Part shown: piece after piece, positions 1 through 61,143 of the stretch
Layout of the letters: the number at the start of each line of letters is the position of its first letter
Numbering within the stretch: position 1 is the stretch's first letter
DNA from: Candidatus Kapaibacterium sp.
GTDB taxonomy: Bacteria; Bacteroidota; Ignavibacteria; Kapaibacteriales; UBA4661
Direction of reading: 5' to 3'
Length of the DNA: 61,143 bases
NCBI GenBank assembly: GCA_004292595.1
Contig: RDXM01000096.1
Coordinates: 1-61,143 of the forward strand
Translations under genes and position numbers: made by a program
The notes under the pieces: generated by a model
The model's database searches: none
Seen by the model: the letters and a program-made list of their open reading frames with translations, nothing else
What the model was told of the DNA's origin: nothing

Positions 1-185
1 GGTCATGATTTTTTAGGACGCAGATGAAGATGATTGAATGGATGAAGATGATGAAAATGCAGAAAACATCAACAACGGATGAAGTCTGCATTCACGCTCT
101 GATTTTTTTTTTATCAATATCATCTTCATCCATTCAATCATCTTCATCTGCGTCCCCTCTTCATTGTTGAGACCTGACCAGTTAC
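1..185. repeat. MITE-like inverted-repeat element, family E, copy 1 (cut by window edge)
   Basis: Near-identical to the element at 58997-59189 and in the same orientation. It ends in GACCTGACCAGTTAC, the right terminal repeat of the intact copy; about the first 11 bases lie before the window. Inside is a long inverted repeat: the arm starting GACGCAGATGAAGATGAT near 19-54 is mirrored by the arm ending ATCATCTTCATCTGCGTC near 119-154. An inner pair, AATGCAGA/TCTGCATT, is nested within. No reading frame of note, so it is non-autonomous if mobile. Confidence 0.85.
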
Positions 186-291
186 AGTGAATGTATGTTC
201 AAATTTGCCCTTGGACGCTCCAAACCTCAAAGCCCCCCATTCCCCTTTATCAAAAATGCAATACTGTATGCTCAATGTAACAACATTGGTA

Positions 292-2463
292 TTAAAAATT
301 TACAGGCAAGCCCGTTTGCAAGGATTCCTCTGCGGCAAGACAAGCAAGCGTTGTTGCGCGTATGCTCGCGTATGAAATCGGAGCGGCTGCACCCCGCATA
401 ACTGCTTGCACGAAGGCGGTAGTTTCTTCTTTGTGTCCTTTTGTTCCGTCAAATTTTTTCTCAGTAATTTTACTGCCTTCGGCAAAGGTGATGCGCTCAA
501 AGTTGTGCATTTGCGCGGTTCTGCCTTCGCTGAAAACCTCGCAGTATTCCTTGCTCACGCCCGCATTGCCATTGGCAAAATAGAGAATTGTTCCTAGCGA
601 ACCGTCGGCAAATTTGAGCGAAATCGAGACCGTATCGCGCCTGTGCGTGTTGGTGTTCGCGCCCGACAAGCCTTCAGCGAAGACCCGAACAGGTACGCTC
701 TCCGCGAGAAAGCTCATGCAATCAACAAAGTGGCACACTTCGCCAATGATGCGCCCGCCCTGCTCTGGCGATTGAATCCAGCTCTGAAGCGGCACCGCGC
801 CTGCATTCACGCGGTACATCGTGCTGATTGGCTCGGTACGTTTTTGGCAAAATTCCTTCAAAGCAAGGAATGGTGCGGAAAAGCGGCGATTGAAACCGAC
901 CATAATTCTTGAGGAAGAACCTTGCGCGAAAGAATCCTGCACGGCGGCATCAATCGCGGAAAGCTCTTCACGCGAGATACAGAGCGGCTTTTCGACGAAA
1001 ATATCTTTGCCATTCCGAACCGCATCCAGCACATATTTTCCATGTGAATCATGCCGCGAGGCGCAGAGAATCGTATTTATTTCAGAATTGCTGAAGAGCG
1101 CATCGCTGCTTGTTTCCACGTTTGCAAAGCCGAAACGTTCTTGCACGGATTTCGCTTTTACGGGCGTTGGCGTACAGACGGTGTGCAAGACCGCATCATT
1201 GCTTGCTTTGAAGAATGGCAGCAAGTTCGTTTGTGCAAATGCTCCTGCGCCAATTACCCCAAGAACCAGCTTTGATGCGGCTTGTGGGCTTTTTGCTGAT
1301 GAAGGTGCGGAAACATAGCGCAAACGCTCGGCTTCGGGACGAGCATATTCCAAAATAATGCCTGAGTACGGCTTCCGTGCTGGGCTGTTGTCGGTGATAA
1401 GTGCGTAGGCTTCATCGGCACGTTCAAAGGGAAAGCGGTGCGTGGTCATGGCGGCAAGATTGACGCGCTTTGCCGCTAGAAGGTCGAGAAAGGCTTGCAT
1501 ATTGCGGTTTTCCGTCCAGCGCACAAACGCGGCGGGATAATCGTGTCCGTGTTCCTCGTAGGCGGCATCGTATCTGCCCGGACCATAGCTACAGGAAATG
1601 CGGAACTCCACTTCTTTTTCGTAAAACGGCGAGCGTGGTAAATTCATTCCCACCGCGCCCACAACCACGACCGTTCCACGCTTGCGCACGGCTTGCAGAG
1701 CCAGTTCTACGGGTTCGTTGGAGTCCGTTGCCGCCGTGATAATCACCGCATCCACACCCAAACCCCGCGTAAATGCTTCGATTGCGGGCAATGCCACGCG
1801 ATTACTGGGCAGCGTGAGTTCCGCACCAAATTCTTTCGCCTGCACAAAGAGCGATTCATTCACATCCAAACCCAGCACACGGCAGCCAGAAGCGCGTAAA
1901 AGCTGGACAGTCAGCTGCCCGAGCAGCCCCAAGCCAATCACCGCCACGCTCGCACCCAATTCCACCTGCGCTTGTCGAACGCCTTGCAGCGCGATTGCGC
2001 CAAGCGTGGTGTAGGCGGCTTCTTCAAAGCTCACCGATTCATCGGGGATTTTCGCAACAAGATTTTTCGGCACCGCGACAAGTTCCGCATGGAAGGCGTA
2101 CGTATTTCCCGCGCAAGCAACGCGGTCGCCAACAAGAAAGCCGTCGGCGCGAGATTCTATCACGGTTCCCGCGAGGCTATATCCAAGAGCTTTGTAGGAA
2201 TCAAGCGTATTTTGCACTTTGCGCAGCGTTGCAGCGATGCCGTCTTTGCGCACACTGTCCAGCACTTTTTTCACTTCCTGCGGCTGCTTGAGAGCGCGTT
2301 CCAGCAAGGATGATTGCGCCTTCGTAACAGAAGTGCGCTCTGTTCCCGCGCTAATGAGCGAGCGAGCAACGCTGACCAGCACAAAACCGTCGGGACAAGG
2401 CGGGGGCGGGAGTTCAGCCAGATGAAGCTCGCCGCTTGATTGGTGTTGAATAAGTTGAATCAT
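292..2463 (-). CDS. Two-domain oxidoreductase: MDR alcohol dehydrogenase fused to Gfo/Idh/MocA dehydrogenase
   Basis: A fusion of two dehydrogenases. The N-terminal half is a medium-chain dehydrogenase with a Rossmann GLGLLG motif near residue 178. The C-terminal half opens with a second nucleotide-binding motif, GVIGAGAFAQ, near residue 404, and carries FVEKPLCIS, the Lys-Pro signature of Gfo/Idh/MocA proteins. Proteins with this architecture are known and often sit in surface-polysaccharide or sugar-nucleotide loci, but the substrate is not established. The usual zinc-alcohol-dehydrogenase GHE motif is not evident. Start taken as ATG at 2463; an in-frame TTG lies two codons upstream. The gene stands alone, and no sugar genes flank it here. 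Cytoplasmic; no signal peptide. Confidence 0.85.
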   Translation of the reverse strand: MIQLIQHQSSGELHLAELPPPPCPDGFVLVSVARSLISAGTERTSVTKAQSSLLERALKQPQEVKKVLDSVRKDGIAATLRKVQNTLDSYKALGYSLAGTVIESRADGFLVGDRVACAGNTYAFHAELVAVPKNLVAKIPDESVSFEEAAYTTLGAIALQGVRQAQVELGASVAVIGLGLLGQLTVQLLRASGCRVLGLDVNESLFVQAKEFGAELTLPSNRVALPAIEAFTRGLGVDAVIITAATDSNEPVELALQAVRKRGTVVVVGAVGMNLPRSPFYEKEVEFRISCSYGPGRYDAAYEEHGHDYPAAFVRWTENRNMQAFLDLLAAKRVNLAAMTTHRFPFERADEAYALITDNSPARKPYSGIILEYARPEAERLRYVSAPSSAKSPQAASKLVLGVIGAGAFAQTNLLPFFKASNDAVLHTVCTPTPVKAKSVQERFGFANVETSSDALFSNSEINTILCASRHDSHGKYVLDAVRNGKDIFVEKPLCISREELSAIDAAVQDSFAQGSSSRIMVGFNRRFSAPFLALKEFCQKRTEPISTMYRVNAGAVPLQSWIQSPEQGGRIIGEVCHFVDCMSFLAESVPVRVFAEGLSGANTNTHRRDTVSISLKFADGSLGTILYFANGNAGVSKEYCEVFSEGRTAQMHNFERITFAEGSKITEKKFDGTKGHKEETTAFVQAVMRGAAAPISYASIRATTLACLAAEESLQTGLPVNF

Positions 2464-2760
2464 TTGCAAAGATACGGAAATAGGCTCTCAATGACAATCT
2501 CTTCGATTTTCAACGAAAACAAAACACGAATACTGTTTGTTTTGAGCATAAATCGCAGGTGATAACAAATTCATTTTCCAACGTAATCAAAAATGATATT
2601 TTTGAAGTGGAACTGATACGGCGTTGGAAAATATGCACTCATGTACTCACGTTGCACTAGAAAAAGTTGATGTCCGTTACAGCAAGAATTAGGCTTATTG
2701 TAGTTGTCATTACATTCATTACCCACCACCACCACCACACAGATTTTTTGGGAGAACAAC
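2464..2760. other. Divergent intergenic region with one inverted repeat
   Basis: A 297-bp gap between the divergent oxidoreductase and chemoreceptor genes. It should hold both promoters, but no convincing -10/-35 pair was assigned. TTTTCCAACG near 2573 is mirrored by CGTTGGAAAA near 2622, an inverted repeat with a spacer of about 40 bases that could be an operator or a remnant repeat. GGGAGA at about 2751 may be the ribosome-binding site of the chemoreceptor. Confidence 0.4.
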
Positions 2761-4725
2761 ATGATTCAGTGGCTTAAAAATGCGCACATACAGCGGAAAT
2801 TGCAGATTGCATTCGCCCTCAACTTTGTTTTGGTCGGCATTATCGGCATGATAGGCTTTCGAGCGGCACAAACGCTGACAGAGCGCACCGTGCGGATGTA
2901 TCAAGAAAATCTCATTCCGCTGGAAAATCTGGACGAAATTTCCATGAATTTTCTCATGGCGCGTGTGTATGTGCGGGATGCTATTTTTCATCTCCAGCGC
3001 GGCGATTCTGCGGCAATGCTGAAGTTTCATGGTATTGCGGAATCATATCTGCAAAAAGCCGAAAAAGCTGGTGAAATCTACGGTATGAGCCTCCATACCG
3101 AAGAGGAACGCCGCACATTTGCCGAGTATCAACGCCATTGGCGGAATTTTGCGACTGTCGCACGGGACGTGGTGCGCCTAACGCAAAATAATCAGCAAGC
3201 GGAGGCAATTCAAGCAGTTATGGACAAGTGCATTCCGGGCGCAGAAACGGTGAATGCCGCCGTTGTGCAGCAATTAGATATTAAAAAACGGCTTGGAGCG
3301 CAGGTAAATACAGACAATCACGCTCTGACGCAGCAAACGATGTTTCTTGTGATTGGTGCTGTTGCGTTGGGAATGCTCTTCATGCTTGGTCTGAGCCTGA
3401 TTCTGACAAAGCTCATTGCTGTTCCGATAGTGGCATTGGAGCGGGCTGCTCACGATGTGGCATCGGGCAAGTTACACACGAGCATTTCCGTCCAGACGCA
3501 GGATGAAATCGGTCATTTGGGCGATTCATTCAACGCGATGGTGGGAAAAATTCGTTTAGGCATTGAGAATTTATCGAAGGAAAAAGCGAGCGTGGAAAAA
3601 AAGGTGGAACGTGCCGTACACGAGTCCGAAGAGCAGCGAAAACACCTCGCTACGAGTGTCGAGACGATGCTCGTGAGCGTCCAACGCTTCTCCAACGGCG
3701 ACTTAACCCAACATCTCCATACAGCGCATAATGATAGGAGTAATGACGACATTGGGCGGCTTTTTCGCGGCTACAATCATGCAGTGGAGAACATTCATGG
3801 ATTAGTAACCGAAGTGGTGAGTTCGGTGTATTCAACGGCGGAATCGAGTACCCAGATTGTCTCAGCAACGCAGGAACTTTCCTACGGTATTCACGAGCAA
3901 GTCCAGCAAACCTCGTCGGTGGCGAGTTCGATGGAAGAAATGACGGCGACTATCAGCGAGAATACACGCCATGCCAGCAATGCCGCACGAGAAGCAGAGC
4001 AGGTCAGTGCCGAAGCGCGTCGAAGCGGCGAGATTATGCAGAAAGCGATTGACAATATGAATCGCATTGCTGTTGTCGTTTTGCAGTCAGCACAAACCGT
4101 TGAAGCCTTGGGCAAAAGCAGTGCGCAGATTGGCGAAGTTATTCGCACGATTGAGGAAATTGCCGACCAAACCAATCTTCTGGCACTGAACGCCGCGATT
4201 GAGGCGGCACGCGCCGGCGAGCAAGGACGCGGCTTTGCGGTGGTTGCCGATGAAGTGCGCAAACTTGCCGAGCGCACACAACAAGCCACACGCGAGATTA
4301 CATCAACGATTCAGCAGATTCAACACGACACCAGCAATGCCGTCAGCGCAATGCACACAGGCACAAGCGAAATGGCGGTCGGCAAAGCAACCGCCTCAGA
4401 AGCAGCTTCCGCACTGGATTCCATCATTGAGCGCACACGCAGCGTTTCGGATGCAATTTCGTTTCTTGCCTCTGCAAGCGAGCAGCAATCTGTCACCAGT
4501 TCGGAAATTGCTCGCAACCTTGAAATTATCAATACTATCAGCTCTCAAGCTGCTCAGGCAACATCCAACATTGAGCGCACTGCCGTTGATATGCAAACAC
4601 TAACCGATGCTTTGCAACGTCTGGTACAACGTTTCACATTGCAGCAGAACACGCATCTTCAGCATTCTTCTCAGGGAAGAAACAGCCTTTCGCAGCCTTT
4701 CAAAGAAACACGACAGCTCATATAA
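2761..4725 (+). CDS. Methyl-accepting chemotaxis protein
   Basis: A membrane chemoreceptor that signals through CheA/CheW. A first membrane segment lies at about residues 15-33, followed by a helical periplasmic region of about 160 residues resembling four-helix-bundle sensors. A second segment is at about 195-217, then HAMP, a second HAMP-like stretch containing GDLTQHL, and the cytoplasmic coiled coil. The hairpin tip has the highly conserved [20 protein letters not shown] and [17 protein letters not shown] at 2761 is preceded by a GGGAGA-type ribosome site; the 19 upstream in-frame codons are unlikely to be used. The ligand cannot be told. It resembles the receptor at 37838-39787 closely in the signalling half. 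No che gene is in the window. Confidence 0.95.
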
Positions 4726-4788
4726 CACAAATACTGACAGATACTTACAGATACCTACGGTTTGATTCAACTTCTTAGGAATACAACA

Positions 4789-5859
4789 ATGTACACCCAG
4801 CACCACTCCAGCATTGATGCGCTCGACGAGGCATTTGCACCGCAGATTTTCTTTGTCAATCTCTTTGTCAATCTTCGCCAAGAGCAGGAGGACACCTTTC
4901 GCACCGATGTCGCACGGGGGCTTGCGCACGGCAGAAAATCGCTCATGCCCAAGTATTTGTACGACAAGCGCGGCTCGGAATTGTTCGAGCAGATTACGCT
5001 CTTGCCAGAGTATTACCTCACGCGCTCCGAGCAAGCGATTATGGACGCAAATGCCGCAGAAATGCTGGCTTTGGCGGAAGAAGATTTTTGGCTCGTGGAA
5101 TTAGGCGCCGGAAGCGGCAAAAAAACACGCACCTTGCTGAGTGCAATGACGCACAGCCGCACCAATGCTCGCTATTTGCCGATTGATATTTCGGAAGCAT
5201 TTTTACAGGAATCCAGCCAAGTTTTACAACATGATTTTCCTGCTATTCCAATAACGGCGGTCTGCGCAGAGTTTTTGCAAGGTGTGGAATACATTGCTCA
5301 AGAACGCGATAACGACGCGCCTTTCAAGCAACTTGTCATTTATTTTCCTGGTTCAACGCTCGGTAATCTTACCCGCAAAGAACAAATGAAATTTCTCCAA
5401 GACCTGCGTGGATACTTGCGTTCTGGCGATGTGCTGCTGCTTTCGGTGGATATGAGCGCGGCGCGAGCGGGCAATTCCCACAGCAAAACCGCATCAACAC
5501 TCCATGCTGCCTACAACGATGCGCAGGGCATTACGGCGGAATTTAACCTCAATATTTTGCACCGCATCAACAGCGAATGCGATGCTGCCTTTCCAGTGGA
5601 AGATTATCGCCATGTTGCCTTCTACAACAGCCACGAAGCCCGCGTGGAGCTGTACTTGGAAAGCACAAGCTATCATTCGGTCTGGCTGAATGGCTACGAA
5701 GTGCGCATTGCCGCTGGAGAGCGCATCCACACAGAATATTCGCATAAATTTGATGATACAATGATAGCCAACATGGCTTCGCTGGCGGACTTCAGGGTTC
5801 GTGCGTCGTGGCATGACGCGCCTCACTATTTTGGTGTGTATTGGCTACAAGTGCCGTAA
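4789..5859 (+). CDS. egtD: L-histidine N-alpha-methyltransferase (EgtD family)
   Basis: EgtD trimethylates histidine with SAM to give hercynine, the first step of ergothioneine synthesis. Family marks: KYLYDKRGSELFEQI near the N-terminus, the SAM-binding stretch LVELGAGSGKKTRTLL around residue 95, and YFPGSTLGNL around residue 187. Length (356 residues) is somewhat above the usual 320-330, with the extra at the N-terminus. ATG at 4789 is chosen over an upstream TTG at 4762 because the latter leaves only 36 bases after the chemoreceptor stop and adds an atypical extension. No egtB-like sulfoxide synthase lies in the window. Could serve hercynine production if EgtB is absent from the genome. 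Confidence 0.88.
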   Translation: MYTQHHSSIDALDEAFAPQIFFVNLFVNLRQEQEDTFRTDVARGLAHGRKSLMPKYLYDKRGSELFEQITLLPEYYLTRSEQAIMDANAAEMLALAEEDFWLVELGAGSGKKTRTLLSAMTHSRTNARYLPIDISEAFLQESSQVLQHDFPAIPITAVCAEFLQGVEYIAQERDNDAPFKQLVIYFPGSTLGNLTRKEQMKFLQDLRGYLRSGDVLLLSVDMSAARAGNSHSKTASTLHAAYNDAQGITAEFNLNILHRINSECDAAFPVEDYRHVAFYNSHEARVELYLESTSYHSVWLNGYEVRIAAGERIHTEYSHKFDDTMIANMASLADFRVRASWHDAPHYFGVYWLQVP

Positions 5860-5880
5860 AACCTTACTCGCAACCATTCC

Positions 5881-6951
5881 ATGACCAATCCACAATCTAT
5901 CAAAGCAGGAATTATCGGCGGTGCAGGCTATACGGGCGGCGAATTGCTGCGTGTGCTACTGCATCATCCGCACGTGGAAGTCGCATTTGTGCATAGCTCA
6001 AGCAATGCGGGCAAGCCGCTCCACGCCGTGCATTCGGACGTACTCGGCGATACAACGCTCCATTTTTCTGGAGAGCCGCTTGAAATCTTGCTTGCGCAGC
6101 ATCAAGCGCACGTGCTGTTTCTCTGCGTCGGGCATGGCGAAGCAATAAAATTTTTCGCTGCACATCAGATTCCATCAGGCGTTACGGTGATTGACCTCAG
6201 CCAAGACTTTCGCTATGCAGACGGCGAGAATGCTGCACAATGGCTCTACGGCTTGCCAGAACTGAATCGCAGTGCGCTCGCTTCTGTGCGGGAAGAGGGA
6301 AAAAACATTGCAAATCCGGGCTGCTTTGCCACGGCGATTCAGCTTGCGCTTTTGCCGCTTGCGCGAGCGGGAAAATTGCCGCCAGAAGTCCATTTGACGG
6401 GCGTTACAGGCTCGACGGGCGCAGGGCAACGCTTGTCGGCAACGTCGCATTTTTCGTGGCGCACAGGCAATATCTCGGTCTATAAAGCCTTTTCGCACCA
6501 GCATTTGCGGGAGGTTCAGGCAAGTTTGCAGCAAAGTTCTTCTCGGCATTCACATTCACAATCGCCCTCAACGCTCCATTTCGTGCCGATGCGCGGCAGC
6601 TTCACACGCGGCATCCTTGTTTCAATGTACTGCCGCTACGATGATTCCCTCGAAGCCGCACAAACACTGTATGCGGAGTATTACAAGGAACATCCGTTTG
6701 TGCAATGCACGTTTGCAGGAAACGGCACAGAATCAAGTATTGATGCGGCATTGGAAGCACCTGACGTAAAGCAAGTTGTTGGCACAAATAAATGCGTTCT
6801 GCACGTGGAAAAGCACGGCGAAATGCTGTTTGTTGTGAGCGTGATTGATAATTTGCTCAAAGGCGCATCGGGTCAGGCGGTGCAAAATATGAACCTTGCG
6901 TTTGGTTTTCCCGAAGATGCTGGCTTGCGCTTGCGCGGGATTGGGTTTTAA
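5881..6951 (+). CDS. argC: N-acetyl-gamma-glutamyl-phosphate reductase
   Basis: ArgC reduces N-acetylglutamyl phosphate to the semialdehyde with NADPH, step three of arginine synthesis. The nucleotide-binding motif GGAGYTGGE lies at about residues 13-21 and the catalytic cysteine is C148 in NPGCFATA. GVTGSTGAGQ and the C-terminal DNLLKGASGQAVQNMN are family signatures. At 356 residues it is a normal length for the type I enzyme. The start lies 21 bases after egtD, so the two may be co-transcribed, although they share no pathway. No other arg gene is nearby. Confidence 0.95.
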   Translation: MTNPQSIKAGIIGGAGYTGGELLRVLLHHPHVEVAFVHSSSNAGKPLHAVHSDVLGDTTLHFSGEPLEILLAQHQAHVLFLCVGHGEAIKFFAAHQIPSGVTVIDLSQDFRYADGENAAQWLYGLPELNRSALASVREEGKNIANPGCFATAIQLALLPLARAGKLPPEVHLTGVTGSTGAGQRLSATSHFSWRTGNISVYKAFSHQHLREVQASLQQSSSRHSHSQSPSTLHFVPMRGSFTRGILVSMYCRYDDSLEAAQTLYAEYYKEHPFVQCTFAGNGTESSIDAALEAPDVKQVVGTNKCVLHVEKHGEMLFVVSVIDNLLKGASGQAVQNMNLAFGFPEDAGLRLRGIGF

Positions 6952-7095
6952 GTTCATTGTCAAAAAATTTTCCTCTGAAGATTCCCTGTGAAGATTTTCT
7001 TTGAAGAATTGTGAGCGCGTCCCTATCTTGCGCTTTGTTATTTTCACAAAATCGCCTCTAAAACACTGATTCTTTCACATTATTGATTCAATTTT

Positions 7096-7455
7096 ATGGC
7101 ACACGCTTCCCACGCCGACCATACTCACCACGAACACGCCGCACCGAGCCCGATTATTACAGGTGTTGCGGTTGTTGCAGCCCTCGCAATGGGCTGGTTT
7201 TTGGGTATTCTTTTGCCCGCATTGACGGGCGCACCACGCTTTGCTGTTGGTATTGCGATGGGTATTGTTGGCATTCTTTTCGGCACAACGTCCAATGGGG
7301 CGAATGCGTTTCCGGGACTTCAGCGCTTCATGGAAGTCTTTGGCATTTCACTTTTTGCTTTAGGTCTTGTTCGCTACTTTAATGTTGCAGGAATTTTGGC
7401 AAAAGGCGAAGGAATGATAGCAGGTCTGGGTAAAATGCTCATGTTGTTCATGTAA
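7096..7455 (+). CDS. Small membrane protein with His-rich N-terminus
   Basis: 119 residues, family not recognised. The first 15 residues hold six histidines (MAHASHADHTHHEHA), suggesting a metal-binding or simply solvent-exposed tail. Two or three hydrophobic segments follow (about residues 21-44, 46-62 and 78-96), rich in Gly and Ala, so it is probably an inner-membrane protein. A strong intrinsic terminator at 7496-7533 follows, so it probably ends its transcription unit or is monocistronic. Function unknown; a role in metal handling would rest only on the histidines. Confidence 0.7.
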   Translation: MAHASHADHTHHEHAAPSPIITGVAVVAALAMGWFLGILLPALTGAPRFAVGIAMGIVGILFGTTSNGANAFPGLQRFMEVFGISLFALGLVRYFNVAGILAKGEGMIAGLGKMLMLFM

Positions 7456-7495
7456 TCTTCTGTGAGCAAAGCCCAATAAAAAATACGAAATCAAA

Positions 7496-7533
7496 AAAGC
7501 CCTCCTCACAAGATTGTACGCTGTGAAGAGGGC
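7496..7533 (+). terminator. Intrinsic terminator after the His-rich membrane protein
   Basis: Stem AGCCCTCCTCACA paired with TGTGAAGAGGGCT around a short loop, followed directly by a T tract. The stem has about 12 pairs with one mismatch, and the position just after a stop codon fits rho-independent termination. Confidence 0.85.
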
Positions 7534-7555
7534 TTTTTGCTGTGCATCGCGTATT

Positions 7556-7732
7556 AGGAAGGCTCAAAAATTAAATGGATAAACTTCAACAATATTTAGT
7601 GGCACAGACATTCCTGTCTGTGCGTGTTGGTGCGGGCTTCAGGCGACGACGTGCGGGCTTCAGGCGACGACCACAGACAAGAATGTCTGTGCCACTACTG
7701 ACTTGAACCACTTATTTTTTTACCATTCCTTA
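7556..7732. repeat. Palindromic repeat family A, copy 1 (long form)
   Basis: The hairpin core at 7598-7696 starts AGTGGCACAGACATTCCTGT and ends in its complement, GAATGTCTGTGCCACT. Outer flanks (GGAAGGCTCAAAAATTAA... and ...ACCACTTATTTTTTTACC) are shared with the copies at 36461 and 61048, giving an element of about 177 bp. The loop contains a 21-bp unit, GTGCGGGCTTCAGGCGACGAC, twice in tandem, where the copy at the window end has one. The rest of the gap to 7874 shows no gene. Confidence 0.85.
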
Positions 7733-7874
7733 CGGATGCCGCACGTTCCCAAAAATACTTTGTCTCTGGCGCATTTTTTCATAGATTTTTTTATTGATTT
7801 GTTCGTCTTGCATGGAGATATGCCCTTCTAAGTAATCCTTTTTTTCAACAGTTTGTTTGTTCTAGGAGTTTGTG

Positions 7875-9455
7875 ATGATATTCAAAAGCCCTTTTCCCGA
7901 TGTGGTATTGCCCGAAGTTCCGTTGCATGATTTTGTTCTCCGCAAAGCCGCCGCTCTTGGCGACAAGCCTGCTCTTATTGATGGTCCTTCAGGGCGCACC
8001 ATTACTTACAAGCAGCTTGCGGGCGGTATTCATATGGTTGCGTCTAATTTTGTCAAACGCGGTCTGAACAAAGGCGACGTTGTAGCGATTTACTGCCCCA
8101 ACATCCCTGAATATGCGGTTGCCTTTCACGGAGTTGTCAAGGCAGGTGGCACAAACACAACTATCAATCCGCTCTACACGGTTGATGAACTCACACATCA
8201 AATGAAAGATGCGGGCGCGAAGTTTTTGATTACCATTCCGCTTTTTTTATCCAACGCACTTGAAGCAGCACAACGGGCGAATATCCAAGAAGTGTTCGTC
8301 ATGGGCGAAGGAGAAGGCGCAACGCCCTTTGCAGCACTCTTGCAAGGCGACGGCGCATTGCCCACCATTGATTACGACGTGAAGAACGACACCGTTGCAA
8401 TGCCCTATTCAAGCGGCACAACAGGCTTACCCAAAGGTGTGATGCTGACGCATTACAATCTCACTACCAACGTTACGCAATACTCGGACTTGGAGCAATT
8501 AAACGAAAGTAGCATCATGCTTGCTGTGCTGCCCTTCTACCACATCTACGCCATGACGGGCTTGCTCAACGGTGCGCTTGCTGTCGGCGGAACAGTCGTC
8601 TCGGTGCCGCGTTTCGACCTTGAGCAGGTTTTGGGAATTATTCAGCAATACAAAATCACAAACTTTTTCGTTGCGCCGCCGCTTATGCTTGCCTTGGCGA
8701 AGCATCCGATTATTGATAATTACGATTTGTCGAGCTTGAAAGTCGTTACTTCTGGTGCGGCTGCAATGTCTGTGCCGATTGCCGAACTCTGCGCCCAGCG
8801 TTTGAAATGCGTGGTCAAGCAAGGCTACGGCATGACGGAGGCTTCGCCCGTTACGAACATGAATTCGGTGTCGTATCCCATTAGAATTGCATCGGTCGGA
8901 CCGCTTGTGCCAAATATGGAAGCAAAAGTAGTGGACTTGACAACAGGAGCAGAGCTTGGTCCGAACGAAAACGGCGAACTCTGCTATCGCGGTCCGAACG
9001 TAATGAAAGGCTATCTCAACAATCCCGAAGCAAACGCAAAAACACTGGTTGATGGCTGGTTGCATACGGGCGATGTCGGCTATGTTGATGATGATGGCTA
9101 TTTTTACGTGGTGGACAGATTCAAGGAGTTTATCAAGCACAAAGGCTATCAAGTAGCTCCTGCCGAGCTGGAAGGCTTGCTTATCGGGCATCCCGCCATT
9201 GCCGATGCAGCAGTTATCCCCGTTGCGGACGAGGAAGCAGGCGAAAATCCAAAAGCATTTATCGTGAAAAAAGGAGAAATTACGGCAGAAGAAGTGATGG
9301 AATACGTTGCGGGCAAGGTTGCGCCGTACAAAAAAATTCGCGTGGTGGAATTTGTCGAGGAGATTCCAAAATCGCCTGCAGGCAAGATTTTACGCCGTGT
9401 TCTGATTGAGCGCGAGCGAGAGAAGGCGCGTCAGAGCCAAGAAAAAAGCGAATAA
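7875..9455 (+). CDS. AMP-dependent acyl-CoA synthetase (4-coumarate/long-chain fatty-acid CoA ligase type)
   Basis: Activates a carboxylic acid with ATP to an acyl-adenylate and transfers it to CoA. Visible motifs: the AMP-binding loop PYSSGTTGLPKGVM at about 178-190, the GYGMTEASPV acid-thiol motif, GWLHTGDVGYVDDDGYFYVVDR, FIKHKGYQVAPAELE, and the C-terminal PAGKILRR with the catalytic lysine. 526 residues is normal for the 4CL-like branch. ATG at 7875 follows an AGGAG site at 7864; a GTG lies one codon earlier. The substrate cannot be fixed. The 3-hydroxyacyl-CoA dehydrogenase downstream suggests fatty-acid or aromatic-acid metabolism. Confidence 0.92.
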   Translation: MIFKSPFPDVVLPEVPLHDFVLRKAAALGDKPALIDGPSGRTITYKQLAGGIHMVASNFVKRGLNKGDVVAIYCPNIPEYAVAFHGVVKAGGTNTTINPLYTVDELTHQMKDAGAKFLITIPLFLSNALEAAQRANIQEVFVMGEGEGATPFAALLQGDGALPTIDYDVKNDTVAMPYSSGTTGLPKGVMLTHYNLTTNVTQYSDLEQLNESSIMLAVLPFYHIYAMTGLLNGALAVGGTVVSVPRFDLEQVLGIIQQYKITNFFVAPPLMLALAKHPIIDNYDLSSLKVVTSGAAAMSVPIAELCAQRLKCVVKQGYGMTEASPVTNMNSVSYPIRIASVGPLVPNMEAKVVDLTTGAELGPNENGELCYRGPNVMKGYLNNPEANAKTLVDGWLHTGDVGYVDDDGYFYVVDRFKEFIKHKGYQVAPAELEGLLIGHPAIADAAVIPVADEEAGENPKAFIVKKGEITAEEVMEYVAGKVAPYKKIRVVEFVEEIPKSPAGKILRRVLIEREREKARQSQEKSE

Positions 9456-9502
9456 AAACGAATTGCTTTTTTGCTGACAAATCCGTCTGCTCGAAAATAC
9501 AA

Positions 9503-9536
9503 AGCCTAGTAATCGCTGTGATTACTAGGCTTTTGA
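9503..9536 (+). terminator. Intrinsic terminator after the acyl-CoA ligase
   Basis: Perfect stem AAGCCTAGTAATC / GATTACTAGGCTT with a five-base loop, followed by TTTT. Placed about 50 bases after the ligase stop codon. Confidence 0.9.
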
Positions 9537-9611
9537 GTTTACTGCTCCTGCTCCATTGCTCAATGCTGTTCTGGAGCGAAATGAGTTGTATTGCCTCGTT
9601 CCGAGAAAGGG

Positions 9612-9718
9612 ATATACTAAAAATGGGTAAAAACTGCATATCGGAAAGTGAAGGAATTGAGATGTAGTCCACCTTCAAGGTGGGCTACATCTGAAGCAAC
9701 AAACCTTTTTCAGTATAT
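9612..9718. repeat. MITE-like repeat family B, copy 1
   Basis: About 107 bp with ends ATATACTAAAAATGGGTAAA and AAACCTTTTTCAGTATAT, centred on the hairpin GATGTAGTCCACC / GGTGGGCTACATC. Closely matches 28060-28169 in the same orientation and 27248-27353 inverted. The long gap 9456-10039 holds only the terminator, this element, family C copy 1 and unassigned sequence at 9719-9858. Confidence 0.85.
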
Positions 9719-9858
9719 ATTTGTAAAAAAATGTGATATATACTAATACTACTTTGGCAGATTGCCCCCGAATCTTTGTAAATACAAGGCTTGCGAAACA
9801 AAATATCTCCTAGGAAAATATTCATCTACTTCCTCACAAAAAAGCCCGAACTTACTCA

Positions 9859-9954
9859 TACCGTTTTGACTGTATTTTGAATACTTTGATTTGAGCAAGG
9901 CAGCATGCTGCCTTGTTTCGGAGAATTGAAACTATTCATTTTACAATCGAAACG
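9859..9954. repeat. Palindromic repeat family C, copy 1
   Basis: Runs from ATACCGTTTTGACTG to CAATCGAAACG around a perfect 20-bp palindrome, CAAGGCAGCATGCTGCCTTG. The same element lies inverted at 56595-56697 with few differences. No coding content. Confidence 0.85.
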
Positions 9955-10039
9955 TAAGTCGGAATCTATCGGAAACGTGAAAACGGCATGGATAGCGACT
10001 TACGTCGGTATGACAGATGCTTTTTGCGAAAGTTCAAAA

Positions 10040-10897
10040 TTACTCAGTTTTTTGCGAATACTCATAAAATCCCGCATTCGATTTTCTTCCTAAACGCCCC
10101 GCTTCAATGTATTCACGCTGCATTGGCGAGGGAGCAAAGCGTGCTTCGTGGAAAAACTGTTCCCATACCGAAAGCGTAACAGCAAAATTTACATCCAAAC
10201 CAATCAAATCCATGAGTTCAAACGGACCGAGTTTGAAGCCCGCAGAGCGCATCAGTGCGTCAATCTGCTCAATAGTTGCCGCATTTTCTCGTGCGAGCGT
10301 CATTGCTTCGAGATAAAAACTTCGCGCCACACGATTGACAATAAATCCAGGTGTGTCCCGCGCCAGCACTGGTGTTTTCTTGATTGTGCGCGTAAAATCC
10401 GTTGCCGTAGCAAGCACGGTGTCGGCAGTTTGCACGTGCGGAATAATCTCGACAAGCGGCATAATATGAGCGGGATTGAAAAAGTGCATTCCCAAAAAGC
10501 GTACGGGATTGCTCACGCTTTGCGCAAGCGCAGTGATAGAAAATGACGACGTATTCGAGGCAATGAGCGCGTCCTGACGGAGAACAGTGGAGAGTTTCTC
10601 GAACAGTGCCGCTTTCGCGCTTTTGTCCTCAATAATTGCTTCAATCACCATATCGCATTCAGCAAGTTCTTTCAGTGTCGCGCAGTTCCGAAGATGTGCA
10701 AGTGATATTTCTACATCGTCGCTGGTCATAACATTTTTCTCTACAAGCCGCGTAAAAGCTGCTCGCAGAAAGTTCTGGCTCTGCAAACGCGCACTATCGG
10801 AGCTATCATAGAGGTTCACGCTATATCCCGCCCGTAAACACGCAAGCGCAATACCAGAACCCATTGCGCCAGCACCGCAAACACCGATTGTTTTCAT
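10040..10897 (-). CDS. 3-hydroxyacyl-CoA dehydrogenase
   Basis: NAD-dependent oxidation of 3-hydroxyacyl-CoA (for example 3-hydroxybutyryl-CoA) in beta-oxidation or butyrate-type pathways. The Rossmann motif GAGAMGSG lies at residues 8-15. SNTSS at 114-118 and MHFFNPAHIMPLVEI, with catalytic His138 and partner Glu150, are visible. The C-terminal helical dimerisation domain contains DTPGFIVNR and LGPFELMDLIGLD. 285 residues matches the stand-alone short form (Hbd/PaaH type), not the fused FadB. It is transcribed towards the acyl-CoA ligase with repeats between them. No thiolase or enoyl-CoA hydratase is in the window. Confidence 0.93.
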   Translation of the reverse strand: MKTIGVCGAGAMGSGIALACLRAGYSVNLYDSSDSARLQSQNFLRAAFTRLVEKNVMTSDDVEISLAHLRNCATLKELAECDMVIEAIIEDKSAKAALFEKLSTVLRQDALIASNTSSFSITALAQSVSNPVRFLGMHFFNPAHIMPLVEIIPHVQTADTVLATATDFTRTIKKTPVLARDTPGFIVNRVARSFYLEAMTLARENAATIEQIDALMRSAGFKLGPFELMDLIGLDVNFAVTLSVWEQFFHEARFAPSPMQREYIEAGRLGRKSNAGFYEYSQKTE

Positions 10898-11168
10898 AGT
10901 TTTTTTGAGATGATGTTGTCAGAAGTATGCCAAAAGATTTAAGAGCGCATATAGTTGTAGGCGCGGCGCAAGATACAAAAACACACTGCAATCAACAAAC
11001 ACGGGTTTTCTTCTGCTATCATCTTGTGCCAGAAAAGGTTTTATCGTAAGTTTGGCATTTCAGGGTATTTGTGCTGCGTGTTCGTATCACAATATGACGA
11101 AACTGCTTTTTGCAAAAAATGTACTTGAAAAATATAGTATAACTAATATACTTCACACACAAGATTTT

Positions 11169-12443
11169 ATGCGCCTTTCACAACTATATTTTCTCACGGC
11201 TCTCTGCACGTGCGCATTCTTTCTCGCTTCGTGCCAAGCCTACGTGCGAGATGTCAGCTCGCCTGTGGATTTGATTGACAATCGCAATCTCAATACCGAA
11301 AGCGCATTGCCACTGCTCTACACCGCCGTTGGTGGCACATTTGCCGAAGGACAACGCCAGATTTCGCCGCTTGCGTCGGTATTGTCCGATGAATGTATTC
11401 CGTCCAATGGCATTTCTGCCGATAACACCAACGGCACAGTTTTTAATATCGACGACGGAAACCCCGATTTTACGGAATCCTTGATAGGCAACGCATGGAT
11501 AAGCTATGGCAGTGTTGGTAAACACGTGCGCGTGATACTGGAAAAAGTAGATATTATCCGCTTCACGAGCGATAGTACGCGGCGCAGAGCCTTGTTTACG
11601 GCATATTTTTTTCATGGCATGGCGGTGCATTATCTCGCGTCGTATTGGGGCATTGCTCCTCGCATTGGCGGCGGTGTACTGAATGGCGGGGCATTTATTC
11701 CTTCCACACCGCTCCACGACACGTCGCTCGCATCCTTCGCCCGTGCGCTGGCAAATGTTCCCAGCAGCTACGAACGCCGCTTGGTTAATACCATGATTGC
11801 ACGAGTACATCTGCTCGAAGGCAGGTACAATCAGGCGTTGGCGGCAGTGCTGAATGGTCTTCAGCAGGGCGACCGCCCATTTCAAGCTACCTATACCGAC
11901 GGCGCATATAATTTTTGGGCAGACTACAATCGCCCTGATCCCTTTGGGCGTGGTCCTGTGCTGCCGCATCCGCGTTTTCGTGCCTACGTGATGGCAGAAG
12001 CCGCCGAAGCCGCCCGCATACCGCTTGTGCAAGGCATACGACCTGTTCCAGGGCGCACAGAACCATATTTCCTGCAAGCAAAATACGTGGAAAGTTCGCC
12101 GATTGATATTGCAACATGGCAAGAAAACGCGCTGATGCTTGCGGAACTGCGCCTGCGCTTGGAAAACAACACCCAAGCCGCGCTTGTCGAGGTCAATCGT
12201 GTTCGCGCTGCTGTGCCTGCGCCGCAAGGAATTACGCCGCTTGCAGCCCGTACAACCACAAATCTTGATTCTATTTTTCTTGAACGCGAAAAAGAATTTT
12301 TTGGAACAGGACTGCGCTTGCTCGACCAGCGCCGCTTGAATCGCTGGACGCAATTCACGGGCGCAAATGCAGCGCGAGCATGGTATTTTTTGCCTATTCC
12401 CAAGCGCGAATTTGACACCAACAAAAATCTCATACAGCCTTGA
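11169..12443 (+). CDS. SusD/RagB-family outer-membrane lipoprotein
   Basis: A lipoprotein of the SusD type, which cap SusC-like TonB-dependent importers and bind glycans or other nutrients. The signal peptide MRLSQLYFLT...FLASC places the lipidated cysteine at residue 22, which is why ATG at 11169 is preferred over the ORF start 39 codons upstream. The helical body ends with LEREKEFFGTGLRLLDQRRL, matching the conserved C-terminal region of the family where ERxxEF and D-RR recur. 425 residues is short to normal. No SusC-like receptor gene lies on either side, which is unusual; the next gene downstream is a sensor kinase. It may pair with a receptor elsewhere. Confidence 0.8.
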   Translation: MRLSQLYFLTALCTCAFFLASCQAYVRDVSSPVDLIDNRNLNTESALPLLYTAVGGTFAEGQRQISPLASVLSDECIPSNGISADNTNGTVFNIDDGNPDFTESLIGNAWISYGSVGKHVRVILEKVDIIRFTSDSTRRRALFTAYFFHGMAVHYLASYWGIAPRIGGGVLNGGAFIPSTPLHDTSLASFARALANVPSSYERRLVNTMIARVHLLEGRYNQALAAVLNGLQQGDRPFQATYTDGAYNFWADYNRPDPFGRGPVLPHPRFRAYVMAEAAEAARIPLVQGIRPVPGRTEPYFLQAKYVESSPIDIATWQENALMLAELRLRLENNTQAALVEVNRVRAAVPAPQGITPLAARTTTNLDSIFLEREKEFFGTGLRLLDQRRLNRWTQFTGANAARAWYFLPIPKREFDTNKNLIQP

Positions 12444-12504
12444 TAGATAAAAACTTACACAGATAGGTATGATTGATTACTTTCACGACACATTTCACCC
12501 CTAA

Positions 12505-15500
12505 ATGAAACGCTCAATGAAACATGGTATTCTGCGTGTTCTGTTCTTGTGCGGACTCCTTTTTGGGTATCTTCCTTTCTCCGTTGGTGCGCAGCAGATT
12601 CTCCAAACTGACGCGCTTACTTCTGAGCAAGGCTTGTATTCGCGCTATGTTCACGCAGTTTTGCAGGATAAATACGGCTTTGTGTGGTTCGCTACCGAGC
12701 AAGGGGCATTTCGTTGGGATGGCGTTTCCATGACCGCATTTTTGCACGAAAGCGGCAATGCGCAGTCGCTGCCGAGCAGTAACGTGCTGCACCTCCACGA
12801 GGATACACACGGCACATTATGGCTGGGAACCTCGTCAGGGCTTGCGCGTTTGAATCGAAACACCAACACGTTCCAACGCTTTTTTGCAAATAAACCGATT
12901 GCCGATATTCACGAAGACCGCTCCGGTCGGCTCTGGTGCTGGATTCATGCGGCGGCAATGCGCACCGACGAAATCGGTATTCTCGAAGAAGCACACAACG
13001 AAACGAATGCCAAAGAACGAACAGAAATGAGCGTAAAAGCAGGAGAGAAAGGCTTGCGCTCGGCGTATTTGTACGCATTTCTCCACGACTCGCAGGGAAA
13101 TATTTGGCTCGGCACAGCAAATGGTTTGCATCGTTTCAACGCCGCAGCGCATTCTTTTACCTCATTTTTTGCCGATAGCACCGTGCGCAGCCCCGCACCC
13201 GCCAATGCTCCAATAGCGCATATCCACTCGCTTGAGCAAGCCCAGAGCGGCGCACTGCTGCTCGGTACGGGCGAAGGGTTATTTCAGTGCAAGCCGAGCG
13301 CAGCCGACGGCGCCGCAAACAATCTCGCTCTGGAGGCGTTTGTCGGTGCGAACAGCACACCGCTTTTGCGCGAGAGTGGAATTATTGTGCTGAAAAAAGA
13401 TGGCGCAGGAAGCGTGTTTGCGGGCGCATTGCAGCGCACAAAGAGCGCAAATACGCTTGTGTGGATAGATATTCAGCGCGGCACAATGAGCCAAGCACTG
13501 CCCGTGCTGCCGCTTGAAGGCAAGGCGCAGAGCCACAGAACAGCGCAGGATGCGGCGAACGGTCATATCTACTGGGGTGTGGGCAATGGTGCAATGCGCC
13601 TCAGCACCGCACAAATGCAGAGCGAGCTGCTTTTTGCCAATGCCGATGCTCCGATGCGCTTAAACGCTGGTGTTGCGGGTATTTGCGTGAGTACAGCAGG
13701 GAAAATCTGGTGTGCGCGAACAAGTGCTGGCGTGAGTGCGCTTGCGCCGCCGCCGCCGCCGTTTGCTGCTCTCGGCGCACCATTGCTCGCGGCGCAGAGC
13801 GTCTCTGCGATTGCCGAAGCTCCAGACGGTACAATGTGGATTGGCTACATGAACGGCACAGGCGTAAGCCTCTTCAATCCTCGTACGCAAAGCATTTCCC
13901 ACCTTCGCAGCGATGCCCGCAATCCTCGCTCCTTGCATAGTTTCGACGGCGAAACGAGCATTTACGCCTTTTGTACCACCAAGTTCGGCGCACGGCGTGG
14001 CGCGTGGTGGGTTGGCGCATTCGCACTTGAGCGATTGATTGGCAAGGAAACCAGCGCAAATGCTGGCTTTGCGCATACATTCCCTCTCGGCAAGAATGCC
14101 ATTCCGATAAGCGCGATGCTCGAAGATGCCGACGGAAATTTTTGGATTGGAACGCACACTGGCGGCTTGTTTTTGCTGGACACCGCAGGCACTGTTCTCA
14201 AGCACTTCACCAACAACCCCAGCAATGACGAGAGCTTGGGAAATAATACGATTCACAGCATTATCCAAGACCGCACAAAAACGCTCTGGATTGGGCATGA
14301 AGGCGGCGTCGATAGTTTTCGTCCCAACGGCAAGGTTTTTCGCCATTTTCATGCGCAATCGTTGAGCGGAAATACGTTGAGCGAAAATACGTTGAGCGAA
14401 GAGACTGAAAATGACAACGCAGACGAGGGCAACAAAGCACGGTTTCATGCGGCTTCCAGCGTTATTGGTGCTGTTCACGCGCTTGTGTGCGACAGCAAAG
14501 GGCGCGTGTGGATTGGCTCGCAGGGCGGTCTTTCCTGCTTCGACCCCGCAACACAAGTATTTGTGCGGCATTTCAGCACACGAACAGGCTTGCCAAACAA
14601 CGCCATTGCGGGCATCGTGGAGGACGAGCGCGGGAATATTTGGGCGAGTACGCGGCGCGGCTTGTGCTGCATAGCAGAGGCAAACATCAATGGCGTAGAA
14701 AGCGCACCAATCCTCTCGTTTACTCGTGCAAGCGGTCTGGCGACGGATGAGTTTTCGAGCGGTGCAGCAACGCGCTCGCACGATGGAAAATTATGGTTTG
14801 GCGGGCGTTCTGCGATTGTGTATTTTCATCCTGATAGTCTTCGTGCGCATCTTGGCGTGGTTGCGGCTTCGGGCAAAGCAGTCATCACACATTTGAAAAA
14901 ATTTGGTGAAATTACGCTTTTTGAAGAGTATATTGCCGACGCAGAGCGCGTCGAGCTTGGTTATGCCGATAAAATTATTACGTTTGGCTATGCCGCACCC
15001 GCACTGCTTTATCCCGAACACACGCTGTTTTCCTACAAGTTAGAAGGGCTAGACACCGCATATATCCTTGCTGGTGCTGAACGCGAAGCAAAATACACCA
15101 GTCTTTCCGATGGCGAATATACCTTCCTTGTGAAAGCTGCCGACCACAACGGCGTGTGGCAGAAGCAAGCAACCGCGCTGCGTGTGATTGTCCGCCCGCC
15201 ATGGTGGCGCACATGGTGGTTTTTTACGGGAAACGGCGTACTTGCTTTCGTACTGGCATACTTTTTTCACAAGCAGCGTATTCTCAGTATTCAGCTTCGC
15301 AATCAAGAACTCACGCGCCTCGTTGATGAGCGGACGCACCAACTCCAAGAAGCAAATAACGAAGTTCATCGGCAGCTTGAAATTTTGGATGCGCAGGCGC
15401 AAGCTATTGAAATCAGTAATACGCGCTTGCAAGAAACCAATTTGCAGCTTGATTCGACCTTGCACGAACTGAAAGACACACAAACGCAACTCGTGCAGAG

Positions 15501-16272
15501 CGAGCGCATCAATGCAGCCGGAATGCTGACAGCCGGCGTGATGCACGAAATCAACAACCCAAACGCTTCTATTCATGCGGCAGTCGAGCTGGGGCAAGAG
15601 CAATTACGCGGCTTGGAGAAGTATTTTTTTTCGCTTCTGGATGCCGAAGGGCGCACAAGCACCGAAGCCAAAGGCTTTGCGGAGCGCGTTGCGAACCTTG
15701 CCGATATTTTGCAGATTGCGCTCACTGGCTCGGAGCGCATTGGCAATATCGTCATGGCATTGCAAGGATTTAGCAAGCATCAGCACGTAGGACACACGCG
15801 CAACGACGTAGGAACGGAAGTCCATGCTACTGCCACAATATTTCGCTATCAGTTCAAGGATATTCTGGTCGAAGAGCGCATCCCGCGCCAGACCCACGCA
15901 AAAGCGCAGTGGGACGAAATTAACCAAGCACTGCTGAATCTGCTCGTCAATGCCGCACAAGCCGGAGCAACGCAGATTCGTATTGCGGCAGAGGTGGCAG
16001 AGAGCGATGCACAAGGCGCAAAAAATCTCATTGTTTCGGTGAACGACAATGGAAAAGGCATGGATGCAGAAATACAACAACACATTTTTGAGCCGTTCTA
16101 CACCACCAAAAGCGTGGGAAATAGCGGCTTGGGGCTGAGCATTTCGCGGCAAATTATTGAGCGGCATCATGGCACAATAAGCGTGGAAAGCGCACCAGGA
16201 CAAGGCGCAACCTTTACAATGATGTTTCCACAAGATAACGGCACGGTCGCAATTCCCACAGCCTCGTCTTGA
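12505..16272 (+). CDS. Propeller-type sensor histidine kinase (Reg_prop/Y_Y_Y) 1
   Basis: A very large membrane sensor kinase. A signal peptide (about 1-29, ending SVGAQ) precedes periplasmic two-component propeller repeats of the W(I/L)GT-G type, such as LWLGTSSGLARLNR, IWLGTANGLHRFN, FWIGTHTGG and VWIGSQGGLSCFDP. These fill about residues 50-770. A Y_Y_Y domain follows (YKLEGLDTAY... DGEYTFLVKA), then one membrane segment at about 905-925 and a coiled coil. The cytoplasmic kinase has an H-box GVMHEINNPNAS (His near 1014) and an ATPase domain with NLLVNAAQAG, NDNGKGMD and GLGLSISRQI. No receiver or DNA-binding domain is fused, unlike many SusC/D-linked hybrid sensors, so a separate regulator is needed. 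A Pro run (APPPPPF) interrupts the propeller near residue 414. Confidence 0.93.
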   Translation: MKRSMKHGILRVLFLCGLLFGYLPFSVGAQQILQTDALTSEQGLYSRYVHAVLQDKYGFVWFATEQGAFRWDGVSMTAFLHESGNAQSLPSSNVLHLHEDTHGTLWLGTSSGLARLNRNTNTFQRFFANKPIADIHEDRSGRLWCWIHAAAMRTDEIGILEEAHNETNAKERTEMSVKAGEKGLRSAYLYAFLHDSQGNIWLGTANGLHRFNAAAHSFTSFFADSTVRSPAPANAPIAHIHSLEQAQSGALLLGTGEGLFQCKPSAADGAANNLALEAFVGANSTPLLRESGIIVLKKDGAGSVFAGALQRTKSANTLVWIDIQRGTMSQALPVLPLEGKAQSHRTAQDAANGHIYWGVGNGAMRLSTAQMQSELLFANADAPMRLNAGVAGICVSTAGKIWCARTSAGVSALAPPPPPFAALGAPLLAAQSVSAIAEAPDGTMWIGYMNGTGVSLFNPRTQSISHLRSDARNPRSLHSFDGETSIYAFCTTKFGARRGAWWVGAFALERLIGKETSANAGFAHTFPLGKNAIPISAMLEDADGNFWIGTHTGGLFLLDTAGTVLKHFTNNPSNDESLGNNTIHSIIQDRTKTLWIGHEGGVDSFRPNGKVFRHFHAQSLSGNTLSENTLSEETENDNADEGNKARFHAASSVIGAVHALVCDSKGRVWIGSQGGLSCFDPATQVFVRHFSTRTGLPNNAIAGIVEDERGNIWASTRRGLCCIAEANINGVESAPILSFTRASGLATDEFSSGAATRSHDGKLWFGGRSAIVYFHPDSLRAHLGVVAASGKAVITHLKKFGEITLFEEYIADAERVELGYADKIITFGYAAPALLYPEHTLFSYKLEGLDTAYILAGAEREAKYTSLSDGEYTFLVKAADHNGVWQKQATALRVIVRPPWWRTWWFFTGNGVLAFVLAYFFHKQRILSIQLRNQELTRLVDERTHQLQEANNEVHRQLEILDAQAQAIEISNTRLQETNLQLDSTLHELKDTQTQLVQSERINAAGMLTAGVMHEINNPNASIHAAVELGQEQLRGLEKYFFSLLDAEGRTSTEAKGFAERVANLADILQIALTGSERIGNIVMALQGFSKHQHVGHTRNDVGTEVHATATIFRYQFKDILVEERIPRQTHAKAQWDEINQALLNLLVNAAQAGATQIRIAAEVAESDAQGAKNLIVSVNDNGKGMDAEIQQHIFEPFYTTKSVGNSGLGLSISRQIIERHHGTISVESAPGQGATFTMMFPQDNGTVAIPTASS

Positions 16273-16302
16273 CAAGGCTTCTGAAATATTCCCTTCATTT
16301 TT

Positions 16303-18108
16303 ATGTTTGAACGAGAAATACAACGCGCAAAAGAATTGCTTACGCAACGCATGACTGCTGCCTCGCAATATGTTTACTGGGATGATATTCGTCGCAGGAC
16401 GGATATTGCTGTGTTTTACCGAAATTTCTTTGGTGCCGAGGCGCAATGGTGGGTGTTTGAACAGCAAATGCAGCGCGTCGCCAATACGCGCTTCGATACC
16501 TCCAACCCCGCATTAACAGGGCTTTTCAGCGAACTCGACCATATGCTGATGGAGTCTGCCCGCTTCGACCACCACGACCTCCATACTGCTCTTGAGCTTG
16601 CCGTAAAAACACGCTTCAATTACATTTTGCGCCCGCGCACAACGCTGAAGTGGTTTGTTTATCGCGGCGAGCCTACGAAAACCTTGCACGAAGTGATGCT
16701 GCGCATGGATTATTTTTTGGAATATGATTATATGCTTGATGGTGTGCGAGGATGGATAAGCTCGAAACAGCAGGAAAAATCAAACACGGAGACCAGCGCG
16801 AGCGGCGGGCATTTTTCTGGCAATACAGCGCAATTTTCCTCAGACCGCACCGATACTCGTTCACACGATACCCTCGCCAAACCAGATTCCGTGCGCCCAT
16901 TCAGAATAGATGCCAGTTTGGTGTCGGTCGTGGAGTTCGACCGCGTTCTGCAAAACGTTGATAACGAAGTCATTTTGGAGTATTCGCCCGAAGAATTTAC
17001 AGATTTGCTAACGCCAATATTTGAAATGTTCGATGAAATTCACGCTGGAGACCGCGCTTTGCAGCAATATCGTGGCAAAGTCCCCACGCCAGCACTGATT
17101 ATTTTCTTGGATGACAAAGGCATTTATCGCATCGCGCAAGAGCTGGAAGAGTTGATGAAAACTCGCTCCTTGCGCTATGTCGGGCAGCGTGAGTTTCTGC
17201 ACTTGCTGAATGATATTGTGGCAAAGTTGGAACTTTCCATTGACAACGACGAGCTTCCAGACTCCGCACCAAGAGAAAATAATGCCGCACTGCCGCTTGA
17301 TTTTACGCCAGAATTTCCTTCGCAAGAAGAGCCAATCCTTAAAGCAGACGACACTATCGGCGAGCTTGCTATCGGCGCAGCAATCCGCACAAAGCGCACT
17401 GCTTCGGGCGCAGAAGCTCCTTCGACGAATACCGATGTAGCAGATATTTCTACGGCGGATAGTTCTCCCATTTCCGAAGAGCCAAAACAAGTATTTTCGC
17501 ACGAGCGTTTTCCCAAAGAAGCACCACAGAAAACCTCCCATGCGGCTGATGAATCATTGACCACAACAGCCCCGCGACCCCCACGCGAAACCAGCAACCA
17601 AGCTCCGAATACGACGACCTCCGTTATTGATGCAGAGTTTGAAATCACCGAGCCGCTTGCAGCCTCGTCCGCCAAAGGAACGCCCCCCTCTGCAACGCAG
17701 TTCAATCATCCGTCGTTTGCGATGCAAGCCGCCGACCTCGCAGAAATGTTCAAAAACTTCGATTTTACGGCTGCTTCCGCTCCCTCTGTTACACTCAAAT
17801 CACCGCAAAAAACAGAAGCTCCGAAAACAGAAACTCTGAAAACAGAAGCTCCGAAAGCAGAAGTTCCGAAAGCAGAAGTTCCAAAAGCAGAAGCTCCGAA
17901 AGTGGATAAACCAGCAGAAGAGCAGAAGCCGAATAATCGCCCTGTATTGCAATTTCCCGCAGCAAGTTCATCGGCAGCGGAAAAACAATCTACCGCACTC
18001 GTTCCGTCCGAAAGCAAAAAAGCTGACCCAGAGCCGCCACGTTCTTCATTTTTTACGCGCTTTGGCAGTATTTTTGGCTCGTCGCGGCACAATGGAGAAC
18101 GCGAATAG
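16303..18108 (+). CDS. Unknown protein with repetitive Ala/Pro/Lys/Glu tail
   Basis: 601 residues, family not recognised, no signal peptide or membrane segment. The N-terminal ~150 residues look folded and are rich in aromatic residues (for example AEAQWWVFEQQMQRV and KWFVYRGEPTKTLHEVMLRM). A second folded block spans about 205-310. From about 330 the protein is low-complexity, with a short tandem repeat of the type KTEAPKTETLKTEAPKAEVP near 503-530. It ends in a basic, aromatic C-terminus (SSFFTRFGSIFGSSR) that might contact a membrane or partner. The start lies 30 bases after the propeller kinase, same strand, so it could be its co-transcribed partner; this is inference only. Confidence 0.75.
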   Translation: MFEREIQRAKELLTQRMTAASQYVYWDDIRRRTDIAVFYRNFFGAEAQWWVFEQQMQRVANTRFDTSNPALTGLFSELDHMLMESARFDHHDLHTALELAVKTRFNYILRPRTTLKWFVYRGEPTKTLHEVMLRMDYFLEYDYMLDGVRGWISSKQQEKSNTETSASGGHFSGNTAQFSSDRTDTRSHDTLAKPDSVRPFRIDASLVSVVEFDRVLQNVDNEVILEYSPEEFTDLLTPIFEMFDEIHAGDRALQQYRGKVPTPALIIFLDDKGIYRIAQELEELMKTRSLRYVGQREFLHLLNDIVAKLELSIDNDELPDSAPRENNAALPLDFTPEFPSQEEPILKADDTIGELAIGAAIRTKRTASGAEAPSTNTDVADISTADSSPISEEPKQVFSHERFPKEAPQKTSHAADESLTTTAPRPPRETSNQAPNTTTSVIDAEFEITEPLAASSAKGTPPSATQFNHPSFAMQAADLAEMFKNFDFTAASAPSVTLKSPQKTEAPKTETLKTEAPKAEVPKAEVPKAEAPKVDKPAEEQKPNNRPVLQFPAASSSAAEKQSTALVPSESKKADPEPPRSSFFTRFGSIFGSSRHNGERE

Positions 18109-18172
18109 AATTTCTGTACATGGTTTGTAAAATTTTTGTGAATAGTCTGCGAAATCTTTGTGGTGTCTTGCT

Positions 18173-18946
18173 TTACCGCAACATATCCCATGCAAGTTTG
18201 GCAATCACGCCACCGACAACAACCAAGAATAAACCACGCACAAAACGGCTTCCTTTCTGCACCGCTAAACGCGCTCCGACAAACGCCCCTGCAATGTTGA
18301 AGGCGGCAAGCGGAATACCAATTTCAAAGCGGACATTTCCTGTCCACAGGAAGTAGCCAAGCGCGGCGCAGCCCATCGCAAAATTTACTAGTTTTGCCGA
18401 CGAACTTGCATCCAAAAAGCCAAAACCCAGAAATCCGATAAAACCAAAGATGAGAAAACTTCCTGTGCCGGGACCGAAAAATCCATCGTACAGCCCCAAA
18501 ACCATTCCCAGTGCAACGCTGATAGCGCGTTGCTGGCTGGCTGTGCGGTGTGGCGCATGAATGCTCCCGAAATCCTTGCGGAATGCGGTGTAGAGGGCAA
18601 TCGCAATCAGCAACACCACAATGACAGGACGGAGAATGCTGCTGTCCAGCACCGTAAGTGCTTTCGCGCCCACCAGTGCCGAGCAAAAGCCCGCCAATGC
18701 AGCAGGAATCATGCTATGCCAAGGAATATGAACCGTGCGGATGTATTGTAGCGTTGCCATGCCCATTCCCTGAACGGCGGCAAATTTATTGGTGCCAATC
18801 ACGCTTGGAATAGGCATTTGCGGGAAAAGCAGGAGCAACGTGGGAATGAGAATCAGCCCGCCACCGCCGACCATAGAATCTATCAAACCCGCACAAAATG
18901 AGCTTGTGCAGAGAATGGCGAGTTTGAAAAAGGGAAGGTCGAGCAT
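18173..18946 (-). CDS. TauE/SafE-family sulfite or organic-anion exporter
   Basis: 257 residues with about seven to eight hydrophobic helices. It carries the family's paired N- and C-terminal repeats: SMVGGGGLILIPTLLLL near residues 24-40 and a matching half with YDGFFGPGTGSFLIFGF near 153-169. The Gly/Pro-rich motif after the first helix is typical of TauE/SafE (DUF81, YfcA-like) inner-membrane transporters, proposed to move sulfite, sulfoacetate or similar anions. It starts 35 bases after tatC on the same strand, so probably shares its transcript. Actual substrate unknown. Confidence 0.88.
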   Translation of the reverse strand: MLDLPFFKLAILCTSSFCAGLIDSMVGGGGLILIPTLLLLFPQMPIPSVIGTNKFAAVQGMGMATLQYIRTVHIPWHSMIPAALAGFCSALVGAKALTVLDSSILRPVIVVLLIAIALYTAFRKDFGSIHAPHRTASQQRAISVALGMVLGLYDGFFGPGTGSFLIFGFIGFLGFGFLDASSSAKLVNFAMGCAALGYFLWTGNVRFEIGIPLAAFNIAGAFVGARLAVQKGSRFVRGLFLVVVGGVIAKLAWDMLR

Positions 18947-18981
18947 GAAGAAAGAGGAAAGGAAAGAAGCTGTGATGCGCT

Positions 18982-19767
18982 TTATGGCTGTTCTGCTGCT
19001 CTTTTTGCGGAGATTTTTGCAACAACAATGCTGATTTCATACAGCACATACAACGGACACGCAAAAAGAAGTTGATTCACGGGGTCGGGGCTGGGCGTGA
19101 GAATGGCAGCAATGATGAGAATGACCACAATGGCGTGGCGGCGGTACTGGCGCATCATTGCTGAGGTAATCATGCCGATAGAAGCCAGCACAAAGGTAAT
19201 CATCGGCAGCTCGAAAATAAGCCCCGCGCCAAGCACGGTCATCGTGATAAAGCCAAAATACTCGTTTACGTCAATGATATTTTTGATAGCGGGATTGCCA
19301 AAGGAAACGCTGAATTGCAGCATAGCGGGAATCATCACGAAGTAGGCAAAACTCACACCAAGCAAAAAACACACCGTCGTAAAGACCGTGATTTTGCTTG
19401 CCCATTGCCGCTCATGCTTGTACAAGCCAGGTTCGATAAATTTCCAGAGTTGATAAATCACAAATGGGAAAGCGACGACAATTCCAGAAGCGAAAACAAC
19501 TTTGAAATACAAAAAAGGCTGCCCGAAAGGTCGTAGATTCTGGAGTTCGAGCTTGGCGGTGGTGGCGGGCTTGAGCAAAATCCAATTCATAATCTCGTTC
19601 ACAAACACGCCCGCAAGAATGCACCCAAGCAGGAGAAAAATGGCGGCTTTGAAAATACGCTGGCGTAATTCCTCCAAATGCCCCAGAAAACCTTGCTCTT
19701 GGTCGTTTGGATTTTCTTCGATACCAGCTTTATTGTCGTTGGAGATATTATTAGAAAGGATGCTCAT
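18982..19767 (-). CDS. tatC: Sec-independent (twin-arginine) translocase subunit TatC
   Basis: TatC is the polytopic receptor of the Tat pathway, recognising twin-arginine signal peptides and exporting folded proteins. The diagnostic N-terminal motif FLGHLEELRQRI lies near residues 27-38. About six membrane helices follow, with FEL in GLIFELPMITFVLA and TPSPDPVNQLLFACPL near the end. ATG at 19767 (MSILSN) is preferred; an in-frame start seven codons upstream is possible. TatA/TatB are not adjacent. A TauE-type exporter gene follows. Confidence 0.94.
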   Translation of the reverse strand: MSILSNNISNDNKAGIEENPNDQEQGFLGHLEELRQRIFKAAIFLLLGCILAGVFVNEIMNWILLKPATTAKLELQNLRPFGQPFLYFKVVFASGIVVAFPFVIYQLWKFIEPGLYKHERQWASKITVFTTVCFLLGVSFAYFVMIPAMLQFSVSFGNPAIKNIIDVNEYFGFITMTVLGAGLIFELPMITFVLASIGMITSAMMRQYRRHAIVVILIIAAILTPSPDPVNQLLFACPLYVLYEISIVVAKISAKRAAEQP

Positions 19768-19871
19768 GGTTGAGGAATAGTGGCGCAAATGTTCGACAAA
19801 ACGGGCATTTATACGTTAATGCAATAGCGAAGATATGACAACAGAAGGGAAAAAACAAGATTCTCAAAAGC

Positions 19872-19913
19872 AAAACCCTCAAGCCTACGTTTATGCGGGC
19901 ATTGAGGGTTAAA
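19872..19913. terminator. Probable bidirectional terminator between the PstS-like gene and tatC
   Basis: AACCCTCAAGCC... and ...GGGCATTGAGGGTT form an imperfect hairpin with A-rich sequence before it and TTAAAAA after it. It lies between the 3' end of the PstS-like gene at 19961 and the 5' side of tatC, and would stop the minus-strand transcript. Confidence 0.6.
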
Positions 19914-19960
19914 AACTGGTTGAACCAGAAATACTGCACAAAGCAGATTCCATGCGGCAT

Positions 19961-20413
19961 TTAGTCAATTTGCTTCTTGCCATCCACCGTGATTGCCTTC
20001 GCCGCGCCGACGCTTGCAGGATTCACAAAACCAATCGCGCCGGGCGTTTTAGCAACATATCCAGCTACGTCGTCGTCGCTATCGAAGGTAACGGGCGGCT
20101 TCAAGCCGTCGTTCATCATGCGTTTGAGTAGTGCTGCTTGGCATTCGGTGAATTTTTTTCCAAGTGCGCCGTAAAACTTCTTGCGCGAGTCGGTATCGGA
20201 CTTGTAGGTAACAATCGTAATATTGCTGCCGCTTGCAAATTTGGTCATATCGCCAGTAAAAATGCTTTTGAGGTCGGCACTAGAAAGATTGCTGGTGGCG
20301 TTGGATTTATGTACAATGACTGCGACTTGTGCTTGCAGAGCAACAGGCGCAATAACGAATAAGCACACGAGAACAGCGCGAAATATCGGATTCAGATTCA
20401 GATTCACGTTCAT
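19961..20413 (-). CDS. Small PstS-like periplasmic binding protein
   Basis: 150 residues with a signal peptide (MNVNLNLNPIFRAVLVCLFV... ALQAQ). The mature part resembles the shortened phosphate-binding-protein-like domain: AVIVHKSNATSNLSSADLKSIFTG, DSRKKFYGALGKK and PGAIGFVNPASV, a typical PstS-family C-terminal strand. At about 125 mature residues it is much smaller than a full PstS (~320), so it is probably a single-lobe homologue as found beside outer-membrane porins in Bacteroidota. The ATG at 20413 is chosen for its signal peptide. It lies 40 bases downstream of the barrel gene; the pair looks like a two-gene operon for oxyanion uptake or sensing. Confidence 0.78.
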   Translation of the reverse strand: MNVNLNLNPIFRAVLVCLFVIAPVALQAQVAVIVHKSNATSNLSSADLKSIFTGDMTKFASGSNITIVTYKSDTDSRKKFYGALGKKFTECQAALLKRMMNDGLKPPVTFDSDDDVAGYVAKTPGAIGFVNPASVGAAKAITVDGKKQID

Positions 20414-20453
20414 ATTTGAAACTCCAAGAGGACAAAAAAGTAAAGAGAAAGAA

Positions 20454-21575
20454 TTAGAATGATACAACGCAGCCCAGTGCCGCAGACAGATATGCTGGAT
20501 TTTCCGCACCAGCAGCCAAGTGATAGCTTCCTTGCGCTTTGACAATCACTTTATCAGCCGGGCGGAAATTCAGCCCGCCTGTTGCGCGGAGAGCCGCATT
20601 ATTCTCAAAGCGTGCGCCGCGCTCGTTGGTGCGGTAGAAATCAAATCCTGCAAAAGCAAGCCATTGCTCAGAAAAATTATATCCCAGCGATAGATATGCA
20701 AATTGATTAACCACACCGCTTTGATAGTTTCTGATGTTGAAGCCTGTTTTTCCTGGAATTGCTTCAAAATTTTCAAAGGCTTGAATAAACTCGCCGATAA
20801 GATTCAGATTCCCAAATTCGCCTTTGATGTCGCCAGCGAGCAAGGTGAGGTTTGTTTGCGCAACGGAATCTTTGTTGCCGATAAGGTTTGTTGCGGCAGA
20901 CAGCCCAAGCGTGATGTTATCTGTGCGTAGTGCAATGCGTGTACCGAATGTTTTGGTGGCGCTCAGGTCAAAACCGTTTAAAATGCGGCGGTCGGTATTT
21001 CCCACATAGCCAACGTAATCAAGTTTTAGACCATCTCCTAATCGCACAACACCAGAAGCGGAAAGATTGCCAAATTCCGCTCGCACTTCGCCAATGCCAT
21101 CGGTGGTGGCAGGTTCTTCGTAGGGAAAGGGACGCTCAATAAACCAATACAAATTCGGGCGCGAATGGATGTTATTAAAGCTGGCGAACGGCAGAAGAAT
21201 CTGTCCAAACCGCAGACCAAAAGCGTCAGTCGGTCGCCATTCTATCCAGAGCTGGTGCATAAGCGGCTGCGTGTAATCACTGCTAGAGTTGATGCCTTGT
21301 TGAAAGCGAAAATCGTTTTGAATATACAACTCCGCGAGATATTTCCATTCCGAACCGATATTTCCAGAAACAAAAAGATTAAATTGAGCATTGAATGTAT
21401 TCGACACCGCACCACTGCCGATTGCGGCATCTTTATTTGCCCCAAAAACGCGATAATCTGCCGTTGCAATACCGTAGATATTTATTTTATCGGTTTCTTC
21501 TTGCGCGAGTACTTGCCGCGTTCCCAAGCAGACGAATACCGCAAAAAAGCAAAAGAGGAAAGCATATTTTTTCAT
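20454..21575 (-). CDS. Outer-membrane beta-barrel porin-like protein
   Basis: 373 residues with a cleavable signal (MKKYAFLFCFFAVFVCLG...VLAQ). Alternating-residue amphipathic strands follow, many ending in aromatic residues, and the final residue is Phe (GCVVSF), the hallmark of barrels inserted by the BAM complex. HQLWIEWRPTDAFGLRFGQI resembles the region in OprO/OprP-like and DcaP-like porins where a strand and the conserved G-R-G-Q motif occur. No TonB box or plug is evident, so it is a diffusion channel rather than a TonB receptor. The downstream PstS-like gene suggests phosphate or another oxyanion as solute (inference). Confidence 0.82.
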   Translation of the reverse strand: MKKYAFLFCFFAVFVCLGTRQVLAQEETDKINIYGIATADYRVFGANKDAAIGSGAVSNTFNAQFNLFVSGNIGSEWKYLAELYIQNDFRFQQGINSSSDYTQPLMHQLWIEWRPTDAFGLRFGQILLPFASFNNIHSRPNLYWFIERPFPYEEPATTDGIGEVRAEFGNLSASGVVRLGDGLKLDYVGYVGNTDRRILNGFDLSATKTFGTRIALRTDNITLGLSAATNLIGNKDSVAQTNLTLLAGDIKGEFGNLNLIGEFIQAFENFEAIPGKTGFNIRNYQSGVVNQFAYLSLGYNFSEQWLAFAGFDFYRTNERGARFENNAALRATGGLNFRPADKVIVKAQGSYHLAAGAENPAYLSAALGCVVSF

Positions 21576-21966
21576 ACCAAATAACTCCGTTTGATAAAAG
21601 TAAAAAAGAAATCATTCTCATCTGTACGTTTAGAAAGCGCGATAACCAAGCACATTATACACTGCACACTGCATATGACCAGAAAATTACCAGAAATAAA
21701 CTGCTGTAAGGTTTTTTTAACCGCGAATTGCTGCAAAGATAACATTCTCGCATAATAATTTGCTGCGCAATAAAAAAGAAAGAAGAAAATTATTACAAAA
21801 TAACGGCAAGCTCTTGAATTCTCTGATGTTCAGAGTATTGCGTGAAATGTGGAAAGATATTTTGAGGAGAAGCCGCAACTCCATCCTGTATGTTTGCAGA
21901 TTTCTTCGTAACTTTAGGATTGTGTTGTTGTTCTCTCGTCATCTTCCATTTCAAGCCTCATTTTTT
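21576..21966. other. AT-rich intergenic region upstream of the second propeller kinase
   Basis: Divergent gap between the porin and the kinase. An ATG-less extension of the kinase frame runs back to 21760 and encodes a basic, non-signal-like stretch (LRNKKERRKLLQNNGK), so it is treated as untranslated. ACTGCACACTGCATATG near 21660 repeats a short ACTGCA motif. No RNA gene or terminator was recognised. Confidence 0.4.
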
Positions 21967-24900
21967 ATGAAATGTCGTACTGCATTTTCTCGTGTATTTA
22001 TGTGGAGCAGCGTTGTTCTCTGCGCTTTTGCAGCTATGTTCCCTGTGATATTCTCCGCCATATTTCCCAGTATTTTTCCCAAGCAAACACTCCTTTTTGC
22101 TCAATCAAGCGCAGCACCGCGAAATTTTTTCTTTGAGCGTTTGACGGTGGATAATGGCTTGTCGCAAGGACACGTGATTTGTATGCTCCAAGACAGGCGC
22201 GGCTTCATGTGGTTTGGCACCGAAGACGGTTTAAATCGCTTTGATGGTATCAGCGTGAAGCTCTACAAAAATATGCTTCCGAGTAATTACATCGAAGCAC
22301 TCTACGAAGACCGCGAGGGAACGCTCTGGGTCGGTACAAAAAGCGGCTTGGCGAAATACGACCGCGCCACCGAAAAATTTACGAGTTATCAGTCTTCCAA
22401 TACTGATTCTGCCTCGCTTCCCAAAAATTATGTTACCTCAATTGTGGATGATATTTCCAGCTCATTTTTGTGGGTCGGAACCTACGGCGGTGGTTTGGCG
22501 CGATTGGACAAAGTCACAAAAAAATTTACGACGTTCCGCAAAAATACTTCTCGTGCTGATGCTTTGCCGTCCGATATTATCTGGCGCTTGACGGCGGATA
22601 AATCTGGCGCGATTTGGGTCGGCACCTTCAAAGGTGGTATTGCCCGCCATATGGCGCAAAGCAACACGTTTCTCCGCTTCCAGCCTGATTCTGCTGCCTC
22701 TGGCGAATTATTCGTGCAGTCGCTCTGCACCGACCACAACGGTATGATTTGGGCTGGTACAAATAACGGTCTTTGGCGTTTGGAATACCGTCCCATTACC
22801 CGCACGGGTGATTTTACCCACTACAAAGCTGACCCTGCTGACCCAACGGCACTAAAAAGCCCCATCATCAATGCGGTGCTTTCTGACCGCTCGGGACGCA
22901 TCTGGGCTGGCTCCAACAGTGGATTGCATCTCTTCGACCGCGTTAATGAACAATTTACGCATTACAAACACGACTCCGCCGACCCGAATAGCCTTGTGAA
23001 TGACGAAGTTACCTCATTGTATGAAGACCGCTCTGGTACAATATGGGTTGGTACGATGAATGGTGTGAGTTTCTTCAATCCTCGCGCGACGAAGTTTGTA
23101 ACGTATCGTCCTGAAACGGGACGCACAAACAGTTTATTCGGTAGCGTTGTTTGGTCGTTTGCGGAACTGCCCGACGGACGCCCATGGGTGGGAACAGAAG
23201 AAGGGCTAAACAGGCTAGAAGCAAAGCCCTTGTCGGGCGTTGGAGCATTTAGTGTTTTTCGGAAAAATGATAATTTGCCCAATCAGCTCCAGGACAACCA
23301 TATCACTGCGCTCTGTACCGCACGCGACGGATCGCTGTGGATTGGCACGAATGAGTCTGGCGTACAGCGTTTGCAGCGTCCAGATGTGTACGGTTTGGGC
23401 AGTTTTGAATCGTACCTGAGCGACGACAGCAACCCGAAAAGCCTGAGTTCTAATATCATTAGCAGCATTATCGAAGACAAGCAAGGGCGCATTTGGATTT
23501 CAACATCGGAAGGCGTAAACCGTTTTGATGGCACCGATGCAAGCGGTAGAGCCACCTTTACGCGCATCGGCTCAAATCCTAAAAATCTTGCCACCACCCT
23601 TAGCAATCCTGCCGTTACATCATTGCTTGCCGACGCGCAAGGTTTCGTCTGGGCTGGAACAGAAAACGGCTTGAGTCGCATCAATGTTGCATCGCTGGAG
23701 GTGAAATCGTACCGAGTTCTTGACGAAAGCAGTGATGGTGCAATTTCACAAATCGGTGCGGACAACAACGCCATTCAGTCTCTGCTCGAAACGAAGGACG
23801 GCAGAATTTGGATTGGCACACAAGGCGGTTTGTACACGTTTGATCGTGCAAGCGAAAAATTTACGGGGGTGCTTCTTGGCAAAAAATCTGGTTCGTATGC
23901 AACGCGGCAACAGAGTATTTCCGCCGTGCTGGGCTTGCTGGAAGACAGTGCTGGTAGCATTTGGATAAGCTCAAATCAAGGCTTGTGTCGTTATACGCCT
24001 TTGGATAGCAGTGCGCGATTTTACGACACCCGCGACGGCTTGCAGGGTAAAGAATTTATCACGGGTGCGGCGTTTAAGTCGCGTTCTGGTCTGATGTATT
24101 TTGGCGGTGTGAATGGTTTTAATGTGTTCCACCCCGATAGTTTGCGCCAAACCTCCATTCCGCCGCCAGTGGTGCTGACGGAATTTTCTCGTTACGATGA
24201 GCCAATTCCCCTTGATTCCTCCATTAGCGAGATACACACTATTACGCTGCCACACAACCAAAGTACATTTGATATTAAATTTGCCGCACTGAGTTATAGT
24301 TTTGCAGGGCGAAATCTCTACAAATATTTCTTAGAAGGCTATGATGAAGATTGGCACGAGACGATGAAGAATGATGTTCGCTATACAAATTTACCACCAG
24401 GAGAATATACCTTCCGCGTCAAAGCCTGCAATTACGACGGAGTCTGGAACGAAGAAGGACTGCGTTTGCGTATCGTTATTGATCCTCCATTTTGGCATAC
24501 GTGGTGGTTTCGCTTGGGAGCGTTGATTGCTGCTGCTGGCACTATTTTTGGTGGCGTGCGCTGGCGCGTTAAAGCAGTGCAAGACCAAAACAAGCGTTTG
24601 GCAGAGCAGGTTGAGGAGCGCACCAAACAATGGCGCGAGGCAAATGAAAGTCTCACGGGTGCAAATGAAGAAATTATGCGGCAAAATGAAGTCTTGCAAG
24701 GACAAGCTCGTGAAATTGAGCTTGCGCACACGAGCTTGCAGGAAAAAAGTTTGGCGGTAGAAAAAACGCTGAATGAATTGAAGCAAACCCAGATGCAACT
24801 TGTTCAATCCGAGAAAATGGCATCGCTGGGGCAGCTTACCGCCGGCGTAGCGCATGAAATCAACAATCCCGTGAATTTTATTTCGGGTGCCGTCAAACCG

Positions 24901-25635
24901 CTTGGGCGCAATTTGAACATTCTCAGGCAAACACTTGAGCAGTATGCCGCCATCAAGCCCGAAGAGGTTTCGCCTGCGGTCATCGCTATTGTCCAACAGC
25001 AATTACGCGACATTCACGACTACACCGAAGAAGCACAGTTGGACGTGCGTTTGCAGCAAATTGATGATTTGGTAGGAAATATCGGGGTGGGCGCAGAACG
25101 CATAGCGGAAATCGTTAAAATTTTGCGTAACTTTTCACGTCTGGATGAAGGAGCGTTGAAGCGCGTTTCGCTCCATGAGGGTATTGATGCGTCCTTGCGT
25201 CTGTTGCACAATCAGTATAAGAATCGCTCGCTTTCGATTGTGAAAAATTATGGTGATGTGCCAGAGGTAATGTGCTTTCCAGGACCTATAAATCAAGTGT
25301 TTATGAATATCATCCACAACGCCACACAAGCAATCAAGGACTCTGGCGAAGTGCGCATCACTACGGAGGTGGACAAAACAAATCCGAAAAATATCATTGT
25401 CCGCGTGAGCGATAATGGAGTAGGAATCCCACCCGAAGTACAAAAGCGCATTTTTGAACCCTTCTACACCACAAAAGAAGCTGGAGTCGGCACGGGGCTT
25501 GGTTTGTCCATTTCGGCAGATATTATTGCGAAGCATCAAGGCATAATTCAGGTAAAAAGCGAGCTTGGCTTCGGAACGGAGTTTTCTATCGTCTTACCGA
25601 TTGACGGTCCACATTTCGGGGCAGCCAAAGCGTAG
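21967..25635 (+). CDS. Propeller-type sensor histidine kinase (Reg_prop/Y_Y_Y) 2
   Basis: Same architecture as the kinase at 12505, about 1222 residues from ATG 21967, which opens a plausible signal/anchor (MKCRTAFSRVFMWSSVVLCA... LLFAQS). An in-frame start at 21760 would add 69 residues. Fourteen or so propeller repeats (MWFGTEDGLNRFDG, LWVGTKSGLAKYDR, IWVGTFKGGIARH, IWIGTQGGLYTFDR) cover about residues 55-770. A Y_Y_Y domain (YKYFLEGYDEDWHE...PPGEYTFRVKAC), one membrane helix near 845 and a coiled coil lead to the H-box LTAGVAHEINNPVNF. The ATPase domain has NIIHNATQAI, SDNGVGIP and GTGLGLSISADI. No receiver is fused. A receiver-kinase gene follows 262 bases downstream and could be a partner. 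Confidence 0.92.
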   Translation: MKCRTAFSRVFMWSSVVLCAFAAMFPVIFSAIFPSIFPKQTLLFAQSSAAPRNFFFERLTVDNGLSQGHVICMLQDRRGFMWFGTEDGLNRFDGISVKLYKNMLPSNYIEALYEDREGTLWVGTKSGLAKYDRATEKFTSYQSSNTDSASLPKNYVTSIVDDISSSFLWVGTYGGGLARLDKVTKKFTTFRKNTSRADALPSDIIWRLTADKSGAIWVGTFKGGIARHMAQSNTFLRFQPDSAASGELFVQSLCTDHNGMIWAGTNNGLWRLEYRPITRTGDFTHYKADPADPTALKSPIINAVLSDRSGRIWAGSNSGLHLFDRVNEQFTHYKHDSADPNSLVNDEVTSLYEDRSGTIWVGTMNGVSFFNPRATKFVTYRPETGRTNSLFGSVVWSFAELPDGRPWVGTEEGLNRLEAKPLSGVGAFSVFRKNDNLPNQLQDNHITALCTARDGSLWIGTNESGVQRLQRPDVYGLGSFESYLSDDSNPKSLSSNIISSIIEDKQGRIWISTSEGVNRFDGTDASGRATFTRIGSNPKNLATTLSNPAVTSLLADAQGFVWAGTENGLSRINVASLEVKSYRVLDESSDGAISQIGADNNAIQSLLETKDGRIWIGTQGGLYTFDRASEKFTGVLLGKKSGSYATRQQSISAVLGLLEDSAGSIWISSNQGLCRYTPLDSSARFYDTRDGLQGKEFITGAAFKSRSGLMYFGGVNGFNVFHPDSLRQTSIPPPVVLTEFSRYDEPIPLDSSISEIHTITLPHNQSTFDIKFAALSYSFAGRNLYKYFLEGYDEDWHETMKNDVRYTNLPPGEYTFRVKACNYDGVWNEEGLRLRIVIDPPFWHTWWFRLGALIAAAGTIFGGVRWRVKAVQDQNKRLAEQVEERTKQWREANESLTGANEEIMRQNEVLQGQAREIELAHTSLQEKSLAVEKTLNELKQTQMQLVQSEKMASLGQLTAGVAHEINNPVNFISGAVKPLGRNLNILRQTLEQYAAIKPEEVSPAVIAIVQQQLRDIHDYTEEAQLDVRLQQIDDLVGNIGVGAERIAEIVKILRNFSRLDEGALKRVSLHEGIDASLRLLHNQYKNRSLSIVKNYGDVPEVMCFPGPINQVFMNIIHNATQAIKDSGEVRITTEVDKTNPKNIIVRVSDNGVGIPPEVQKRIFEPFYTTKEAGVGTGLGLSISADIIAKHQGIIQVKSELGFGTEFSIVLPIDGPHFGAAKA

Positions 25636-25707
25636 CTCTCTCCGTGAAGGCTAATCTATACACACATCTTTTGCCTACTTGCTGCAAACGTAGGTTGTAT
25701 GCGGGTG

Positions 25708-25740
25708 AAATGTAGTCCACCTCGAAGGTGGACTACATTT
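25708..25740. repeat. Repeat family B, solo hairpin (copy 4)
   Basis: Only the central hairpin is present: AAATGTAGTCCACCT / AGGTGGACTACATTT, 15 perfect pairs with a 3-base loop. The outer TATACTAAAAA ends of the family are absent. It lies 70 bases after the kinase stop and could act as a transcript-end hairpin, though no T tract follows immediately. Confidence 0.75.
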
Positions 25741-25897
25741 GCGGCAACTACAACACACGTATTGATGCGCCCTTCAGATTTATGTGCAGAGACTAGCCGT
25801 GAAGGCGAGGGCGGGCTTGGCAATCGGCAACATTTCAGACCAGTAATCACAACACCACACATCATTTTCAATTCTCTCAGTAAATTCTCTATCTACC

Positions 25898-27052
25898 ATG
25901 AAAGCAAAGAAGCCTGTTATTCTCTATCTCGACGACGTTGAGGAAAACCTCACGACGTTCAGCATTGCCTTTTTTGATTATTACAAAATCCACAAAGCGC
26001 GGACAACGACCGAAGCAAAGAAAATCCTTGCTGAACAGCCCGTGCAAGTGATTATTTCCGACCAAGTGCTGAAAGAAGCTGGTGAGGACACGCGCGGAAC
26101 GCAGTTCTTTGAATCTATCATTGACGACTATCCATATCCAGTACGGATGCTGCTCACGGGCTATAGCGACATTGCCGATGCGATTGATGCTATCAATAAA
26201 GGGCGCGTGTATCGCTACATCACCAAGCCCTACGAAGAAGATGACGTAAAACTCATCGTGGACGGCGCAGTAAAGCTCTTCAACGCAGAAGAGCAGTACC
26301 GTCAGCTTTTGGCATTGCTCGAAGAGAAGGTAAAAGAGCGCACCGAACGCTTGATGAAGCTGAACGCAGAAAAAAATGAATTTTTAGGAATTGTTGCCCA
26401 CGACCTGAAAAATCCTCTGAGCAGTATTCGCATGATTGGTGAGCTTATCAATAATGAAGCGGGAAATTTTTCCAAAGAAGAAGTTGAGGAATATAGCGGC
26501 GACATCGTTACCGAAGCCGACCGTATGTTTACGCTCATCACAAACTTGCTGGACGTAAACAAGATAGAACGCGGCTTTGCGGTCAATACAGCGAAGTTAG
26601 AAATGACAGGAATTACCCAAGCGATTGCGGAAAATTATCACGACCGCGCAGCACAAAAGAACCTAAACATCAAGTTTGATGCGGCTTCGCCAATATACGC
26701 TCTGGCAGATGAAGTGGCGGCAATGCAGGTGATTGATAATTTAATCTCCAATGCCGTCAAATACTCGCCCAATGGTGAAAATAAAAACATTTTTGTTCGC
26801 GTTGTCGGAGCAGGAAGCACTGTGCGCGTAGAAGTGCAGGACGAAGGACCAGGGCTGTCCCCGACAGACAAAGACAAACTTTTTGGGCATTTTGCTCGCC
26901 TTACCGCGCAGCCGACGGGCGGCGAACATTCCACAGGCTTAGGCTTGTCTATCGTTAAGCGCATGGTAGAGGCAATGAATGGCAAAATTTGGTGCGAGTC
27001 CGAACTCGGCAATGGTGCGACGTTCATTATGGAGCTTCCAGCAGCGCAGTAA
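25898..27052 (+). CDS. Receiver-histidine kinase hybrid (N-terminal REC, HisKA, HATPase)
   Basis: 384 residues, soluble. The receiver domain occupies residues 1-125 with acidic pair D12/D13, phospho-acceptor D55 (IISDQ), T87 and K110 in ITKPYE. A short coiled coil (EEKVKERTERL) leads to the HisKA H-box EFLGIVAHDLKNPLSS with His168. The ATPase domain has DNLISNAVKYS, VQDEGPGLSPTD, FARLTAQPTGGEHSTGLGLS and a final GATFIMELP. This REC-first layout is typical of cytoplasmic phosphorelay intermediates. Lying after a propeller kinase that has no receiver, it could receive phosphate from it (inference). A terminator follows at 27113-27172. Confidence 0.93.
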   Translation: MKAKKPVILYLDDVEENLTTFSIAFFDYYKIHKARTTTEAKKILAEQPVQVIISDQVLKEAGEDTRGTQFFESIIDDYPYPVRMLLTGYSDIADAIDAINKGRVYRYITKPYEEDDVKLIVDGAVKLFNAEEQYRQLLALLEEKVKERTERLMKLNAEKNEFLGIVAHDLKNPLSSIRMIGELINNEAGNFSKEEVEEYSGDIVTEADRMFTLITNLLDVNKIERGFAVNTAKLEMTGITQAIAENYHDRAAQKNLNIKFDAASPIYALADEVAAMQVIDNLISNAVKYSPNGENKNIFVRVVGAGSTVRVEVQDEGPGLSPTDKDKLFGHFARLTAQPTGGEHSTGLGLSIVKRMVEAMNGKIWCESELGNGATFIMELPAAQ

Positions 27053-27112
27053 ATCGCCTACAAGCACGATACATACTGGTTTCTTCGTGAGGCTATCGGT
27101 GTGAGACTATCA

Positions 27113-27172
27113 GCGTGAGACTCTCAATGCCCTGCTCCAAGAAGCAGCGTTGCAGAGTCTCACTTTTTTGTT
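27113..27172 (+). terminator. Intrinsic terminator after the receiver-kinase
   Basis: GTGAGACTCT (27115 region) pairs with AGAGTCTCAC near 27157-27166, enclosing a smaller CTGCT/AGCAG stem-loop, followed by TTTTTTG. Immediately upstream GTGAGACTATCA occurs twice in short tandem form. Confidence 0.75.
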
Positions 27173-27247
27173 TTTTTACCCATTTTCACCCAAAAGCGAG
27201 CAAATACAAGCAAAAGCTCATTCGATAGCTTCACAGCGCAGACGACG

Positions 27248-27353
27248 ATATACTAAAAAAGGTATGTTGCTTTAGATGTAGTCCACCTTTGAGGTGGACT
27301 ACATCTCATTTCCTTCACTTTTTGATATGCAATTTTTACCCATTTTTAGTATA
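27248..27353. repeat. MITE-like repeat family B, copy 2 (inverted)
   Basis: Starts ATATACTAAAAAAGG and ends CCCATTTTTAGTATA, giving matching TATACTAAAAA termini, around GATGTAGTCCACC / GGTGGACTACATC. It is the reverse complement of the copies at 9612 and 28060. Its right end overlaps the 3' end of the small ORF at 27346. Confidence 0.85.
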
Positions 27354-27600
27354 AAATATCTTCACGCGAGACTGTCGCCGAGTGTGCGGCTGCCGAACTA
27401 GCTTCTTCGGCAGCATCAAAAACACGCGAAGCAGCACGCCAATTTGCATAATACGCAAGAAGTTGGCGCGTAAGCCGAAGTGATTGTAACATATTGCCCG
27501 CAAACGAGATATAAAGCGCAGTATCCGTCAAAGAAGTGCGCAAAGAGCCATTTGCTTTGCTCGTGGTAGAACGTGTGGTGGTGGTCATATTCAAACTCAT
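27346..27600 (-). CDS. Small hypothetical protein
   Basis: 84 residues, not recognised. The N-terminus is Thr/Ser-rich (MSLNMTTTTRSTTSKANG), and the middle is a moderately hydrophobic, Leu-rich helix-like stretch (LYISFAGNMLQSLRLTRQLL) followed by an Ala-rich helix. It has an ATG at 27600 and no obvious shadow relationship to another gene. It lies alone between a terminator/MITE and cutA. The last few codons fall inside the end of a family B repeat, so the present stop codon is supplied by the repeat. It may be a real short gene whose end was altered. Confidence 0.45.
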   Translation of the reverse strand: MSLNMTTTTRSTTSKANGSLRTSLTDTALYISFAGNMLQSLRLTRQLLAYYANWRAASRVFDAAEEASSAAAHSATVSREDILY

Positions 27601-27715
27601 TCCGTAAATCGTAAAGTAGCACTAAAAACAAAATAAAATACAAACTATTTCACGAACATCAAAATTCGAGCGCAAAATTTCATTCTCCTACAACCCGCAT
27701 TATTCCTTATTATCT

Positions 27716-28033
27716 ATGGCAGTAGTCTATTTTGTGTATATTACCACATCCTCCAAACAAGAAGCCGAGACGATTGGCAGAACGCTTGTCGAGGAGCGGC
27801 TTGCGGCGTGTGTGAATATTCTTGACGGCATGAAATCAATCCATTGGTGGGAAGGCGAGCTACAAAGCTCTGAGGAAGCTGTCTTGATTGCCAAAACCAA
27901 CAAAGAACGGCTTCCTGCCTTAACCGAACGTACTGCCGAACTCCACAGCTACGATTATCCCTGCATTGTCGCGCTGCCCATCGAACACGGATACGACCCG
28001 TTCTTGGTCTGGATTCACAACTCCGTGCGCTGA
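27716..28033 (+). CDS. cutA: CutA1-type divalent-cation tolerance protein
   Basis: 105 residues, the normal size of CutA1, a trimeric PII-like fold protein linked to copper tolerance and signalling; its true role is unsettled. Family marks: VYFVYITTSSKQEAETIGRT at the N-terminus, RLAACVNIL, and SIHWWEGELQSSEEAVLIAKT, then a C-terminal HSYDYPCIVALPIEHGYDPFLVWI. No metal transporter is adjacent. ATG at 27716. Confidence 0.95.
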   Translation: MAVVYFVYITTSSKQEAETIGRTLVEERLAACVNILDGMKSIHWWEGELQSSEEAVLIAKTNKERLPALTERTAELHSYDYPCIVALPIEHGYDPFLVWIHNSVR

Positions 28034-28059
28034 AGTTCTATTTGACGCTTCAAGCAGTT

Positions 28060-28169
28060 ATAATAAAAACGGGTAAAAATTGCATACCAAAAAGTGAAGG
28101 AAATGAGATGTAGTCCACCTTTGAGGTGGACTACATCTACATCGAAAGCACCAAACCTTTTTTAGTATA
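28060..28169. repeat. MITE-like repeat family B, copy 3
   Basis: TAATAAAAACGGGTAAAAAT at the left, CCTTTTTTAGTATA at the right, with a perfect central hairpin GATGTAGTCCACCT / AGGTGGACTACATC. It nearly fills the gap between cutA and menA. Same orientation as the copy at 9612. Confidence 0.85.
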
Positions 28170-28221
28170 GCAGCTCTTTTCTTTCTCACCATTTCTCTCT
28201 CACTATTCCTCTCCAAAGCCC

Positions 28222-29106
28222 ATGAACGCTTGGATTCTCGCAACTCGCCCCAAAACGCTGCCCGCCGGAGCAACGCCTGTTGTTATCGGCACAGCACTTG
28301 CCGCCTTCGATGGCGCATTCGCGCTTGTTCCTGCGCTCATCGCGCTTGTGTGCGCCTTGCTCATGCAAATTGCGTCGAATCTTATCAATGACCTCTATGA
28401 TTTTCGCAAAGGCGCAGACCCCGCAGAGCGTCTTGGTCCGATTCGTGTTGTTGCGGCGGGATTGCTCACCGAGCAAGCAGTGAAGCGGTCTGCGATTGGC
28501 ATTTGCCTTGTGGCATTTGTGCTGGGACAATATCTTGTCTGGGTAGGCGGCTGGCAAATTCTGGCGATTGGTATTCTTTCACTGTTCATAGCATGGGCAT
28601 ACACGGGTGGTCCGAAGCCTCTTGCCTACATGGGGTTGGGCGAAGTCTGCGCATTCCTCTTTTATGGCGTGGTTGCCGTGCAGGGAACGTACTTTGTGCA
28701 GACGCACCAATTCTCGTGGATTGCGCTTGTGTACTCATTTGTTCCTGGTTTTTGGTCGGCAAATATTCTGCTTATCAATAACATCCGCGATATTTCTACC
28801 GATGCGCGTGTTCAAAAAAACACCCTTGCTGTGAAAATTGGCGACCGCAATGCCCGCATTTTGTACTGCATTTGTACTGCGCTCGCGCTTGTTCTGCCCT
28901 TTCAACTCGCATTTTTGCTCTTTCCCGAAGTGCAAACGCCCGCGTGGCTTTTTCTGCCGCTTCTTGCCGTGCCGCTTGGCGTGATGAGCTGCCGCAGTCT
29001 GTTCCATGCGCACGGTGCGCAGCTCAACGACCTTCAGGCAAGCACAGCGCGAAACTTGATTGTGCATGGGTTCTTGCTGGCTATCGGGCTTGTTTTGGCA
29101 CGATAA
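28222..29106 (+). CDS. menA: 1,4-dihydroxy-2-naphthoate polyprenyltransferase
   Basis: MenA attaches the isoprenoid tail to DHNA, giving demethylmenaquinone. It is a polytopic UbiA-family membrane enzyme; about eight to nine hydrophobic helices are visible. MNAWILATRPKTLPAG at the N-terminus is typical of MenA. The first Asp-rich metal/diphosphate site is NLINDLYDFRKGAD (near residues 53-66) and the second is NNIRDISTDARVQKNTLAV (about 187-205). 294 residues is normal. No other men gene is here. It implies menaquinone as the respiratory quinone. Confidence 0.93.
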   Translation: MNAWILATRPKTLPAGATPVVIGTALAAFDGAFALVPALIALVCALLMQIASNLINDLYDFRKGADPAERLGPIRVVAAGLLTEQAVKRSAIGICLVAFVLGQYLVWVGGWQILAIGILSLFIAWAYTGGPKPLAYMGLGEVCAFLFYGVVAVQGTYFVQTHQFSWIALVYSFVPGFWSANILLINNIRDISTDARVQKNTLAVKIGDRNARILYCICTALALVLPFQLAFLLFPEVQTPAWLFLPLLAVPLGVMSCRSLFHAHGAQLNDLQASTARNLIVHGFLLAIGLVLAR

Positions 29107-29172
29107 CAAGAAAAAAGGAAGCGCGAACATCGTCAATAAGAACATCGCTAAATTCACATAACCACCGAGACC

Positions 29173-32100
29173 ATGTACGTCCTCCACAACCACCACAAAC
29201 ACGCGCACAGCCCCGAAATCGCAACGCCGCCAGAAGCAATTTTGGAAGAAGTTTTATCGCGGAATGCGCTTCAATCCTTGATTTTCATTGTGCCAACGGG
29301 ACGGCGTGTGCGTTTGCTGAAGCGATGTATTGTGCGCAACGTATTCAAGCGCACAGGGAAGCCCGTTGCGGCGGAAATGCACGTGTACACGCTGGAGCAA
29401 TTTGCGAAACTCTGCGCCGAGCGACTTTTGGGCAATCGCACACCACGTCTCGTCTCGGAGGCAATGACCGCCGCGCTTATGGAAGAAGCCGCCGATGCCG
29501 CGCGACATAAACTTAGCTTTTTCACCAATAGCGGCACGAAAAAAGACCGCGCAAAAAATGCCTCCAAAGCCAGTGATTACGCTATTTCTCCTGCAGTGCT
29601 GGAACGTTTGCAAAGCATCATTTTGGGCTTAAAGGAAGACGGCATCACGCCGCAATCGCTTCGCGCTGATGTGGAAGCACAAAACGAACACGTCACCGAC
29701 CCGCGCCGTTTGGCGGATATTGCCACGCTCTACGAATCCTACGAGCAAGTGCTGGGAACGACGCTCACGGATTATCCAAAATTGCTCAATTTGGTGATTG
29801 AGGAAATTACGCAAAGCCGCACCACGACAGGCGTTGAAGAAGTCTGGCGCACCCTGTTTCCTGCTGCGCAAATGTTGCTTTTGGATGGATTTACCGAATT
29901 CAAAAAGCCTGAAGAACGCTTCCTTGCTGCGATGTACCACGCACCCTTTGAAACCCGCATCGTTATTGACTATTCCGACAAAAACGGACCGCTTTTTGGT
30001 GGTCTGCAAGACACTGTCACCAATCTGCAAGGTTTTACGGGCATGAAGGTAGATGCAAGCCAGAAGGCTGATGAAATCTCGCTTGTGCCACGCTACACGG
30101 CTTTTACAACCGACCTTGATACCGACAAATGGCGTGAATACAAGCGCGAAGAGCATTTGCCGAAAGCCGCCTACGTGCGGCGATGGCTCTTCAATACCGA
30201 AGAAGACATACGCCATGCGGGTTTGAACGAGGTGGTAACGATTCTCTCCAGCCCGACGCGCTCCGAAGAAGTGCGCGACGTTGCCAAATTGTTGCGCCAT
30301 TATGCTGTGAATGAAAACATTCCACTCCACGAAATGTGTGTCGTGATGCGCCGTGCAGAGGATTACGCTGGGCTTTTCCGCGAAATGTGCGCCCTCTACG
30401 ACATTCCCGCAAACATCACCGACCGCTTTCCGTTGGAGAAATCGCCCGTCGTTACGGCGGTTTTTGCGGTGTTGGATATGCTGCTCTACGGCTACCGCCG
30501 AGCCGATGTGAACCGCGCTCTGCAAAGCCCCTACGTGCGTTTTGTGCGCAAAGAACGCGGGCGGCGACTCACAGCACGAAGCGGCGCGAAGCAAGAAACC
30601 ACGCTGGATGCAGCGAATTTGTTTACGGTCGCAGGACGCTTGCGCATTACGGGCGGGCAGCGTTTCGGGCGCGACGGCAAAAGCCAGTGGCTACGACGCA
30701 TGGAGAGCCGTTTGGGGTATTTATCGAAGCGAGAAATTTTGCTGAATAACAGCCCAAATGCCGATGCGGATGAATTGCAGGAAACACGGCGATTTATTGA
30801 GGAAATTGAGCTTGCCAAGCGTGATTTTATCGCCCTTACCAGCCTTTTTCCGCGCGAAACAACGGAGTTCACACCGAAAGAATTTCACCAATTTATCACC
30901 GAAGAACTGCTTGCAACTTTGCGTGTCCATGAGCAAATCGTCACCTTCCACAAACACGCACAAAACCTTGCCTTTGAGGCTGCTGCCGAACAAAATACTG
31001 CCATGAAGCGCATGACCAAATTTTTGGGTTTGGAAGAGGAAATTGAAAAGGATGCCCGCGCCCTCACTGCCTTCGTGGACATTATTGACGAAATGACCGC
31101 TATTTTGCACGAGCGCGACAAACGCTTTATGGAGGCGGCAAAAGCGCAGAAACGCCCGCTTTCGGAGAAATACATCGAGCCAGATGCTGGAAGCGGTACG
31201 GCATCTCGCTCTGGCGGCAAACGTCGCTCGCTTTCGGACTACATCGAACGCCTCAGAACTGCCGTGCGCAATGGTCGCTATCAGGTGCGGGAAAAGCTCG
31301 GCTACGGCGTTACAATCACGTCCCTGGAGCAGATTCGCGGTGTGCCGTTTCGCCTCACGGTCATATGCGGCGCGGTGGATGGCGAATTTCCCATGAGCTA
31401 TGTGCCGGAGACCTTTCTGGGCAAGGAGTTGCTGGATTCCGAAGACCGTTTCCTGCGCCGCGAGCGGATTCAATTTTACCAAGCCTTGATGAACAATGCC
31501 GTGCGCACCGAAGACGGCTCAAAGCGAGTATTCATCACGTATCCAGAGCGCACCGACAAAGGCGATAACTACACGCGCTCGCCCTTTGTGGATGCACTGC
31601 TCAAAATCACGTCGCTCACAGGCGCAGGAAAAATCTTTGCAAATGGCGTAAACGCTGGTCTTGAAGGTGAACGCGCAACCGCGACGGTGCTGCCGTATTT
31701 CCGCGCCCTTGCCTCCGAAGAAGAAACGGTGCGCCATGCAGCCCTTTCTTTCGTGGAAGCATTTCGCTCAAATCCGCAACAGTTCTTACAAAACTTTTCG
31801 CAAAGCCCGCTTTTGCAGCAATACACCGATATTTTACCAAGCGAGACCGCCAAGCAAGCATTAGAGCGTGTTTCGGTGTATCTCGCTGCGCGATTAGAAC
31901 AAGAAGAAAAAGGCGAAACGCCCGATAACCGCGTGGATGCTGGTACTCTGGGCAAGTCCGTGTATTCGATTTCCGCGCTGGAGCAGTACGCAAAGTGCGC
32001 GTATCAGTTTTTTGCCTCGAAATCCCTGCGTTTACGCGAGATTCAGCAGTTTGAATCGTCGTTGTCGCCGCTTGAAAGTGGTTCGCTCTTGCATACGATT

Positions 32101-33021
32101 TTGTACAAATTTTATCAGAAATGCCGCGAGGAAGCGAAGGCAACGCCCGAAAAAAACGGAAATATGCCTGTGCTGCAGCCGCTCAAAGAAGGCTTGCCCG
32201 AGCTAATTCCGATTCTGCTCGACCCCACGCGAAGCGAGGAATATCGCGCTCGGTTGCACAAAATCGCGGAAGAAGAAATTGCCAGCATTCGCTTTGAACA
32301 TCCATTTTTTGAATTAGACCGCGAAAGTTTGGTTGGCACAAATCCTGAAGAGCCGCTTGAATTCAGGCGTTCTGGGAAATTGGATGTGTGGTTGGAAAGC
32401 GAGTTGCAGCGTGTTCAGGAAGGCTGGGGCTACGCGCCTGCACTCGTGGAATTTGCGTTTGGAGAAATTAAAAGCGTGTTGGGGAATGTGGAATTGGCAG
32501 AAAATCTCCGCTTGCATGGGAAAATTGACCGCATTGAACTTGCCTTTGACGATAACGGAACACCGCATGAATTCTTGATTGGCGACTACAAAAGCGGCGC
32601 GAATGTTTCCTCCAACAAAGACATCCGCGAAGGACTTTCCCTGCAAATGCCGCTCTATGCCGCCGCTACCGAAGAACTGCTGCGCTCCGCCTACGGACTG
32701 GATGCGGAGGCTTCTGGCGGCGTATATTATGTGCTGTCGCCCAAGCCCAGCAAAGTGAACAAAGACGCGGAAACGCATTCGTTTGTGATGTTGCCCAAGG
32801 ATTCGCCACTTGCAAAGGGGAAAAAGCGCAGTTTGGAATTTGTGCAAGACCGCGCCGAAATGCGAGAAATGATGGATGCCGCCGTGCAGCAAGCCGCTCG
32901 GTACGCGGAGAACATTCGTGGCGGCACATTCAACGCCAAGCCCTACTCGACAGACCACTGCGAGTTTTGCAGCTTCGCGCCTGTGTGTCGGATTAAGGAA
33001 ATGCAGAGCAAGAAGGAATAA
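29173..33021 (+). CDS. AddB-like PD-(D/E)XK nuclease with Fe-S cysteine cluster
   Basis: 1282 residues, resembling AddB, the nuclease/inactivated-helicase subunit of AddAB, which processes DNA double-strand breaks for RecA. The N-terminus has IFIVPTGRRVRLLKR in place of an intact Walker A, so ATPase activity is doubtful. The middle includes helicase-like motifs (SPTRSEEVRDVAKLLRHYA and GVTITSLEQIRGVPF). The nuclease is at the C-terminus, with IGDYKSG around residues 1136-1142 carrying Asp1138 and Lys1140. Four cysteines bracket it: C942 and C1263/C1266/C1272 (CEFCSFAPVC), as in the AddB [4Fe-4S] cluster. The partner AddA/UvrD-like helicase is not in the window, which is unusual for addAB. Confidence 0.85.
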   Translation: MYVLHNHHKHAHSPEIATPPEAILEEVLSRNALQSLIFIVPTGRRVRLLKRCIVRNVFKRTGKPVAAEMHVYTLEQFAKLCAERLLGNRTPRLVSEAMTAALMEEAADAARHKLSFFTNSGTKKDRAKNASKASDYAISPAVLERLQSIILGLKEDGITPQSLRADVEAQNEHVTDPRRLADIATLYESYEQVLGTTLTDYPKLLNLVIEEITQSRTTTGVEEVWRTLFPAAQMLLLDGFTEFKKPEERFLAAMYHAPFETRIVIDYSDKNGPLFGGLQDTVTNLQGFTGMKVDASQKADEISLVPRYTAFTTDLDTDKWREYKREEHLPKAAYVRRWLFNTEEDIRHAGLNEVVTILSSPTRSEEVRDVAKLLRHYAVNENIPLHEMCVVMRRAEDYAGLFREMCALYDIPANITDRFPLEKSPVVTAVFAVLDMLLYGYRRADVNRALQSPYVRFVRKERGRRLTARSGAKQETTLDAANLFTVAGRLRITGGQRFGRDGKSQWLRRMESRLGYLSKREILLNNSPNADADELQETRRFIEEIELAKRDFIALTSLFPRETTEFTPKEFHQFITEELLATLRVHEQIVTFHKHAQNLAFEAAAEQNTAMKRMTKFLGLEEEIEKDARALTAFVDIIDEMTAILHERDKRFMEAAKAQKRPLSEKYIEPDAGSGTASRSGGKRRSLSDYIERLRTAVRNGRYQVREKLGYGVTITSLEQIRGVPFRLTVICGAVDGEFPMSYVPETFLGKELLDSEDRFLRRERIQFYQALMNNAVRTEDGSKRVFITYPERTDKGDNYTRSPFVDALLKITSLTGAGKIFANGVNAGLEGERATATVLPYFRALASEEETVRHAALSFVEAFRSNPQQFLQNFSQSPLLQQYTDILPSETAKQALERVSVYLAARLEQEEKGETPDNRVDAGTLGKSVYSISALEQYAKCAYQFFASKSLRLREIQQFESSLSPLESGSLLHTILYKFYQKCREEAKATPEKNGNMPVLQPLKEGLPELIPILLDPTRSEEYRARLHKIAEEEIASIRFEHPFFELDRESLVGTNPEEPLEFRRSGKLDVWLESELQRVQEGWGYAPALVEFAFGEIKSVLGNVELAENLRLHGKIDRIELAFDDNGTPHEFLIGDYKSGANVSSNKDIREGLSLQMPLYAAATEELLRSAYGLDAEASGGVYYVLSPKPSKVNKDAETHSFVMLPKDSPLAKGKKRSLEFVQDRAEMREMMDAAVQQAARYAENIRGGTFNAKPYSTDHCEFCSFAPVCRIKEMQSKKE

Positions 33022-33221
33022 AAGTAGCTCATCAAAAGTATGCAGAGCGGCAGAGAAAGATGTTCTCTGCGGTGCGATGCGTGGGGCGTAGTTGTTGCAT
33101 CCTTTCTGCTGGTTGTTCTGCGGTAAAAACCTTGCTGTACGGTGGAAAAGGCGTATATTTGCTCTTTGCTGGAACATATCCCATTCCACGCGCATCTTGA
33201 TTTCTCACACCAAACGTATCT

Positions 33222-34604
33222 ATGCACACTATTTTCATCGTTGAAGACGAAGCAAACCTCCAACTGCTCTTGGAGCATAATTGCAGCTCGTGGGGCTACA
33301 ACGTCCGCGTCTTTGGAAGCGGTGAAGCTCTCTTAAATGCACTTTCGAGCGGTGAAGAGCCGTCGCTGTTCATGTTCGATATTATGCTGCCGGGTATGAG
33401 CGGCGTAGAAATCTTGAAGGAATGTAAAACGCGATTCCCAGAGATCCCAGCCGTTATGCTCTCTGGACAAGGACGTATTGATATTGCCGTCGAAACGATT
33501 AAGCTCGGTGCATTCGATTATTTGCAAAAACCGCTCGACCTGACCAAGCTCGAAATAACGCTGCGCAACGCGCTTCGCGTCTTTGCTCTGACGAATGAAG
33601 TGCGGAAACTCTCGGATGAATCCACCGAGCGTATTCGCTTCAACAACATTATTTCCGTCAGCGATACGATGCAGAGCGTTTTTAAGCTCATCAAAAAGGC
33701 GCAGAACACCGATATTTCTGTGTTGATTCAAGGCGAGACAGGCACGGGCAAGGAACTCATTGCGCAGGCACTCCACGAAGGGCGGCGCAGCAAGGGTCCG
33801 TTTGTGGCGGTGAACTGTGCTTCTATCCCCAAAGACCTCTTGGAAAGCGAGTTGTTTGGGCATGAGCGCGGCGCGTTCACGGGCGCGGTGCAGCGCAAAA
33901 TCGGGCGTTTCGAGCAGGCAAATCACGGAACATTATTTTTGGATGAAATTGGCGAACTCGACCTGAGCCTCCAAGCCAAGCTCCTGCGCGTCTTGCAGAC
34001 GAAAACCTTTGAGCGTGTCGGCGGAACGGAGATGCTGACCGTGGATGTGCGCATTGTCTCGGCAACGCACCGCAATCTCTTGGAAGCCGCACGAAATGGC
34101 ACCTTCCGCGAAGATTTATACTATCGCCTTGCGACGTTTCCTGTCAAGCTCCCGCCGCTGCGCGACCGCAAAGAAGATATTCCAGCACTGGCGCAATATT
34201 TCTTGGAAAAATACTCCACGCGCTACAACCAGCCCGCACGGAGCTTCAGCCCAAAAGCCGTGCGCATTTTAGCGCACTACCACTGGCAAGGAAATGTGCG
34301 GGAATTAGAAAATACGATTGAGCGAGCCGTTGTGTTGTGCGAAACAAAAATGATTACCGAAGAAGAATTGCAGCTTTTAACGGGAGACACGGAATTTCCA
34401 ACAAGCGAAGCAAATGAGCCATCACCGATACATTTTTCGTCTGCGACGGGAGAAATTATTCCGCTTGATAAGGTGAAAGAACAAGCAATTCGCAATGCGC
34501 TCGAAGTAACGGGCGGAAATATCCAAGAAGCCGCGCATAGGCTCGAAATCGGGCGGGCGACGTTTTACCGTATGCTAGAAAAATACAATATCACAACGCA
34601 TTGA
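33222..34604 (+). CDS. Sigma-54-dependent response regulator (NtrC family)
   Basis: 460 residues in three parts. The receiver (1-120) has phospho-acceptor D53, with acidic E8/D9/E10 and K103. The AAA+ activator domain has Walker A GETGTGKE at 171-178, GAFTGA at 217-222 (contact with sigma-54), Walker B LFLDEIGEL, and the R-finger region. The C-terminal Fis-type helix-turn-helix is GGNIQEAAHRLEIGRATFYRM. It opens promoters by ATP hydrolysis once phosphorylated. The cognate kinase is not adjacent; several orphan kinases in this window are candidates. Start ATG at 33222. Confidence 0.96.
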   Translation: MHTIFIVEDEANLQLLLEHNCSSWGYNVRVFGSGEALLNALSSGEEPSLFMFDIMLPGMSGVEILKECKTRFPEIPAVMLSGQGRIDIAVETIKLGAFDYLQKPLDLTKLEITLRNALRVFALTNEVRKLSDESTERIRFNNIISVSDTMQSVFKLIKKAQNTDISVLIQGETGTGKELIAQALHEGRRSKGPFVAVNCASIPKDLLESELFGHERGAFTGAVQRKIGRFEQANHGTLFLDEIGELDLSLQAKLLRVLQTKTFERVGGTEMLTVDVRIVSATHRNLLEAARNGTFREDLYYRLATFPVKLPPLRDRKEDIPALAQYFLEKYSTRYNQPARSFSPKAVRILAHYHWQGNVRELENTIERAVVLCETKMITEEELQLLTGDTEFPTSEANEPSPIHFSSATGEIIPLDKVKEQAIRNALEVTGGNIQEAAHRLEIGRATFYRMLEKYNITTH

Positions 34605-34645
34605 TATTAAACATTATACAGATTCGTGATTTTTGCTCTTCAATA

Positions 34646-34717
34646 GTGGCACAGACATTCTTGTCTGTGAGTCTTTATCAGAGTTTGAAGAATCACAGAC
34701 AAAAATGTCTGTGCCAC
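34646..34717. repeat. Palindromic repeat family A, copy 2 (core only)
   Basis: GTGGCACAGACATTCTTGTC at the left and GACAAAAATGTCTGTGCCAC at the right, with a loop of about 25 bases. It lacks the outer flanks of the long form. Sits between the NtrC-type gene and RNase P RNA. Confidence 0.8.
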
Positions 34718-34835
34718 GAAAGGCAGATTTTATGAGCCTTCAGCGTAATCTTGCTCGTTATACTGACTAACGTGGATAAAGTTTAATGTCTATTACTGTT
34801 CATCGTTATTGACCAATGTTCTTTGGAAATCAAAT

Positions 34836-35338
34836 CGTGGAAGAATAGGTGATTGCGCTGCGTGAGGCTGAAAAGCCCGCGTGGTGAGGAAAGTCCGAAC
34901 TTCACAGAGCATCGCGCCGACTAACGGTCGGACGGTAAGCAGTGCGCGGAACGAAGCGATGAAGCCGCACACAGCAAGCCGATGGAAAGTGCAACAGAAA
35001 AGATACCGCCAGCACGGCAAAGAAATTCGCAAGAAGAACGTTGCCATGCAGGTAAGGGTGAAATGGTAAGGTAAGAGCTTACCGCACACGTGGCAACACG
35101 GCGTGGCATGGTAAACCCCGCGAGAAGCAAAGCCAAGTATGAATGCACTACTGCAAATGTACCAGCACACGCAGTATGTATGCGGCTCGTGTAAATGTTT
35201 GTTCGCGCAATGGCGCAAGCCTTTGCCAAAGCAAACGGTGTATTCGGGTAGGCTGCACAAGATAAATAATCACCTCTTTGCTTGGAAGCCGCTTCCTTCC
35301 TTGCGAAAAGACAGAATTCGGCTTATCATTCTTTCACG
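34836..35338 (+). ncRNA. rnpB: RNase P RNA (bacterial class A)
   Basis: Catalytic RNA that trims tRNA 5' leaders with the RnpA protein. The core is recognisable: GAGGAAAGTCCGAACTTCAC at about 34887-34906 (P4/CR-I), GGTAAGGTAAGAGCTTACCGC, CGTGGCATGGTAAACCCC, GAAGCAAAGCCAAGTA, GGGTAGGCTGC and ACAGAATTCGGCTTAT at about 35311-35326 (CR-V). CGTGGAAGAAT at 34836 pairs with ATTCTTTCACG at 35328-35338 as helix P1, fixing both ends. About 503 bases is longer than usual. The excess sits in the P15-P17 region (about 35135-35245), closed by GAATGCAC/GTGTATTC. An overlapping ORF is disregarded. Confidence 0.93.
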
Positions 35339-35548
35339 ATTTTTTTATTATTATGCGCATTCTGTTATGGGTATGCGCTGCGCCGATGCGCTCACCGACC
35401 CCGAAAATAAAAAACCTCAAACACAAGATGGTATCTGGCTTGTAGGGAAAATTAGCCAAAAGTGTAAACATCAAAAAACAAGCCTCAACACACGGTACTC
35501 TCTTGCTTGGAAGCACGTCAAAAAGGATTGTAATTACACATCTTCACT

Positions 35549-36175
35549 ATGAACACCTTTATCCACAACATCTTAAACCGTCCTGCCCTTTTTATCAAGG
35601 AGCATACGGGCATTCTCAAAGCCTCCAATCACTACGACGTTTTCGATGCTGATTCTGGCGAACCTCTGTTGGAATGCCGCGAGGAGGGCTTAGGCATCTT
35701 CGTAAAAATTCTCCGCTTCACAGGATGGAAAACCTTCACGCCCTTCAACTGCACCGTGCGCACACTCGGCGGACAGCGCGTGATGTCTATTCAGCGCGGG
35801 GTTTCGATTATTTTGTCGGACGTTGCTATTTTGGATGAAAACGACCAGCTTATCGGCTTCTTGAAGCAACGCTTTACGCTTATTCGCGGTCGGTTCGACG
35901 TGGTTACGCCCGACGGCGATGTCCTCTGCGAACTGCGTGGGAACTGGACTTCGTGGGGATACAAGTTTCTCGACGACGACCACGAATTAGCCAGCATCAG
36001 CAAACGCTGGGCGGGCTTGGCAAAGGAAATGTTTACGTCGGCTGATAATTATGTACTGGAAATTTCGCCCGACGTTCCGCAGAACAATCGCATTCGCGCT
36101 CTGATGCTGGCAACGGTCTTGTGTGTGGATTTCGTTTTCAAAGAGCGCAAGTATGCGAAATGGTTGGATTGGTAG
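35549..36175 (+). CDS. LURP-one-related / scramblase-like (Tubby C-terminal-fold) protein
   Basis: 208 residues. Segments such as HYDVFDADSGEPLLECREEG, GQRVMSIQRGVSIILSDVAI, KQRFTLIRGRFDVVTPDGDV and LCELRGNWTSWGYKFLDDDH follow the repeating strand pattern of the LURP-one/phospholipid-scramblase-related family. This family is common in bacteria and its function there is not established. There is no signal peptide; the C-terminal helix RALMLATVLCVDFVF could lie in or on a membrane. Starts ATG 35549, about 210 bases after RNase P RNA. Confidence 0.75.
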   Translation: MNTFIHNILNRPALFIKEHTGILKASNHYDVFDADSGEPLLECREEGLGIFVKILRFTGWKTFTPFNCTVRTLGGQRVMSIQRGVSIILSDVAILDENDQLIGFLKQRFTLIRGRFDVVTPDGDVLCELRGNWTSWGYKFLDDDHELASISKRWAGLAKEMFTSADNYVLEISPDVPQNNRIRALMLATVLCVDFVFKERKYAKWLDW

Positions 36176-36212
36176 AAATGGCGCAGACAGGAGTGTTACG
36201 CTCTACCAAGAA

Positions 36213-36461
36213 ATGAAAAACCGCAAACTAAAAACTACAAAAATGTCGCCACTTCGTCTTTTTTTCGCGTTATGCCTTGTCGCTGTTGCTGCGATTGGCT
36301 TTTTTCTGCTTACAAAGCCGCGTTTGGAGCAAAAGCAAGCAATGAAGGCGCGTCGGAACGGGTATATGAAAACGTATGTTGATTCAGTGCGCACAGCACA
36401 AGACTTATACAAAGACTCGCTGCGACGCGCCAATTATCCGTCCCAAACAGCCACGCCTTAG
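36213..36461 (+). CDS. Small single-span membrane protein
   Basis: 82 residues, not recognised. A basic N-terminus (MKNRKLKTTKM) is followed by one hydrophobic segment, LRLFFALCLVAVAAIGFFLL (about residues 14-33), then a charged helix rich in Arg/Lys/Gln. It is likely a signal-anchored inner-membrane protein with its tail in the periplasm. It begins 38 bases after the LURP-one-like gene; ATG 36243 is an alternative start. A family A repeat begins at its stop codon. Confidence 0.6.
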   Translation: MKNRKLKTTKMSPLRLFFALCLVAVAAIGFFLLTKPRLEQKQAMKARRNGYMKTYVDSVRTAQDLYKDSLRRANYPSQTATP

Positions 36462-36602
36462 GAAAGCTCAAAAAGTAAGTGGATAAACTTCAAAAAGTGG
36501 CACAGACATTCTTGTCTGTGAGTGTTAGCGCACGTTTCAAGCACCAAACACAGACAAGAATGTCTGTGCCACTACTGACGTTAATCATTTATTTTTTTCC
36601 TT
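36461..36602. repeat. Palindromic repeat family A, copy 3
   Basis: Hairpin core 36496-36573 (AGTGGCACAGACATTCTTGT / ACAAGAATGTCTGTGCCACT) with outer flanks GGAAAGCTCAAAAAGTAAGT and CATTTATTTTTTTCC, matching copy 1. It abuts the stop codon of the small membrane protein and ends about 20 bases before recF. Confidence 0.85.
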
Positions 36603-36620
36603 AGAATTGATGCAGTCTTT

Positions 36621-37808
36621 ATGCGCCTTACAAGCCTCACCGTTGAAAATATTCGCAATCATACCCATTCGCACATTGAGTTTGCAAGCGGCGTGAATGT
36701 GCTGTGCGGCATGAACGGACACGGGAAAACCTCGCTCTTGGAAGCGGTGTCGCTCTGTGCCTTGTCGCAAAGTTTTATCGCTTGCCCCGATGCTGCCTTG
36801 CTTCGGCGCGGTGCGGAATCTGCGTCGGTTGTGGCTACGTCCTACACGGATTTGCAAACGCCCTACAAAGTGGGCATAAAAATTGGCTCGCAGGAACGCA
36901 AGCAGATTTCTTCGTCGCTCGGAAAACGCCTCTCGCCGCAAGATATTATCGGGGAAATGCCTATCGTGGTTCTCTCGCCAGATTTTAAGGCAATCACGGC
37001 GGGTGCGCCCGACGACCGCCGACGCTTTATGAACGGTATTCTTTCGCAAGCGAGCAAGCTCTACATGGCGAATATGCTGACGATGAAGCGCGTTCTGAAG
37101 CAGCGCAACAGCATTCTCCACGCCGCAAAACTTGGGCATCCGATTGATGCAACGATGCTGGAAATGTGGACCGAGCAGTTTATTCAGGTAAGCGCGGACT
37201 TGCTGCTTCGGCGGTGGGAATTTTTGCAGGAATTCGCCGCCTACACCGAGCGCGTATATGCGCGGATTGCGGGCGGCGCGGAAGAAATTTCCATGCACTA
37301 CGAAGCAGATAGTATTTCTGGGGAAGTCTTGCGCACCAAGCCCAGTCTGGATGCGCTTCGCAGGGAGTATGCTCGTGTGTTCGAGCGTCTGCGCCTGAAC
37401 GAGCAACGGCGTGGAACCACGCTTGCAGGACCGCATAAAGACGAGATTGTCTTTCGTGTTGGCGGTGGGATTGCCAAAGAATGCGCCTCGCAGGGACAGC
37501 ATAAAACCTTGCTTATTGCACTCAAAACGGCGGAGTTTGAGTATTTACGCGACTTACGGCAAGAAACGCCGATTGTACTTCTGGATGATATTTTCAGCGA
37601 GCTAGATTCCAAGCGGGCTTCCAACGTTTTCGCGCTCTTGGAATCGGGCGCACAAACGCTCATCACCACCACCGAGGAGCGAATGTATGCGGAATATATG
37701 CAGTCCTTTGGCACATCATCCAATACCACCGTCCACGCAAGCAACCACGCGTTTTTCCTTGTACAGCATGGTGGCATTTCTCCCAAAACACCACCCAAAA
37801 CACCATAA
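36621..37808 (+). CDS. recF: DNA replication/repair protein RecF
   Basis: SMC-like ATPase that helps load RecA at single-strand gaps with RecO and RecR. Walker A is GMNGHGKT at residues 30-37; the signature region includes [12 protein letters not shown], and Walker B is [14 protein letters not shown] near the C-terminus. 395 residues is slightly above average because of a Thr/Pro-rich tail ending [13 protein letters not shown]-terminus [14 protein letters not shown] is typical. It is not next to dnaA/dnaN, nor to the rpmH cluster 12.4 kb downstream, so the ancestral origin cluster is dispersed. Confidence 0.95.
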
Positions 37809-37837
37809 GTATTTTTTCTGATTTGGAGCATAACGTT

Positions 37838-39787
37838 ATGGCGACAAGTAATTTTCTCAAAACCATGCGTGGGCGTACGATGCAGCGTCTGGCGATTGCC
37901 CTTGGCGCAGCAATTACGCTCATGTTTGGCTATTTGGGCTGGACGCTCTGGCAAGCGCAAAGCACCATTGCAAGCCTTATTGAACGGGATATTGCCGTGA
38001 TTGGTGCGATTGGTCAGATTCGGTATTATGATGAATTGCTCACGATGTCCGCACGAATGGCAGCATTTACGGGCGATACAGCATGGGAGAAACGCTACCA
38101 CGCTGCTATTCCCGCAATAGACAGCGCAACTGCTCTGGTAACGCGCTTCACGGCGACAACGCAAGAAGATATGAAGGCATCCCAAGAAACCGAAGCCGCA
38201 AATGTCGCCCTCAACAACATGGAACTCCAAGCCTTTGCAGCAGTAACAAGAGGCAATCTGTCTGCTGCGCAAGAGATTTTATTTGGGCAGGAATACCAAA
38301 AGCAAAAAGCAATCTACACCCAAGCAAACGACAGGCTCCTGCGCATTCAAAATTTTGTTGAGCGCGACACAAAAGAACGCCAAGGCGCATACACGCGCAA
38401 TGCGGCAATTATTTCGGTGATTTTGGCAATATTGCTCTTTGCCGCAGGATTTGGTATTCGTCTGTTTCTTATTGCCCAGCGCGATGTTCGCTATTCATTG
38501 AAAAAATCCCGCGAAGCAACCGAGCGTGCCGAAGAAGCTGCTTTGGAGCTTGCTGAACAACAACGGATGATTGAGCAAGCCCATGAGGAAACAAGCGCGT
38601 CGAAGGCGTTTATTGAAGAGCAACAGGAGGTATTACGTTTCAGCGTCGAGCGTATTGCCGCAAGCATGGATCAATTCGCGGTGGGCGACCTCACGCAGCA
38701 CCTTGAGCAAACCAAAGCAATGACAAACAACAGCGATATTCAGCACCTCGTGGAAAGCTATAACGAAGCCGTTGAAAATATTCATGCAATGGTCGAGAAA
38801 GTTGCATATTCCAGCGAAACAACATCCGTGGCTGGAAGCATGATTTCATCGGCAACGCAGGAGATTACCTTTAGCATTCGGCAGCAAACGCAGGGAACGA
38901 TGATGATGTCGCACCAAATGGAAGGTATTGTGAAAACGCTCCATTCCAACGCCCAAGCAAGCAGCAAAGCGGCACAGAAAGCTCAAGCCGTCCGCGACGA
39001 AGCCGAGCGCAACAGCACCGTTATCAACGAGGCGGTGCAAGCGATTGATACGATTGCGAGCGTCGTTACGCACTCAGCAGCGACAATTACGGCACTCGGC
39101 GAATCCAGCGCGACGATTGGCGAAATTGTGCAGACGATTGAAGAAATTGCCGACCAAACGAATCTTCTGGCGCTGAACGCCGCCATCGAAGCAGCCCGCG
39201 CAGGCGAGCAAGGACGCGGCTTTGCGGTGGTTGCCGATGAAGTGCGCAAGCTCGCCGAGCGCACACAAAAAGCCACGAAGGAGATTAGCGCAACCATTCG
39301 GAAGATTCAGGGCGACACAAACCGCGTCGTGGCGGTGATGAAAGACGGTACGCGCGAGGTAGAACACGGCAAAGCCCTCACCGCCGATATGTCCACGTCC
39401 ATTGCTGAAATTGTTGAGCAAACAAGCCACTTAGCGGAGGTAATTCAGACCATTGCGAGCGACAGCAGGGAACAGACCGATGCCGTGTTGCTGCTTGCCG
39501 AAAGTTTAGAAGGCGTAGCGGCAATCAGCGAGGAAACATCGGCAGCGTCGCAGGAAATTGCGAATACCGCGCAGAATTTGAGCCAAGAAACGGGGCGTTT
39601 GCAAGAGCTTGTTGGGCAATTTAATTTGAAAGGCAGTACAACGTCAATAAAATCTAAGCAAGCAGTTTTGGAGGAATCTTCCTCGTTCGCCGCATTGCGC
39701 CTTGCTTCGACAGGAAGCGAACAAGACCGCCGCGACCAAGCAACAACCAAAGAAACAAGTGAGCAGCTTATTCGTCTGGATTTTTAG
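37838..39787 (+). CDS. Methyl-accepting chemotaxis protein
   Basis: 649 residues. Membrane segments at about 18-36 and 188-212 flank a helical sensor domain. The first HAMP is not obvious; a coiled coil rich in Glu/Ala follows the second segment, then a HAMP-like block with [10 protein letters not shown]. The signalling hairpin has [20 protein letters not shown] and [14 protein letters not shown], at about residues 435-470. It is nearly identical there to the receptor at 2761, consistent with a paralogue. ATG 37838 is chosen; an upstream TTG adds five residues. It starts 29 bases after recF. A C-terminal CheR-docking pentapeptide is not evident. Confidence 0.94.
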
Positions 39788-39861
39788 TTGCCGTACTTTT
39801 TCCATCTAACCTTGAATTCAAGAACGGCTGAATTTCATCTTTTTCGCACAAGGAGACCACT

Positions 39862-40470
39862 ATGACACTTTCAAACACAAGCACGGACGCGCTTCTTGAG
39901 GAAGAATACCGCTATGAGAATCGTATCGTGCGCAGGGGCGCGACGCGAGAAGAATATTTGGAATTTGAAAATACTAACAAAGAACGTCATGAATTTCACA
40001 ACGGAGATATTATTGCTATGCCTGGAAATACTGGATACCACGAAGAGCTTAATGCTGAAATCATTGCTGTTTTGCTTGCGCAACTACGCGGACGTGCAAA
40101 GGTATTTGCGAGTAATTTGAAAACAATGATACCAACCTATAATCGCTATGTTTATCCCGATGTAACGGTGGTGCGCGGCGAAGCCGAATACAACGACGCA
40201 GGAAAGCGTGAATTGCTCAATCCGACCGTGATTATCGAAGTGCTTTCTCCTTCAACGGCGGATTTTGATTTAACACGCAAATTTGAATATTACCGCAGCA
40301 TTCCGTCATTAGAAGAAGTTGCTTATTTTGAGCCAGAGCAAGCATTTGTGCAGCTTTTCCGTAAAAATGCGCACGGACGTTGGGAAATTATTGAACTTGA
40401 AAATGGCGTAGTCGAATTTGCCTCTGTGCAAGCACATATCAGCCTTGCAGAGATTTACCCCAAAGCATAA
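39862..40470 (+). CDS. Uma2-family (DUF820) putative endonuclease, paralogue 1
   Basis: 202 residues with the PD-(D/E)XK-like Uma2 fold: YPDVTVVRGE supplies the Asp, NPTVIIEVLSPSTADFD the Glu, and FEYYRSIPSLEEV completes the core. Uma2 proteins are abundant in cyanobacteria and some Bacteroidota/Chlorobiota; their biological role is unknown. A clear AAGGAG ribosome site precedes ATG 39862. First of three consecutive paralogues sharing [10 protein letters not shown] near the N-terminus and SVQAHISLAEIYP at the C-terminus. Confidence 0.88.
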   Translation: MTLSNTSTDALLEEEYRYENRIVRRGATREEYLEFENTNKERHEFHNGDIIAMPGNTGYHEELNAEIIAVLLAQLRGRAKVFASNLKTMIPTYNRYVYPDVTVVRGEAEYNDAGKRELLNPTVIIEVLSPSTADFDLTRKFEYYRSIPSLEEVAYFEPEQAFVQLFRKNAHGRWEIIELENGVVEFASVQAHISLAEIYPKA

Positions 40471-40485
40471 CACAGGAGAATTATC

Positions 40486-41097
40486 ATGTTTCCAAATACA
40501 AGTATTGACGCGCTTCTTGAAACAGAACGCCGCGTAGTGCGCTCTGGTGCGACTGTGGAAGAGTATTTCGCGCTTGAGGAAGAACATCATGAAAAATATG
40601 AATTTCACAATGGAGAAATACTTTCTATGCCTGGCGGAACATACGAACATTCATCGCTGACAGCCCGTGTCATTGGGCTTCTTTACAAGCATCTTGCTTC
40701 AAATGTACAAACGGAGGAAATCATCGTTTTGTCAAGCGATATGCGTGTGAATATCCCAACCTATAACCGCTATGTTTATCCCGACATTACGATTGTGCGC
40801 GGAGAGCCTCACTTCGCCGACGCGAAACGTACTCAACTGCTCAATCCGACCGTGATTATTGAAGTTCTCTCCGATAGCACCGCCGACTACGACCGCTCGG
40901 ATAAATTCGAGTATTACCGCAGTATTCCATCGTTGGAAGAAGTCGCATTTTTCGCACAAGACCGCGCCCATGCTGAACTCTTTCGCAAAAATGCACACGG
41001 ACGCTGGGAAATTGTTGAGATTGAAAATAGCATTGTCGAATTTGCCTCCGTGCAAGCACATATCAGCCTTGCAGAGATTTACCCACAAAACCGCTAA
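40486..41097 (+). CDS. Uma2-family (DUF820) putative endonuclease, paralogue 2
   Basis: 203 residues, 15 bases after paralogue 1, with its own AGGAGA ribosome site. The same core is present: YPDITIVRGE, NPTVIIEVLSDSTADYD and KFEYYRSIPSLEEVAFF. The N-terminus has drifted (EEYFALEEEHHEKYEFHNGE), while the C-terminal SVQAHISLAEIYPQ is kept. Likely an in-place tandem duplication. Confidence 0.88.
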   Translation: MFPNTSIDALLETERRVVRSGATVEEYFALEEEHHEKYEFHNGEILSMPGGTYEHSSLTARVIGLLYKHLASNVQTEEIIVLSSDMRVNIPTYNRYVYPDITIVRGEPHFADAKRTQLLNPTVIIEVLSDSTADYDRSDKFEYYRSIPSLEEVAFFAQDRAHAELFRKNAHGRWEIVEIENSIVEFASVQAHISLAEIYPQNR

Positions 41098-41108
41098 AGG
41101 TGCGCGCC

Positions 41109-41708
41109 ATGATGCAAGAACCGAACATATTGACCGAAGAACGCCGCCACGAGAATCGTATTGTGCGCTCTGGCGTGAGCGTGGAAGAATACATGGAATT
41201 TGAAAATACGACCGAAGAACGCCACGAATTTCACAATGGAGATATTATCACTATGCCTGGAGCATCGCCCTTTCACGAAAACCTTATTGTTCGCCTTTTT
41301 CTGGCTTTGGGGAAACACCTCGCGGAGCCTGATTATACGATGTACAGCAGTGGACTCAAAGTTGCCGTACCCACGTACAAGCGCGTTTTGTACCCCGACA
41401 TCAGTATCGTGCGCGGCGAGCCAAACTTCATCAATGAGAAAGGCTATCAGCTCATCAATCCGACCGTGATTATCGAAATTCTCTCTCCCAGCACTGCTGC
41501 CTACGACCTTTCTGACAAATTTGAATATTATCGCAGCCTTGCATCATTGGAAGAAATCGCCTTTTTTGAGCAGCAAAGCCCGTCTGTACGTTTGTTTCGC
41601 CTGAACGCGCACGGACGCTGGGAAATTATTGAAATTGAAAATGGTGTGGTCGAATTTACCTCCGTGCAAGCAACTATCAGCCTTGCAGAGATTTATCTTA
41701 ACGTATAG
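41109..41708 (+). CDS. Uma2-family (DUF820) putative endonuclease, paralogue 3
   Basis: 199 residues from ATG 41109 (a GTG at 41100 is possible). Core motifs: [28 protein letters not shown] and [19 protein letters not shown]; the tail is [15 protein letters not shown]. It starts 11 bases after paralogue 2, so the three form one transcription unit. Divergence is greatest in the central region (about residues 60-95), which may reflect different targets or partners. Confidence 0.87.
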
Positions 41709-41758
41709 TTTTTCATTCTGAAATTGTGTGTGTTCCTCATTTTTATTTTTTTGCAACC

Positions 41759-43792
41759 ATGAATACTGCTCAAACCTCCACCCAAACCGCATCAAACGGA
41801 CATTCCACGAATGGAAATAACAATGGTCATTCTCCCAAAAGCATTGCCAAGCAAGAATTAGAGCGGCTCTACGAAGAATGCAAAAAGCAACTTCACCACG
41901 AAACTGCACAAACGCTTGCCGCGTGGCAATCGAAAAAAGAAAATTACCGAACACCGCACTACACCTACTCTGTGCGCGGCAAGGACATCAAAGTTGAGAA
42001 TTTCACGGAATCGCTGTCGCATCAGCACATCCCGAAAATTGGCGTTCCGCAGTTTCAGGATTATGGCGACATCGTGCGGTGGAGCATGACGGAGAATTTT
42101 CCGGGTGAATTTCCTTACACCGCAGGAATTTACCCCTTCAAGCGCGAAGGCGAAGACCCAACGCGGATGTTCGCGGGCGAAGGCGCACCAGAGCGCACAA
42201 ATAAACGTTTTCACTACCTATCGGCAGGAATGCCCGCAGCCCGCCTCTCGACTGCCTTCGACAGCGTTACGCTCTACGGCGAAGACCCCGATGAACGCCC
42301 CGATATTTACGGTAAAATTGGCAATTCCGGCGTTTCGATTGCCACGCTGGACGACGCAAAGAAGCTCTATTCTGGCTTCGACCTCTGCAAGCCCAGCACG
42401 AGCGTTTCCATGACCATCAACGGACCCGCACCAATGCTGCTTGCGTTTTTTATGAATGCAGCGATTGACCAACAATGCGAAAAATATATCCTTGAACATG
42501 GCTTAGAAACTGAGGTTCAAGCAAAAATTGCCGTAAAATATGCTGAACAAGGGGTTGCAACCCCTTGTTACAATGGAGAACTGCCCGAAAGCAACAAAGG
42601 CTTAGGACTCATGCTGCTTGGCGTGAGCGGCGCAGACGTTTTGCCGCAGGACGTTTATGAAAAAATCAAAGCCGAAACGCTGAGGCAAGTGCGCGGCACG
42701 GTGCAAGCGGATATTTTGAAGGAAGACCAAGCGCAGAATACCTGTATTTTCTCGACGGAGTTCGCGCTGCGCATGATGGGCGACATTCAACAGTATTTCA
42801 TTGACGAAAAAGTGCGGAATTTTTATTCGGTTTCGATTTCGGGGTATCACATTGCCGAAGCGGGCGCGAATCCACTCTCGCAGCTTGCTTTCACGCTTTC
42901 CAACGGCTTTACGTTTGTGGAATATTACCTTTCGCGGGGCATGAAGATTGACGATTTCGCGCCCAATCTCTCGTTCTTTTTCTCGAATGGCATTGACCCT
43001 GAATATGCTGTGATTGGTCGCGTGGCGCGTCGTATCTGGGCAAAGGCAATGAAAAACAAATACGGGGCAAATGAGCGTTCGCAAATGCTGAAATATCACA
43101 TCCAAACGTCGGGGCGCAGTCTCCACGCCCAAGAGATTGATTTCAACGACATCCGCACAACGCTGCAAGCACTCTACGCCATTTACGACAACTGCAACTC
43201 GCTCCACACCAACGCTTACGATGAAGCAATCACCACGCCGACGGAAGAATCCGTGCGTCGTGCGGTGGCGATTCAGCTTATCATCAACCGCGAATTAGGC
43301 TTGGCGAAAAATGAAAATCCAATGCAGGGTTCGTTTATCATTGAAGAACTGACGGATTTGGTCGAAGAAGCCGTGATGACGGAGTTCCGCAGAATCGCGG
43401 AGCGAGGCGGTGTGCTGGGCGCAATGGAAACGATGTATCAGCGCAATAAAATCCAAGAAGAATCCATGCACTACGAAATGCTCAAGCACACGGGCGAACT
43501 GCCGCTCATCGGCGTAAACACGTACCTTCCGAAGGATGCGAAGCCCTACGCCGCACCGAAAGAGGTTATCCGCGCTACCGAAGAAGAAAAGCGGGCGCAA
43601 ATTGCATCGCTTCGTGCCTTCCAAGCGAGAAACAGCGAGGTTTCTGGAGCGGCATTGAAACGGCTTCAAATGGCGGCAATCAACAATCAAAACATCTTTG
43701 CGGAGCTGATGGAAGCGGCGAAGGTGTGTAGTTTGGGGCAGATTTCGGGGGCGTTGTATGAGGTTGGTGGGCAGTATCGGAGGAATATGTGA
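41759..43792 (+). CDS. Methylmalonyl-CoA / isobutyryl-CoA mutase family large chain (IcmF-like, catalytic domain only)
   Basis: 677 residues covering the substrate-binding barrel of B12-dependent acyl-CoA mutases, which interconvert branched and linear acyl-CoAs. Motifs: [62 protein letters not shown] and the IcmF-like end [19 protein letters not shown]. No cobalamin-binding DxHxxG domain or GTPase chaperone is present, so a separate B12-binding small subunit is needed and none is nearby. Residues 264-271 are encoded by a perfect 24-bp palindrome. ATG 41759 is chosen; the N-terminus is Asn/Thr-rich. The stop overlaps the next start as TGATG. Confidence 0.88.
42546..42569. repeat. Perfect 24-bp palindrome inside the mutase coding sequence
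   Basis: Each 12-base arm reads AACAAGGGGTTG on its own strand. It is translated in frame through [13 protein letters not shown]. The core AACAAGGGG-N-CCCTT resembles the centre of the intergenic family D element at 56699-56790, so it may be a repeat inserted in frame in a variable surface region of the enzyme. Confidence 0.8.
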
Positions 43793-43798
43793 TGGGGA
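43731..43798. repeat. Direct repeat, copy 1: 3' end of mutase gene plus start of restriction gene 1
   Basis: 68 bases holding the last 20 codons of the mutase, its stop, the GGAGG ribosome site and the first bases of the next gene (ATGGGGA). 64 of 68 bases match 46007-46074. The four differences fall at third positions or a CGG/AGG first position and are all synonymous. Confidence 0.93.
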
Positions 43799-44697
43799 AA
43801 CAAGCACTGAAGAAAAATACTTCCACAATATCGCAATTTGCAGACTACAAGGCAGATGGTCATTTGTGGATAACGCTTACCACAGGTGAGTATTATCCCG
43901 ATATTCTCCATGATGCGTGTGCTTTGTACGAACCCGTACTCATCATGTTCGGTCAATTATTGCGTTCCTCCGAGACTTCTGAGCGTTTGCTGCTTACTAT
44001 TTCAGACACTCCCGATAGCTGGATGCGCGTACAGATGGCGCGAGTATTTCGGAAATATATCAGCCCTGAAACACCCGTCGAGATGCTCAAGAAAAAAAGC
44101 AAGACGCAGGAAATATGCGCACAATTTGGCAAAGGATTTAGAAAAATTCACGAAGCGCAAAAAGCTTTCCAGAGCCGACCAATACCCGATGAGGCTCTAT
44201 GCGCATTGCTTTGGGAGTACAAAGACCGAGGGAAAAAAGGGTATGACCTTACAGAACGTTTTTTCGAGATGTTTCGCAGTCGTTTTCCCGATGTAGAAAT
44301 TACAGGACCTGAGCGAGCCGGCAAAGACGTGTTGATGCGAGAGGTTTTTAGTGATTATCCGCATCCTAAACGCCCGATTGATTTTGTTATTCGACAAGGA
44401 CGAACAGTCTTGGCTATTGGTCTGGCGAGGTACGATGGCGATAGAGGCGGCGCACAAGAAGATGACCGCACAGGCGGTTATATGAATGCGGCATCGGAGT
44501 TTTTTGCGTACACCAAAAAGAAAAAACTTTCCGCCAAAATTATCTTTCTTAACGACGGACCCGGATTGCTGTTGGGGTCAATGTGGGATGATTACGCAAC
44601 GATAGAACGTACTTGGCAGAACAAAGTAATGGTCTTGACGCTCCGCATGATTACTGAACGTCTGACCAAAGAATGGCTTTTAGAATCCCAACAATAA
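43792..44697 (+). CDS. Putative type II restriction endonuclease 1
   Basis: 301 residues, no confident family. It is called a restriction enzyme mainly because it is directly coupled to a DNA methyltransferase. A possible nuclease core is KRPIDFVIRQGRTVLAIGLA followed by YDGDRGGAQEDDRTGGY, where acidic residues cluster after two beta strands; the canonical E-x-K is not clear. FPDVEITGPERAGKDVLMRE and the C-terminal ERLTKEWLLE show an alpha/beta protein without signal or membrane segments. The start codon overlaps the mutase stop (TGATG) behind a GGAGG site contained in the direct repeat. The methyltransferase begins 14 bases downstream. Confidence 0.6.
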   Translation: MGKQALKKNTSTISQFADYKADGHLWITLTTGEYYPDILHDACALYEPVLIMFGQLLRSSETSERLLLTISDTPDSWMRVQMARVFRKYISPETPVEMLKKKSKTQEICAQFGKGFRKIHEAQKAFQSRPIPDEALCALLWEYKDRGKKGYDLTERFFEMFRSRFPDVEITGPERAGKDVLMREVFSDYPHPKRPIDFVIRQGRTVLAIGLARYDGDRGGAQEDDRTGGYMNAASEFFAYTKKKKLSAKIIFLNDGPGLLLGSMWDDYATIERTWQNKVMVLTLRMITERLTKEWLLESQQ

Positions 44698-44711
44698 AAA
44701 TATAAAATGCT

Positions 44712-45965
44712 ATGGCTGTATCGCTTAATGGAACTCATCATCATGCCCTCGTACATGGCTATTCTCACCATCACGGAGAGCCAATAGCACCTCTTTGGTC
44801 AGGGACAATGAACTCGGAAAATCGTCTGTATTATGCGGACAATCTTGAAATATTACGATTACTTTGTGAGGATGTCTCTATTGCAGGGAATGTGCGCCTT
44901 GTGTACATAGACCCGCCATACAGCACAGGCGGTTTTTTTCAGACTCGTGATTTTCAGTCCGCATATTCTGACCATTTGCGGGGCGATGAGTATCTTGATT
45001 TTATGAAGCATAGGCTTGCCCTGCTTTATGACCTTCTTGCTTCCGATGGATCCTGCTTTATTCATCTCGACAGCACGATGGTTTTTCATGTCAAAGTGCT
45101 GATGGATACTATCTTTGGAGCTTCAAATTTCAAAGGTATGATTACTCGGCAAAAATGTAAACCTAAGAATTATACACGAACAACATTCGGCAATATTTCT
45201 GACTATATCCTCTTTTACGGAAAGTCTCCTACTAGCATTTGGCACAGGTCGTATTATGAATGGACAGACGAGAAAATGTACAAAGAATATCCCTATATTG
45301 ATGAAAAAACTGGCAAGCGCCATAAGCGCGTACCAGTACACGCTCCCGGTACGCGCAATGGCAAAACTGGTGAAGAATGGCGAGGCATGATGCCACCTCA
45401 AGGCAAGCACTGGCAATACACGCCTGATAAACTCGAGGAAATGGATAAACGAGGTGAAATTTACTGGTCATCAAATGGCAATCCTCGTCGCAAAGTCTTT
45501 TTTGAGGATAGCAAAGGTATTCCTGTGCAGGATATTTGGTCGGATTGTATTGATATTGAAAATCAGAATACCATATCAACGGGCTATCCAACAGAAAAAA
45601 ACCCGCTTATTTTGCAACGTATTATAGAGGCTTGCTCCAACAAAGGGGATATAGTTTTAGATTGTTTTGCTGGCTCTGGTACAACGCTCGAAGTAGCGTC
45701 AAATTTGGAACGTCGGTGGATTGGTGTTGATGTCAGCGAGACTGCTATCACGACTATTCTCAAACGTTTTGGTCATGGTACAAAGCCGCTCGGAGACTTC
45801 ACGGCAAAAAAAGTAGAAGAAAATACCTCCCTCTTTGAAGCGACAGATAATCATATTGCTATCAATAAGCAGCATCGTATTGTTCGTGATTTTACATTGT
45901 TCTCGCAACCGTCGTATTTACCAGTATTTCAAACCCTTTTGCACCAACTTGACCAACATGAATAA
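44712..45965 (+). CDS. DNA methyltransferase (beta-class, DPPY) of restriction-modification system 1
   Basis: 417 residues. The catalytic motif IV, VYIDPPYSTGGFFQ, comes before the SAM-binding motif I, LDCFAGSGTTLEVA, the beta-class order. DPPY points to N6-adenine methylation most often, N4-cytosine sometimes. Motif VIII region and the target-recognition segment lie between about residues 130 and 290. The first 32 residues are unusual, with two histidine clusters (THHHALVHGYSHHH); the conserved part starts at MNSENRLYYADN, so ATG 44808 is an alternative start. It protects the sites cut by the adjacent endonuclease. It ends just before the second direct-repeat copy. Confidence 0.9.
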   Translation: MAVSLNGTHHHALVHGYSHHHGEPIAPLWSGTMNSENRLYYADNLEILRLLCEDVSIAGNVRLVYIDPPYSTGGFFQTRDFQSAYSDHLRGDEYLDFMKHRLALLYDLLASDGSCFIHLDSTMVFHVKVLMDTIFGASNFKGMITRQKCKPKNYTRTTFGNISDYILFYGKSPTSIWHRSYYEWTDEKMYKEYPYIDEKTGKRHKRVPVHAPGTRNGKTGEEWRGMMPPQGKHWQYTPDKLEEMDKRGEIYWSSNGNPRRKVFFEDSKGIPVQDIWSDCIDIENQNTISTGYPTEKNPLILQRIIEACSNKGDIVLDCFAGSGTTLEVASNLERRWIGVDVSETAITTILKRFGHGTKPLGDFTAKKVEENTSLFEATDNHIAINKQHRIVRDFTLFSQPSYLPVFQTLLHQLDQHE

Positions 45966-45993
45966 TTTTTTTGTTTTGAATATCGCAGCCATT

Positions 45994-46068
45994 ATGAAAG
46001 CAGGTCGTTTGGGACAGATTTCTGGGGCGTTGTATGAGGTTGGTGGGCAGTACAGGAGGAATATGTGA
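45994..46068 (+). pseudogene. Duplicated 3' end of the mutase gene (24-codon leader ORF)
   Basis: An ATG-initiated frame [20 protein letters not shown]... whose last 20 residues equal the mutase C-terminus. Its TGA overlaps the next gene's ATG (TGATG), and an AGGAGG stretch lies inside it. It is either a remnant left by cassette insertion or a functional leader that couples translation into the endonuclease gene. All base differences from the parent are synonymous. Confidence 0.75.
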
Positions 46069-46074
46069 TGGGGA
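46007..46074. repeat. Direct repeat, copy 2: mutase 3' end before restriction gene 2
   Basis: Matches 43731-43798 at 64 of 68 positions, including stop codon and ATGGGGA. Weaker similarity extends left to the ATG at 45994 with a gap of about four codons. The two copies flank cassette 1 exactly. Confidence 0.93.
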
Positions 46075-47153
46075 GCTATCGTGAAGAAATCCGCGCTATT
46101 GTCAATCGTATTCCGCGCTCAATTGTGGATATTACGATCCCCAAAGAGCGCGGTAAAGCACCAACTCAAGCATTTTCTGAGTTCCTCACAAACCGAGAGC
46201 AAGGCGACTGGGCGGAACGCCTTATAGTTGCGGCGGTAAATCAACACTCGGAAGAGTTTGTTGCTGTACAATATGGTAAATCCGACGAATGTATTGCTGG
46301 TGAAGCAGGCTTTGAAGCGTTTTATGAAGAGTACCAAGATGAGCTAGAAACCATTGGCAAACGCCCAGACTTGCTTCTTTTTCGCAAGCCAGATTATCAA
46401 GAAGAATGGCAATACAACATTAGCCGATACTCGCATGAAGCACTGGATAAGATTGTCTCCAAGGCAGTGGTTGGTATTGAGATTCGCTCCAGTTCGTTTT
46501 TGCTAGAAAAATATGATGCAGAAATTCGCCGTAAGCAGCATCAGTACACGGCTACGGTATTTCGTCTCCGTGATACATTGCTTCAAGACTTTGGCGATAT
46601 TTTGAGCGCAGAATGGAATACGCTTTTGGAAGGCATATCTGCAAGCAACGTAGATATTGTGAGTTTTCGTGTGCCTTCTTGGAAGGCAAATGCTCGTTTA
46701 GCCGAAGCAAGCAGGCTATTGTCGGAAATGAAAGCCGCGATTAAAGGTCTGCAAAAGCGAGATTTTCTGAGCTTCACGCCAAAAGTTGAAGATGTTAAAG
46801 TCGTTCTGAAATGGATTGAGACCTACAACGTTCCGCACATTTACTTGCAAGTGTTTTTTGATAAAGTGTATGGAATTTCATTCCGTTCTATCGTAGAAAT
46901 CATCGCCAATCCCGACAATGAAGAAACAAAGTTTTTTGCCGAAGGCGATGTAAAAAATCAGAACAAAATTGTCCTGAAGATTAGCGTTAAAGAAGGCGTA
47001 GAGGTGGCTCACCGTGTAGATATGCCGCATCACGCCAGCAAAATGAAAGAACTCGACCGAGGGCGTTTGCTTTTTCACGTTGTGTTCGATGGAGGAAAAG
47101 CATATTTGAATCCTGATGCAATCTCGCAGCTTATAGAAACGAGGTTCACATGA
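46068..47153 (+). CDS. Type II restriction endonuclease 2, AccI-like
   Basis: 361 residues resembling the AccI family, whose founding member cuts GT/MKAC. Supporting stretches: the N-terminus YREEIRAIVNRIPRSIVDI, the segment APTQAFSEFLTNREQGDWAE, and GKRPDLLLFRK, where Asp would be the first catalytic acid. VVGIEIRSSSFLLEKY supplies the candidate E-x-(R/K) strand. The family assignment is from memory of the AccI N-terminal pattern. ATG 46068 overlaps the leader stop. It overlaps the following methyltransferase by four bases (ATGA), so the two are translationally coupled, endonuclease first. The target sequence is inferred only from the family. Confidence 0.75.
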   Translation: MGSYREEIRAIVNRIPRSIVDITIPKERGKAPTQAFSEFLTNREQGDWAERLIVAAVNQHSEEFVAVQYGKSDECIAGEAGFEAFYEEYQDELETIGKRPDLLLFRKPDYQEEWQYNISRYSHEALDKIVSKAVVGIEIRSSSFLLEKYDAEIRRKQHQYTATVFRLRDTLLQDFGDILSAEWNTLLEGISASNVDIVSFRVPSWKANARLAEASRLLSEMKAAIKGLQKRDFLSFTPKVEDVKVVLKWIETYNVPHIYLQVFFDKVYGISFRSIVEIIANPDNEETKFFAEGDVKNQNKIVLKISVKEGVEVAHRVDMPHHASKMKELDRGRLLFHVVFDGGKAYLNPDAISQLIETRFT

Positions 47154-48751
47154 TTGCCACCAGTGTAATGCCTGACTTTCGCCACGCAGAGCAAGAATAT
47201 TGTGCAAAAACAAGCTCCGAACACCGCAAAAAATATGCACAATTCTTCACGCCTCTTAGCATTGCGACGTGCATGACAGATTGGCTTATCTCTAGTAAGC
47301 AAGGCACAACGATGCTTCTCGACCCTGCTTTCGGATTAGGGCATTTATTGGCTTCGATGGATGCTGACAGGCTGGCAAATATAGAGATCGTCGGCTATGA
47401 GCTTGATACACACGCCTTCTCTGAGGCTTCTCGCTTGTGGGATCGCTGTTCGTCAATCACATTGCGGAATGAAGATTTTTTAGTACATCCACCTGAAAGC
47501 CTCTTCGATGCTATCCTTTGCAACCCCCCATATTTGAAATTTCACGATTACGACAACGTTTCAGCCATTGCCAAAATAAATGCTACTTTTGGGACAACCT
47601 TAAACGGATTCACCAATATTCATTCTTTGTTTATTCTTCAAGCCTTGTCGTGTCTTAAAAAAGGCGGAAGAGCAGCTTTTATCGTGCCTTCAGAGTTTCT
47701 CAATAGCGATTATGGTGTTCATGTAAAAGATGCACTTCTCAAAACAGGTATGCTGCGGTATGTGATGATTATTGATTTTTCGGCAAATGTTTTCAAAGAT
47801 GCTCTGACAACCTCGTGTATTCTGCTCTTTGCCAATGATGAGCATAAAAGTCGTGTGGAATTTCTAACTGCTCAGTCGGAAGAAACACTTTTTACGTTGC
47901 AAGAATCTGTTCAGATGTACCCCAAAATGAACGGGACAAGTCAAGCTGTTTCGGATATTATTCCTGCTGCCAAGTGGCGCAGATACTATCAAGAACGTGC
48001 ATCGGAGCAATATCGCAATCTCATTCCGCTTCGTCAATATGGTAAGGTTTCACGTGGGATTGCGACGGGTGATAATGCGTTTTTTACGTTCAACCGTGCG
48101 AAGCAGCAAAAGTGGCACATACCTGATAAATACTTGCTTCCCTGCCTCACCAAAGCGGCACAGTGCGGTGATATTGCTTACACAAATGCTAATCACTCGC
48201 GCAATCTCAAAGCAAACGAATCTGTTATGCTTCTCAATGCCGAAATTGGCGAGAATGAAGCAGTGAAGCGGTATTTGAAGCATGGCGAGGAGCAAGGAAC
48301 GCACACACGCTTTCTCACGAAAAATCGCACTCCATGGTATGCGTTGGAACGCCGTGCGCCTGCTCCAATACTTGTAACGGTTTTCAATCGTAATGGTTTA
48401 CGTTTTGTGTGGAATGAAGCAAATGTGTATAATTTGACAGCGTATCACTGTTTTTATCCCAATCTTTTTGCACAAGGCAATGAAAAGCTCTTATTTGCGT
48501 ATCTTATCACGGATGTTGCCAAAGAAATCTTCCGCGATAATCGCCGTGAGTATGGTGATGGCTTGGAAAAATTCGAGCCGAATGACTTGAACTCTTCTTT
48601 GGTACTAGATTTATCGGTGATTGATTCAGATGTACAAAAGACTATTGAAGAGCATATTTCTCATATGCTGTTTCAACATTCTGCTGGACAGAAAGCAGTA
48701 GAAACATTACAGGCACTTAATGAAATATTTGTATCTCTGCTTGTACAGTGA
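47150..48751 (+). CDS. N6-adenine DNA methyltransferase (Eco57I/AccI-type) of system 2
   Basis: 533 residues, a gamma-type layout: motif X KYAQFFTPLSIATCM near residue 30, motif I LLDPAFGLGHLLA, and catalytic motif IV LCNPPYLKFHDYD near residue 125 (NPPY, adenine N6). GRAAFIVPSEFLN follows, then a C-terminal target-recognition half of about 250 residues. The length fits the AccI methylase type, about 540. It overlaps the endonuclease gene by ATGA. Its own stop overlaps a GTG that begins the truncated third methyltransferase. Confidence 0.9.
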   Translation: MIATSVMPDFRHAEQEYCAKTSSEHRKKYAQFFTPLSIATCMTDWLISSKQGTTMLLDPAFGLGHLLASMDADRLANIEIVGYELDTHAFSEASRLWDRCSSITLRNEDFLVHPPESLFDAILCNPPYLKFHDYDNVSAIAKINATFGTTLNGFTNIHSLFILQALSCLKKGGRAAFIVPSEFLNSDYGVHVKDALLKTGMLRYVMIIDFSANVFKDALTTSCILLFANDEHKSRVEFLTAQSEETLFTLQESVQMYPKMNGTSQAVSDIIPAAKWRRYYQERASEQYRNLIPLRQYGKVSRGIATGDNAFFTFNRAKQQKWHIPDKYLLPCLTKAAQCGDIAYTNANHSRNLKANESVMLLNAEIGENEAVKRYLKHGEEQGTHTRFLTKNRTPWYALERRAPAPILVTVFNRNGLRFVWNEANVYNLTAYHCFYPNLFAQGNEKLLFAYLITDVAKEIFRDNRREYGDGLEKFEPNDLNSSLVLDLSVIDSDVQKTIEEHISHMLFQHSAGQKAVETLQALNEIFVSLLVQ

Positions 48752-48915
48752 CAAACCAAGACCCCAAGCCGCTCGGCGCAATTTTCACCCCAATCAAATG
48801 GGCAAAATGGGCATTGCAAGAAACTGGCACGTTTCAAGTATGGCTGGAAGGCGCGTTTGTCCTCGACCCAACGGCTGGAAATGATGCTTTTGTGCGGGCA
48901 ATGCTGGCGGGATTA
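48748..48915 (+). pseudogene. Truncated N-terminus of a third DNA methyltransferase
   Basis: GTG at 48748 overlaps the preceding stop. The translation TNQDPKPLGAIFTPIKWAKW...VLDPTAGNDAFVRAMLAG contains motif X (GAIFTP) and motif I (LDPTAGNDAF) of an Eco57I-type methyltransferase. After about 55 codons the sequence runs into the 3' end of the opposite-strand glycosyltransferase. The catalytic NPPY half is missing, so it is non-functional. It marks the right boundary of the restriction island. Confidence 0.8.
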
Positions 48916-50013
48916 CTGAATAATTGTACAGAGTGCATACCGAGCAACCACGCTCTCCACACTATGATACCGTGCCGCCCACGCCGCACCATACTGCCCC
49001 ATACTCGACCACTTGTCCTGCGCAAGCAACAGCGCACGAATGTCCTCACGCAAGGTAGCGCGGCGAATATTCCAAAAAGGATGTGTCTCGCCCTTGCACT
49101 GCTCCTGAAGAAAAAGCGCGAAATCTGGCATGATTTCTACGGCGGTGGGGATTCCCATCAACAAACTTTCGATAGAATTGACACCGTAGCCAATTTCGCC
49201 AATGCTATCAATAAAAACGTGGCAGCTTGCTTTTGCCGCCATTGCTTGCCGATGCGGGAGCTTTTCAATCAGCACAATTTCCAGTGAATATCTCTCAGAA
49301 AACTCATCGCGCAAGCTCTCCAGCGCAGCGAGAATCAGGTCTGTGCCTTTTGCAGCGCGGTTTGTTGGTGCGTGTCCGATGCGCAGCGTCTCGCCTTCTT
49401 GCGGCGGCAGATATGAGCGCGAAGGCGCGTACACAGGTGCTTCGTAAGGATAAAACAAAAATTGCGCTTCGGGAAAAAGCAAGGTGTGGTCGTGTTCAAA
49501 GGTGAAGGTAGCGCGGGCTTTCTCCTGAACACCAGCAATGATGCCGCGTGTACGCATATCCGAACCGTAGTACATACTCACAATCGGTACAGATGTTTGG
49601 GCGAGAAGCTGCGGAAAGCGTGTAAAATCGTGTCCGCCATCGGCAAAAATGAGGTCGAAACTCTCTAATCCACCAATCTGCTCCAAAGCCGCATGGATGC
49701 TGGCCTGCCAGTACCAATCGCGGAGGCGAAAAAGTGCGGCATCAAGCATATTTGCGGGTTGCCAATACTTGACTGCGCCTTCATGCCGCTTATTGATAAT
49801 GCTTGGCGTATTTCCCGCGCGAATAATTTTCCGCAACAACGGCACAAACGGCGCGTTTAGGGCGGGCAAACGCAAGGCAATATCTTCTTCGTAGTTTTGC
49901 ATTGGCGAAAGCAAGGTAATGAGCCGACTGTCATGCCCCAAACGCCGCTCTTCCTTGACAAGGCGCATGGGAATACCAGCAAAATTTTCGATAGCAAGAT
50001 GAAGAATACGCAT
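48913..50013 (-). CDS. Glycosyltransferase family 1/4-like protein
   Basis: 366 residues with a GT-B layout. The N-terminal domain opens MRILHLAIENFAGIPMRLVK, and the linker contains LIFADGGHDFTRFPQLLAQ and MYYGSDMRTRG. The C-terminal nucleotide-sugar domain has LRIGHAPTNRAAKGTDLILA and the E-x7-E-like stretch GYGVNSIESLLMGIPTAVE. ATG at 50013 is chosen because the upstream in-frame extension is a low-complexity hydrophobic run unlike the family. It probably builds surface glycans; donor and acceptor unknown. Its 3' end abuts the broken methyltransferase. Confidence 0.85.
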   Translation of the reverse strand: MRILHLAIENFAGIPMRLVKEERRLGHDSRLITLLSPMQNYEEDIALRLPALNAPFVPLLRKIIRAGNTPSIINKRHEGAVKYWQPANMLDAALFRLRDWYWQASIHAALEQIGGLESFDLIFADGGHDFTRFPQLLAQTSVPIVSMYYGSDMRTRGIIAGVQEKARATFTFEHDHTLLFPEAQFLFYPYEAPVYAPSRSYLPPQEGETLRIGHAPTNRAAKGTDLILAALESLRDEFSERYSLEIVLIEKLPHRQAMAAKASCHVFIDSIGEIGYGVNSIESLLMGIPTAVEIMPDFALFLQEQCKGETHPFWNIRRATLREDIRALLLAQDKWSSMGQYGAAWAARYHSVESVVARYALCTIIQ

Positions 50014-50235
50014 ACTCTGTGGTGCTTGAATGGGAAAAACGGCGTTTGTAGTTGATTTATTCTGCACATATACGAAAATACTTTTTCTTGATTCCCAAAA
50101 AATACCTATATTTGCGATTCTGTACGCAAAAAAATTTGTAAGCAGAAAAATCAACAGTAAAATAAGTAAACAGTTGCAATTCAATTTCTTGTTTCATCGC
50201 TGCTGTACAAACGCGGCGTTTTCTGATTCTTTCCA

Positions 50236-50391
50236 ATGAAACGTACATTTCAACCCAGCAAAATTCGCCGCCGCAGAGTACACGGTTTCCGTGCGCGTAT
50301 GGCAACCAAAAACGGACGCAAAGTCCTTGCAGCACGTCGCGCAAAAGGTCGTCATAAACTGACTGTCAGCGACGAATCACGCAACGGATAA
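50236..50391 (+). CDS. rpmH: 50S ribosomal protein L34
   Basis: 51 residues, [20 protein letters not shown] at the start and [20 protein letters not shown] later, the unmistakable L34 sequence: very basic, with conserved [14 protein letters not shown]. It lies at the head of the conserved rpmH-rnpA-yidD-yidC cluster. dnaA, often next to rpmH, is absent; a glycosyltransferase is divergent instead. A terminator-like hairpin follows at 50449-50484. Confidence 0.98.
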
Positions 50392-50448
50392 TGCTTCTAT
50401 AGCGAGGCATGTCTCTTGTCTCGCTTGACTATGACAGTGTTTGATTAC

Positions 50449-50484
50449 AGCGCATGGTGTTCGCATCAATGCGCTTTTTTTTTT
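50449..50484 (+). terminator. Terminator or attenuator between rpmH and rnpA
   Basis: AGCGCAT (50449-50455) pairs with ATGCGCT (50469-50475), followed by ten T residues. A smaller AGCGAG/CTCGCT hairpin precedes it at 50401-50424. Such a hairpin would reduce read-through from the strongly expressed L34 gene into rnpA. Confidence 0.75.
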
Positions 50485-50573
50485 GAGTAATTCTCTTGTG
50501 AGCAATTCTCTTGTGAGTAATTCTCTTGTGAGTAATTCTCTTGTGAGCAATTCTCTTTTGACTAATTTTTTAT
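50485..50573. repeat. 15-bp tandem repeat, five units
   Basis: GAGTAATTCTCTTGT repeated five times, with T/C variation at position 4 and decay in the last unit (GAGCAATTCTCTTTT), then GACTAATTTTTT. It lies directly after the T tract and about 35 bases before rnpA. The unit length is a multiple of three, and one frame reads SNSLV repeated. Confidence 0.9.
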
Positions 50574-50594
50574 CCCGTTCACGATTTGCCACCA

Positions 50595-51146
50595 ATGCCC
50601 GATTCTGCTTTAGAACAGCTTCCACTGCGCCCAGTATCACCGCCACGAGCGGTTGTTCCGCTCAAGGGATTTCAAGCCTTCGATGCGGTCTTTCGGCATG
50701 GTGCGCGTTTTGCGTATCGCGGCGTTACGGCGTTTGTGTTGTTTGACGATGTGCTTGCCAAGGCGCAGAAAAGCTCGCCCGACGACCATGCACTTCAGCA
50801 TATCTCCGCCAATTATCAGCAGCATTCTTCCGTAATAACAGGTAATGACACGCTTTCTCACGCATTACTTGTGGGCGTGTCGGCAAAGCGACGAACGCGC
50901 CCTGCGGTCATGCGGAATCGGATAAAACGGCTGCTGCGAACAAGCATTCATCAAACAATTCAGCGCGAAGGGCAGCTTTCACGCGGCATTGCGGCAATGG
51001 TTCTCATTTGCAACATTATTCCCGAAAAGCCGTCCTTGCTGGTGCTGGATGAAATTGCACCGCTTGTAGGGCGCATCGTCCAGAATGCTGATAAATACTA
51101 CTCTTCGCGGCATGGTAATAGCAATGCAGCCAAAGAGAAGCTCTAG
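50595..51146 (+). CDS. rnpA: Ribonuclease P protein component
   Basis: 183 residues, longer than the usual ~120. The protein binds RNase P RNA (encoded at 34836) and the tRNA leader. [20 protein letters not shown] opens the fold, and the RNR signature appears in [20 protein letters not shown]. An insertion of about 25-30 residues ([20 protein letters not shown]...) separates the two halves, and there is a ~20-residue N-terminal extension. ATG 50595 is preferred; TTG 50586 adds three residues. Confidence 0.93.
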
Positions 51147-51190
51147 CACATCGCTTCATTCTTCAGATTTCACATTTCATCCTTTCGTCA

Positions 51191-51439
51191 ATGAAATGGC
51201 TTGTTCTCCTCATCTTACGGGCGTATCAACTCGTGCTTTCACCGATGCTTCCGGCAGCGTGTCGGTTTTATCCGACGTGTTCAGAATATGCAATGCAGGC
51301 AGTCGAAAAGCACGGTGCGATGCGGGGTTCATGGCTTGCGGCGCAGCGTATTGGGCGTTGTCATCCGTGGCACGCGGGCGGCATAGACCCTGTGCCAGAG
51401 AGCCTTCCGCCCTGCCGTTGCACGACAAAAAGTAGGTAA
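51191..51439 (+). CDS. yidD: Membrane protein insertion efficiency factor YidD
   Basis: 82 residues with the family pattern [20 protein letters not shown] then [16 protein letters not shown] and [13 protein letters not shown]. The N-terminal amphipathic helix associates with the inner membrane, and the protein assists YidC-dependent insertion. It lies in the conserved position between rnpA and yidC. Confidence 0.96.
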
Positions 51440-51498
51440 ATTTCAATTTCCAATTCCCAATCTTCAACCTTCCTCTCACCGTTGAAATATAAGCAGTT

Positions 51499-53475
51499 AT
51501 GGAACGTAAACAATTTATCGGATTTTTGCTCATCGGACTGATTATCGCGGGCTACATGACGTGGACATCCGTGCAGCAAGCTCCGCCGAAAACGCCGCAA
51601 CAGAAGCAGCAGGATTCGCTCGCTCGCCTGAAAGCCTCATCGGAACAGGCTTTGCAGGATTCTTCCGCAAATACCACAAAGGGTGCGGTGCAAAATCAAG
51701 GACAAACTCAAGCGCAAACACAGAATAGTAGCAATCCTAACCATTCCAAGTTTGGCGCATTGTACGAACCCTTTCGCGGCGGGCGCGATGAAGTGATTAC
51801 GGTCGAAAACGACCTCCTCCAAGCGCGTATTTCCTCGCGTGGCGGCACCTTGCGAGCATGGCGATTGAAAAAATACTTGTCGTGGTATGGCGACAGTGTT
51901 CAACTTATTCCTTTTGAAAACAAGTTTGGTGCGCTGGGCATCAGTTTCCGCGATATGAACGACGGACAAGCGGGAACCTCGCGCGAAAGCAATATCGTGG
52001 ACACCCGCGAGTTGAATTTCACGCTGCAAAGCCCGCAAGGCGCAGTGAACAAGGTTTCAGGTAATGATTCGCTGGTTATCGTGGCAAGTGTGAAATTAGC
52101 AAATGGTGGCGTGATTGAGCGAAAATATACCTTCTACGGCAATCGCTATCACACAAATCTCGCTGTCCGCATAAACGGCATGAACGGCATGATGAGTGAT
52201 AAATACTCGCTGCAATGGCGCAACGGCTTGCAATACCAAGAACAAAACAGCGTGGAAGAATCCAGCCAAGCAAAGGCGTGGTTGGCGCAAAACGGCACAC
52301 AATCAGAGGTGGATGCTGGCGCAGAACCAGCACCCGTGAGCGCAAACGGTACGCTTGATTTTGCGGCAATTAAGTCGAAATATTTCGTTGCAGCAATTCA
52401 GCCAACAGGCGCACTCAAAAACGAAATGCTCCAAGCCTCGCTCACAGGCTACAAACAGCCTATGCCAAACGAAGGCAACGTCGAAAAATACGATATGAAA
52501 ATCGACGTTCCTTACTCGCAGAACCGCGTGGACACGTATTCTGTGTACATTGGACCGATTGAATACGATATTTTGAAAGAATACAAACTAGAATCGGCAT
52601 TTAATTTTGCGAACCAAATGATTTTGGGCTTGCAATATCTCATCCGTCCGATTGGCGAATACATGATTTTGCCGCTCTTGCGCTTTGTCTATAAGTTCAT
52701 TCCCAATTATGGTTTAGCGATTATTATTTTCTCGTTGCTCATGAAACTGCTCTTGCAACCGCTCACTGCCTCGCAGACAGAATCCATGCAGAAAATGCAG
52801 ATTTTGCAGCCAGAAATGGAAAAAATCAAGAGCAAGTACAAAGACGATATGCAAAAGCAACAACAGGAAACGATGAAATTGTACAGTGAATACGGCATCA
52901 ATCCTGCGGGCGGCTGTTTGCCCTTGCTCTTGCAAATGCCAATTCTTATTGCGCTCTACAATGTGTTCTCGTCCGTGATTGACCTTCGCCAAACGCCTTT
53001 TATTGGGTGGATTACCGATTTGTCCGTGCCAGACGAGCTTTTACGCTTGCCCTTCAAGCTGCCGCTCATCAACATTGATATTATCTCTGGTTTGGCTTTG
53101 TCAATGGGCTTGACGATGTTTGCGCAGCAATACATGACTGTCAAAGACCCACAGCAACGCGCTATGGTCTATATGATGCCCGTTATGATGACCTTTGCGT
53201 TTGCGAATCTTCCGGCTGGTTTGACGTTGTATTACTTTATGTTCAACATTATGAGCGTGGCGCAGCAGGTCTGGGCAACGAAGTTTTCCAAAAATAAAAT
53301 GACACTCGCCGACCTCAAGAAAGCACCGAAAAAGGAAGGGTGGCTACAAAAGAAAATGCGAGAAGCACAGAACATTGCCGCTGCGCAAGGGCGTACTATT
53401 CCTGGACAAGCACCAGAACTACCGTCGCGGACGGACGACAAACGGAACGACGACAAGAAGAAAAATCGCAAGTAA
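51499..53475 (+). CDS. yidC: Membrane protein insertase YidC
   Basis: 658 residues of the Gram-negative form. It has an N-terminal membrane anchor (FIGFLLIGLIIAGYMTW), a Gln/Ser-rich linker, and a large periplasmic beta-sandwich (about 85-355). The conserved five-helix insertase domain includes YGLAIIIFSLLMKLLLQPLT, NPAGGCLPLLLQMPILIALY and FANLPAGLTLYYFMFNIMS. A Lys/Arg-rich C-terminal tail, typical of species where YidC contacts ribosomes, ends the protein. It inserts and folds inner-membrane proteins with or without SecYEG. Confidence 0.97.
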   Translation: MERKQFIGFLLIGLIIAGYMTWTSVQQAPPKTPQQKQQDSLARLKASSEQALQDSSANTTKGAVQNQGQTQAQTQNSSNPNHSKFGALYEPFRGGRDEVITVENDLLQARISSRGGTLRAWRLKKYLSWYGDSVQLIPFENKFGALGISFRDMNDGQAGTSRESNIVDTRELNFTLQSPQGAVNKVSGNDSLVIVASVKLANGGVIERKYTFYGNRYHTNLAVRINGMNGMMSDKYSLQWRNGLQYQEQNSVEESSQAKAWLAQNGTQSEVDAGAEPAPVSANGTLDFAAIKSKYFVAAIQPTGALKNEMLQASLTGYKQPMPNEGNVEKYDMKIDVPYSQNRVDTYSVYIGPIEYDILKEYKLESAFNFANQMILGLQYLIRPIGEYMILPLLRFVYKFIPNYGLAIIIFSLLMKLLLQPLTASQTESMQKMQILQPEMEKIKSKYKDDMQKQQQETMKLYSEYGINPAGGCLPLLLQMPILIALYNVFSSVIDLRQTPFIGWITDLSVPDELLRLPFKLPLINIDIISGLALSMGLTMFAQQYMTVKDPQQRAMVYMMPVMMTFAFANLPAGLTLYYFMFNIMSVAQQVWATKFSKNKMTLADLKKAPKKEGWLQKKMREAQNIAAAQGRTIPGQAPELPSRTDDKRNDDKKKNRK

Positions 53476-53515
53476 AATAACGCACGATGCGAGCAGTAAG
53501 GCAAGCATCAATACA

Positions 53516-53578
53516 AACGCTCTTCCCACGAACACCAGCATTGATGAGCTTTGCTGCTGTTTTTGAGAAGAGCGTTTT
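53516..53578. terminator. Bidirectional terminator between yidC and the S9 peptidase
   Basis: AAACGCTCTTC at 53516 pairs with GAAGAGCGTTT at about 53566-53576, followed by a T tract on the plus strand. A-rich sequence on the other side lets it serve the convergent peptidase gene too. The loop is about 40 bases. Confidence 0.75.
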
Positions 53579-53610
53579 TTGTGTATAGCTTTCTTTTTCC
53601 GTCTTTTCTC

Positions 53611-55824
53611 TCAATTCCCTACATACTTTTTCAACCACGCTTGTACTTCCTGAAACCAAAAACGATGGTCTTCTGCTTTCAAAATCCAGTGGTTGGCATC
53701 GGGGAAAACAATCAGTTTGCTGGGAATTTGCAAACGCTGCAACACGCTCCAATTCTCAAGAGTTTGGTTCAAGGGTACGCGAAAATCGTTCTCGCCAACG
53801 GTGAGCAGAATCGGTGTTTTGAAGTTTTTTGCAAGACGAATCGGATTCTGCTCGCGCCAGACTTTACCTTGTTCCCAGACTGGTCCACCGCTATTTATTT
53901 CGCGGTGATAGATTGCGTCGCTTGTTCCCCACTGCGATTCCAAATTGATTAAGCCAGCGTGAGAAATAAGGCATTTGTAGCGCGTGGTGGTTGCCTGCAT
54001 CCAATTCGCCAAATGCCCGCCGTAGCTGGCTCCGCCACAGGCTTGGCGGCTTGCGTCAATAAAAGAAAACCGCTTGATTGCTTCGTCCGCCGCTTCGTTG
54101 ATTTCATTTGCTGGCGTGATGAACGGGTCGCCTTGAATCTCCTGCGCAAATTTTTCGCTAAAGCCCGTCGAGCCTGTGTAGTTCGTGAGCAGCACGATGT
54201 AGCCCGCCTGCGCAAGCAAATGGTAATTCCACCGCAACCCAAAGGCATCGCGGAACATCGTGTGCGGACCGCCGTGCATTATCACCAACAGCGGATATTT
54301 CTTGCTTTCGTCAAAAGCGGGCGGCAGCGCAATCATGCTGTGAATCGGCTTCCCGCCTTTGCTTGTGAAGGTAAAGTGGCGAAGCGGCGCGAGGTCGAGC
54401 TTTGCAAGCGCGGCATCATTGAAATCCGTCAATGCCTGATGTTTCCTTGCGTTGTTGCTCTTTGCATTGTTAGTGCCAAGCTCAATTTTCACAATTTCAT
54501 TTGGCATGGTTGCGGATTCAAATTGTGCGACAAGCAGCGAATTTCCAAGCGCGAAGCCATTGTAGCAGCCCGTCGTTTGCTCCAAAAGTGGCTTTACTTC
54601 GGGAGTTTTGTCATCATTATTTTGAAGCGCAATGCTGAAAAGCCGCACGAATCCTGCATCTTCAGCACTTATCACGATTGTCGTACCATTGGGGCTAATC
54701 TCAAAATTATCGACCGCGTGGTCGAACTGCGCCGTAAGTGGCTTCACTGCGCCGTTTGCGGGATTGATTTCCACCAAGCGCGTGTGATTGTACACTTTGT
54801 CATTGGCAGGATTCATAAAGCAGTAGAGTTTGCCTTGTGCGGAGAATTTCGCACCGCCGAAACTTGCATTTCCGCTTGTAAGTCGCTTGGGCTCTGCCTT
54901 TGGAGCTTCAGGGTTTGTACCAATTTCACCAATGTTTACTTGCCACAAATGATAGTTTACTTCTGCGAAAGCAGCTTTAATGCGCTCGGTCGTGGCAGTG
55001 AAGACGATAGCGCGTCCGTCGTGTGTCCACGTGGCTTGCAATTCTGCGCCCCCATTGCCCGAAACACCCGCAAAGCCGCTTTGTTTCACGAGTTCTGTGC
55101 CTGCCAGAATATCACGTGCTTTTGCATTTGCTTCGAGCGATTGCACAAAAATATGCGGCTGCATATCGTCGAGCCAACGGTCCCAATAGCGAATGGGGAA
55201 CGATTCATACACGCGAGCCTTGTATTTACGAGCCTTGCGCTCGGCGGCAATTTTTTTATTGGTCGAATCATCTGGCGCGTTTGGAAACACCACGCTTTGG
55301 AAAAGAAGTGCTTTGCCATCTGGTCGCCAATGTGGCGCGAATGCTCCTGTTGAGAGATTGGTAACGCGCTGTGCTTCGCCGCTTTCGGCAATATTCATCA
55401 CATAGATTTGGCTTGTTTCATCGCCTTCGCGTTTTGCGGCAAAGAGAATTTTTGTACCGTCGGGACTCCATTCTATGCTGCTTTCGCCGCCTTTTGTTGC
55501 CGTCAGACGGCGCGGTTTCTTGCTACCGTCGCTGGGAAAAAGCCAGAGGTCGCTTGTTTGCTCTTTGTCGTCGTAGCTGGGTTCGGTAACGGACACCACC
55601 ACAAGCCGCCCGTCGGGACTAAGCGCGGGCGCACCAACACGCCTCAGCAACCACATTGCTTCATGCGTAATGGCTTGCTTTATAGGCTGCGATGTTCGCG
55701 CAGACGTTGTTGTTCCTTGCGCGAAGGCACGTGGCGTAGCTTCAAACACGTCTATTGCAAAAATGAACATTGCACAGACAAGGAATGAAGCGGTTTGGAG
55801 TGAAAGAGAGAAGTAAAAACGCAT
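53611..55824 (-). CDS. S9-family (prolyl oligopeptidase / acylaminoacyl-peptidase-like) serine peptidase
   Basis: 737 residues. A signal peptide (MRFYFSLSLQTASFLVCAMF... FAQG) supports ATG 55824 over the ORF start 30 codons upstream. The N-terminal half is a WD40-like propeller with PDGRLVVVSV, IEWSPDGTKILFAA and HWRPDGKALLF repeats. The C-terminal alpha/beta-hydrolase has YPLLVIMHGGPHTMF (oxyanion region), the nucleophile in GGASYGGHL (Ser near residue 600), and the catalytic His in FPDANHWILK near residue 714. It would degrade short peptides in the periplasm. Confidence 0.94.
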   Translation of the reverse strand: MRFYFSLSLQTASFLVCAMFIFAIDVFEATPRAFAQGTTTSARTSQPIKQAITHEAMWLLRRVGAPALSPDGRLVVVSVTEPSYDDKEQTSDLWLFPSDGSKKPRRLTATKGGESSIEWSPDGTKILFAAKREGDETSQIYVMNIAESGEAQRVTNLSTGAFAPHWRPDGKALLFQSVVFPNAPDDSTNKKIAAERKARKYKARVYESFPIRYWDRWLDDMQPHIFVQSLEANAKARDILAGTELVKQSGFAGVSGNGGAELQATWTHDGRAIVFTATTERIKAAFAEVNYHLWQVNIGEIGTNPEAPKAEPKRLTSGNASFGGAKFSAQGKLYCFMNPANDKVYNHTRLVEINPANGAVKPLTAQFDHAVDNFEISPNGTTIVISAEDAGFVRLFSIALQNNDDKTPEVKPLLEQTTGCYNGFALGNSLLVAQFESATMPNEIVKIELGTNNAKSNNARKHQALTDFNDAALAKLDLAPLRHFTFTSKGGKPIHSMIALPPAFDESKKYPLLVIMHGGPHTMFRDAFGLRWNYHLLAQAGYIVLLTNYTGSTGFSEKFAQEIQGDPFITPANEINEAADEAIKRFSFIDASRQACGGASYGGHLANWMQATTTRYKCLISHAGLINLESQWGTSDAIYHREINSGGPVWEQGKVWREQNPIRLAKNFKTPILLTVGENDFRVPLNQTLENWSVLQRLQIPSKLIVFPDANHWILKAEDHRFWFQEVQAWLKKYVGN

Positions 55825-55914
55825 AAAGAGTGAGATTGAAGCGGTGAGAAAAGGTGATGTCGGAAAGCTGTATTTATTGTTGTGGGCAATCAAGCAAAAA
55901 ATGTGATGTGTCAA

Positions 55915-56313
55915 TCATTCATCATCAAGGCGTATTGCGGGTTTGCGGCGATATTGCTTTTTCGTGGCGTTGTGTTTTTTTCGTTCTTTTTGTGCTTGTA
56001 CGACAGAAAAAGGAACTTTTGTCGGAACGCGCTCTGGCGCACGATAATTGGCTTCGGCGGCTTTTTGGCGCAATCGTTTTATGCAGCGCATTTTGTTCAA
56101 ATACTGCGAACGCTCCGTTGTTGATTGAGCAACCAAGCCGCTTGGCAGGTGAATGAGCCGCACACCCGTTTCTACCTTGTTCACATTTTGCCCGCCCTTG
56201 CCGCCAGAGCGAAACGTTTGCAGACGACACTCGGAAAGCAAGTGTTCATCAGCATCGGGGAGGATGATAAGAGGTTGTTCCATTGATGGTTTGGTTGTAC
56301 GTGGTTGGTTCAT
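55915..56313 (-). CDS. ArfB-like peptidyl-tRNA hydrolase / release-factor domain protein
   Basis: About 132 residues from ATG 56313 (ATG 56283 is an alternative). The release-factor GGQ motif lies in [19 protein letters not shown], followed by the RF-1 domain helix [20 protein letters not shown]. The tail is basic ([17 protein letters not shown]), as in ArfB/ICT1, which enters the empty mRNA channel of stalled ribosomes and releases the nascent chain. No codon-recognition domain is present, so it is not RF1/RF2. PrfH is a less likely alternative. It lies 90 bases upstream of the S9 peptidase gene. Confidence 0.85.
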
Positions 56314-56594
56314 GTTTTTTGGAATGCAGATGAGGTTTGTCGGTAACTGGTCAAGCATCCAGTACTCAAAATAACAAATATTCTGGCTCTAGTAAAAAAA
56401 ACACTCTTGAATTCAAGTTGTAGGAAACTATTTGAAAAGTCAAAAAAGATTGAAAAAGATGGGCAATACCCGCACATTAGCGGATATGAACATCACTTCT
56501 TATCCTTCCGATTAAGTATCAAATACCATCAAAGCAGCACAACACACTTTTTTAGAATCCGTTTTAATTTACCAATACCGAACAACCACATCTA

Positions 56595-56697
56595 ATACCG
56601 TTTCGATTGTAAAATGAATAGTTTCAATTCTCCGAAACAAGGCAGCATGCTGCCTTGCTCAAATCAAAGTATTCAAAATACAGTCAAAAAACGGTAT
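56595..56697. repeat. Palindromic repeat family C, copy 2 (inverted)
   Basis: Begins ATACCGTTTCGATTG and ends AAAAAACGGTAT, so the ends are inverted repeats (ATACCGTTT). The centre is the perfect palindrome CAAGGCAGCATGCTGCCTTG. It matches 9859-9954 in reverse complement. Confidence 0.87.
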
Positions 56698-56698
56698 A

Positions 56699-56790
56699 AT
56701 ACCAATTTAAGTGGAAGATTGTGCATGGCAACTGAGTAAACAAGGGGCTACAGACCCTTATTCTGCACAATGACTAACTCAATTTGGTAT
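56699..56790. repeat. Palindromic repeat family D
   Basis: Ends ATACCAATTT and AATTTGGTAT form near-perfect terminal inverted repeats. Inside, GATTGTGCA/TGCACAATG and AAGGGGC/GACCCTT form further stems. It directly abuts family C copy 2. Confidence 0.75.
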
Positions 56791-57066
56791 AAGGTTGTGG
56801 AGAGTCATTTGTTCAAGATGCTTCGATACGCTCAGCATGAGTTTTTATGCGGTATTCAGCCTGAGCCTGTTAAAGGCAAGGTATCCAGTTATTTTTCGAG
56901 CGTCCTCTAGGGCGATTACCGTGTCAACCGTTTTGAGGACGAGACATTTTTTGATGTGCAATTCTTACCCAGAGCATCAGTATTGGAGAAAATGCAAGGA
57001 ATTTCGTATGTTTGTGGCTATTTTATTTTCAATATTTATTTTCAAATTATTGGAAGACCACTACCA

Positions 57067-57411
57067 ATGGCAATACTCGAAACATTCCCCAATCCCGCGC
57101 CAAATGGACGGCGTTACACCATCACGCACATCAATCCCGAGTTTACGTCGATGTGTCCGAAAACGGGCTTGCCAGATTTTGGCACCATGACACTCGAATA
57201 CATCCCCGATAAAACCTGCGTGGAATTAAAATCTTTGAAATACTACTATCTGGATTTTCGCACCAAAGGTATTTTCTACGAAGCCGTTACCAATCAAATT
57301 TTGGACGACCTCGTCGAACTCTGCGACCCGCTTGAAATGACGGTTACCGCAGAATGGGGTCCGCGTGGTGGTATTAGTTCGGTGATTGTAGCCAGCTACA
57401 AGAAAGGATGA
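57067..57411 (+). CDS. queF: NADPH-dependent 7-cyano-7-deazaguanine reductase
   Basis: QueF reduces the nitrile of preQ0 to preQ1 in queuosine synthesis. The short unimodular type is present: 114 residues with the catalytic Cys30 in EFTSMCPKTGLPDFG, Asp37, and the NADPH-binding region CVELKSLKYYYLDFR. ATG 57067 (MAILETFPNP) is preferred; the frame is open further upstream, but that part is hydrophobic and unlike the family. queD follows 95 bases later. Confidence 0.95.
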   Translation: MAILETFPNPAPNGRRYTITHINPEFTSMCPKTGLPDFGTMTLEYIPDKTCVELKSLKYYYLDFRTKGIFYEAVTNQILDDLVELCDPLEMTVTAEWGPRGGISSVIVASYKKG

Positions 57412-57506
57412 AATCTGAGGGCTGAAATCTGAGGTAAGCCCGATGAAACCGCAAAGGCTCTTGATTATATTTCATCCCTCAGCCCTCATACTTCCTCATT
57501 TCATTT

Positions 57507-57956
57507 ATGAATACACGCATTGCAAAAGAATTTCACTGGGAAATGGCGCACCGCCTGCCCTTCCACACAGGCGGCTGCCAGAACGTGCATGGACACTCGT
57601 ATAAGCTCTGGGTAGAACTTGAAGGCGAGACCGACACAAACGGCATGGTGCTTGATTATCTCGACCTCAAACGCGCCGTCGCACCGCTCGTGGACGCGCT
57701 CGACCACTCGTTTCTTTGCGACCGCGCCGATAGCGTCATGGTACGCTTTTTTGCGGAACATCCCTTGAAAGCAGTGATGGTGGATTTCCCCACGACCGCA
57801 GAAAATATCGCTGCATATCTGCTTGGCGAGATAACATCGCGCTTGCAGGAACAATGCTCCAGAGAGGCATGGATGCGCCTTCGCAGTATTCGTGTTCGTG
57901 TGCAGGAAACCGAGCGCACCTTTGCCGAAGTGGCGTGCTTGATTTCAGAGGCATAA
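57507..57956 (+). CDS. queD: 6-carboxy-tetrahydropterin synthase
   Basis: QueD converts dihydroneopterin triphosphate to 6-carboxy-tetrahydropterin, an early step to preQ0. Zinc ligands His15, His28 and His30 lie in FHWEMAHRLPFH and NVHGHSYKLWVE, with catalytic Cys24 in TGGCQN. DALDHSFL and the PTTAENIA motif complete the fold. 149 residues is slightly longer than average. queC and queE are not in the window. A short inverted repeat, GAGGGCTGA/TCAGCCCTC, lies between queF and queD (57417-57487). Confidence 0.95.
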   Translation: MNTRIAKEFHWEMAHRLPFHTGGCQNVHGHSYKLWVELEGETDTNGMVLDYLDLKRAVAPLVDALDHSFLCDRADSVMVRFFAEHPLKAVMVDFPTTAENIAAYLLGEITSRLQEQCSREAWMRLRSIRVRVQETERTFAEVACLISEA

Positions 57957-57983
57957 TTCTTTCTTCCATTTTTTGCATCCACA

Positions 57984-58565
57984 ATGCCTGAAACGCAGAT
58001 ACCACCCGCTATAGAGCCTCATAGAGAAGAACGCGCACCTGAGGAAATTATGCAACAGGAATCCATCACCGAAGAATCTATGCAAGCAAGTAACGACGAG
58101 GCGTTGAAGGTGCAAGCTCTTCAAGAAATGGAAGCACAACAGGCTGCTGCACGTGCCGCAACATTGAGCTTCCAGATATTACCCGAAACCTTTGCGATTC
58201 TGCGCTTGCCGCCCCAGATTGTGCGCGGAATGCCAGAGTTTATTTTTCAGTCGTCGTTTTATACTATTTCCCGCAGCCCCGATGAGGTCTCAATTGTTTG
58301 CGAAGAACGCCTTGTGGTGCGCCATATAGATACGCATGGTTTGGGGAATATTGCAAAAATCAACAGCAACTGGCGTCTTCTTCGGCTCGGCGTGATGGAC
58401 TTGTCGCTGACGGGCATTGCTGCTCGCTTTGCGGGTGTTTTGGCTGATAATGACGTAAATGTCAATATCATCGCAACCTACGATACCGATTACGTGATGA
58501 TTCCACAATCAAAATTTGCCCGTGCCGTGAAAGCCTTGCGCAGAGCGGGCTACACGGTGGAATAA
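57984..58565 (+). CDS. ACT-domain protein
   Basis: 193 residues. The first ~50 are acidic and Gln/Glu-rich, probably disordered or coiled. The rest looks like two ACT-type beta-alpha-beta units: SFQILPETFAILRLPPQ... with SPDEVSIVCEE, then GVMDLSLTGIAARFAGVLAD and DNDVNVNIIATYDTDYVMIP. The last is typical of the paired ACT domains (CASTOR-like) that bind amino acids. No catalytic domain is attached, so it is likely a ligand sensor. It starts 27 bases after queD, same strand. Confidence 0.8.
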   Translation: MPETQIPPAIEPHREERAPEEIMQQESITEESMQASNDEALKVQALQEMEAQQAAARAATLSFQILPETFAILRLPPQIVRGMPEFIFQSSFYTISRSPDEVSIVCEERLVVRHIDTHGLGNIAKINSNWRLLRLGVMDLSLTGIAARFAGVLADNDVNVNIIATYDTDYVMIPQSKFARAVKALRRAGYTVE

Positions 58566-58617
58566 TCCTTCGCTCACATATCACATATTGTGCCGCATTT
58601 TCTTCCCAATAACTATT

Positions 58618-58989
58618 ATGTCTGTGGTAAAGCAACAAGCCGAACACCTCATTGACCGCCTGATTGCTGCCTACAATGCGCGTGATGCTGACGCATTTGC
58701 GAATTGTTTTGCCGATGATGCGGTGATTTATGAGCATCCAAATTTTCCAAAGCAAGTACAAAAGGCAGAATTTTTGGAATATTACGTCAAGCTCTTCAAA
58801 GAATTTCCGCAGAATCACACCGAGCGGTTGTATCGCGCCGTGATTGACAATCGCGTTATTGACCATGAGCTTGTCATGCGCACACCAGAATCGAAGCCCT
58901 TCGAGGTGCTGACGATTTATGAAGTGCGCAATAATCTCATTCAGCGCGTTGATTTTGTCCGTAATACCACTACGGCGTGGAAAGTATAG
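58618..58989 (+). CDS. SnoaL/NTF2-like small protein
   Basis: 123 residues with the cone-shaped NTF2 pattern: an N-terminal helix, LIDRLIAAYNARDADAFANC followed by FADDAVIYEHPN, a central helix (EYYVKLFKEFPQ), and sheet strands ending VLTIYEVRNNLIQRVDFVR. The family includes isomerases, dehydratases and ligand-binding proteins, so no reaction can be given. Its stop codon overlaps the GAAAGCCT target duplication of the family E element, which inserted at the gene's very end. Confidence 0.8.
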   Translation: MSVVKQQAEHLIDRLIAAYNARDADAFANCFADDAVIYEHPNFPKQVQKAEFLEYYVKLFKEFPQNHTERLYRAVIDNRVIDHELVMRTPESKPFEVLTIYEVRNNLIQRVDFVRNTTTAWKV

Positions 58990-58996
58990 AAAGCCT

Positions 58997-59189
58997 GTCA
59001 CTGGTCAGGTCATGATTTTTTTTGGACGCAGATGAAGATGATGGAATGGATGAAGATGATGAAAATGCAGAAAATATCAACAACGGAGGAAGTCTGCATT
59101 CACGCTCTTATTTTCTATCACTATCATCTTCATCCATCCAATCATCTTCATCTGCGTCCCCTCTTCATGGTTGAGACCTGACCAGTTAC
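58997..59189. repeat. MITE-like element, family E, copy 2 (intact, with 8-bp target duplication)
   Basis: 193 bp. Terminal inverted repeats read GTCACTGGTCAGGTC and GACCTGACCAGTTAC (14 of 15 complementary). Flanking GAAAGCCT at 58989-58996 and again at 59190-59197 is a perfect 8-bp direct repeat, as left by many transposases. The interior has the long GACGCAGATGAAGATGAT hairpin seen in copy 1. No coding capacity. Confidence 0.92.
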
Positions 59190-59246
59190 GAAAGCCTATA
59201 GAAAGCATAATTTTTGTGATTTTTCTCTTTTTTTCTCTTCCTCCTC

Positions 59247-61016
59247 ATGCGCGAACTTCTCCGCCTCAAGCCCTATTTCATTCGCCACAAGTGGATGTTT
59301 TTTTCGGGAATGATATTCGTTACGATTTCCAATATCTGCTCAACGTCGCTTCCGCGTATTGTCGGTAAAACAGTGGATTCGATTGCAGGAAAAAACGGCA
59401 TTGTCTTCACTTCCAGCGATATTGCCTTGCACATAGGAATCATGCTGCTTCTAACGGCAGGAAGTGGATTTTTTATGTTTCTGACGCGCAAAACAATCAT
59501 CGTTGCCTCGCGGCACATCGAATACGAACTTCGGCGCGATGTGCTTGCAGCACTCGAACGCTTGCCTCTGCGCTACTTTCAGCGCACCCCGACGGGTGAA
59601 CTTATGGCATATTCCACCAATGATATTTCCGCCATTCGGGAGTTTTTTGGTCCGGCAGTGATGTATTCTGCCAATACCATTACGACCTTTATTTTCGCGC
59701 TGACGATGATGATTGCGCTCTCGCCGATTATCACCATCGCTGCGCTTTTGCCCATGCCGTTTGTATCGTTTGCTGTCTATCGAATTGGCTCGCGGGTGCA
59801 TCAGCTCTTCAAGGACGCGCAAGACCACTACGCAAAAATGACCGCAAAGGCGCAAGAAAACTTGTCGGGTGTGCGCGTGATTCGTGCCTACGGGCGCGAA
59901 GAAGATGAAATTGCGGCATTCCAAACCATGGGCGAAGGCTATTTGCAAAAAATGCTCCGCCTTGTGAAAATTGAAGCCGTGATGATGCCGCTTATGATTG
60001 CCTTGATAGGCTTATCGCAAGTATTGGTGCTGGGTGTGGGCGGATATTTGGTCATCAACGGCAAAGCCACGATTGGCGACGTTACGCAGTTTTTCATTTA
60101 TCTTGGTTTGCTGATTTGGCCCGTTGTTGCTATTGGCTGGGTAACAAATCTTATCCAACGCGCAGCCGCTTCCACAGGGCGTTTGGGGCGTGTTTTCGAT
60201 GAAGTATCGGAAATTGCCGACACCGAAGCAACGAACCACGCTATTACGGACGTGCAAGGGAATATTGAGTTTCGCAATGTGCGCATGAAATACGCACCAC
60301 ATCTCCCCTTCGCGCTTGGGAGCGAAGCAGCAGAAATTTCGTTTCGTATCAAACAAGGCGAAACCATTGGCATTGTCGGCGAGACGGGAAGCGGCAAAAC
60401 AACGCTCGTGAACCTGATTCCGCGCCTCTTCGACGCAGGCGACGGCGAGGTGCTGATTGACGGGCAGCCAATTCGCTCAATGCCTCTTCAAACCTTGCGC
60501 CGAAACATCGCCATTGTTCCCCAAGAATCGTTCCTTTTTTCCATGACCATTGCCGATAACATTCGCTTTGGCAATCCTCATGCTTCAATGGATGATGTCG
60601 TGGAAGCCAGCATTCTTGCGCAGTTGCACGAAAATATCAAAACCTTTCCCGAAGGGTTTGCTACGATGGTCGGCGAGCGCGGCGTAACCTTGTCGGGCGG
60701 ACAGAAACAGCGCACGGCGATTGCCCGCGCTATTATCAGCAATCCAAAAATTATTATTTTCGATGATTCTCTTTCGGCAGTTGATACCGAAACCGAAGAG
60801 CGCATTCTGCACGGCTTGAAAAAAGTGATGGAAAACCGCACCAGTATTATCATTGCGCACCGCATCTCGACGGTGAAACACGCCGATATGATTCTTGTTC
60901 TGAAGAACGGAATGATTGCCGAAGAAGGCAGCCACGACGCGCTCTTGGCACGTGGCGGCATCTATGCAGATATGTACTCGCGGCAGCTTTTGGAAGCGGA
61001 AATTTCGGCGATGTAG
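59247..61016 (+). CDS. ABC exporter half-transporter with degenerate ATP site
   Basis: 589 residues: a six-helix exporter domain (about 1-310), then one nucleotide-binding domain. Walker A GETGSGKTT is near 377-385, the signature LSGGQKQR near 481-488 is intact, and the H-loop is IIAHRIS. Walker B is IIIFDDSLSAVD, with Asp507 where the catalytic Glu is expected. DDSLSAVD is typical of the degenerate subunit of heterodimeric exporters (BmrC/YheI, TM287 type), so a partner half is expected, probably past the window end. Substrate unknown; multidrug or lipid export are common for the group. Confidence 0.93.
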   Translation: MRELLRLKPYFIRHKWMFFSGMIFVTISNICSTSLPRIVGKTVDSIAGKNGIVFTSSDIALHIGIMLLLTAGSGFFMFLTRKTIIVASRHIEYELRRDVLAALERLPLRYFQRTPTGELMAYSTNDISAIREFFGPAVMYSANTITTFIFALTMMIALSPIITIAALLPMPFVSFAVYRIGSRVHQLFKDAQDHYAKMTAKAQENLSGVRVIRAYGREEDEIAAFQTMGEGYLQKMLRLVKIEAVMMPLMIALIGLSQVLVLGVGGYLVINGKATIGDVTQFFIYLGLLIWPVVAIGWVTNLIQRAAASTGRLGRVFDEVSEIADTEATNHAITDVQGNIEFRNVRMKYAPHLPFALGSEAAEISFRIKQGETIGIVGETGSGKTTLVNLIPRLFDAGDGEVLIDGQPIRSMPLQTLRRNIAIVPQESFLFSMTIADNIRFGNPHASMDDVVEASILAQLHENIKTFPEGFATMVGERGVTLSGGQKQRTAIARAIISNPKIIIFDDSLSAVDTETEERILHGLKKVMENRTSIIIAHRISTVKHADMILVLKNGMIAEEGSHDALLARGGIYADMYSRQLLEAEISAM

Positions 61017-61047
61017 AAAACGCCCGCGAAGAGACCAAACAGGAATA

Positions 61048-61143
61048 AGGAATGGTAAAAAAATAAGTGGTTCAAGTCAGTAGTGGCACAGACATTCTTG
61101 TCTGTGGTCGTCGCCTGAAGCCCGCACCAACACGCACAGACAG
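61048..61143. repeat. Palindromic repeat family A, copy 4 (inverted, cut by window edge)
   Basis: AAGGAATGGTAAAAAAATAA onward is the reverse complement of the right half of copy 1 (7611-7732), including GTGGCACAGACATTCTTGTC and GTCGTCGCCTGAAGCCCGCA. It has one copy of the 21-bp loop unit that is doubled at 7630-7671. Confidence 0.88.

Follow-up and report, generated by a model that had tools for sequence, protein, structure and literature searches.

A MITE with probable IS66-type ends in Candidatus Kapaibacterium sp., and the occurrence of its hairpin core between a second set of ends

The 193-bp element described here, from a contig of Candidatus Kapaibacterium sp., is a true MITE that has transposed repeatedly. 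We consider it highly probable that the reading as a whole is correct, namely that this is a MITE belonging to the ISBst12 group of the IS66 family, served by a transposase acting in trans and built around a hairpin core separable from its ends. A core of the same type lies between unrelated ends in a related genome.

Results

Anatomy of the element

The stretch of DNA analysed, referred to below as the window, is the entire contig C40 (61,143 bases) of a genome (G000) of 4.6 Mb in 199 contigs. The element occupies 58997-59189 and is bounded by 15-bp TIRs complementary at 14 of 15 positions, GTCACTGGTCAGGTC on the left (58997-59011, plus strand, differing by one base from the family form GTAACTGGTCAGGTC) and GACCTGACCAGTTAC on the right (59175-59189), which is GTAACTGGTCAGGTC on the minus strand. 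Two copies of the 8-bp TSD GAAAGCCT flank it at 58989-58996 and 59190-59197, and the limits given in the preliminary description (58989-59197) are thus right. Between the TIRs, all on the plus strand, follow a left spacer ATGATTTTTTTT (59012-59023), hairpin arm 1 (GGACGCAGATGAAGATGAT..GGATGAAGATGAT, 59024-59060), a variable loop (59061-59122), hairpin arm 2 (59123-59159) and a right spacer CCTCTTCATGGTTGA (59160-59174), to which the left spacer is not complementary over its length. The long internal hairpin noted earlier is real: the arms, 37 nt each, are 95% complementary, and folding of the element as single-stranded DNA gives -53 kcal/mol, where shuffled sequences give -20.9 +/- 3.0 (z = -10.8). 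No coding gene lies within its 193 bp, and it is, being short and bounded by TIRs, a MITE. The left TSD begins on the final base of the stop codon that closes the ORF at 58588-58989, and the next ORF after the element, starting at 59247, is ABC-transporter-like by its motifs.

A second copy of the same family and orientation was said to begin the window, and it is present at 1-185 (plus strand), its left end shortened by 11 bases at the contig start; C40, which the window covers in full, therefore starts within a MITE copy. Contigs C13, C82, C92, C147, C150, C164, C166 and C180 of this genome, and others, also begin or end inside the MITE, often near the centre of the hairpin about 97 bases in, and the palindromic repeat seems to break the assembly.

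Evidence for transposition

A genome search placed the family at about 40 places in its own genome, and the TIR pattern had 112 matches there at up to 2 mismatches, compared with 19 for the reversed pattern. Among all 74 elements that have these ends and a length of 90-400 bp in the loci fetched from this genome and its congener G005, the 8-bp TSD is perfect in 39 and has one mismatch in 14 more, against a chance level of 0.06% estimated from mismatched pairs, that is, between different elements. Perfect duplications of other lengths numbered 0 at 9-12 bp and 1-2 at 4-7 bp in the same set, and the duplicated 8-mers are A+T-rich. Long flanking homology between copies, which the preliminary description gave as evidence against transposition, did not appear: comparison of the 300-bp flanks of 23 copies yielded 0 matches. 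At the orthologous locus of the congener (G005:C6) both neighbour genes are present and the element is absent, with 80% identity to the window flanks joined in silico. The TSDs, the unrelated flanks and the empty orthologous site together confirm repeated transposition, and bear out the earlier view of an intact MITE with 15-bp ends and an 8-bp duplication.

Under a simple gene model, 18 of the 23 copies lie outside ORFs, compared with 14% of random positions. The remark that both window copies lie just past a gene end is right for those two; it fails as a rule, given that 12 of the 18 intergenic copies sit between tandem genes, 5 between divergent genes and 1 between convergent genes.

Different cores between the same ends

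At least eight different cores are found between these ends in genomes G000, G002 and G005. For this grouping we took elements with these ends and a TSD of up to 2 mismatches and clustered them by score per length, single-linkage clustering having joined most cores through short matches. The largest group, GACGCAGATGAAGATGAT, comprises 27 elements, 20 with a perfect TSD, and the group CGTCGGGCGGC comprises 18, with 12 perfect; two groups are CCCGTCCTACGC-like, a 202-bp group has perfect TSDs in 5/5 and CACGAATCACACGAATT in 4/4, GGAACGCGGAT and GACGCAGATTACCATGATT form further groups, and the remaining cores are singletons. A distant relationship may link the core groups that contain a stretch of ACGCAGAT or ACGCGGAT. 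The window-type core contains an 18-bp periodic part; in a decayed copy at about 900-1000 of locus L202 (G005:C4:113500-115500), one arm has expanded into tandem repeats of ATCATCTTCATCAATCCA, the 18-bp unit.

Another core, AGTGGCACAGAC..GTCTGTGCCACT, is found within several outer contexts, and the window has it too. As separate observations, three further hairpins of the window, at 7597-7697, 34646-34717 and 36496-36573, have the core AGTGGCACAGACATTCTTGTCTGTG.., and two of them share similar outer sequence, AARTGGATAAACTTCAA / TTATTTTTTT, which is maybe a third MITE frame. A core similar to AGTGGCACAGACATTCTTGTCTGTG is found elsewhere within TAGGACTTTCGC ends, and the CACAGAC core also lies near GTACACGACAAAA / TTTTGTCGTGTAC (L094, 1532-1603 and 2782-2853; L060, 596-666), possibly another set of ends. 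One CACAGAC hairpin of the window adjoins a bacterial RNase P RNA of class A (34837-35341).

The same core between a second set of ends

In the congener G007, which is another species, a GACGCAGATTGAAGATGA core of the GATGAAGATGAT type stands between the unrelated TAGGACTTTCGC ends at three loci (L032, L034 and L193). These ends form a second frame, with about 100 end matches in the genome of the window and a duplication of 5 bp (perfect in 16/30, against 0.6% in controls), for which a TA duplication was considered and rejected; two of the three G007 elements have 5-bp duplications, TAGAT and TATAC. The second frame is abundant in G000 and G007, with the TIR TAGGACTTTCGCAAAA, a 5-bp duplication and lengths of 112-180 bp (for example L060:767-889, L236:111-224 and L240:1500-1613), and its palindromic cores include CACAGGCAAGAATGCCTGTG, CAAGGGGTCAAGACCCCTTG and GGAGTGCGGAAT.

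The core match between G007 and the window type might be thought a coincidence of two simple GATGAAGATGAT repeats, with no shared module behind it, considering that the core contains the 18-bp periodic part and that short low-complexity matches occur across the phylum. We regard this as unlikely. The match scores 50-64, where shuffled sequences average 17-19 (z 10-19); it holds for both arms and both orientations, includes the non-periodic GGACGCAGAT, and stops near GGACGCAG with the ends unmatched. When 395 genomes of the phylum were searched for the core, those outside the genus gave just weak low-complexity matches of 21-47 bases. No related repeat sequence turned up in a text search of the literature.

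Nesting does occur in this family, since at L060 of the window's own genome a second-frame element with the duplication CATTT lies within the loop of a first-frame element. The G007 elements, however, are without the inner first-frame ends that a nested copy would keep. Different cores in the same ends and the same core in other ends indicate that cores and ends behave as modules. The hairpin with its 37-nt arms is a unit separable from the ends. The most likely cause of the pattern would be that the middle of an element is replaced and its ends are retained, through recombination or through template switching from one hairpin to another. More broadly, hairpin cores in this genus might be cassettes passing between unrelated transposon ends, the 8-bp IS66-type, the 5-bp TAGGACTTTCGC type and perhaps others, with ends and core evolving independently of each other, and a symmetric end swap could arise from copying one hairpin arm onto the other; to this broader proposal we give roughly even chances.

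The ends and the presumed transposase

The ends of the MITE, GTAACTGGTCAGG(TC), are those of IS66-family elements of the ISBst12 group: they match the group's end form GTAACTNCTCAG / GTAACTGGTCAG, resemble group ends across about 13 bases, and share the 8-bp duplication. An IS66 coding end lies directly beside these ends in three genomes. In the congener contig G001:C491, with IS66 pieces detected by PF03050 (E 5.6e-11 and 3.2e-5) and NF033517 (E 3.9e-20), it directly adjoins GTAACTAGTCAGGTC; in the window's own genome, at C11:8546, ATAACTGGTCAGGTC adjoins a decayed frame that aligns with the same transposase end as G001:C491 (a weak profile match, NF033517 E 0.017, below Pfam detection); and in an Ignavibacteria contig an IS66 C-terminus, 76% identical, is closed by a stop codon with the exact end GTAACTGGTCAGGTC just behind it. 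The IS66 sequence of G007 has the related end GTACCTGGGTCAGGTG, and full-length relatives of 1525-1569 bp, from Caldilineaceae and Dictyobacter, end in GTAACTACT-type sequence and are flanked by a perfect 8-bp TSD. The coding ends and the full-length relatives, together with the ends of ISDge4 discussed below, point to ISBst12-type IS66 ends as the most likely identity of the MITE ends.

The preliminary description suggested a search for a transposase ORF with the same ends. No intact IS66 gene was found in the window's own genome, where the decayed remnant at C11:8546 lies beside them. By profile search, none was found in G002 and G005 either, and G000, an incomplete assembly of 199 contigs, has no PF03050 match over the cut-off; across 61 relatives PF03050 found just fragments, all within the genus, among them those of G001 and G007. 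No transposase was seen beside the isolated ends examined in G000 and G005, and a plasmid collection gave no match. The contigs of G001, G007 and the Ignavibacteria genome break off within the IS66 gene or beside it. The parent element may be unassembled or lost in the window's own genome, as a multi-copy IS may be missing from an assembly. An autonomous partner usually accompanies a MITE in its genome, though the strict definition does not require one.

The MITE itself contains no IS66 transposase, and we saw no internal sequence common to it and IS66, the ends alone matching. With no transposase inside and the same ends beside transposase remnants, the MITE is a non-autonomous derivative by its ends, rather than an IS66 element. 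We infer that the MITE is mobilised in trans by an IS66 protein, the product of a single-ORF transposase gene of IS66 type located elsewhere. This protein would recognise the ends of about 15 bp, GTAACTGGTCAGGTC, and would insert the MITE, duplicating 8 bp of target, into DNA that is rich in A+T and mostly intergenic.

Duplications of 8 bp are made by several transposase families, for example IS256, IS1595, ISAs1 and ISL3, and one of these might move the MITE, its IS66-like ends having arisen by chance, a scenario to which the lack of an intact IS66 gene in the same genome lends something. Against it stand the ISBst12-like ends over about 13 bases and the IS66 coding ends directly beside the same ends in three genomes, and we judge it quite improbable.

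Conservation and possible roles of the hairpin

Across 21 copies the paired parts of the stem arms are conserved at 98.8-99.2%, the TIRs at 94-96.5%, the loop at 91% and the bulges at 83-89%. Changes on both sides affect 3/47 stem pairs, so that compensatory change is weak, and selection on the stem cannot be told apart from copying of one arm onto the other. Within the element, Rfam gave only weak matches, mostly to plant microRNA hairpins; all were far below the gathering scores of their families and were rejected as generic long hairpins. An intrinsic terminator was also rejected: a T8 run precedes the long hairpin and no T-run follows it on either strand, and the hairpin is thus not a standard terminator. 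A terminator or regulatory-RNA role of the MITE is unsupported. That the hairpin is nevertheless a functional unit of either kind, kept by selection and only incidentally bounded by transposon ends, might be argued from its stem arms being the most conserved part (the loop at 91%), its very stable fold and the insertion directly after a stop codon, yet the insertions without bias to gene ends, the orthologous locus without the element, the double changes in so few stem pairs, the Rfam result and the missing T-run make it very improbable indeed.

Discussion

ISDge4, a member of the ISBst12 group that has been seen to transpose, ends in GTGACTACTCAGCA / GTAACTGCTCAGCA with a repeat of 8 bp (PMC12898284), and the MITE is like it and its group in both the ends and the 8-bp duplication. 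The members of the group differ from it in being autonomous, with a transposase gene, whereas the window MITE is geneless and has the ends alone in common with them. In our search of the literature we found no IS66-derived MITEs and no earlier report of the window MITE; IS66-derived MITEs seem to be little reported.

Bacterial MITEs derived from IS elements are known, for example MITECca01 from IS982 (PMC9769881), which is likewise short and geneless, with IS-like ends and many copies. The parental IS982-family element of MITECca01 is intact in the same genome (PMC9769881), in contrast to the decayed remnant of the presumed parent here, and the present family differs also in the many different cores within the same ends. 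BrickBuilt of Porphyromonas gingivalis is, by its abstract (PMC4596501), another intergenic MITE with a periodic core, the period being 23 bp there and 18 bp here; its sequence differs, and the abstract mentions no exchange of cores between ends. The mosaic, Tn3-derived TIMEs (PMC4133298) are similar in combining one set of ends with different cores and in having A+T-rich targets, but their ends are Tn3 ends of 38 bp with 5-6-bp duplications and their cores are gene modules (PMC4133298), where ours are hairpins.

Movement by RAYTs (REP-associated tyrosine transposases) is not expected to leave TIR-TSD insertions. We considered and rejected an identification of the element as a REP or REPIN moved by a RAYT, since it has TIRs and an 8-bp TSD. 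REP, BIME and REPIN sequences (PMC3116915, PMC2817692) are also palindromic, dispersed and present in many copies; they are attributed to RAYTs, unlike the window MITE with its TIRs and TSDs.

At a practical level, the MITE would be the cause of many breaks between contigs in genomes of this kind. What is surprising in the finding is the exchange of cores from one end system to another. The interior of a MITE says little about which transposase moves it, and core exchange between end systems with different duplication lengths would be a concrete, testable case of bacterial MITE diversification.
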